Below, in pieces: positions 1 to 32,025 of a stretch of DNA of 32,025 bases. The stretch lies in the NCBI RefSeq assembly GCF_000429585.1, contig NZ_AUCD01000019.1:1-32025 (forward strand), written 5' to 3'. Both the position numbers and the translations under genes were made by a program. Position 1 is the first letter of the stretch. Every line of letters begins with the position of its first letter. Source of the stretch: Atopococcus tabaci DSM 17538 (GTDB lineage Bacteria; Bacillota; Bacilli; Lactobacillales; Carnobacteriaceae_A). Under the pieces are notes generated by a model, which searched no databases, was not told the DNA's origin, and saw only the letters and a list, made by a program, of their open reading frames with translations.

Positions 1-1
1 T

Positions 2-286
2 TCTTACCACCTGGACGAGTCCAAGAAAGTCACGCTGCCCCGAAGGGTCCGGACCATTCTTCAAACAATGGAAACCTACCGCGAATCCATTCGGCATGCG
101 TTCACGTATACCCTGTCAAATGGAGCGATTGAAGGAATGAATAATAAAATCAAAAATATCAAACGATCGGGGTATGGGTACCGGAACTTTTACAACTTAC
201 GGGCCAGAATTTTGATCAGTTACAAATTAACGGTGCCCCGTCACCAACCAAGGCCGTTGACATTCGAAGACGAAGAAGTAGCTTAA
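2..286 (+). CDS. ISL3-family transposase, C-terminal fragment
   Basis: The frame is open from base 2 to a TAA at 284-286, giving about 94 residues of the C terminus. It carries the signature end of the DDE transposase_12 domain of ISL3 elements: SNGAIEGMNNKIKNIKR followed by SGYGYRNFYNLRARIL. The glutamate in GAIEG is the expected last acidic residue of the DDE triad; the two aspartates lie upstream of the window. The family normally has about 400-440 residues, so roughly three quarters is missing because of the window edge and not because of a visible mutation. The methionine at 68 is internal, not the start. Confidence 0.9.
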   Translation, partial: SYHLDESKKVTLPRRVRTILQTMETYRESIRHAFTYTLSNGAIEGMNNKIKNIKRSGYGYRNFYNLRARILISYKLTVPRHQPRPLTFEDEEVA

Positions 287-295
287 TGAAAAAAA

Positions 296-326
296 GAGGT
301 CAAAGTGACGAATTCACTTTGACCTC
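296..326 (+). terminator. Hairpin after the ISL3 transposase
   Basis: A perfect 13-bp stem (296-308 against 314-326, loop CGAAT) lies 9 bases after the transposase stop. It is preceded by an A-run but has no T-run after it on plus, so it is a stable transcript end or barrier, not a textbook intrinsic terminator. It lies within the element, before the terminal repeat. Confidence 0.5.
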
Positions 327-332
327 TCAATA

Positions 333-361
333 GGCTCACCAACACTATTTGACATAGAGCC
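333..361. repeat. Right terminal inverted repeat of the ISL3 element
   Basis: The 29 bases begin GGCTCACCAACAC and end ATTTGACATAGAGCC, the form typical of ISL3-family ends. The outer pentamers GGCTC and GAGCC are themselves inverted. The matching left repeat is outside the window. Confidence 0.7.
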
Positions 362-363
362 AT

Positions 364-406
364 AAAAACAGACAGAATACGATTATCTCGTATTCTGTCT
401 GTTTTT
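364..406 (-). terminator. Intrinsic terminator of the baeRF-like gene
   Basis: A perfect 19-bp stem (364-382 against 388-406) with loop TTATC starts 12 bases after the stop of the minus-strand gene at 418. A/T runs flank both sides, so it could work in either direction. The ISL3 element ends only two bases from its base. Confidence 0.85.
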
Positions 407-417
407 TCACGCATATT

Positions 418-1545
418 TCAGTAGCGAAGCACCGCTGCAATGTGGACAGATGACGGCATGTCCTCTGTTTCCAATACATACACTTTCCCATTGGCCCGAA
501 GAACGTTCCAAGCCAATTGGTTGACGTATCCGTCAACCGGACCTTCTGTATATTGACCATTTTCATCAATCGATCCCGGTACTTCGTATCCTTTTTCAAC
601 TAACAGGTAGTCAATCTTTCCTTGAACGCTTGAAAACGCCAAATCTTCATATTGCGCGTCCAATTTGAATTTCGGAGCTGTTTCTTCGAAGCGGGCAATC
701 AAATCACGGTGGCGCTTGTCCACGATTTCCCGAATGGTTTCAGCTGTTTTTTCTTGAATTTCTTTATTCGACGCCTGAGCCGGAGAATGCTCAATTGTGA
801 CCTCATCCAGGTATTTGTTTTTAGAAAGCTTTCTAAATTCCGCTTGGTTTTCAGGAAGAGCAAATACCACCAACGGCAGTTCAGTTGGTTTAGAATAGTG
901 TTCCCACACATATTTATCCACCACACGGAAATAATTTTCCATGTCAATTTCTTTTTCAGCATTGGTTTCATTATGGCCATGGTACACATGACCTCCACCT
1001 GCACCATATCCGGCAGAGTTGAGTTCCCCGCCCGTCAGCTCATCTCCAAGAGCTTTGTTCAAATCAGTCGGCGCATCTTCATCTTGGGAAAGATCAATCT
1101 CTTCCAGACTATACCGACGCCCATTGAACAGTTTGAATTTCTCTTTCGTCAAAGCGAGCAAATGATAGTAAGTGACATACTGGAAGTTTTCAATCAGCGG
1201 AAGAACATTCGGTTTGTCCCCCACCATTACTTCGTCTTTTACCGGAATATCCAGACGGTAGTAATACACTTCTTCAGGAGTCGCATAAATCACATAACTG
1301 CCGTCTCCTACTCCCCAAAAATCAGGTTGGTCTCTTAAATCTTTGATTTGAGCCAATAATTGCTCGCACAATTTTTCATCATATTTGTTGCAAACTTTTT
1401 CTTCTGCCTCTTTCAGAAGGTTATCGAACTGGATACGATCCCGGTCCGAATTGATTGGTGTGGAATGAGTCTCTTGACAAATTGTCAAGTACACTTGATT
1501 CTCTTGATATAGTTCCTCTGTCGGAAATGTCAGTAATTCTTGCAT
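418..1545 (-). CDS. Putative baeRF-family (bacterial eRF1-like) protein
   Basis: A 375-residue soluble protein. I chose the ATG at 1545 because it is preceded by GGAGGGCG at 7 bases; the frame is open further upstream (to 1668), but that part runs through the promoter. The C terminus (GKVYVLETEDMPSSVHIAAVLRY region) resembles domain 3 of the archaeo-eukaryotic release-factor superfamily, where a strand, MP and AAxLRY are typical. A glycine/histidine-rich loop at about residues 180-191 (GAGGGHVYHGHN) precedes an NAEKEIDMENYFRVVDK segment, which is where baeRF families carry the counterpart of the catalytic eRF1 loop; no canonical GGQ is present. baeRFs are proposed ribosome-associated hydrolases involved in rescue or stress. 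It has its own promoter and terminator, so it is a single-gene unit. The family call is from sequence memory and moderately sure; the exact baeRF class is less so. Confidence 0.6.
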   Translation of the reverse strand: MQELLTFPTEELYQENQVYLTICQETHSTPINSDRDRIQFDNLLKEAEEKVCNKYDEKLCEQLLAQIKDLRDQPDFWGVGDGSYVIYATPEEVYYYRLDIPVKDEVMVGDKPNVLPLIENFQYVTYYHLLALTKEKFKLFNGRRYSLEEIDLSQDEDAPTDLNKALGDELTGGELNSAGYGAGGGHVYHGHNETNAEKEIDMENYFRVVDKYVWEHYSKPTELPLVVFALPENQAEFRKLSKNKYLDEVTIEHSPAQASNKEIQEKTAETIREIVDKRHRDLIARFEETAPKFKLDAQYEDLAFSSVQGKIDYLLVEKGYEVPGSIDENGQYTEGPVDGYVNQLAWNVLRANGKVYVLETEDMPSSVHIAAVLRY

Positions 1546-1577
1546 ACTATCGCCCTCCACATCTTTTCTATACACCA

Positions 1578-1606
1578 ATTGTAGATAAAAAAAGCGTTTT
1601 TGTAAA
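1578..1606 (-). promoter_or_regulatory. Sigma-A promoter of the baeRF-like gene
   Basis: Read on the minus strand: -35 TTTACA (1601-1606), a 17-base spacer, -10 TACAAT (1578-1583). It lies about 33 bases before the chosen start codon, which supports the ATG at 1545. Confidence 0.75.
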
Positions 1607-1649
1607 AGAAAAGCATTTGGATATTTACAGACGCCATTTAAAATGTAAA

Positions 1650-1951
1650 AAGAGAGAGGTTGGGACAATAGTCCCGACCTCTTTTGCGTTTCCGAATAGG
1701 CTAGCGAAAAAACGCTCTAAAATGCAGACCCGACGTCCACTTTGTCATGACTGTAGTTGCTTTAGCAATGTACAGTCATGATACACTTGGGCATCTGCCC
1801 ACAGTGCCTCCTTTAGAATAATGCTCGAGGGGCTTTGCCCCTCATCCGCTTATTCGCTCCAGTTGCCATAGCCGTTGCCGCTTTAGCGGCTTACGGATAT
1901 GGTATGCGTTAGAAGGTTCGGGTCTAAACGCATTTTGTCCCGCTCTCTCTT
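1650..1951. repeat. Hairpin-rich intergenic element with imperfect terminal inverted repeats
   Basis: The 420-base gap between 1545 and 1969 has no credible ORF. Its ends are inverted repeats: AAGAGAGAGGTTGGGACAA at 1650-1668 and, reverse-complemented, AAGAGAGAGCGGGACAA at 1935-1951. Inside are the hairpins 1656-1666/1671-1681, 1686-1691/1710-1715, 1745-1755/1771-1781, 1789-1793/1796-1800, 1827-1833/1837-1843 and 1866-1902. A long-range pairing joins 1719-1733 to 1918-1936 with one bulge on each side. On minus, the 1656-1681 hairpin is followed by CTCTTTTT and would end transcripts arriving from the pncA operon. It may be a dispersed repeat or MITE-like element, or a structured RNA; copy number cannot be seen here. 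No target duplication is evident. Confidence 0.6.
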
Positions 1952-1968
1952 CTGAACGTCATTGTACT

Positions 1969-2520
1969 TTATCCTGGCAACACTTTCGCCCCTAAGGCAG
2001 TTTTAAAGTGGTCCAATGCCCATTCGTGCCCTTTTTGATTGAAGCTCGTGACACAATTTTCTGGGATTACAATCGAATAGCCCAGATTGTATGCATCTAC
2101 AGCGGTATGCAAGATACAAATATCTGTCACCACACCTGTCAGCCAAACTTCAGTGATGCCACGTTCGCGGAGGCGCACATCCAGATCTGTCCCACTGAAG
2201 GCGGAATAGTGCCGCTTATCGATCCAGTACACATTCCTTTTGTCCTTGTTTTGATCGTATACTTCCTGGAGAGAGCCATAAAGCGTTCTTCCAGAAGTAT
2301 CCCTTAAGTTGTGCGGTGGAAACAAGTTTTTCTCAGGGTGAAAGGTGTCTTCCAAATCGTGACAGTCAATTGCGAACACGACATAATCGCCATTGTTTAC
2401 AGCCTTTTTGGTTAAAGAAACAATGTTTTCTTCAATTGCTTGCGCCGGTTTCCCCGCAGTCAAAGCTCCTACATCTGCAACAAAGTCATTCGTGTAATCT
2501 ATTGAAATCAATGCTTTCAT
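1969..2520 (-). CDS. pncA: Nicotinamidase / isochorismatase-family hydrolase
   Basis: The 183-residue protein hydrolyses nicotinamide to nicotinate and ammonia in NAD salvage, by family. The cysteine-hydrolase triad is visible: D8 (in LISIDYTNDF), K102 (IDKRHYSAF) and C135 (GVVTDICILHTAVDAY). D52 and H54 in AIDCHDLEDTFHPE match the metal-binding residues of nicotinamidases and argue against a plain isochorismatase. Length is normal for the Bacillus YueJ/PncA type. The start has GAAAGGAAGG about 7 bases upstream. It follows mtnN by 36 bases and is the last gene of the nudF operon. NadD, which acts later in the same salvage route, is encoded at 28501-29139. Confidence 0.88.
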   Translation of the reverse strand: MKALISIDYTNDFVADVGALTAGKPAQAIEENIVSLTKKAVNNGDYVVFAIDCHDLEDTFHPEKNLFPPHNLRDTSGRTLYGSLQEVYDQNKDKRNVYWIDKRHYSAFSGTDLDVRLRERGITEVWLTGVVTDICILHTAVDAYNLGYSIVIPENCVTSFNQKGHEWALDHFKTALGAKVLPG

Positions 2521-2556
2521 CTGTGACCTTCCTTTCTGTCCTCGTCCCTCTGCCCG

Positions 2557-3258
2557 CTATCTCTGTTTTATCGCCCCAATGAAGTTCAACACCATCTGTG
2601 CAGATTTTCTTCCGGCCTCCACGATAAATTCATCAAAATTCACGCCGGCCTCTTCATCTGCCGAATCGGAAACAGCACGCACAACCACAAATGGCACATT
2701 AAACCGCCAGCACACTTGAGCAATTGCGGCTCCTTCCATTTCAGTCACTAAAGCATCCGGGAAGTATTCTTTGATCGCTTGAAGGCTTTCTCTCGCAGAA
2801 ACAAATGAGTCTCCTGTGACAATTTCTCCCGTCAATGTTTGCAGACCCGCCTCTTCTGCTGCTTGATTCATCACTCGGACCAATTCAGCATCCGCTTCAT
2901 ATGCAGGAGGCATTTGAGGAATCTGTCCCATGTCATACCCAAACACTCGCGCATCTGCGTCGTGGTAAGCCAGGCGGTTGGATAGTACGACGTCCCCTAT
3001 TTTTAATCCTGTTCCTATCGCTCCGGCAGATCCTGTGTTAATCACTACATCGGTTTTGAATTCATGAAGCAGGATGGTGGTAGCCACTGCCGCATTTACT
3101 TTTCCGATACCGGATTGTACCAAAGTCACCGGCACGTCATCTATAACGCCGGACAAATAAGTGCTTCCGGCTATTTCTTTTGTTTCGGATTGTTCAAGGG
3201 ATTGAAGGAGGATACGTGTTTCTTCCTCCATCGCTCCGATAATGCCTATCTTTTTCAT
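2557..3258 (-). CDS. mtnN: 5'-methylthioadenosine/S-adenosylhomocysteine nucleosidase
   Basis: The 233-residue MTAN (Pfs) removes adenine from MTA and SAH, recycling methyl-transfer by-products and yielding S-ribosylhomocysteine, the LuxS substrate. The N terminus MKKIGIIGAMEEE carries the catalytic base E13. E175 in EMEGAAIAQV binds the ribose hydroxyl, and D198 in RAVSDSADEEA is the purine acid. The ATG at 3258 is preferred over one 18 bases upstream because GAGGAAA lies just before it, while the upstream ATG has no Shine-Dalgarno and the family starts here. It follows the small membrane-protein gene by 14 bases. Confidence 0.95.
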   Translation of the reverse strand: MKKIGIIGAMEEETRILLQSLEQSETKEIAGSTYLSGVIDDVPVTLVQSGIGKVNAAVATTILLHEFKTDVVINTGSAGAIGTGLKIGDVVLSNRLAYHDADARVFGYDMGQIPQMPPAYEADAELVRVMNQAAEEAGLQTLTGEIVTGDSFVSARESLQAIKEYFPDALVTEMEGAAIAQVCWRFNVPFVVVRAVSDSADEEAGVNFDEFIVEAGRKSAQMVLNFIGAIKQR

Positions 3259-3272
3259 TTTTTCCTCTTTCC

Positions 3273-3539
3273 TCATACAAAAAATACCAATAGCAGTGCA
3301 ATCGCCAATAAGACGGCCGTTACCGCTATGGCAATGGTTAATTTTTTGTCTGTCTCTTTGTATTGATCCAACTCGCTCTTTCTTCTTTTGGATGTTCGCC
3401 CTTCTTTAACAGGTTTCTTTTCAGCTGCGCTTTGCTTTTTTTTTCGGGGAAGAACCAGCTTGCGTTTTTTCCCTGCTTTCCGTCTTTTTTCTTGCCATTC
3501 TTTCCGACTTTTGACCGGTGTTTTTTGCTCTTTATTCAT
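3273..3539 (-). CDS. Small basic single-span membrane protein of unknown function
   Basis: The 88 residues split into a strongly basic N-terminal part (about residues 1-60, rich in K and R, with runs such as KKRKLVLPRKKKQ) and one hydrophobic helix at about 68-88 that ends at the C terminus. This predicts a tail-anchored protein with a positively charged cytoplasmic region. The ATG overlaps the end of the Nudix gene by 8 bases (ATGAATAA), and mtnN follows by 14 bases, so it is co-translated with both. I do not recognise a characterised family. The overlap on one side and tight spacing on the other make a real gene very likely. Confidence 0.8.
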   Translation of the reverse strand: MNKEQKTPVKSRKEWQEKRRKAGKKRKLVLPRKKKQSAAEKKPVKEGRTSKRRKSELDQYKETDKKLTIAIAVTAVLLAIALLLVFFV

Positions 3540-4089
3540 CTATTGCCTCTCCACAATCTCGTTTGGCTTTCCAATGGAACAACCCAAACACTGTTTTGGC
3601 GTCCCGAATGGTGCCTTGTTCATATTCCGCCCAAGCTTCCTCAAACGACAATGCCTTTAGTTCCAAGTTTTCATCTTCATCCTGTTGCAACGGTTCTTCC
3701 ACTTGGTACAAACCTTTTGCTTCATAGATTGTCAAAAATTCATCGGTGAATCCCGGACTTGAGTAAAATGAAGTAATCATTTCCCATTGTTTTGCCCGGC
3801 ATCCTGTTTCTTCTTCCAATTCTCTTTTCGCTGTTTCCAACGGACTGGCATCCGTTTCGTCCATCAAACCGGCAGGTATTTCAAACAAGGCTTGTTCAAT
3901 CGGTTTGCGGTATTGCTTTACGAACAGGACTTTGCCATCATCTGTGAATGGGATGATGGCTGCTGCATCATCATGACGGACAATCTCTCTGGGAGCAATT
4001 TTCCCATTAGGCAATCTTACTTCTTCCAAGACGTATTCGGTGATGTTGCCTTTATGAATCACTTGGCTTTTAACCGTTTTTTCTTCCAT
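3532..4089 (-). CDS. nudF: ADP-ribose pyrophosphatase (Nudix hydrolase)
   Basis: The 185-residue protein belongs to the ADP-ribose pyrophosphatase branch of the Nudix family, which cleaves ADP-ribose to AMP and ribose-5-phosphate. The Nudix box runs from G74 to about residue 98, with RELEEETG at 89-96 supplying the metal-binding glutamates. LFEIPAG just before it is typical of this branch. The segment between the first G and RE is one residue longer than the standard box. The ATG at 4089 has GAAGGGA about 11 bases upstream; an ATG at 4113 in the same frame has a poorly spaced site. It is first in the operon nudF-small protein-mtnN-pncA and has a strong promoter 50 bases upstream. Confidence 0.88.
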   Translation of the reverse strand: MEEKTVKSQVIHKGNITEYVLEEVRLPNGKIAPREIVRHDDAAAIIPFTDDGKVLFVKQYRKPIEQALFEIPAGLMDETDASPLETAKRELEEETGCRAKQWEMITSFYSSPGFTDEFLTIYEAKGLYQVEEPLQQDEDENLELKALSFEEAWAEYEQGTIRDAKTVFGLFHWKAKRDCGEAIDE

Positions 4090-4138
4090 TATTGACACGG
4101 TTCCCTTCTGCATCCTGATTTCTTAAGTAGTTTATTTG

Positions 4139-4167
4139 ATTGTATACAATTCATGCAGGGATTGCAA
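4139..4167 (-). promoter_or_regulatory. Sigma-A promoter of the nudF-mtnN-pncA operon
   Basis: Minus strand: -35 TTGCAA (4162-4167), 17-base spacer, -10 TACAAT (4139-4144). It diverges from the xpaC promoter, and the -35 boxes of the two lie about 30 bases apart. Confidence 0.8.
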
Positions 4168-4196
4168 AACGAATTGCCGTAAATCATCCTTTAGTC

Positions 4197-4224
4197 TTAT
4201 ACGAATTTATGCCCATAGTATGAT
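4197..4224 (+). promoter_or_regulatory. Probable promoter of xpaC-telA
   Basis: TATGAT at 4219-4224, followed by an A/T-rich stretch, is a good -10. The best -35 at a 16-base spacing is TTATAC (4197-4202), which is weak. The start codon is 55 bases downstream. Confidence 0.45.
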
Positions 4225-4279
4225 AAAATAAAGGTAAGCGAGTATTGGACGACTGACATTAAAAATGGAGTGAAAATAT

Positions 4280-4987
4280 ATGAAAAAAGTGACGAACGAT
4301 TTCAAAGATATCTTGATTTATACCTTTACGAGCGGTGCGACAATTCTCCTCTTTTTGTTTTTACTTGTCTTATCCGACTTCAACTTTTGGTTTGCTCTCT
4401 TGGGAAGCATCCTTATCGGAACAATCTTCTATTACCAAAGAGGAAAAAATGGATCGGTTCCTCGAAAAAACAGCATGAAATTGAAAAAGTTGACTCCGGA
4501 AAAAGAAGCGTTCTACCAATCAAAAGGGTTGTCTAGAGAAGAAACACAGTTTTTCCGCGAAACGATGAACACAGCAAAATATCAAATTATCAAGATCGAA
4601 AAGAACATGGACAGCACCGGGAAGTTAAAAGCCATTGAACACCGCAATAACGTGGTGAGAGTATCCAAAGCACTGTTCAAAGAAATCACGAAAGATCCGC
4701 AACGCCTGCATGTAGTCGACAAGTTTCTCTATGTGCACCTTCCCTCATTAATGGAATTGACGGACAAATATGTAGAGATCGACCGGCATGCAGCAAAAAG
4801 CAAGGCAACGTATGACATCTTGGACCAAAGTGCGGAGACCATCGATGAAATGTCTCAAATGATTGTCGAAGATTATGTCCGTTTCATGTCTGATGATATT
4901 GAAGACATGGAACTGGAGGTAGAACTTGCAAAACGTACCATCAACAAGGATAATGGGAATACAAACAATTTGGATGAAGAGTTGTAA
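4280..4987 (+). CDS. xpaC: XpaC-family membrane protein (halogen_hydrol / YceG-type partner of TelA)
   Basis: The 235-residue protein has two hydrophobic segments at about residues 14-32 and 36-51, then a charged cytoplasmic part rich in helix-forming residues. It matches the XpaC family, first named for hydrolysis of 5-bromo-4-chloroindolyl phosphate; the true biochemical role is not established. The start has GGAGTG 8 bases upstream. The telA gene follows after 24 bases, the arrangement usual in Firmicutes, which supports a joint membrane or cell-envelope stress role. There is no obvious catalytic motif. Confidence 0.8.
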   Translation: MKKVTNDFKDILIYTFTSGATILLFLFLLVLSDFNFWFALLGSILIGTIFYYQRGKNGSVPRKNSMKLKKLTPEKEAFYQSKGLSREETQFFRETMNTAKYQIIKIEKNMDSTGKLKAIEHRNNVVRVSKALFKEITKDPQRLHVVDKFLYVHLPSLMELTDKYVEIDRHAAKSKATYDILDQSAETIDEMSQMIVEDYVRFMSDDIEDMELEVELAKRTINKDNGNTNNLDEEL

Positions 4988-5011
4988 TTTTAGAGGAGTG
5001 ATCAAATAAAT

Positions 5012-6241
5012 ATGGACAGACAAGAGGACCTGACCAGAGAAAATTTGCAGAAAACGAAAGAAAAAGACGTCAATAAAGAATTGGAAGATTTGCTGTCCAA
5101 TCCTTTTGACAAACCTCTTTCCAATGCGCCTGCTCCTTCACAAGACTTTGCCGTTGACAAAAGCAGAGAATCCAAAGCTGCTGATCGTGTCGTTGACTCA
5201 TTACCGGCTGAACGGCAGCAGCAAGCTAAAAAGTTGGCTGAACAAATCGACGTCAGTGACTTTGAATCGGTATTAAACTATGGTGCGGATGCTCAAGACA
5301 AACTGAGCCGCTTTTCCCACTCGATGCTGGACCATGTACAAAGTCAAGAAACCGGCGAAATCGGGGAAGTTTTAAATGATTTGATGTACCGGTTGAACGA
5401 AGCCAATCCGGATGAACTGCGGGCAGACAATTCAAATATCTTCAAACGCCTCTTTGGAAAAATCAACCGCTCCATCTATGAAATTACCGCCAAATACCAA
5501 AAGATTGGTGCACAAGTGGATAAGATTGCAGTGAAATTGGACAAAGAGAAAGATTTGTTGCTTCGTGATAACGAGTTGTTGGAACAGTTGTACGAAAAGA
5601 ACTTCGATTACTATGAGGCATTGAATGTTTATATCGCTGCCGGGGAATTGAAGATTGAAGAACTTCTCAATGAGTTGATTCCAGAAGCGGTGAAAAAAGC
5701 AGAAACCAGTCACAATCAAATGGATGTTCAACGTGTCAACGACTTAAACCAATTTCTTGACCGTTTGGAAAAACGCGTGCATGACTTGAAATTGGCACGT
5801 CAAATGACGATTCAACAAGCACCACAAATTCGGATGATCCAAAACACCAACCAGGCTTTGTCGGAAAAAATCCAAACATCCGTGAACACTGCGATTCCTT
5901 TATGGAAAAACCAAGTGGTGATTGCCTTGACCCTCCTTCGCCAAAAAGAAGCTGTCACGGCACAGCGTCAAGTATCGGAGACAACCAACGATTTGCTGAA
6001 GAAAAATTCTCAGTTGCTGAAACAATCTTCCATTGAAACCGCACGAGAAAACGAACGCGGAATCATTGATATTGAAACTCTCGAACAGACTCAAACGGAT
6101 TTGGTGGAGACGCTCCAAGAAACACTTGCCATACAGCAAGAAGGACGTGTCAGACGGAAAGAGGCCGAACGTCAGTTGTCCGATATGGAGAATCGTCTTC
6201 GCGATCAACTTCTTCGACTCACCACTGAAGACAATAAATAA
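5012..6241 (+). CDS. telA: TelA-family toxic-anion resistance protein
   Basis: The 409-residue, highly charged, mainly helical protein is of the TelA/YaaN family (tellurite and other toxic-anion or antimicrobial resistance). It has long coiled-coil stretches, no membrane segment and no signal peptide. Diagnostic parts are [18 protein letters not shown] near residues 145-165 and the middle region around [19 protein letters not shown]. The N-terminal 70 residues are acidic, low-complexity and probably disordered. The ATG has GAGGAG about 13 bases upstream, somewhat distant. It is the second gene of a two-gene operon and ends just before a strong terminator. Resistance is inferred from the family, and its mechanism remains unclear there. 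Confidence 0.88.
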
Positions 6242-6248
6242 ATTTTTG

Positions 6249-6286
6249 CAAAAGCAGCCATCGGTGGATGGCTGCTTTTGTATTTC
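6249..6286 (+). terminator. Terminator of xpaC-telA
   Basis: A perfect 14-bp stem (6249-6262 against 6267-6280, loop GGTG) with T-rich sequence in the 3' arm and after it, starting 8 bases after the telA stop. Confidence 0.9.
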
Positions 6287-6335
6287 TTATATGTACAGCA
6301 CAAAATAAATTTTACTTTTTCTATAAGCATATTAT

Positions 6336-6365
6336 TTGAACAAGTTGTGAACTGTCCGTTATACT
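6336..6365 (+). promoter_or_regulatory. Promoter of the GlsB/YeaQ-like gene
   Basis: -35 TTGAAC (6336-6341), 18-base spacer, -10 TATACT (6360-6365), 40 bases before the start codon. Confidence 0.65.
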
Positions 6366-6404
6366 CAGTGTGTAATAAAAATTTATTCATTGGAGGAATG
6401 TATA

Positions 6405-6659
6405 ATGTTATCATTCATTTGGTCATTAATCATCGGTGGTATTATTGGAGCAGTTGCAGGCGCAATCGTCGGACGTGACGTTCCAGGAGGTATCATCGGA
6501 AACATCATCGCTGGTTTCATCGGCGCATGGATCGGTGAATCCTTGTTAGGCGAGTGGGGCTGGGTTGTCGGCGGATTTGCTGTCTTTCCTGCGTTGATTG
6601 GTGCAGTCGTCCTGGTCTTTGTCTTTTCCTTGATTGTAGGCGGCCGCCGAACACGGTAG
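6405..6659 (+). CDS. GlsB/YeaQ/YmgE-family small membrane protein
   Basis: The 84 residues form three hydrophobic segments (about 1-22, 27-48 and 55-78) with the repeated glycine pattern GGIIGAVAGAIVGRDVPGG and IIGNIIAGFIGAWIGE that defines the transglycosylase-associated GlsB/YeaQ/YmgE family. Members are often stress-induced in Gram-positives; the biochemical role is unknown despite the family name. The ATG at 6405 follows GGAGG by 8 bases. A TTG at 6390 in the same frame overlaps that Shine-Dalgarno and is rejected. It is a single-gene unit with its own promoter and a shared terminator. Confidence 0.88.
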   Translation: MLSFIWSLIIGGIIGAVAGAIVGRDVPGGIIGNIIAGFIGAWIGESLLGEWGWVVGGFAVFPALIGAVVLVFVFSLIVGGRRTR

Positions 6660-6695
6660 TTTGACAACTATAAATTGAAATCATTTTGACCACAA

Positions 6696-6730
6696 AAACC
6701 CCCTCAGGAATAGTTTCCTGAGGGGGGTTT
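6696..6730. terminator. Bidirectional terminator between the glsB-like gene and csp
   Basis: CCCCCTCAGGAA and its complement form a 12-bp GC-rich stem around a short loop (TAGT), with A-runs on the left and T-runs on the right. It lies 36 bases after the plus-strand gene and a few bases after the stop of the minus-strand gene, so it serves both convergent units. Confidence 0.85.
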
Positions 6731-6735
6731 ATTAA

Positions 6736-6936
6736 TTATAGTTTAACAACGTTTGCTGCTTGAGGACCACGGTTTCCTTCGACAATTTCGAATTCTACTT
6801 CTTGGCCGTCTTCCAAAGATTTGTAGCCTTCGCCTTGAATAGCGCTGAAGTGTACGAATACATCTTCTCCGCCTTCAACTTCGATGAAACCGAAACCTTT
6901 TTCAGCGTTGAACCATTTAACTGTTCCTTTTTCCAT
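6736..6936 (-). CDS. cspA: Cold-shock protein (CSD-fold RNA chaperone)
   Basis: The 66-residue protein is a single cold-shock domain. RNP1 (KGFGFIEV) and RNP2 (VFVHFSAI) are intact, as are W9 and the flanking aromatic residues that stack on single-stranded RNA. The start is the ATG at 6936, with GGAGGGG 9 bases upstream; the in-frame TTG at 6942 is too close to that site. It binds mRNA and single-stranded DNA and melts structure at low temperature or during growth. It has its own strong promoter and a long leader. The exact paralogue letter (A, B, C or D) cannot be fixed from one copy. Confidence 0.95.
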
Positions 6937-7094
6937 TACCAATTACCCCTCCACTTACTAAGTATTGTAACAGACTTGCTTCGGTATTGAACGTGAAGAG
7001 TTGAAGCTTTTCAACTAACTTTTCAACCATTCTTATTACGAAAAACTAAATCTATCACAATTGAAATTATACCGAATCCTCCCTTTTTTTGCAA
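6937..7094 (-). promoter_or_regulatory. csp promoter and long 5' leader
   Basis: Minus strand: -35 TTGCAA (7089-7094), 17-base spacer, -10 TATAAT (7066-7071). Transcription should begin near 7059, leaving about 120 bases of untranslated leader. The leader contains an AGTTGAA/TTCAACT hairpin with an AAGC loop and a second partly complementary GTTGAAAAG copy. Long structured leaders are typical of csp genes, where they make translation temperature-dependent. Confidence 0.75.
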
Positions 7095-7170
7095 GGGCTA
7101 TCATAACAAAACGATTAGTCTTAGATTAAAATAATCTTTTGTCCTTCATTCATGCGTCTTGGTGCATACA

Positions 7171-7205
7171 AAAAAAGGACGGCATGGATTATGCCGTCCT
7201 TTTTT
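7171..7205 (-). terminator. Terminator of ileS
   Basis: A perfect 15-bp stem (7171-7185 against 7191-7205, loop GGATT) with A/T runs on both sides starts 6 bases after the ileS stop. It also separates ileS from the csp promoter. Confidence 0.92.
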
Positions 7206-7210
7206 GTTTT

Positions 7211-9994
7211 TTATTCGTCTGCAGCTGTTTCCAGTGCTTCTGGATAGTGTTCCTTCACAATGCTGTAGCATCTTCCGCAAAGAGTTGGAGCTTCTTCAAT
7301 CGTCCCTACTTCTTCGCTGATGATGCGGCATCTCTCGCATGTTTCTCCGTGTTTGTGTTCCACTAACACGGACATACCATCGAATTCCATTGCATTTTCA
7401 GGTGCTTCTGACAATTCTTTGATATCCAATTCAGAAACAATCAATACCTGACGTAAATCGGTATTCATGCTTTCCAACAATTGTTTTGTTGTTTCGTTTG
7501 GATACAAAGTGACTTTTGCTTCAAATGATTTTCCGATTTCCTTCGCATTGCGGGCTACTTCCAGTGCTTTCAATACATAATCACGGAGGACCATGAAGTT
7601 TTCCCATTGTTCGAGAAGAGAGCTGTTGTTTTCAAACGTGCGTACTTCAGGCATTTCAGCCAATTGTACGTACTCTTCTGGTTCTTTCAAATAAGACCAG
7701 ATTTCTTCTGTGGTGTGTGGCAAAATCGGAGTCAACAATTTCGTCAATACAACCACTGCTTCATAGAAGACAGTTTGCATCGCACGACGTTCGTATGCAT
7801 CTTCCGATTCAATGTATACTACATCTTTCGCGAAGTCCAAATAGAAGTTGGATAAATCGGTAATGCAGAAGTTGTTGATGGTTTTGTACACAGTAGAGAA
7901 GTCATATGCTTCATACGCTTGAATGACTTTTTCCGTTGTTTGATACAAGCGATTCATCATATATTTGTCTTCAGAACGCAGATCTTCATAAGAAACGGCA
8001 TGTTTTTCCGGATCAAAGTCTCCAGTGTTGGCCAACAAGAAACGAATCGTGTTACGGATTTTTCTGTATACTTCCGACACTTGGTTGATGATGTCCATGC
8101 TGACACGGACGTCGGACTGGGAGTCTACGCTGGCTACCCAAAGACGGACAATGTCTGCCCCTTTTTGTTTGATGACTTTATTTGGTTCGATCGTATTGCC
8201 GATGGATTTACTCATCTTACGGCCTTCACCGTCTAACACCATTCCTTGTGAAAGAACGGATTTATAGGGTGCGGTGCCGTTGATGGCAACGCTGGTCGTC
8301 AAACTCGAGTTAAACCATCCGCGGTACTGGTCTGATCCCTCCAAGTACATATCAGCAGGGAAAGTCAAGTTTTCTCTTGTTTGCAAAACTGCTTCATGCG
8401 AAGAACCGGAGTCGAACCAAACATCCATGATATCCGTTTCTTTTGTGAACTCACCATTCGGACTGGACGGATGAGTGAATCCTTCCGGCAGCAACTCTTT
8501 CGCTTCGCGCTCAAACCAAACGTTAGAGCCGTGTTCTTTAAATAGTCCCGCTACATGATCGATGGTTTCTGGACTGATGATCGCTTCTCCGTTTTCTCCA
8601 TAGAAAATCGGTAGAGGAACACCCCATGCACGCTGACGAGAAATGACCCAATCTCCTCTGTCTCGAACCATGTTGTAGATGCGCTGCATTCCCCATGGCT
8701 GCAACCATTCAACATTTTCAATTTCTTTCAGGATGTCTTCGCGGAAAGTTTTGATGGACGCAAACCATTGTGGAGTCGCACGGAAAATAACTGGTTTTTT
8801 CGTCCGCCAGTCATGCGGGTAGCTGTGAGTGAAGAAGTCCAATTTCAACAATGCGCCTTTTTCTTCCAACCACTCTGTGATTATTTTATTTGCGTCATCA
8901 TAAAAGACGCCTTCAAGTCCTGGTGCTTCATCGGTGAAGCAGCCTCTTCCGTCTACAGGCGAAAGAACAGGCAATCCATATTTTTGTCCCACGATATAGT
9001 CGTCGTCCCCGTGACCTGGTGCTGTATGAACTAGACCGGTTCCTTCTTCCAACGTGACATAGTCGCCCAACACAAGCAGCGATTCACGATCGTAGAAAGG
9101 ATGCTGCGCAGTCACGTTTTCCAAATCGCTTCCTTTGATTTCTTTCAGTACTTGTACATCTTCCCAACCTAATTTCGCTGCAACTCCTTCAACCATCTTG
9201 GAGGCTACAACGAATTTCCGTCCATCTGCGTTGACCACAGCATAGTCGACATCTGGGTGAACCGCAATCGCTAAGTTGGCCGGAAGGGTCCACGGCGTAG
9301 TCGTCCAAATAACGAAGGAAGCATCAGAATCCACTTTGCCTTTTCCATCCCGTACACCAAACGCCACGTAAATATTTGCTGAACGGACATCTTTATATTC
9401 GATTTCTGCTTCAGCCAATGCTGATTCACTGGAAGGAGACCAGTAGATTGGTTTCAATCCCCGATAGATATAACCCTTTTCAGCCATTTTCCCAAATACA
9501 CGGATTTGAGCTTCTTCGTAGTCTTTTGTCAAAGTGACATATGGGTTATCCCACTCACCAGCCACACCCAGACGTTTAAAGTCTTCGCGTTGTTTGTTGA
9601 TCTGTTCCCAAGCATACTCTTCACATAATTTACGAAATTCCGCTATTGTCATCTCTTTGCGGTTGACACCTTTGTTGGTCAATGCTTGTTCAATCGGCAA
9701 GCCGTGTGTGTCCCATCCCGGTACATAAGGAGAACGGAATCCGCTCATTGATTTGTAACGGACGATGATATCTTTACTGATTTTGTTTAACGCGTGTCCG
9801 ATGTGAATGTTTCCATTGGCAAACGGCGGGCCGTCATGAAGAACAAAGGTAGGTTTGTCTTTGTTTACTTCTTGTCTTTTCTCATAAATTTGTTGCTCTT
9901 CCCATTCTTTTTGACGCTCGACTTCTTTCGTCGGCAGGCTTGCACGCATTGGGAATTTTGTTTTTCCAAGCTGCAACGTTTCTTTCATTTTCAT
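7211..9994 (-). CDS. ileS: Isoleucyl-tRNA synthetase
   Basis: The 927-residue class I synthetase charges tRNA-Ile and edits mischarged valine. HIGH is at 64-67 ([16 protein letters not shown]) and KMSKS lies in [12 protein letters not shown] at about residue 600. The editing (CP1) domain is the region between them, including [10 protein letters not shown]. The C-terminal zinc motif is complete: CERC and CGRC pairs near residues 881 and 905. Length and zinc end match the bacterial Gram-positive type. I chose the ATG at 9994 ([10 protein letters not shown]) because GAAGGAAG lies 8 bases upstream; one further upstream start has no site. It is controlled by a T-box leader. Confidence 0.97.
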
Positions 9995-10039
9995 CCTGTG
10001 CACTTCCTTCGTTTGATTGATTTTTTAATTTTTTGCAAT

Positions 10040-10292
10040 AAAAAAAGACTTCCTCCGCAAGGGACGAAATCTCCGTGGTACCACCCAATTTTAAAAAGAA
10101 GGATGCCTTCTTTTTCTCTGCATCGTTAACGCCGAAGATACGGTTTTGATTACTCATTTCACCAAAACACTCATGGATGATAAAAGACAGAACTTACTTC
10201 ATCAGGCTTCCACCAATCCCTGACTCGCTGACAAGTGATTCTGTCTTTTGCGTTCCACTCAACATTTTATTGTATGAAAACTTTTCGCATAG
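10040..10292 (-). promoter_or_regulatory. T-box riboswitch, Ile specifier, controlling ileS
   Basis: On the minus strand the T-box sequence TTGGGTGGTACCACGGAG lies at 10071-10088. Stem I is visible as AAAAGACAGAA pairing with TTCTGTCTTTT (10182-10192), capped by a distal arm with the usual GATTGGTGGAAGCC segment. Directly after the 3' strand of stem I comes ATC followed by A (10179-10181), which I read as the isoleucine specifier codon. The terminator is the 11-bp hairpin 10046-10056/10062-10072, followed on minus by a T-run. Uncharged tRNA-Ile should pair with ATC and the TGGT of the T-box, allowing read-through into ileS. Confidence 0.93.
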
Positions 10293-10294
10293 TT

Positions 10295-10323
10295 ATTATA
10301 AAGGATTAGTTCACTTCAGGCAA
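10295..10323 (-). promoter_or_regulatory. Promoter of the T-box/ileS transcript
   Basis: Minus strand: -35 TTGCCT (10318-10323), 17-base spacer, -10 TATAAT (10295-10300). The -35 and most of the spacer lie inside the last codons of divIVA. Confidence 0.65.
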
Positions 10324-10956
10324 CTCTATTGCCGGAATCATTCCTTCTTCTGATTCTTCCTCTGAACCCGCCACATCTGCTTCTTCTTTCATTTCAGACG
10401 AAACGTCGCTGGCAGCAGGAACAGTTTCTTGTTTTGTCTGCAATTCTTCAGTTACGGTATTGATTGTTCCCATAGCAGACTCCGGAACCGACGGAGTTTG
10501 AAGGATTTCGTTCCACTCTTCTTTTTTAATCATTTCCAGCTGAGATTCAATCATCAATTGCAGTCTTTGTCTGAAAATACGGCTGTGCTTCTTCAAATCT
10601 TCTGTTTCTTGTTCGATTCTGTGTGCTTTATCAACCGCTTCTTTCAACAACTGATCTGCATTATTCTCTGCTTCTCGAATAACCATCTCGGCTTCTTTTT
10701 CTGTATTTTCTTTTAGACGATCTGCAGCTTCTTGAGCCACAATGATGGATTTGTTCAGTGCTTCTTGCATATTTTCGTAGTGGTCCAGCTTTTCTTCCGC
10801 AAATTCCAATCTTTTTTCCAAATCTTTTTTATCTTTGATCAACAGCTCGTACGCTTTGATAATTTGTTCCATATAATCGTTTACTTCATCTTGGTCATAC
10901 CCACGCATACGTACCGAGAATTCTTTATTATGTATATCCATTGGGGTCAATGACAT
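10306..10956 (-). CDS. divIVA: Cell-division positioning protein DivIVA
   Basis: The 216-residue coiled-coil protein marks negatively curved membrane at septum and poles and recruits division and wall-synthesis partners. The N-terminal lipid-binding domain is clear: MSLTPMDIHNKEF then VRMRGYDQDEVNDYME. A long heptad-rich helix follows to about residue 150. The tail after about residue 165 is acidic and low in complexity. The ATG at 10956 has GGAGGTG 5 bases upstream; the frame runs 26 codons further upstream through the intergenic hairpin and is not used. It follows ylmH by about 90 bases, with a hairpin between. Confidence 0.95.
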   Translation of the reverse strand: MSLTPMDIHNKEFSVRMRGYDQDEVNDYMEQIIKAYELLIKDKKDLEKRLEFAEEKLDHYENMQEALNKSIIVAQEAADRLKENTEKEAEMVIREAENNADQLLKEAVDKAHRIEQETEDLKKHSRIFRQRLQLMIESQLEMIKKEEWNEILQTPSVPESAMGTINTVTEELQTKQETVPAASDVSSEMKEEADVAGSEEESEEGMIPAIELPEVN

Positions 10957-11000
10957 ATCCGCACCTCCGAAATTAATCCTTTTATTCAGTATAAAGCAAA

Positions 11001-11024
11001 GCCCCCATCCAAACAAGTGGGGGC
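11001..11024 (-). terminator. Hairpin between ylmH and divIVA
   Basis: GCCCCCA (11001-11007) pairs with TGGGGGC (11018-11024) around a 10-base loop. On minus it is followed by TTTGCTTTATAC, a poor T-run, so it may only partly end transcription. A possible divIVA promoter overlaps it (TTGTTT, 17 bases, TATACT), which is weak. Confidence 0.55.
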
Positions 11025-11046
11025 ACACCGACATTTTCAGTTACCT

Positions 11047-11832
11047 TTATTGATTCCGGTCCAGTACACCTAGCTCCAATCGAATCTTTCCTTTTTTCGA
11101 CATACCCAAAATGTTCTTCACTTGCAGGCGCCCACGCTTGCGGACCGAGACCACATCTAAAATCCCCAACTCAAAATCCGGACGATCCATAACGGTCCAA
11201 TTGACCTTCACTTTTTGTGCCTGAATCGCTTCTTTTGCCCGTTGACGGGATAAGTTAAACACGGCAGCGATAACTGTATCCAATCTCATCGAGGACACCG
11301 TTTCAGTTTGGATGGTCCAGCTGTCTTTCGGGAGAAGGATTTCTGTGTATTCCTGCTCTTCTATGGTCACTTTTGCTTTCCCTACTCGGCCCACTTGAGA
11401 TTGAATGAACCCAATCAATGACCGCTCCACAAAAAACTGCCATCTTTCTCCATCTGAAATAATGTCTCCGAATAACTCACGTTTCAAACCAGATGAAAGA
11501 AGTGTTCCGAGAATCTTTCCATGAGAAAGTTCCGCAAACCGAATTGGATATCGAATTTCGCATAATCCTATTTCATATTCATCTTGAGAAGGTTCAAAGT
11601 ATGGAGGGGACAAAAACGCTCGTTTGCGTTCAGCAGCTTCGTATCCTCCGAAGTAATGCAATTGAATGTCAGAGTTTTGCCCAACAACGGCTTCCAAAAT
11701 AAACTGCTGTCTTGGATCCAAAAAGTTGGTTAAATATGGAGTGTACTGATTTTCAACCTGAGCAACCCAATCATTTATGTTGTCGATAAACGGCTGCTCT
11801 TCTTTTCTAAAATGTTGGTATACATCTTCCAC
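11047..11832 (-). CDS. ylmH: S4-domain RNA-binding protein YlmH
   Basis: The 261-residue protein has the YlmH N-terminal region (including the FLDPRQQFILEAVVG stretch) and a C-terminal S4 RNA-binding domain at about residues 180-245 (SSMRLDTVIAAVFNLSRQRAKEAIQ, then VKVNW). Family members bind ribosomal particles and have been linked to rescue of stalled 50S subunits and to the division cluster by position. The start is a GTG preceded by AGGGGGG at 8 bases. It follows ylmG by 29 bases. Confidence 0.92.
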   Translation of the reverse strand: MEDVYQHFRKEEQPFIDNINDWVAQVENQYTPYLTNFLDPRQQFILEAVVGQNSDIQLHYFGGYEAAERKRAFLSPPYFEPSQDEYEIGLCEIRYPIRFAELSHGKILGTLLSSGLKRELFGDIISDGERWQFFVERSLIGFIQSQVGRVGKAKVTIEEQEYTEILLPKDSWTIQTETVSSMRLDTVIAAVFNLSRQRAKEAIQAQKVKVNWTVMDRPDFELGILDVVSVRKRGRLQVKNILGMSKKGKIRLELGVLDRNQ

Positions 11833-11861
11833 GTTGAGATCCCCCCTTCTTCACACTTTCT

Positions 11862-12152
11862 CTAGATGAGTACTTGGAAAAGAAACCCAAAGATCGCATA
11901 CAATCCGCGTTCCACCAAACTGAGTGAAAGGAACGCCACCAACCCAGCAAAGCTGATCATTCCAATTGGTGGAATGAAGCGTCTGAATATGGCGACATAC
12001 GGCTCACAGATGCGCCCCAAAAAGTGTCCGAATGAAGAGTCATACGCACCAGGTATCCATGAAAGAAGAAAATAAATCATTAAGAGGATTCGATAGATAT
12101 CGATTCCTCTTATCAATAATTCGAAAATAATATAAAGAAATTGAATGAGCAC
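11862..12152 (-). CDS. ylmG: YggT-family membrane protein YlmG
   Basis: The 96 residues form two long hydrophobic segments (about 3-32 and 62-92) joined by a loop holding the family motif LLSWIPGAYDSSFGHFLGRICEP in the order S-W-x-P then P-Y. YggT/YlmG proteins are linked to division and nucleoid or osmotic functions by context; the biochemical role is unknown. The start is GTG, with GGGGA about 11 bases upstream. It sits in the conserved sepF-ylmG-ylmH order. Confidence 0.9.
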   Translation of the reverse strand: MLIQFLYIIFELLIRGIDIYRILLMIYFLLSWIPGAYDSSFGHFLGRICEPYVAIFRRFIPPIGMISFAGLVAFLSLSLVERGLYAIFGFLFQVLI

Positions 12153-12175
12153 CGTGTCTGTTTTCCCCGTTTCTA

Positions 12176-12670
12176 TTAAAGATCGTATTGTGACATGGAC
12201 ATCAATTCGGCACCGTCAATCTCCACACTTGGAGGGGTGCACAAAAAGATTTCAGCACCAATACGTTGAATATCTCCGTTGATGGCATAGACAGTTCCCA
12301 TCAAAAAGTCGATCATTTTTTTCGCTTGTTCTTTTTCGCTTCGACGAAAGTTTAATACAACCGATTGATTGGCCAATAAAAGATCGGCAATCTCTTGCAC
12401 TTCAGAGTACACACGTGGTTCTACAACTTTAATGCGCGGTTTTTTACCGGCTTGCTGGTTGAGCGCCACCACATTCGTTTCCCGGGACTTTCCAACCGAT
12501 GGATTCGTCTTCGGTTGGATTGTCTGTTCTTTACGAACAACGGGTTTTGAAGCTTGTGTACGTGTTTGTGCAGCGGATGGTTGTGTGGAAGACGGTTCGT
12601 TCTCTTCGTAGTAATCCATTTCTTCGTCATCCAAAGCGAAAAAACTACTGAATTTATCTTTAAATCCCAT
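12176..12670 (-). CDS. sepF: Cell-division protein SepF
   Basis: The 164-residue protein anchors FtsZ to the membrane and shapes the Z ring. The N-terminal amphipathic helix (MGFKDKFSSFFALDDEE) is present. A disordered linker rich in T, Q and S covers about residues 25-75. The C-terminal SepF domain is at about 80-158 (VVEPRVYSEVQEIADLL, then VVLNFRR and FLMGTVYAINGDIQRIG). The ATG has AGGAGG 7 bases upstream. It follows ftsZ directly; the ylmE (yggS) gene that usually stands between them is absent. Confidence 0.95.
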   Translation of the reverse strand: MGFKDKFSSFFALDDEEMDYYEENEPSSTQPSAAQTRTQASKPVVRKEQTIQPKTNPSVGKSRETNVVALNQQAGKKPRIKVVEPRVYSEVQEIADLLLANQSVVLNFRRSEKEQAKKMIDFLMGTVYAINGDIQRIGAEIFLCTPPSVEIDGAELMSMSQYDL

Positions 12671-12718
12671 TGTCTTTCCTCCTTCCGGCTTTTCCGGCAG
12701 CTGATTCACAAAGCGACA

Positions 12719-13966
12719 TTAATCTCTTCTTTGTCTTCTGCGTCTTTTGAAAAATGGAGGTGTGTCTACTTCATCCTCTGTACTGCTTTCAGTGGATGGC
12801 GCATCCTTGCGCTGGAACAAGTCAAATTCCGGTTTTTCTTTTTCTGCTTCTGGTTTTTCGTCCAAATCAGAAGTGTGACGGTCGCGCAAGCTGGTTTCTC
12901 TGCGGATATCCCAGTCACCAAACGGATCGTTTGATTCAGGTGTGATGCGTTCAGAAGTGGCTGGTGTCACATTTCTCCGTACAGCATTCGGTTTGTTGGC
13001 TTTTTTCTTGCCTTGGTCAATCCCAGTTGCAATAACTGTTACGACAACTTCATCACCTAAGTTTTCATTGATGGATGTACCGAAGATGATGTTGACGTCT
13101 CCAGTAGAAGCCGCTGAAACGATATCTGAAGCATCTTGCGCTTCAAACAATGTCATGTCTGTTCCGCCGGTGATGTTCAACAAGACAGACTCTGCTCCAT
13201 CGATAGAAACTTCTAACAATGGGGAGGAAATAGCTTTTTTCGTTGCTTCTGCTGTGCGGTTCTCTCCGCTTGCCGTTCCGATTCCCATCAAGGCAGATCC
13301 TTGATTTGCCATAACTGTTTTCACGTCAGCAAAGTCCAAGTTTACGTACCCTGGAGAAGTGATCAAATCAGATATACCTTGGACCCCTTGACGCAATACG
13401 TTGTCTGCTTCTCTGAAAGCTTCCAACATAGGTGTTTTCTTATCAACGATTTCCAATAGACGGTTGTTGGAAATGGTTACCAATGTATCAACATGTTGTT
13501 TCATTTGCTCGATGCCTTCAGCAGCGAACCGTCCTCTTTTCGGTCCTTCAAACGAGAATGGACGTGTGACCACACCGACTGTCAATGCACCTTGTTCTTT
13601 GGCCAGACGAGCTACAATCGGCGCTGCACCTGTTCCGGTACCGCCACCCATTCCAGTCGTGATAAAAATCATATCTGCGCCTTGCAGGGATTCAGAAATA
13701 AGTTCTTCACTTTCTTCTGCCGCTTTGCGTCCGATATCTGGGTTGGCACCCGCTCCAAGTCCACGCGTCAATTTTGGACCTAATTGTATTTTGGTTTCCG
13801 CGCGTGATGCGTTCAACGCTTGTATATCCGTATTGGCCACAATAAATTCCACGCCTTGAACATCGTCTTCAATCATTCGGTTGACGGCGTTGCCTCCGGC
13901 TCCGCCGACACCGATTACTTTTATGATGGCACCATTTGAAGCAGCTGTATCTAATTCGAATTCCAT
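12719..13966 (-). CDS. ftsZ: Tubulin-like cell-division GTPase FtsZ
   Basis: The 415-residue protein polymerises into the Z ring. The GTP-binding signature GGGTGTG is at 107-113, preceded by the N-terminal [13 protein letters not shown]. The synergy-loop region DFADVKTVM is intact. After about residue 320 comes a linker rich in charged residues, and the C-terminal peptide ([15 protein letters not shown]) ends in a strongly basic tail that binds FtsA and SepF. The start has AGGAGG 7 bases upstream. It lies 48 bases after ftsA, with a weak CCCTT/AAGGG hairpin between. Confidence 0.98.
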
Positions 13967-14014
13967 CCCAGTTCCTCCTGTTTTACTTTATTCCCTTATT
14001 AAAGGGTCATTCAC

Positions 14015-15328
14015 TTATTCAAAAAAAGAAGCAAAAAATGCTTTTATCTTTTCCCAGAAACTGACTTTCGTTTCAGGGGAGTGGTCTTCATCCACGTATT
14101 GTTCTCTGTACTCCATTTGCTGAGGTCGATTTCCTTCAGCAACCGGCGCAGAAGCGGGTTCGTTTTCGTACCCATTGATGAAGTCATTGATCAAACGTTG
14201 AATTTCATCCTGTCCAGCAATATATTGGATTAATCCAATCGCGGTAGAGAAAGTAGGATAACGTACACCCATATAATCAGGTATGTACACTTTTGTTTGC
14301 ACCCCAAATATTTCTTCTGCCAACTCTTTGATTGCTGGAAGAGCGGAAGTTCCTCCAGTCAGTACAACGCCTCCCGGCAATTCCAATGCTCGGATGCGGT
14401 CCAATTCTTCTTTAATGATTTCAAAGATTTGCACCAGTCGAGCCTCGATAATTTCGGTCAAATATTCTTCGCTGATACTGACAGGTTCATTCTGTCCCAC
14501 GACTTCCACCAACATGTTTTTCTCCGCTGATGCGGCATTCACAGTGGCGTATCCATGGTTTCTCTTCAACTTTTCTGCATTGTCAACCGTCGTGTTCAAG
14601 ACGATGGAAATATCTTTTGTGATGTACTCTCCGCCTTCTTGATCGACGTGTGTGAATTTCAGCTGGTTGTCATGGATAGCAGAAGCAGTGGTCTGCCCGC
14701 CTCCCATATCAACCAAAACCACACCGAAATCACGTTCGCCGTCTGTCAAAGCGATACTGCCGATAGCCAACGGCTGTACAACCACGTCGCGCATGATAAG
14801 TCCCGCATTGCGCACGCATCTGCGGATGTTGTGCATGATGGTTTTCGGTACGGTTAGAAGCAAAGCGTGCATCTCCAAACGTACACCCACCATTCCTCGT
14901 GGGTCCCGGATGCCATCAAAGCCATCTACAACAAATTCTTCCGGCAGAACCGTCAATAATTCTCTCTCAGGCGGAACAGCTTTGACCATTGCCGCAGCTA
15001 AGACGTTTTGAACGTCTTCATCTGTGATTTCACTTTCGTCGCCTGCCACTTTTACCATCCCATGTCCCGGTTCGATTTCTAAACCGTACGCAGGAATCCC
15101 GACGATAACCTCATCAATTGTGACATTCGCTTTTTCTTCTGCTTGTTTAACTGCGTTTTTAATGGAAATCACCGTTTGATCGATATCAACAATGATTCCT
15201 CTACTCAGACCTCTTGATTTTTCATGTCCGACTCCAATAATATTCGTTTGGCCATTGACAATCTCAGCCACTATGACTTTTATTGAAGTGGTTCCAATAT
15301 CTAAACTTGCAAAAATGCCGTTTTCCAA
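14015..15328 (-). CDS. ftsA: Actin-like division protein FtsA
   Basis: The 437-residue ATPase tethers FtsZ to the membrane and recruits later division proteins. The phosphate-binding loop SLDIGTTSIKV is at residues 8-18, and the second nucleotide motif VLTGGTSALPAI is near the C-terminal third. The last 15 residues (SFWEKIKAFFASFFE) form the amphipathic membrane-targeting helix. I chose the TTG at 15328 (giving MENGIFASLDIG), with GGAGG 11 bases upstream. The upstream in-frame TTG at 15346 has no usable site and adds residues not expected in the family. It has its own promoter, 170 bases after divIB. Confidence 0.96.
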   Translation of the reverse strand: MENGIFASLDIGTTSIKVIVAEIVNGQTNIIGVGHEKSRGLSRGIIVDIDQTVISIKNAVKQAEEKANVTIDEVIVGIPAYGLEIEPGHGMVKVAGDESEITDEDVQNVLAAAMVKAVPPERELLTVLPEEFVVDGFDGIRDPRGMVGVRLEMHALLLTVPKTIMHNIRRCVRNAGLIMRDVVVQPLAIGSIALTDGERDFGVVLVDMGGGQTTASAIHDNQLKFTHVDQEGGEYITKDISIVLNTTVDNAEKLKRNHGYATVNAASAEKNMLVEVVGQNEPVSISEEYLTEIIEARLVQIFEIIKEELDRIRALELPGGVVLTGGTSALPAIKELAEEIFGVQTKVYIPDYMGVRYPTFSTAIGLIQYIAGQDEIQRLINDFINGYENEPASAPVAEGNRPQQMEYREQYVDEDHSPETKVSFWEKIKAFFASFFE

Positions 15329-15400
15329 TTTAGTGGAAACCTCCAATCTCCAATGTGCTTGCTTTTTTTTCAGAAAATATTGAACACATTGTCATGCCTC

Positions 15401-15429
15401 ATTTTACCATAAAAGAAAGCTATTACGAA
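15401..15429 (-). promoter_or_regulatory. Promoter of ftsA-ftsZ
   Basis: Minus strand: an extended -10, TGGTAAAAT (TAAAAT at 15401-15406 with TG one base upstream). The -35 at a 17-base spacing is TTCGTA, weak but acceptable for an extended -10. It gives ftsA-ftsZ a supply independent of the mra operon. Confidence 0.6.
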
Positions 15430-15499
15430 GATGTTTAGAACAAATCATCGGTGAAATTCGTTTTACTTTTGTGTTACAAACAACTCTTTCGATTTTTAT

Positions 15500-16354
15500 T
15501 CAGAAATTTGACGTTTCCTCTTCCAAATTTTCCTCCATCTCAATCGCCTCTTCCGTTTCGGTGTCGTCCGAAGTTTCGGACTCATCTTCTTCCTCGACAC
15601 CCTTTTCAAACGGGGCAAAGAATGCGCCTGCTTCTAAATCGAATAACCCTTTTTCACCCTTCACTGATTGTACCATTGCAGGGTAATATTGCATGCGTTC
15701 AGAAAAAACAGGGATGGATGCGAGTACTTGGTTGCCGTCGTTCATAAAGACGTGCACCAGTAATTCATTGGTATCGGTAGGACTGTACTTAACCTCCGAT
15801 ATGAGATTATGGATGGAAGGATCAAGTTTAGAAAACTCATCCAACAAACGGTTTAACGCTTCTCCTTCAACAAACTCTCTAAAGATTGGCCGATTTCCTA
15901 TCGACACGTCTTGAGCTTCGTCAAGAATGTCTCCGTTTTCCAATATTTTGTAATACTGTTCATTTTCAGACATGTATGCAACTGTCTGCCACTCTGAAAT
16001 AACAAATTCAAAATCATTGATGCCAGCCCACTTCATCTCTGCCGTCTTTATTTGCGGATGATTGGACACAATATTGGTTACAACTTCGTTTTTTGAAAAA
16101 TACGTGTCCCATAAGGGGTCACCCGAACGAACTTGACTGGCATTCACGACTTCCTGGTCCGTTACTTCTCGGTTTCCGGAAACACTAAGCAACTCCACAT
16201 CACTTAACGGACTCATAAAATATAACACTATTCCTATCGCAAAAATGAATAGGGACAATAATACAGCCGCTTTCGTCTTCAAGACTTTCTTTTGTGGATT
16301 CGTTGAGAGAAGGATGGGTGACGATGGTTTCGGTTGATTGTCTTTATGCGCCAT
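15500..16354 (-). CDS. divIB: Cell-division protein DivIB (FtsQ)
   Basis: The 284-residue bitopic protein joins FtsL (and the family's DivIC) and the septal PBP. It has a short cytoplasmic N terminus, one membrane segment at about 28-47 and a POTRA domain at about 51-122 (VELLSVSGNREVTDQEVV). The beta domain follows. The last 33 residues (from about 251) are almost entirely acidic, an unstructured external tail. The start has GGAGAG about 7 bases upstream. It lies 18 bases after murG, as in other Lactobacillales. Confidence 0.95.
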   Translation of the reverse strand: MAHKDNQPKPSSPILLSTNPQKKVLKTKAAVLLSLFIFAIGIVLYFMSPLSDVELLSVSGNREVTDQEVVNASQVRSGDPLWDTYFSKNEVVTNIVSNHPQIKTAEMKWAGINDFEFVISEWQTVAYMSENEQYYKILENGDILDEAQDVSIGNRPIFREFVEGEALNRLLDEFSKLDPSIHNLISEVKYSPTDTNELLVHVFMNDGNQVLASIPVFSERMQYYPAMVQSVKGEKGLFDLEAGAFFAPFEKGVEEEDESETSDDTETEEAIEMEENLEEETSNF

Positions 16355-16372
16355 TGCCCTTCTCTCCTTTCT

Positions 16373-17464
16373 TTATTCCGTTAAGTCGGTCATCAGGTCG
16401 ATCAGTCGGTCCGCTGCATCAGGAACTCCCGCACGTTTGGCTTTTTCAGCCATGGCGGCTCTCTCCGACGGATTCTGCATCAACCGATCCAATTCCTCAA
16501 TAAAGACTTCGCGTGTCAATTCTTTTTCGGTAATCATCTTTGCAGCGCCTTTATCAGCCAAACTGAGAGCATTTTTTGTCTGGTGGTCATCTGTCACATT
16601 AACGCTGGGAATCAAAATGCTCGGCAGCCCCAAAGCAGTCATTTCTGCAAGAGTTGTTGCACCGCTTCGAGAAACAATCAACGACACACCTGCAAAAACT
16701 TCCGGCATATTGGATATATACGGAACTACTTTTACATTCTCACTTGTCCCGTCAAGTCGAGAAAGGAGTGATTCATAATGAAGTTTGCCGCTGACAAACA
16801 AAACTTGGTATGGTTTTGTTTTCAACTCAGCATAACTGTCCACGAATGTATCATTGATTTTTTGTGCGCCCCTGCTTCCACCGAACATTAGCACCGTTGG
16901 GATGTCCGGATTCAATCCGTATTCTTTCAGGGCGGAATTTTTTCTTACGTGAACAACTTCCTGCGCACGGGGATTGCCTGTGAAGACAACTTTTTCCTTG
17001 TGTCGTCCAAATTGATCCGCGGCTTCTTCAAAGCAGATGGCAATCTTTTTCACGAATGGAGCTAAAAACTTATTCGTCAAGCCGGCGACGCTGTTTTGTT
17101 CATGAATGACCGCCGGGATACCGAGACGGGAGGCTGCATAAACAACCGGCCCGCAGACATAACCCCCAGTTCCCAATACCACATCCGGTTGAAAGTCTTT
17201 GATGATTTTTTTTGCATCTGACGTACTTTTAATAAATTTGCCGATTGTCTTTAAGTTATCCATTGAAAAAGAGCGCCTGAAACCTTGAATTTCAATGGCT
17301 TTGAATGGAACACCATTGTCAGGAACAATCGTACTTTCCAAACCTCTTTCTGTTCCAATGTACAAAAACTCTGTGTCAGGATACTGTTTTTTCATTTCAC
17401 GCATGAGGGCAAGCGCAGGGTAGATGTGTCCTCCTGTACCGCCTCCTGATAGTAATACTTTCAT
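16373..17464 (-). CDS. murG: UDP-GlcNAc:undecaprenyl-PP-MurNAc-pentapeptide transferase MurG
   Basis: The 363-residue peripheral membrane GT-B glycosyltransferase makes lipid II from lipid I. The N-terminal G loop is LSGGGTGGHIYPALAL (residues 5-19). The second G loop is FGGSRGAQKIN near 195. The UDP-GlcNAc pocket includes RSGATTLAEMTALGLPSILIP near 260-285. The start is fixed by the family (MKVLLSGGG), but the only Shine-Dalgarno is 26 bases away, separated by a hairpin. It follows murD, whose stop codon touches that site. Confidence 0.97.
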   Translation of the reverse strand: MKVLLSGGGTGGHIYPALALMREMKKQYPDTEFLYIGTERGLESTIVPDNGVPFKAIEIQGFRRSFSMDNLKTIGKFIKSTSDAKKIIKDFQPDVVLGTGGYVCGPVVYAASRLGIPAVIHEQNSVAGLTNKFLAPFVKKIAICFEEAADQFGRHKEKVVFTGNPRAQEVVHVRKNSALKEYGLNPDIPTVLMFGGSRGAQKINDTFVDSYAELKTKPYQVLFVSGKLHYESLLSRLDGTSENVKVVPYISNMPEVFAGVSLIVSRSGATTLAEMTALGLPSILIPSVNVTDDHQTKNALSLADKGAAKMITEKELTREVFIEELDRLMQNPSERAAMAEKAKRAGVPDAADRLIDLMTDLTE

Positions 17465-17499
17465 GATTGTATAGGCTTCTGGAGCCTATTCCTCCCTTA
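17462..17499 (-). promoter_or_regulatory. murG start region: hairpin between Shine-Dalgarno and ATG
   Basis: On minus, the order is the murD stop TAA (17497-17499), GGGAGG (17491-17496), one base, a 7-bp perfect stem ATAGGCT/AGCCTAT with loop CCAGA (17471-17489), then ACAATC and the ATG at 17464. The linear spacing is 26 bases, too long, but folding the hairpin leaves 7 bases, which is optimal. Confidence 0.7.
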
Positions 17500-18870
17500 T
17501 TGTGGTTTATGAACAAGTTTATTGACGCTTTCAATAAACGCGTCGCCTCTTTTTTCAAAACTATCATACTGATCCCAACTTGCACATGCAGGTGAGAAAA
17601 GAATCACGTCGCCGCTCTCACTCACTTCAAACGCTTCTGGGACGGAAGCTGTGACATCCGCAACTTTCCGTATGGTCTTCACTCCTGCTTTTTCGCCTGC
17701 TTTTATAAGAGTTGATGCGGTTTCGCCAAAAACAATCATGGCTTTAACATGTTCTTTCAACACTGGCACCAGATCTTCAAATGTTTGGCCGCGGTCCAAC
17801 CCCCCGGCAAGCAGTACAATCGGTTGGTTGAACCCTTGCAATGCTTGGATAGTGGCCAATGTATTGGTTGCTTTGGAATCATTGTATACTTTGCGATTTT
17901 CGTGTTCCAAGACAAACTGCATCCGATGCTTGACCCCACTGAAGCGGCTTAAGCAGTCTTGAATTTGTTTGTTTGTTTTTCCCAGCAGTTTGGCCGCCGC
18001 AATTGCAGCCAGAGCATTTTCCAGATTGTGTTCTCCAGGCAAGGCCACATCTTCCCGTTCCATCACAGGCTCATTACGGAAGTAAATGGTCCCATCCAAT
18101 ACGTATACACCATTTTCCATCCGTTCATGCCGGGAGAATGGAACCAACTGAGCGGGTGATTCTTCCGACAATTTTCTTAATTCAGGAAGATCCCAATTGT
18201 AAATAAACCAGTCCGTTTCTTTTTGGTTTTTTGTGATGTTCATTTTTGCCTGCACATATTCTTCGCGCGAAGAATGATAGTCCAGATGGGCCGAATAAAT
18301 GTTTGTGAAAACAGCAATGGACGGTCGGAAATGTTGGGTTCCCATCAACTGAAAACTGGACATTTCCATAATCAATTCATCTTCAGAAGTCACTTTTTGG
18401 ACAACCTCACTGGCGGGAAACCCGATGTTCCCTGCCGCGAAAGCTTTTCCCTTTTTCCGATCCGTGTTCATTACTTCTGTAAGCATCATAGTAGTTGTTG
18501 TTTTTCCGTTTGTCCCCGTAATCGCTACGAGAGTTCCCTCACAAACTTCGTAAGCTAATTCCATATCAGTCAAGATAGGGATTTTTTGGGCCAGTGCTTT
18601 TTCTATTATTGGATTATCATATCGAATGCCGGGGTTTTTTATCAGGAAATCGATTTTTTCATCTAACAGGTTTTCTGGATGTCCTCCGGATACGACATTG
18701 ATGCCGAGTTCTTCTAACTCTTGTGCATCAGGGTCATCTGACAAATCTTTGGCGTCATTCACTGTCACTTTGGCTCCAAGTCGATGCAATAAAAGTGCGG
18801 CATTTTTCCCGCTTCTTGCCAAACCTAAAACCAATATATTTTTTTCTTCGTACTTTTCCGTTTTTTTCAT
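17497..18870 (-). CDS. murD: UDP-N-acetylmuramoyl-L-alanine:D-glutamate ligase MurD
   Basis: The 457-residue cytoplasmic Mur ligase adds D-glutamate to UDP-MurNAc-L-Ala. The Rossmann-like N-terminal domain shows LVLGLARSGKNAALLLHRLG (residues 13-32). The ATP P-loop is GTNGKTTT at 119-126. The C-terminal domain has YNDSKATNTLATIQALQ and LLAGGLDRG, typical of MurD. The ATG at 18870 has AAAGGGCG 5 bases upstream; a 13-codon upstream extension has no site. It follows mraY by 82 bases. Confidence 0.97.
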   Translation of the reverse strand: MKKTEKYEEKNILVLGLARSGKNAALLLHRLGAKVTVNDAKDLSDDPDAQELEELGINVVSGGHPENLLDEKIDFLIKNPGIRYDNPIIEKALAQKIPILTDMELAYEVCEGTLVAITGTNGKTTTTMMLTEVMNTDRKKGKAFAAGNIGFPASEVVQKVTSEDELIMEMSSFQLMGTQHFRPSIAVFTNIYSAHLDYHSSREEYVQAKMNITKNQKETDWFIYNWDLPELRKLSEESPAQLVPFSRHERMENGVYVLDGTIYFRNEPVMEREDVALPGEHNLENALAAIAAAKLLGKTNKQIQDCLSRFSGVKHRMQFVLEHENRKVYNDSKATNTLATIQALQGFNQPIVLLAGGLDRGQTFEDLVPVLKEHVKAMIVFGETASTLIKAGEKAGVKTIRKVADVTASVPEAFEVSESGDVILFSPACASWDQYDSFEKRGDAFIESVNKLVHKPQ

Positions 18871-18952
18871 GGTTACGCCCTTTCTATTTGCGTATCTTTC
18901 TATGTACAACGAAGCCGGACACGGTTAACAACCGTCCCCAGCATCCAAGTCA

Positions 18953-19921
18953 TTATAAAAAGAAGAATGTACCGACAGCTGCAATCAATCCCACTGCCCA
19001 AAAAGTGAGTACAACGCGCCACTCACTCCATCCACTCATTTCAAAGTGGTGGTGGATAGGACTCATTTTGAAGATTCGTTTATCTCTCAGCTTGACCGAA
19101 GCAACTTGCAGGATTACGCTGGCAGTTTCGACGACAAAAATCAACCCAATCAAAAGCAGGGACCATTCTTGGCTCAAAAGCAGAGACATCGCTGCAAGAC
19201 CTCCACCTAATGCCAATGAACCGACATCTCCCATAAAAATCTGTGCCGGCTTTTTATTGAACATGAAAAATCCAATCAATCCGCCTGCCACGGATACCGC
19301 GAAAACAACGATATCCCAGTCAGATTGCATCCACGCAATCGCGGCATATGCCACGTACGCGATGGTGCCTGTACCTGCAACCAATCCATCCAACCCGTCT
19401 GTGAGATTTACTGCATTGGAAAATCCGACCAGCCAGATGACAGCGAATATGCCGTAGAGCCAAACTGAGTCAATCGTTCCAATGAATGGCAGATAAAGTT
19501 CAGTGGAAAATCCTGCCCACTGATGCACCAACATGAACAAAATACCACCGATCACTTGCCCCATAAACTTTTGGCGGCTTGTCAGCCCCAAATTGCGTTT
19601 CATCACCAATTTAATGTAGTCGTCCAAGAAACCTAAGGTTCCATATAATCCGACAATAAACACCAGCATCCAAGTACGTGTGGTGAGTGTGTCAGAGACC
19701 AGGCTCACAGCAATCGTGGCCGCTACAGAAGCAAGCAAGAATCCTACTCCTCCCATTGTCGGCGTACCGCTTTTTACCGCGTGCCACGCAGGTCCCTCTT
19801 CTCTGGTGACTTGACCAAGTTGTTCCCGTCTGAAATAAGAAATGATTCGAGGCATTGCCGCCACAGTTAGAATCAAACTCACTATGGCAGCTCCGGCCGC
19901 CCAATTCCAATTAGTTTCCAT
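18953..19921 (-). CDS. mraY: Phospho-MurNAc-pentapeptide transferase MraY
   Basis: The 322-residue integral membrane enzyme (about ten hydrophobic segments) makes lipid I. Catalytic aspartates D100 and D101 (GFLDDYIKL), the NLTDGLDGL motif with D175, D232 in FMGDVGSLALGG and the HHH at 290-292 (SPIHHHFEMSGW) are all present. The start is an ATG with AAGGAA about 11 bases upstream. It follows the PBP gene by 18 bases. Confidence 0.98.
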   Translation of the reverse strand: METNWNWAAGAAIVSLILTVAAMPRIISYFRREQLGQVTREEGPAWHAVKSGTPTMGGVGFLLASVAATIAVSLVSDTLTTRTWMLVFIVGLYGTLGFLDDYIKLVMKRNLGLTSRQKFMGQVIGGILFMLVHQWAGFSTELYLPFIGTIDSVWLYGIFAVIWLVGFSNAVNLTDGLDGLVAGTGTIAYVAYAAIAWMQSDWDIVVFAVSVAGGLIGFFMFNKKPAQIFMGDVGSLALGGGLAAMSLLLSQEWSLLLIGLIFVVETASVILQVASVKLRDKRIFKMSPIHHHFEMSGWSEWRVVLTFWAVGLIAAVGTFFFL

Positions 19922-19939
19922 GCTTTAATTGTTTCCTTT

Positions 19940-22159
19940 CTATCCTGCATCTGCTTCTGAAGTAGAATCAGGCAACGGCTCTTCTTCCTCTTCTTGCTTC
20001 GTTCCGGAAGGCTCCAGTGTCAGGGTGATTTGCTCTTCACTCTGCATGTTGCCTCCTGGAGGAATGCTTTGAGCCGTCACATAGCCCTCTCCTTCGAAAA
20101 CAAATTCAATTCCTGTTAATTCAGCAACTTTCAATGCATCATTTTTCGACCAGCCTGTCAAATCCGGCATCGCCATGGCACCATTGGTCATCAAGACAGC
20201 TTTTTCATTTGGGAAAGTCAGTACGTCTGCGTAAGGGAACTGCTGAACGATGGTGTCTCCGGTCCCTACAACCGCCACGTCCATTCCTTTCTCCGTCAAA
20301 GCTGAACGGGCTTCGTCCACTGACATTTCCGTGACTTTCGGCATTTCAATTCGTTCCACTTCGGTCACGGATTCATTTTCGCCCATTCGTTTATAGTCAA
20401 GCGCCCATTTCATGACCGGGTTTAACACTTTCGGCACAACGCTGCTGCCGTGTGTAATCCCATTTCCCAATTTAGGCTGTTGAACTGTCACGTATAGAAT
20501 CAACTTCGGATCATCTGCCGGGGCCATTCCCACCGCAGAGTAAATGTAGTTGGTTCCTCCGCTCAAATACTGACCTGTTTCAGGGTCAACCATCTGTGCT
20601 GTTCCGGTTTTGGCCGCTATTTCATAGCCGTCGATTTGATATTTATTTGCTGTACCGTGTTCACTGTACACAGGTTCTTTTAAGTAGTCAAGAGCAAGAT
20701 CGGCAGCTTCTTTTGAGATTGGTTTGCCGACCACTTCTTTTTCGAATACTGTTTCTTCACCTGTTTCAGGATCCACGATTTTGTCGATGAAACGCGGTTT
20801 TACCATTTCTCCATCATTGGCGACTGCTGAAAAAGCTTGCATCATTTGGCTCACTGTCACGGTGATTCCTTGACCGAAACTCGTATTGGCTTTTTGAAGC
20901 GGCCATGCATACGGATTTGATCCGGCATTTTCATTCACCAATCCAATATTTGTTTTTTGACTAAAGCCAAATTCATCCAAATAACTTTTCCATGTATCGT
21001 ATCCCATGCGTTCCACTAAGTTGACGAATGCGACGTTACTTGAGCGGGCAACACCTTCCAGATAGGAAATGGTCCCCCACCCTTCTCTTTTTACGTCGTG
21101 CACAACTCCTCCGCCCACTTCAACAGAACCAGATTCATAGTACTCGTTTGGATTGAACACTCCTTCTTCGACAGCGGCAGCCAAGGTCATGACTTTCATT
21201 GTCGAGCCCGGTTCAAATGTGTATTCCACTAAGAGGTTTTGCCATGTTTGGTTGATGTTTTCCTTTGTCGTTGCATTAAATGTCGGTCGCTGAGACGCAG
21301 CCAGAATTTCTCCCGTTTCTGCATCCATCAGTGTGGCCGTCATCGCAGTAGGAGAATGTTCTTCTTGGACTTGTGACATCACCGTTTCCAAGAATACTTG
21401 TAACGACTTGTCGAGTGTCAGATAAATATCTTTGCCGTCTTGAGGCTCTTTCACATTTGCATCTTCACCAGGAATCGCATATCCAAAGCGATCTTTTTTG
21501 TACTCCAGCTGGCCGTCGGTACCTTTCAGCACATCATCGTACGCCAGTTCGATTCCCATGATTCCACTTAATTCGCTTGAAGGTTCTCTTTCTTCATCTT
21601 CTCCGGGTTGAGCAAGTCCTACAAGGTGGGAGGCAAACACCCCATTTGGATAAAGACGGGTCTGTTTCTCTTCAAAGATAATTCCCGGCAGGTCTTCTGC
21701 TTCAATTTTACTCATCGTGTCATACGACAAATTATTCCCAGCCGTACCGAATTCAACTTGCGCCAAACCGTCACGGCTCAGCCGCTGAAGAATATCCTCT
21801 TCGCTCATGGCGATATATTGAGAGAGAACATGTGCCGTCTTTTCCTTGTCTACTACGTGCTGGGGTTCTTTGGCGTTTTCTGACCACGCATCCGTCAATA
21901 CAGCAATCAATTTATAAGAAGAAGCGTCCATTGCAATAGGAGCTCCACCAGAATCATATATGGTGCCCCTTTCTGCTTGTAGGACGCTGCTTCGGGTATA
22001 GAGATTGTTGACATTGTGGATTAAATTTTCTCCGCCCACTTCCCCTTTCACCATTATGTAGGAAAATCGACCGGCAAAGATGAGAAACAGAACCACATTC
22101 ACTACAAACAAAATGATGGTGAAGTTCTTTCTATTTCTCAATGGGTTTTTGCGGTTCAT
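19940..22159 (-). CDS. pbp2x: Septal class B penicillin-binding protein with PASTA domains (FtsI/PBP2x type)
   Basis: The 739-residue transpeptidase cross-links peptidoglycan at the division septum. It has a short cytoplasmic N terminus, one membrane segment at about 13-35, a dimerisation/pedestal domain and a transpeptidase domain with all three catalytic motifs: STMK at 319-322, SSN at 373-375 and KTG at 517-519. Two PASTA repeats follow at about 610-670 and 672-725, then an acidic tail. Its ATG overlaps the end of ftsL by 4 bases. PASTA-bearing PBPs of this position are the beta-lactam targets known as PBP2x; the name is by analogy. Confidence 0.95.
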   Translation of the reverse strand: MNRKNPLRNRKNFTIILFVVNVVLFLIFAGRFSYIMVKGEVGGENLIHNVNNLYTRSSVLQAERGTIYDSGGAPIAMDASSYKLIAVLTDAWSENAKEPQHVVDKEKTAHVLSQYIAMSEEDILQRLSRDGLAQVEFGTAGNNLSYDTMSKIEAEDLPGIIFEEKQTRLYPNGVFASHLVGLAQPGEDEEREPSSELSGIMGIELAYDDVLKGTDGQLEYKKDRFGYAIPGEDANVKEPQDGKDIYLTLDKSLQVFLETVMSQVQEEHSPTAMTATLMDAETGEILAASQRPTFNATTKENINQTWQNLLVEYTFEPGSTMKVMTLAAAVEEGVFNPNEYYESGSVEVGGGVVHDVKREGWGTISYLEGVARSSNVAFVNLVERMGYDTWKSYLDEFGFSQKTNIGLVNENAGSNPYAWPLQKANTSFGQGITVTVSQMMQAFSAVANDGEMVKPRFIDKIVDPETGEETVFEKEVVGKPISKEAADLALDYLKEPVYSEHGTANKYQIDGYEIAAKTGTAQMVDPETGQYLSGGTNYIYSAVGMAPADDPKLILYVTVQQPKLGNGITHGSSVVPKVLNPVMKWALDYKRMGENESVTEVERIEMPKVTEMSVDEARSALTEKGMDVAVVGTGDTIVQQFPYADVLTFPNEKAVLMTNGAMAMPDLTGWSKNDALKVAELTGIEFVFEGEGYVTAQSIPPGGNMQSEEQITLTLEPSGTKQEEEEEPLPDSTSEADAG

Positions 22160-22542
22160 TTAGAAACATTCCTCACATTTTGCTCGTTCATTTGCAAACC
22201 ATTCTTTTCAGCCACACTGTACACTCTGTCATAGCGGGATAGCTCTTGTACTTTTTGTTCCAAATTTTCATTGACTACTTTTGTTTCTGTAATCGTACGG
22301 TTCACATCTTGAAGATTGCGGTTAGCGGAATTGACTTCAATTCCCATCGTAACGTTCATGACAGATAAGATAAAAAAGGCAGCCGCAAAAAAGGACACAA
22401 GCAGCTTCTCTCCTAACACAAAGGGAACCTTACGTGAAGAGGATCCTGGTTTGGCTTCTTTTCGAGGGGATGGGGTCACATCAGGTTGTTTCAACGGTTG
22501 AATTGATTCATATTTGCGTGCGAGATTGTCGTTCATCGCCAT
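22156..22542 (-). CDS. ftsL: Cell-division protein FtsL
   Basis: The 128-residue bitopic protein has a basic, proline-rich cytoplasmic N terminus, one membrane helix at about 46-66 and an outside coiled coil (ANRNLQDVNRTITETKVVNENLEQKV region, residues about 72-115). This layout and its place between rsmH and the septal PBP identify it even though FtsL sequences diverge fast. AGGAAG lies 8 bases before the first ATG; a second ATG two codons on is possible. It overlaps the PBP gene by 4 bases. Confidence 0.92.
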   Translation of the reverse strand: MAMNDNLARKYESIQPLKQPDVTPSPRKEAKPGSSSRKVPFVLGEKLLVSFFAAAFFILSVMNVTMGIEVNSANRNLQDVNRTITETKVVNENLEQKVQELSRYDRVYSVAEKNGLQMNEQNVRNVSK

Positions 22543-22577
22543 TTTAATATCTTCCTTTCCTATCTCATCTAGTCTTC

Positions 22578-23549
22578 TTATCTGTTCTTTTTTTCGTCAA
22601 CCGGATTTTTTTCAACAATTCTTAATTTTGCGCTGCGCGCCCGGTTGTTCCGTTCAACTTCTTCTTTTGAGGGAGCAATTGGTTTACGATTGACCAGCTT
22701 CAACAATGGCTGCTCCATCTGTTCGGGCAGCAATGGAAGTCCGCGTGGAACTTCGGGAACACTTGAGTATTCTTTGAATATTGTTTTGACAATGCGATCT
22801 TCCAATGAGTGGAAGGTGATCACACTGATTCTTCCATACGGTTTGATCAATTGGACCGCTTGTTCCAATGATTCTTCCAAAGCACCCAGCTCGTCGTTTA
22901 CAGCAATGCGTAACGCTTGGAAAATTCGTTTTGCGGGATGCCCGCCTTTTCTTCTCGCAGGCGCAGGAATGGCGTCTTTAATAATGTCCACCAATTCCTG
23001 AGTGGTTTCAATTTCTTGTTGGCTTCGCGTTTCTTCAATTTTCCTTGCCACTTGTTTGGAAAACTTCTCTTCACCGTAACGGAAGAAAATGCGAACCAAG
23101 TCGGAATAGTCCCACTCATTGACGATGTCTTTTGCCGTGAGGGGTTGCGTTTGATCCATCCGCATGTCCAGAGGTGCATCTTTATGGTAACTGAACCCTC
23201 TGGATGCTTCATCTAATTGCGGGGAAGAAACCCCTAAATCGTACAGGATGCCATCTACCTGATGAATCCCTAAACGTTCCAGTTCCACTTTTAAATTTCT
23301 GAAATTTGATTGAACGAATTGGACGACGCCTTTTTCAATATACGGTTCAAGTTGTTGTTTTGCGTGCTCCAAAGCCGTTATGTCTTGGTCAAAGGCTATT
23401 AAACGTCCGCCTTCCTTCAATTGGGAAGCGATGTGTTCACTGTGCCCTGCGCCTCCCAAAGTGCAATCAACATAAATGCCGTCTGCCTTAATATTTAATC
23501 CGTCTGTTGCTTCATTCAACAAAACTGTTTCATGTTCAAAAATTCCCAA
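22578..23549 (-). CDS. rsmH: 16S rRNA (cytosine-1402-N4)-methyltransferase RsmH
   Basis: The 323-residue SAM methyltransferase (formerly MraW) modifies 16S rRNA at C1402. The SAM loop [12 protein letters not shown] is at 28-39. [21 protein letters not shown] near residue 100 is the MraW signature, and [12 protein letters not shown] lies near 245. The start is a TTG with GAGGCG 6 bases upstream; the family N terminus ([11 protein letters not shown]) begins right there. It follows mraZ by 29 bases. Confidence 0.96.
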
Positions 23550-23578
23550 TTTTCTCGCCTCTATTTTCTTCTTCCAAG

Positions 23579-24010
23579 TTAAAATCCAAAATCAATCATG
23601 TTTTCCGCAATTTCATCAAATGTTTCTCCGGCTTCTTGTGAGAACTCGTCCCATCGTTCTTCGCTCCATATTTCAAAGCGATCTGAAACGCCGATGACAT
23701 AACAGTTTTTTTCCAAACCGGCATGCGTCCGAAGCGGTTGCGGAATATTTATTCTTCCTTGTTTATCCAATTCGCATTCTGTCGCTGCAGAATAAAAAAA
23801 GCGCGTGAACGCCCTGGATTCTTTTTTTGCTAGAGGAAGTTGCTTTAATTTTTCTTTGAGTGCGGTCCATTCTTCCATAGGATATCCAAACAAGCATCCA
23901 TCCAGTCCTCGTGTAACGATAAATCGCTCTCCCAAATCTTCCCTGAATTTTGCAGGAATGATGAGACGACCTTTGGTATCGATGGAATGTTTGTATTCTC
24001 CTAACAGCAT
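23579..24010 (-). CDS. mraZ: Transcriptional regulator MraZ
   Basis: The 143-residue protein has two SpoVT-AbrB DNA-binding half domains, each with the DxxGRxxIP motif: [14 protein letters not shown] at residues 11-24 and [13 protein letters not shown] near 82-94. MraZ forms rings of 8 to 12 subunits and represses the dcw promoter by binding direct repeats. The start has GGAGGAGG about 6 bases upstream. It is first in the dcw operon, with a matching set of direct repeats 37 bases upstream, which implies autoregulation. Confidence 0.96.
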
Positions 24011-24039
24011 GGATATCCTCCTCCCGCCACTCTATGTAA

Positions 24040-24071
24040 TCAGTCTACCACATCCCCCCACTTTCCACCAC
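24040..24071 (-). promoter_or_regulatory. MraZ operator: three direct repeats in the mra promoter
   Basis: On minus: GTGGT (24067-24071), five bases, GTGGG (24057-24061), five bases, GTGGT (24047-24051). The 10-bp period puts all three on one face of the helix and matches the direct-repeat design of known MraZ boxes. TAGACT directly after the last repeat (24041-24046) is a likely -10; no good -35 exists because the repeats occupy that place. Confidence 0.75.
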
Positions 24072-24091
24072 CTTTCCTCGGAAAAAAATAC

Positions 24092-24121
24092 AAAAAAAGA
24101 ACCGCTTCCAACAGCGGTTCT
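24092..24121 (-). terminator. Terminator upstream of the mra promoter
   Basis: A 9-bp perfect stem (24098-24106 against 24113-24121, loop TCCAAC on plus) followed on minus by seven T's. It ends the DUF3397-gene transcript about 55 bases after its stop and isolates the dcw operon. Confidence 0.88.
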
Positions 24122-24175
24122 AAAGGGAACTTGCGTTCGCCACCGTTGTCGGTCGGCGGACGCCTGCTTCTATTT

Positions 24176-24553
24176 TTAAATGAGTGAGATGAAGAACAAT
24201 GTTCCCGTCGCTACAAAGAGAATGATGGAGCATAAAAAAATAAATCGCCACCACACTCTGAAGAAGTGGCCATACTCTAATTTGTTTAATTTGAACACAA
24301 AGACCAATGTCAAGATTATACCGAGAGAAAAGATGAGAAGCAAAAAATACGGGAGCCAGGTATGCCCTGAATAAGCCCGGCTGAAGATATGGATCCCAAC
24401 TATAAAATACGGCACAACCAAATCAACTATCCGAATCGACTTTTTCCTTCTCCGGAAATGTCGATTAACAGGATGTTTAAAGAGGAGCAATATTAAAAAC
24501 GGGAGTAAAAACAGTATCCCCATTTTGATTATGTAGCCTATTCCACTGTGCAT
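24176..24553 (-). CDS. DUF3397-family membrane protein
   Basis: The 125 residues form four hydrophobic segments (about 7-25, 44-60, 68-88 and 102-124). The stretch RIVDLVVPYFIVGIHIFSRAYSG and the following LPYFLLLIFSLGII fit the DUF3397 family, found between rpmF and mraZ in many Lactobacillales. Function is unknown; conserved position suggests a link to wall or division. The ATG follows GGAGGAGGG by about 5 bases. It has a weak -10 (TATACT at 24582-24587) and its own terminator, so it seems monocistronic. Confidence 0.75.
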   Translation of the reverse strand: MHSGIGYIIKMGILFLLPFLILLLFKHPVNRHFRRRKKSIRIVDLVVPYFIVGIHIFSRAYSGHTWLPYFLLLIFSLGIILTLVFVFKLNKLEYGHFFRVWWRFIFLCSIILFVATGTLFFISLI

Positions 24554-24620
24554 CTCATCCCTCCTCCTTCATTCGCACAAAAGTATACTACAAACCGTCT
24601 GACTTTTTCCACTTAAAGCA

Positions 24621-24657
24621 AAAAACACTTTTGGGGCATGCTCCCAAAAGTGTTTTT
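24621..24657 (-). terminator. Terminator of yceD-rpmF
   Basis: A perfect 15-bp stem (24621-24635 against 24643-24657, loop GCATGCT) with A/T runs at both sides, 19 bases after the rpmF stop. It may work in both directions. Confidence 0.92.
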
Positions 24658-24675
24658 CAAAGCTTGACTCGTTAA

Positions 24676-24855
24676 TTAAGCTTCGTTGCTTACAACGTCT
24701 TTTCCTGCGTAATGTCCGCAAGATGGGCACACGCGGTGGCTCCGTTTCATTTCACCACAGTTAGGGCAAGCGCTCATGTTTGGAGCTTCCAACTTGTAGT
24801 GTGTACGACGTTTTGCTTTTTTAGCTGTAGATGTTCTTCTTTTTGGTACCGCCAT
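24676..24855 (-). CDS. rpmF: 50S ribosomal protein L32, zinc-binding form
   Basis: A 59-residue protein begins [20 protein letters not shown], the standard L32 start. Two cysteine pairs, C30/C33 (SACPNCGEM) and C43/C46 (RVCPSCGHY), form the zinc ribbon, so this is the C+ paralogue. The ATG at 24855 has an AAGGAGG site 8 bases upstream. It lies 50 bases after yceD, in the same transcript. L32 sits near the peptide exit region of the 50S subunit. Confidence 0.97.
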
Positions 24856-24905
24856 TTGCTACACCTCCTTAAAGGTCATTGGGTACACCCCAATTTAATC
24901 GAGGA

Positions 24906-25481
24906 TCATTTGTCCTCTTCAGTTTCATTTTGGTCGGAAAACAATGATTTCAGAGCAGAAAAACGTGAATCTCCTTCTTCATCCAAACGTTTTCGGACAC
25001 TGGATTGGTGATCCTCTTCGCTGACCACTTCCCAGTCGTTCCCGCTTGGCATCTCTCCGCTCTCCAATTCTTCTTCCGTGAAGACTTGCGCAGGTATGGC
25101 AATCAGAATAGAATCTATTATCGCAGGACGAATGTCCAATCGATCTTCTTCCAGTACAATGACTACTTCATCTTTGCCGTATTCGTCTGTTTTATGGGAA
25201 GATTCAGGCGGCAGATAAATTTCTGTCAATGAGACTTCCATCTCCTGCTCCACCGGTTTCAGTGAGCGGGCAGAAGGCAACGTAAGTGTACCCTTCAGCT
25301 TCAAGCTCAACAGATACTCTTCTTCATCAACCGATAAATAACCTTCGCAATGGATCGGGGAGGCCTTCAAGACATCCCCGGTTCGTTCCATTAATTCCTG
25401 TTCTAAATCAACATCGCCTGAAAGATACAGCGGTTCATCCGCGTATCGCTTCAGTTCATTTAAAGACCATGCTGCTTTCAT
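24906..25481 (-). CDS. yceD: YceD/DUF177 family protein (rRNA-accumulation factor)
   Basis: The 191-residue acidic protein of the YceD (DUF177) family is nearly always encoded just before rpmF. Members are needed for normal 23S rRNA levels; the mechanism is not settled. The central strands (GYLSVDEEEYLLSLKLKG, then TLPSARSLKPVE) fit the family, as does the acidic C terminus. The ATG at 25481 has AGGGG 8 bases upstream; an in-frame GTG at 25490 lies inside that site. A consensus promoter sits just upstream. Confidence 0.9.
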   Translation of the reverse strand: MKAAWSLNELKRYADEPLYLSGDVDLEQELMERTGDVLKASPIHCEGYLSVDEEEYLLSLKLKGTLTLPSARSLKPVEQEMEVSLTEIYLPPESSHKTDEYGKDEVVIVLEEDRLDIRPAIIDSILIAIPAQVFTEEELESGEMPSGNDWEVVSEEDHQSSVRKRLDEEGDSRFSALKSLFSDQNETEEDK

Positions 25482-25508
25482 TGTTTTCACCCCTAAACAA
25501 CAAAAGTA

Positions 25509-25537
25509 ATTATACTAATGAATAAAACCTTTGTCAA
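25509..25537 (-). promoter_or_regulatory. Consensus sigma-A promoter of yceD-rpmF
   Basis: Minus strand: -35 TTGACA (25532-25537), 17-base spacer, -10 TATAAT (25509-25514). Both hexamers and the spacing match consensus exactly, fitting a ribosomal-protein gene with high expression. Confidence 0.95.
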
Positions 25538-25567
25538 TGAAATTTACTTTACATTTCAACAGTTTTT

Positions 25568-26779
25568 TCAACTATATCGAATGGGCTGTCGGAAAAAGTC
25601 CTGCGTTTCCACTTTATCAAATTGATGCAGACGGTATACTTTTCCTGATAAAATATCAGTTTTGACCAAGGTTTGATTCTTCTTGTTTATATTTGTAATT
25701 AGTGGAACTGTCATCTGATTCTTTTGTTGGTTCAAGTATTGCTGCCCTTTAGGCGTAAAGCCCAACACACGAACCGCCCGCAAAGAAGAAAATTCGTCTT
25801 TCACCGCATCATCGGTGAGCTGCAAAAGCGTATAGACAGCCAGTCGCTGCAGCCGCGTCCATGTATATCTTTTTGTTTTTACACGTGTGACAAATTCATG
25901 AAATGAACGGCTTTCAAAAGCCTCTTTTTTGAGCCGATGCTCGATTCCTTCTGACATTTGATAAATATTCCGCAACTCTTCTGTTGGGCGGACTGTGAGT
26001 TGATACTGCAACAAAGTCCAAAAATCTTCCCACCCAGCTAATGAAGCGTGCTGTAAAAGATGAAAGGTACTAGGAGGAAGAAACGAAGACACGGAATCGA
26101 GTGCGTATTCATCTGCAGAATCAAACAACGCTTGTCGAATAGCGGTGGCACTTGCAATTGCTCCGTCCCCCAACTTAGTGTCATGATACTGGCTTCCTTT
26201 TCGAAGTACAGTATGCAGGGCCATTGGATGAGGGTATGAAGCATTTTCTCTCGCATAAGCGAATCCCAGTTGGTTATTTGGGGAAGACAAGTCGAATGTG
26301 AATGATGGACTAAACGATTCCATCGCTTGAGCCATTTGCACCGGATAAGATGCCCCGGCATTTTTTGTTTTTTTCATGTACGCATCAATATGAGTGGCGT
26401 GCTCATGATACCAACGTCCCGCTTGTTCAAAGTCCTTATCTGTTCCATTCTCTGTTCCAAAGCTCATGCTGGAACAATTTAACGCTTGGAGCGTGGCAAC
26501 CGCACCTTTGGCAAAGTAATCAGCCGGTTGAACCGCAAAAACTGTAGGCAGTTCAACAACCAGATCGGCACCGCCTGCCAATGCCATGGCAGTCCGTTTC
26601 CACTTATCGACCAATGCCGGTTCTCCTCTTTGAAGGAAATTCCCGCTCATCACCACTACGATGACATCGGCCCCACTCTTTGCTCGCGCTTGATTCATGT
26701 GCAAGAGATGCCCATTATGAAAAGGATTGTATTCAGCAACTATTCCACACGCAGTCAATTGTTCGCCCTTTTCTCTCAC
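25568..26779 (-). CDS. tmcAL: tRNA(Met) cytidine acetate ligase TmcAL (YlbM)
   Basis: The 403-residue nucleotidyltransferase-fold enzyme makes N4-acetylcytidine at the wobble base of elongator tRNA-Met, using acetate and ATP. The signature EYNPFHNGHLLH (residues 16-27) and VVMSGNFLQRGEPALVDKW are intact, as is SATAIRQAL in place of the ISxxxxR motif. I start it at a GTG (26779), with AGGAGA 8 bases upstream, right after the yqeM stop. TTGs at 26812 and 26758 are in frame but less well supported. It is the last gene of the yqe operon. Confidence 0.92.
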   Translation of the reverse strand: MREKGEQLTACGIVAEYNPFHNGHLLHMNQARAKSGADVIVVVMSGNFLQRGEPALVDKWKRTAMALAGGADLVVELPTVFAVQPADYFAKGAVATLQALNCSSMSFGTENGTDKDFEQAGRWYHEHATHIDAYMKKTKNAGASYPVQMAQAMESFSPSFTFDLSSPNNQLGFAYARENASYPHPMALHTVLRKGSQYHDTKLGDGAIASATAIRQALFDSADEYALDSVSSFLPPSTFHLLQHASLAGWEDFWTLLQYQLTVRPTEELRNIYQMSEGIEHRLKKEAFESRSFHEFVTRVKTKRYTWTRLQRLAVYTLLQLTDDAVKDEFSSLRAVRVLGFTPKGQQYLNQQKNQMTVPLITNINKKNQTLVKTDILSGKVYRLHQFDKVETQDFFRQPIRYS

Positions 26780-26795
26780 TAGTGAAGTCTCCTGT

Positions 26796-27527
26796 TTATT
26801 TTTTACAAGCAAAGAACCATCTTTCTGTAGTATCTTCTATATCCGAAAGTCCGAATTCTCCAGTCACATTCACGTGTTGGAATCCTGCTTGCTTCAGTAA
26901 ATTGGTGTACATAGGAATCGGATAAGTTCGTTCGCGATGAGTTTCATCGTATCTCCGGTACCGTCCGTCTTCTTCCTCAATGAAAAAGCTCAAATCATGT
27001 TCGATAGTATGCGGTTCTTCCCCAGCATAACTAGTCCAGAGGAATACTACATCCTCCAATTCTGCGTTGTACATATACCCTGGGAAGAGGTTATCTATTT
27101 TGTGAATAGAATGAACATCAAAAAGAAACCATCCATCTTCTTCTAAAATACGGTAAACACTTTTGAAAACTTTCAGCACTTCGTTTTCATCTCTCATATA
27201 GCACAAAGAATCTGAAAAACAAGTAACCGCATCAAAGCTTCCTACTTCTTCCAATTGACGCATGTCTCCTTGAATCAATGGGAAGCGAACTCCTGCATCC
27301 AATTGACGGTTCATAGCCAGCGACAACATCTCATCAGACAAATCCAAGCCTGTCACTTGGTATCCGGATTGTTGCAAGCGAATGGCAAGTTCTCCGGTTC
27401 CACATGCAAGCTCCAACACACGCTGTCCGCTTTTTTCAAGGTGACGATTGGTATATTCCAGCCACTTTCCATAAAGCGTATCGTCCATCAACGTATCGTA
27501 CACGTAGGAAAAAAATGCGTAGTTCAT
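26796..27527 (-). CDS. yqeM: Class I SAM-dependent methyltransferase YqeM
   Basis: The 243-residue methyltransferase has motif I VLELACGTGELAIRL (residues 37-51), an acidic residue after strand 2 (GLDLSDEM) and the post-I region IQGDMRQLE. The N terminus (YAFFSYVYDTLMDD) is typical of YqeM. The substrate is unknown. Its ATG overlaps the rsfS stop by four bases (ATGA), and tmcAL follows after 16 bases, so translation is coupled. Confidence 0.88.
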   Translation of the reverse strand: MNYAFFSYVYDTLMDDTLYGKWLEYTNRHLEKSGQRVLELACGTGELAIRLQQSGYQVTGLDLSDEMLSLAMNRQLDAGVRFPLIQGDMRQLEEVGSFDAVTCFSDSLCYMRDENEVLKVFKSVYRILEEDGWFLFDVHSIHKIDNLFPGYMYNAELEDVVFLWTSYAGEEPHTIEHDLSFFIEEEDGRYRRYDETHRERTYPIPMYTNLLKQAGFQHVNVTGEFGLSDIEDTTERWFFACKK

Positions 27528-27886
27528 AGCTCAATCATCGAAGAAAGGTCGACGTTCTCAGCATCGCTCCACAATTTTTCCAAATTGTAGAATTCTCTTT
27601 CTTCCTGGCTGAAAACGTGGACGATTACGTCTCCCAAGTCAATCAGAATCCAGTTGGCAGAGTCTTTTCCTTCCACTCTTTTTACAACTGCACCCATTTT
27701 TTCAGATTCGTCCAGTATTCCATCGGCAATGGCGCCAATTTGACGCTCATTGTTGCCATGCATGACGACAAAATAATCTGCCAAAACCGAAATGCCTTTC
27801 ATGTCCATCGCCATAATGTCTTCCGCACGTTTATCATCCGCGCTCTTTACAACCATTTCTAAAACTTTTTCTGGTGTTGCTTCCAT
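27524..27886 (-). CDS. rsfS: Ribosomal silencing factor RsfS
   Basis: The 120-residue protein binds L14 on the 50S subunit and blocks subunit joining in starvation or stationary phase. The family features are clear: KRAEDIMAMDMKGISVLADYF, NERQIGAIADGI and the WILIDLGDVIVHVFSQEERE FYNLE end. Length is normal. It starts one base after the yqeK stop and ends inside the yqeM start. Confidence 0.96.
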   Translation of the reverse strand: MEATPEKVLEMVVKSADDKRAEDIMAMDMKGISVLADYFVVMHGNNERQIGAIADGILDESEKMGAVVKRVEGKDSANWILIDLGDVIVHVFSQEEREFYNLEKLWSDAENVDLSSMIEL

Positions 27887-27887
27887 A

Positions 27888-28508
27888 TCAGTACCCCTTC
27901 ACTTTTCCAGCGACCCATTTATTGTATGTTTCGATCGCTTTTGGATAAATTTTCGCTCTTTTTTCCAACAGATGGCGCAGTGTTTGTTCTGTTGCATACG
28001 CTACAGCTGCATCTAAGTCCGTATACGCTAATCTCCGTGCTTCTTCCACCCCTGGAAAATGTCTTCCCGGTTCGATGTAGTCTGCAACGTAAATAATCTT
28101 TTCCAGCAGCCGCATTTCCGGAGCTCCGACCGTATGATTGCGGATGGCATTCAAAATATCTTCGTCCGTGACTCCAAAACGAGTCTGCACCAAACTTGCC
28201 CCCGTCGGTCCATGCCAAATGTTGTTTCCGAATTGGAGCAATTCCAAATCCATGTTTTCGCTGATAATCAAATCTCGCATTTCTTCGTCTGGACGTTCTT
28301 TCGCAAAATCATGAAGCAAGGCTGCGATACTGGCTTTTTCTGCATTTTCACCATACTGAGCAGCCAGCTCCACCGCTGTTTTTTCCACTCCAAGTATGTG
28401 TTCAACACGTTTGGAGCTGATTGCCTCTTTCAAGTGGGCGATCAGTTCGTCTCTGGTATGGGTAATGTAATTTACAGAATACACTATCTCTTCTGATCGT
28501 TCATTCAT
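27888..28508 (-). CDS. yqeK: HD-domain dinucleotide hydrolase YqeK (symmetrical Ap4A hydrolase)
   Basis: The 206-residue HD-superfamily hydrolase splits diadenosine tetraphosphate to two ADP, by family. Metal ligands are H37 (RVEHILGVEKTA), H66-D67 (ALLHDFAKE), the histidine in IWHGPTGA, the one in IRNHTVGAPEM and the aspartate in IYVADYIEPGR. The ATG at 28508 overlaps the nadD end by eight bases (ATGAATGA). nadD-yqeK is the usual pairing and links NAD synthesis with dinucleotide clean-up. Confidence 0.93.
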   Translation of the reverse strand: MNERSEEIVYSVNYITHTRDELIAHLKEAISSKRVEHILGVEKTAVELAAQYGENAEKASIAALLHDFAKERPDEEMRDLIISENMDLELLQFGNNIWHGPTGASLVQTRFGVTDEDILNAIRNHTVGAPEMRLLEKIIYVADYIEPGRHFPGVEEARRLAYTDLDAAVAYATEQTLRHLLEKRAKIYPKAIETYNKWVAGKVKGY

Positions 28509-29139
28509 CCTGATACAAATTCTCCTCCTTGATGTAGGCAATCACTTGATCGGGAACCAAAAATTTCACCGAACAGTCCGCAAAGATCTTTTTCCGCAAG
28601 TCGGTTGAACTGACTTGTATGTCTGGAACATCTACCCAAATAATCGGGTATGTCGAATCCCGTACATAACCCGGCCGATTGACGCCTACAAAGCTGACCA
28701 GGTTTACCAATTCATCAATCTTGTACCAATTTGGCAAATCCATGACCATGTCCGCACCGATGATGAAATAAAATTCGGTGTCAGGGCGGTTCTCCCTCAA
28801 CTCGACCATTGTGTCATAGGTATAGCTCTTACCTCCACGGATAATCTCAATCGTATCCAATTTGAAGGCGGGCCAGTCTTCAATCGCTCTTGCCACCATT
28901 TCCACGCGGTGTTCCGCTTCAATGGCTCGTTTTCCTGAAGCATGCGGCGGTTTGGCGTCCGGGATGAAAAGAATTTCCTCAAGACCCAACTGATCTCTTA
29001 CTTGTTCGGCGATTATCAAATGTCCGATATGAGGCGGATTGAACGTCCCCCCCAGAATCCCTACTTTTCTTTTCGACTCCGTATACAACGGCGCCACTTC
29101 CACTTCTTCATGAATAATCGTTGAAGGCTTTTGCTGCAA
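28501..29139 (-). CDS. nadD: Nicotinate-mononucleotide adenylyltransferase NadD
   Basis: The 212-residue enzyme makes nicotinate adenine dinucleotide, a step common to de novo and salvage NAD synthesis. The nucleotidyltransferase motif GGTFNPPHIGHLIIAE starts at residue 30, and the ATP-binding SSTDLRKKI is near 185. The first 23 residues are an extension beyond the usual NadD start. The start is TTG with GGAGG 9 bases upstream; no better start lies near the motif. It follows yhbY by 48 bases. Confidence 0.94.
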   Translation of the reverse strand: MQQKPSTIIHEEVEVAPLYTESKRKVGILGGTFNPPHIGHLIIAEQVRDQLGLEEILFIPDAKPPHASGKRAIEAEHRVEMVARAIEDWPAFKLDTIEIIRGGKSYTYDTMVELRENRPDTEFYFIIGADMVMDLPNWYKIDELVNLVSFVGVNRPGYVRDSTYPIIWVDVPDIQVSSTDLRKKIFADCSVKFLVPDQVIAYIKEENLYQDE

Positions 29140-29187
29140 TTATACCATCCTCCTTCCAATCATGTATACACGAAGAAAGACCGCCAA

Positions 29188-29502
29188 TTATTTTGGCAGG
29201 CTTGAAGAAATCTTCTGATTTTTTTCTTTCGAAGATTTCTTATACAATACCAACACTTTTCCAATGGTTTGGACAATGTCGGCTCCTGTAGCTTCTTGAA
29301 TCTCTTCCCCAGCTTCTTTCGTTGTCACGTCGGTATTTTGCAACAAAGAAACTTTAATCAATTCTCTTTTTTCTAAAGCATCTTCTATTTGTTTGATCAG
29401 CTCTTCCGTTACCCCGTGTTTACCGATTTGAAACAACGGAGACATCGGATGCGCTGTTTTTTTCAAATACGCTTTTTGTTTGCCGGTTAAAGTCATCATC
29501 AT
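29188..29502 (-). CDS. yhbY: CRM-domain RNA-binding protein YhbY
   Basis: The 104-residue protein is a single CRM domain, linked to 50S/pre-50S assembly. LTGKQKAYLKKTAH, the GxxG-like loop FQIGKHGVTEELIKQI and the IGKVLVLYKKS end are typical. Four starts stand in a row (GTG then three ATGs); I took the first ATG (29502), with GAAAG 7 bases upstream, but the third (29496) fits the family length equally well. It follows yqeH by about 20 bases. Confidence 0.92.
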   Translation of the reverse strand: MMMTLTGKQKAYLKKTAHPMSPLFQIGKHGVTEELIKQIEDALEKRELIKVSLLQNTDVTTKEAGEEIQEATGADIVQTIGKVLVLYKKSSKEKNQKISSSLPK

Positions 29503-29521
29503 CACACTACTTTCTTTTTCA

Positions 29522-30646
29522 CTAAATCAATGCTTTTCTTGCAAGCACGTCTACTCCTTCAGGCGCCCATCCAGCTACGGTCACGCCTGGTTCAACGGTT
29601 ACCCATCCCAATCCCGAAAACACAATATCTGTTTTTTCAGTGATTTTGAACTCGTATTTTTTCAACGGTGGGAAGTTGTCTATGGCATTTTCGCCCGGTG
29701 GGGAGAGTAGATGGCCTTTTTGTTTTTCGTATAATTCATCTGCTTTGCTTTCTTTCGTCCGGTGAATAGGCAATTCATTGGAGATATAGCAGACAAACGG
29801 TTTCTTGCTTTCACCTTGAAGGTAATCGAAACGCGCGACCCCTCCGAAGAAAAGGGTTTGTTCCGGGTTCAATTGATATACCTTAGGCTTGATTTCTTTT
29901 CTTGGTGTGATGGTCTTCAAATCTTTTGCCGTCAAGAAATGGGCCATTTGTTGGGGTTGGATGATTCCTGGCGTATCCACCAATTTACTCCCGTCATCCA
30001 ACGGTATCTCGATTTTCCCTAATGTGGTTCCCGGGAAATAAGAAGTGGTGATCAAGTTTTCCACTTTCGTAGCCTGGTTGATGATCTGGTTGATCAGCGT
30101 TGACTTTCCAACGTTTGTTGCACCAACTACATAAACGTCGCGGCCATTGCGCAACTTTTCAATGGTGTCCATCACTTCTTGAACCGCATGTTTTTTAACT
30201 GCGCTGGTAAGCAGCACTTCTTCGGGACGCAGCCCTGCTTCGTGAGCCCGCTGACGAAGCCAATGAATCATTCGGTTATTTTTCAAAGATTTTGGCAGAA
30301 GATCGACTTTATTCCCCACCAAAACAATGGGATTGTTACCGACGAAGCGGTGAAGTCCCGGGATTAAGCTGCCGTTGAAATCAAAGATATCAATGACATT
30401 GACAACCAATGCATTCGTCTCTCCGATTTCATTCAACATTTGGCGGAAATCATCGCCGGTCAGTTCCACGTCCTGCACCTCATTGTAGTGTCTTAGACGG
30501 AAACAACGTTGGCAGTATAGTTCCCCGCTTTCCAAGTTTTTTTCCAAGACAGATGCTGGAAGGTACCCGGACAGCGTTTTGTTTTCTGTCTGCAACACGG
30601 CTCCACAGCCGATGCAGCGTAGTTCTTCATTACTTGACTGGTTCAT
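29522..30646 (-). CDS. yqeH: Circularly permuted GTPase YqeH (30S assembly)
   Basis: The 374-residue GTPase aids 30S subunit maturation. The N-terminal zinc finger uses C11, C14, C45 and C48. The GTPase motifs come in permuted order: NKVD (112-115, G4), TSAV near 147 (G5), GATNVGKS (175-182, G1), then DTPG (224-227, G3). A C-terminal RNA-binding domain follows. The ATG has GGAGGG about 9 bases upstream and overlaps the yqeG end by 17 bases. Confidence 0.96.
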   Translation of the reverse strand: MNQSSNEELRCIGCGAVLQTENKTLSGYLPASVLEKNLESGELYCQRCFRLRHYNEVQDVELTGDDFRQMLNEIGETNALVVNVIDIFDFNGSLIPGLHRFVGNNPIVLVGNKVDLLPKSLKNNRMIHWLRQRAHEAGLRPEEVLLTSAVKKHAVQEVMDTIEKLRNGRDVYVVGATNVGKSTLINQIINQATKVENLITTSYFPGTTLGKIEIPLDDGSKLVDTPGIIQPQQMAHFLTAKDLKTITPRKEIKPKVYQLNPEQTLFFGGVARFDYLQGESKKPFVCYISNELPIHRTKESKADELYEKQKGHLLSPPGENAIDNFPPLKKYEFKITEKTDIVFSGLGWVTVEPGVTVAGWAPEGVDVLARKALI

Positions 30647-31169
30647 CCAAGGATGCCCTCCATTTCATTTCTGGGTCATGCTTAATCAACTCGTTCATGA
30701 TTTTCAATTCAACGAAGCGATTCATACGCGTATTCCACGCATCGGAATCTACAATAGGCTTAACTAAAACACTGCGAATGCCTGCTTTATTAGCGCCTGT
30801 AATATCCGTCATAATTTGGTCGCCGACCATGAGCAGCTCCTCTTTCGGAAAGCCCAACAAACTTTGGGCTTGTTTGAACCCTTTTTGGAGCGGCTTCATC
30901 GCGCGCGGCACAAACTCCAAGCCCAACACACGAGCAATTGCTCCTACTCGTTCCCGGCGGTTGTTGGACAAAACCACTACCGGTATATTATGTTCTTGCA
31001 TTGTTTGAATCCACCGTAAAGTCTCTTCTGTCCCTTTAGGAGAATCCCATGCGATCAATGTATTATCCAAATCCGTCAACACAGCGCTCACACCATGCTT
31101 TTTCAATTGTCCGGGCGTGATTTGATAAATAGATTCTACCATATAAGTGGGTTTGAACCGTTCGAGCAT
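30630..31169 (-). CDS. yqeG: HAD-superfamily (subfamily IIIA) phosphatase YqeG
   Basis: The 179-residue HAD hydrolase has motif I LTDLDNTLIAW (nucleophile D33, acid D35), motif II VVVLSNNRRERV, a lysine in RAMKPLQKGF and motif III LLMVGDQIMTDITGAN. The substrate is unknown in bacteria; fungal relatives act on phosphatidylglycerophosphate. The start has GAGGTG about 7 bases upstream. It is the first gene of the yqe operon. Confidence 0.93.
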   Translation of the reverse strand: MLERFKPTYMVESIYQITPGQLKKHGVSAVLTDLDNTLIAWDSPKGTEETLRWIQTMQEHNIPVVVLSNNRRERVGAIARVLGLEFVPRAMKPLQKGFKQAQSLLGFPKEELLMVGDQIMTDITGANKAGIRSVLVKPIVDSDAWNTRMNRFVELKIMNELIKHDPEMKWRASLDEPVK

Positions 31170-31320
31170 CTTTTCTCACCTCATTCCAATAAAATAGGAG
31201 CACCTTTTTCAGCACTCCTTCAACATTTTTTCAAATAATAGACTTTTTGTGTATCTTCACTTTCTACATTTTAAACCCAAGAATCAAAGGAGCACTCGTT
31301 GTGACTACTCCTTTGGAGGG
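31170..31320 (-). other. Intergenic leader of the yqe operon with two hairpins
   Basis: The 151 bases before yqeG hold a hairpin at 31285-31315 (CAAAGGAG pairing with CTCCTTTG, with a further CAC/GTG pair) that may end the ykuJ-like transcript although it lacks a T-run. A second hairpin at 31197-31218, using GGAGCACC and AGCACTCC with G-U pairs, stands shortly before the yqeG Shine-Dalgarno. I see no convincing promoter. Confidence 0.4.
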
Positions 31321-31566
31321 TTAAGCAGAGGTAGTGGTTTGCATCAATTCCAAAATTTCAACAGCGATGTAATCGATGTTGTCAAACTGAAATGTTTCGC
31401 CTGCACGGCGGTCATTTAACTCATATGTTCCAGTCTTTTTGTCATAAGTTACGACACACCGTTCTTCTCCGTCTTTTTCAAACCGGCGGACTTGAATGTC
31501 ATCGCCTTTGTCTTCTTGCATTGCTTCCAATCTCCGAATAATCGGCACTAATTGTGAAGACGCCAT
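31321..31566 (-). CDS. YkuJ-like (DUF1797) small protein
   Basis: The 81-residue cytoplasmic protein resembles Bacillus YkuJ: an N-terminal helix (LVPIIRRLEAMQE), beta strands (QVRRFEKDGEERCVVTYDKK) and the conserved FDNIDYIAVEILELMQ end. Function is unknown. The ATG has GAAAGGGG about 9 bases upstream. It is a single-gene unit; 155 bases separate it from yqeG. Confidence 0.85.
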   Translation of the reverse strand: MASSQLVPIIRRLEAMQEDKGDDIQVRRFEKDGEERCVVTYDKKTGTYELNDRRAGETFQFDNIDYIAVEILELMQTTTSA

Positions 31567-31733
31567 AGTGAATTGCCCCTTTCCTTCTTTACAAACTTTA
31601 TTTTAACAGATATCTATCAAAATAACAGCTTGATACGTTTCAAGTCCACCTTTTTTTGAATTTTTTATTCATTTCATAGTTTTTTTCTTGGCAGATTTTA
31701 TAATGAAGCTAGCCACCGCCAAAGAAAAAACGC

Positions 31734-31797
31734 CACGTGAATTTCTGGTATATTGAGGTTACCACTAACTCTCAATAGACAAGGATGAATTCACGTG
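31734..31797 (+). promoter_or_regulatory. Hairpin enclosing the IS30 transposase start
   Basis: CACGTGAATT (31734-31743) pairs perfectly with AATTCACGTG (31788-31797), and within it TATTGAG (31751-31757) pairs with CTCAATA (31771-31777). The last three bases are the GTG start codon and the AAGGA site is in the loop side. TGGTATATT at 31747-31754 could be an extended -10 inside the hairpin. Confidence 0.6.
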
Positions 31798-32025
31798 ACA
31801 CAAACCCATCTTAACACAGAATCCCGCAAGGGAAAACACCTTTCCTACGCCGAGCGCTGCCAGATCGCGGTCCTGAAGAAGGAAAAGTACTCGAATCGCG
31901 ATATTGCCCAGGTGTTGGGGCGGGCTCCGGAGACGATCAACAGCGAAGTCAGAAACGGGACGGTCCAGCAGCTCCGCCGCCAGAAGCAGAACGGGAAGAC
32001 CTACGACTACTATGAAAAGGTCTAT
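31795..32025 (+). CDS. IS30-family transposase, N-terminal fragment
   Basis: The frame is open from a GTG at 31795 to the window end, 77 codons. It has the IS30 N-terminal helix-turn-helix: LSYAERCQIAVLKKEKYSN then RDIAQVLGRAPETINSEVRN, which binds the element ends. The DDE catalytic domain is outside the window. An ATG at 31785 is in another frame. Codon use is richer in G and C than in the flanking genes, as expected of a transferred element. Confidence 0.85.
   Translation, partial: MTQTHLNTESRKGKHLSYAERCQIAVLKKEKYSNRDIAQVLGRAPETINSEVRNGTVQQLRRQKQNGKTYDYYEKVY

Follow-up and report, generated by a model that had tools for sequence, protein, structure and literature searches.

The murG gene of the window (the whole stretch of DNA analysed here, 32,025 nucleotides long) is probably translated from a split, or accommodated, ribosome-binding site, of the kind found in genes 25 and 38 of phage T4. 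A strong Shine-Dalgarno (SD) sequence lies too far from the start codon, and a hairpin in the spacer would bring the two to a usable distance. The same anatomy is present at murG in 12 genera, where the long spacing is always accompanied by a hairpin, the stem is conserved within lineages, and some of its base pairs covary. The split murG site is best read as a character inherited over a wide bacterial clade.

The murD-murG junction

The window covers 32 kb of a genome of 2.27 Mb in 139 contigs. Its minus strand carries a cell-wall and division cluster, identified with NCBIfam as a PBP2X/SpoVD-like gene, mraY, murD, murG, ftsA and ftsZ. The features of the junction are as follows.

17497..18909, minus strand: murD (NCBIfam TIGR01087, E = 8.6e-131, and the list of open reading frames), with its stop codon TAA at 17499-17497
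16373..17464, minus strand: murG (NCBIfam TIGR01133, E = 6e-101), with its start codon ATG at 17464-17462
17491..17496, minus strand: GGGAGG, the SD of murG (from the sequence), 26 nt (17490-17465) from the ATG
17471..17489, minus strand: spacer hairpin (from folding; 52 other murG junctions are built in the same way)
17465..17470, minus strand: six-nt linker between hairpin and start codon (from the sequence; 50 of 53 junctions have a linker of 6-10 nt)

In minus-strand order the junction reads TAA, GGGAGG, A, ATAGGCT-CCAGA-AGCCTAT, ACAATC, ATG. The stem is a perfect 7 bp, in which ATAGGCT (17489-17483) pairs with AGCCTAT (17477-17471) around the loop CCAGA (17482-17478), and the spacer outside the 19-nt hairpin amounts to 1 + 6 = 7 nt. 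This confirms, on the minus strand, the arrangement described in the first-pass annotation, namely GGGAGG directly after the murD stop and 26 nt before the murG ATG, with a perfect 7-bp hairpin using 19 of these nucleotides.

The distance between SD and AUG is as a rule some 5-9 nt. In the window, the SD at 26 nt has a strength of -13.9 against the 16S tail, and the best site at 3-13 nt from the ATG reaches -6.4. The ATG is taken to be the proper start of murG, because the protein begins with MKVLLSGGGTGGH, at the same residue as in relatives with ordinary spacing, and because an in-frame TAG (17488-17486) shuts the murG frame upstream of it. The same TAG rules out an upstream start that would make the hairpin coding. 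RNA thermometers are SD-sequestering hairpins at the translation start; the SD of the window murG lies outside and 5' of the stem, so that the junction is not of this type, and one fold of the 38-nt stretch weakly pairs two SD bases.

On the window sequence alone, the case for a hairpin beyond chance is modest. The 26-nt spacer by itself folds with -8.3 kcal/mol, which is matched by none of 1000 mononucleotide shuffles, while the 38-nt stretch has a z score of -1.63, with 11 of 200 dinucleotide shuffles folding equally well, and stretches of 81 and 101 nt adopt other folds. The claim therefore rests on comparison with relatives. In six contexts whose end lies between +9 and +20 the stem is predicted with a probability of 1.0, but when the RNA extends to +40 the value falls to 0.09 or 0.12. 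The lower value belongs to the context from -60 to +40, in which the fold containing the stem has -14.4 against a minimum of -17.7, a cost of 3.3 kcal/mol; competition from murG codons past +20 keeps the hairpin from being the minimum-energy fold there. These long-range partners could be displaced by ribosomes translating murD and by others at the start of murG. In the same -60 to +40 context, the stem probability is at least 0.5 in 37 of the 53 long-spaced junctions described below.

Two further stretches of the window's minus strand were recognized by Rfam families. The first, 10057-10271, is a T-box leader (RF00230, 103 bits) just upstream of a 930-aa minus-strand ORF at 7211-10003. The second, 6696-7047, matches the cspA thermoregulator family RF01766 with 84.6 bits (gathering threshold 78), and may be a leader belonging to a small cold-shock gene.

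Survey of murG junctions

murG was sought in 27 genomes of the window's family (coded f1), 18 of f2, 76 of f5, and 295 genomes drawn evenly from the order. The window's genus is represented by the window genome alone. Junctions were read in 161 genomes including the window, comprising 27 of 27 from f1, 18 of 18 from f2, 71 of 76 from f5 (four genomes with a distant murG and one fragment were left out), and 45 from f3, f6, f7, f8 and f9; the latter are 45 of the 46 junctions fetched among the matches listed, the start of L236 being unreadable. In family f4 murG was matched only at about 1e-30, and this family was left out of the junction reading. Trichococcus paludicola and T. collinsii (L033, L034) have a murG junction of the type seen in genus g38, from which we infer that g38 is probably Trichococcus and the surveyed order probably Lactobacillales.

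The long-spaced set was limited to f1, f2 and f5 and defined by a strong SD 20-39 nt upstream of murG. It contains 53 of the 161 junctions, from 12 genera: 20 of 27 in f1, 17 of 18 in f2, and 16 of 71 in f5. Within f5 the arrangement occurs in all 13 members of g38 and in three of six of g58, and in none of the 52 from the remaining genera. The distant SD is the strongest SD of each junction, with values from -10.7 to -17.1.

All 53 long-spaced junctions, which have 50 different spacers, carry a hairpin in the spacer, with stems of 4-12 bp. The raw distance from SD to ATG is 27.0 nt on average (sd 3.6), and with the hairpin folded away it becomes 9.8 nt (sd 1.9, range 3-14 nt). A stem of at least 4 bp that leaves 7-13 nt is present in 50 of the 53, compared to 32% of shuffled spacers. 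The linker from stem to AUG, 6-10 nt long in all but three cases, is exactly 7 nt in 24. The earlier proposal that the hairpin folds an over-long SD spacer down to a usable distance is thus well supported by the comparison.

In 100 of the remaining 108 junctions the best SD is no more than 14 nt from the start (mean 7.0, sd 2.0). The eight exceptions are all from f8 or f9 and have weak SDs (-6.4 to -10.0). Three of these eight (L225, L252 and L253) pass the SD rule apart from its limit to f1, f2 and f5, at -9.9 to -10.0, but have no hairpin, and each has another SD (-6.3 to -9.2) at normal distance. Where the long spacing is lacking in f1, f2 and g58 (11 junctions), there is always a close SD, 4-10 nt upstream of the start and with a value of -9.2 or better.

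Some of the long-spaced junctions have further signals within the spacer. A second SD (-9.7), in or at the 3' arm and 9-10 nt from the AUG, is present in five of the 53. In-frame start-like codons occur between SD and ATG in 17, at inconsistent positions, and in 12 of these they are within two codons of the ATG. An in-frame AUG lies directly on the SD in L148 and L150, and 13 nt from the SD in L153, where it may conceivably serve as the start instead of the murG ATG.

One of the 11 junctions of f1, f2 and g58 that lack the long spacing, L133 (G057, f2, genus g25), has GAGGAGG followed by a hairpin in the last 40 nt before murG. Its close SD, AGAGGTG, 8 nt from the ATG, is inside the 3' arm of the predicted hairpin. 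This junction may be an intermediate between a split and an ordinary site.

The spacing state was placed on a MurG tree of 81 full-length proteins, made up of all 53 long-spaced cases and 28 of the 108 others. Eight changes are needed, of which seven are forced by starred branches; the mean for shuffled states is 23.6. A single origin of the split site is not supported by this tree, and the changes may be gains or losses.

Conservation and covariation of the stem

Spacers fold better than their shuffles with p < 0.05 in 37 of the 53 long-spaced junctions, and the 12 genus medians combined by Fisher's method give 8e-15. When only the 27 nt before the AUG are folded, p < 0.05 is reached by 30 of 53 long-spaced junctions against eight of 108 others, and the mean fold energy is -6.1 against -0.9.

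A stem that is not conserved in relatives was named in the first-pass annotation as the finding that would count against it. Within lineages we find the opposite, stems being more conserved than loops and flanks. The column identity of stem, loop and 3' flank is 1.00, 0.53 and 0.56 in genus g3, 0.94, 0.64 and 0.64 in f2, and 0.94, 0.86 and 0.88 in g38. Between genera the stems vary, with 27 different 5' arms among the 53 junctions.

The annotation had also proposed looking for stem covariation, and here the outcome differs between lineages. It is found in g38 (12 of 13 rows aligned, 10 distinct), where two pairs have changed on both sides, giving a score reached by none of 500 shuffles, and where one stem pair is U-A, A-U or G-C in different species. 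It is weak in f2 (14 of 17 rows; three g22 hairpins were excluded as not alignable), where one pair has changed on both sides and the score is equalled by 25 of 500 shuffles, so that the signal is only weakly beyond shuffles. It is absent from g3 (12 of 12 rows), where the stem never varies and therefore gives no information for or against pairing. The invariant g3 stem, GCAC/GTGC, is shared by 12 species (L010, L012-L014, L016, L019, L023-L026, L112 and L113) whose loops and flanks have diverged. On this comparative evidence, the spacer hairpin at murG is a real and conserved feature.

Control starts

Other starts were surveyed in two ways. At the same 53 loci, 41 of the 52 murD starts located have an SD of -9 or better at 3-13 nt, as do 49 of the 51 starts located for the next gene; at the other 11 murD starts the SD in this interval reaches -8.6. 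The second survey took 697 ORFs (120 aa or longer) from parts of four genomes, 373 of them from the window genome, 114 from G008, 93 from G033 and 117 from G089. Loose criteria for a split site picked out the murG of all four genomes and, of the 693 remaining ORFs, three. In both surveys the choice of start favours an ordinary SD and a simple ORF rule was used with no gene caller, so split sites at other genes can be missed. Two of the three non-murG matches (L287:10938 and L258:7984) have imperfect hairpins, and in the third (L273:17558) the SD is itself part of a long palindrome.

The palindrome of L273 (G089, genus g38) occupies 17515-17549. It is near-perfect, GGGAGGGCGAAAGAT...ATCTTTCGTCCCTCC, and stands directly before the start of a 457-aa ORF (MMKVSGEAMF...). 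As its sequence places the SD inside the stem, it is a predicted SD-sequestering structure, unlike the murG type.

Proposed mechanism and alternatives

The murG junctions have the features of a split site. The SD is too far away (at 26 nt in the window and at 20-39 nt in the set of 53), the hairpin is wholly between SD and AUG, and it is retained together with the long spacing in 53 of 53 cases in f1, f2 and f5. In the proposed mechanism, the 30S subunit would pair with GGGAGG via its anti-SD, while the hairpin between SD and AUG would stay folded and bulge out of the path. About 7 unpaired nt would be left between SD and AUG in the window (7-13 nt in 50 of 53), and therefore the AUG could reach the P site. 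The hairpin would be folded during initiation, and translation would need it.

Coupling to murD may matter as well, in that ribosomes terminating on murD would begin again at the murG AUG close by, with the hairpin gating or tuning this step. The first-pass annotation suggested a role of this kind, in which ribosomes that end murD would cover the site and the hairpin might set the murD:murG ratio. In the 53 cases the murD stop precedes the murG AUG by 9-48 nt (the value of 48, in L016, is doubtful). The distance from the stop to the beginning of the stem is at most 12 nt in 50 of 53, close enough for a terminating ribosome to disturb the hairpin. The position of the stop, however, varies, being before the SD core in nine junctions, between SD and stem in eight, and inside the hairpin in 36; no fixed gating geometry is therefore conserved. 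A strong SD is moreover retained in all 53 (-10.7 to -17.1). We regard coupling as a tentative suggestion, which does not exclude the split site. Rather speculative is the wider proposal that the split site is a stable, selectable character at an essential gene, with a hairpin that is rebuilt repeatedly and acts as a gate worked by murD-terminating ribosomes, setting the supply of MurG from the translation of MurD.

Hairpins between the genes of an operon are often terminators, RNase sites or protein-binding sites. Such roles are frequent enough in general that the murG hairpin might act at the RNA or DNA level, the long spacer being incidental, and two g3 junctions do have GUUUUUU after the stem. 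T-rich tails follow the stem in only three of 53 junctions, however, the stems differ between genera, with 27 different 5' arms, and the hairpin sits between SD and AUG, with little hairpin signal at normal spacing (the eight of 108 noted above). There is also no Rfam match: a covariance-model search of window positions 17300-17700 gave none up to E = 1. We consider this explanation unlikely. An intrinsic terminator in particular is not supported, since a terminator scan found none at the site and a T-rich tail is present in only three of 53 junctions. A phage origin was considered as well, but comparison of 1701 bases around the junction with phage records gave no near-identity match.

A local rival concerns genus g3, where a mini-ORF starting 9-14 nt after the SD, with a stop overlapping or near the murG AUG, could feed ribosomes to murG, the stem being a by-product of a GUG in the 3' arm. 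A GUG frame is indeed present in 11 of 12 g3 junctions, ending in 10 with a UGA that overlaps the AUG and in one with a UAA immediately upstream of the AUG; the GCAC/GUGC stem does not vary in this genus, although its flanks do. Such a frame is found in only four of the other 41 junctions, of which the window is not one, and it leaves the conserved 5' arm unexplained. We consider this explanation improbable. Chance, in the form of a palindrome that arose at random in a gap behind a decoy SD, could be argued from the 11 of 200 shuffles of the window's 38-nt stretch. It is hardly credible, given that every one of the 53 long-spaced junctions in f1, f2 and f5 has a hairpin and given the conservation of the stem and its covariation.

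If the split reading of the murG site is true, the rule for the distance from SD to AUG concerns space on the ribosome and not a count of nucleotides. The 53 natural bacterial sites at one gene, with stems of 4-12 bp and spacings of 20-39 nt raw and about 10 nt folded, form a series for measuring this rule. Gene finders and RBS calculators can score such starts as having no SD.

Comparison with known systems

In full-text searches of open-licence papers, a scope outside which most subscription papers fall, we found no description of a split site at a bacterial chromosomal gene; the only split sites that came up are those of T4 genes 25 and 38 (PMC3014915). According to the account given in that paper, the distance from SD to AUG is reduced from 22 to 5 nt by an intervening structure in gene 38, and from 27 to 11 nt by a hairpin in gene 25 (PMC3014915, citing Nivinskas 1999; Malys and Nivinskas 2009). 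In both genes initiation falls when the structure is destabilized by mutation, and the gene 25 hairpin is shared by close relatives but lacking in more distant ones (PMC3014915). A different result is described for the intercistronic start of the pvuII operon, where no significant effect was seen when hairpins predicted to occlude the SD were disrupted (PMC2997769).

By analogy, the mechanism suggested for murG is one known in kind from phage T4. As in gene 25, the SD is distant and would be brought near by a hairpin at an intercistronic junction. Gene 25 is a phage gene with proof from reporters and DMS, whereas murG is a chromosomal cell-wall gene whose site is known from sequence and prediction; unlike the gene 25 site as described, it spans genera with a changing hairpin. 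Gene 38 is similar in that a structure between SD and AUG shortens the spacing, but it is again a phage gene, and its folded spacing is shorter than that of murG. The SD-sequestering hairpins described for phage homing endonuclease genes are also found at the translation start, but there the SD is within the structure and initiation is reduced (PMC3014915), whereas at murG the SD is outside the stem.
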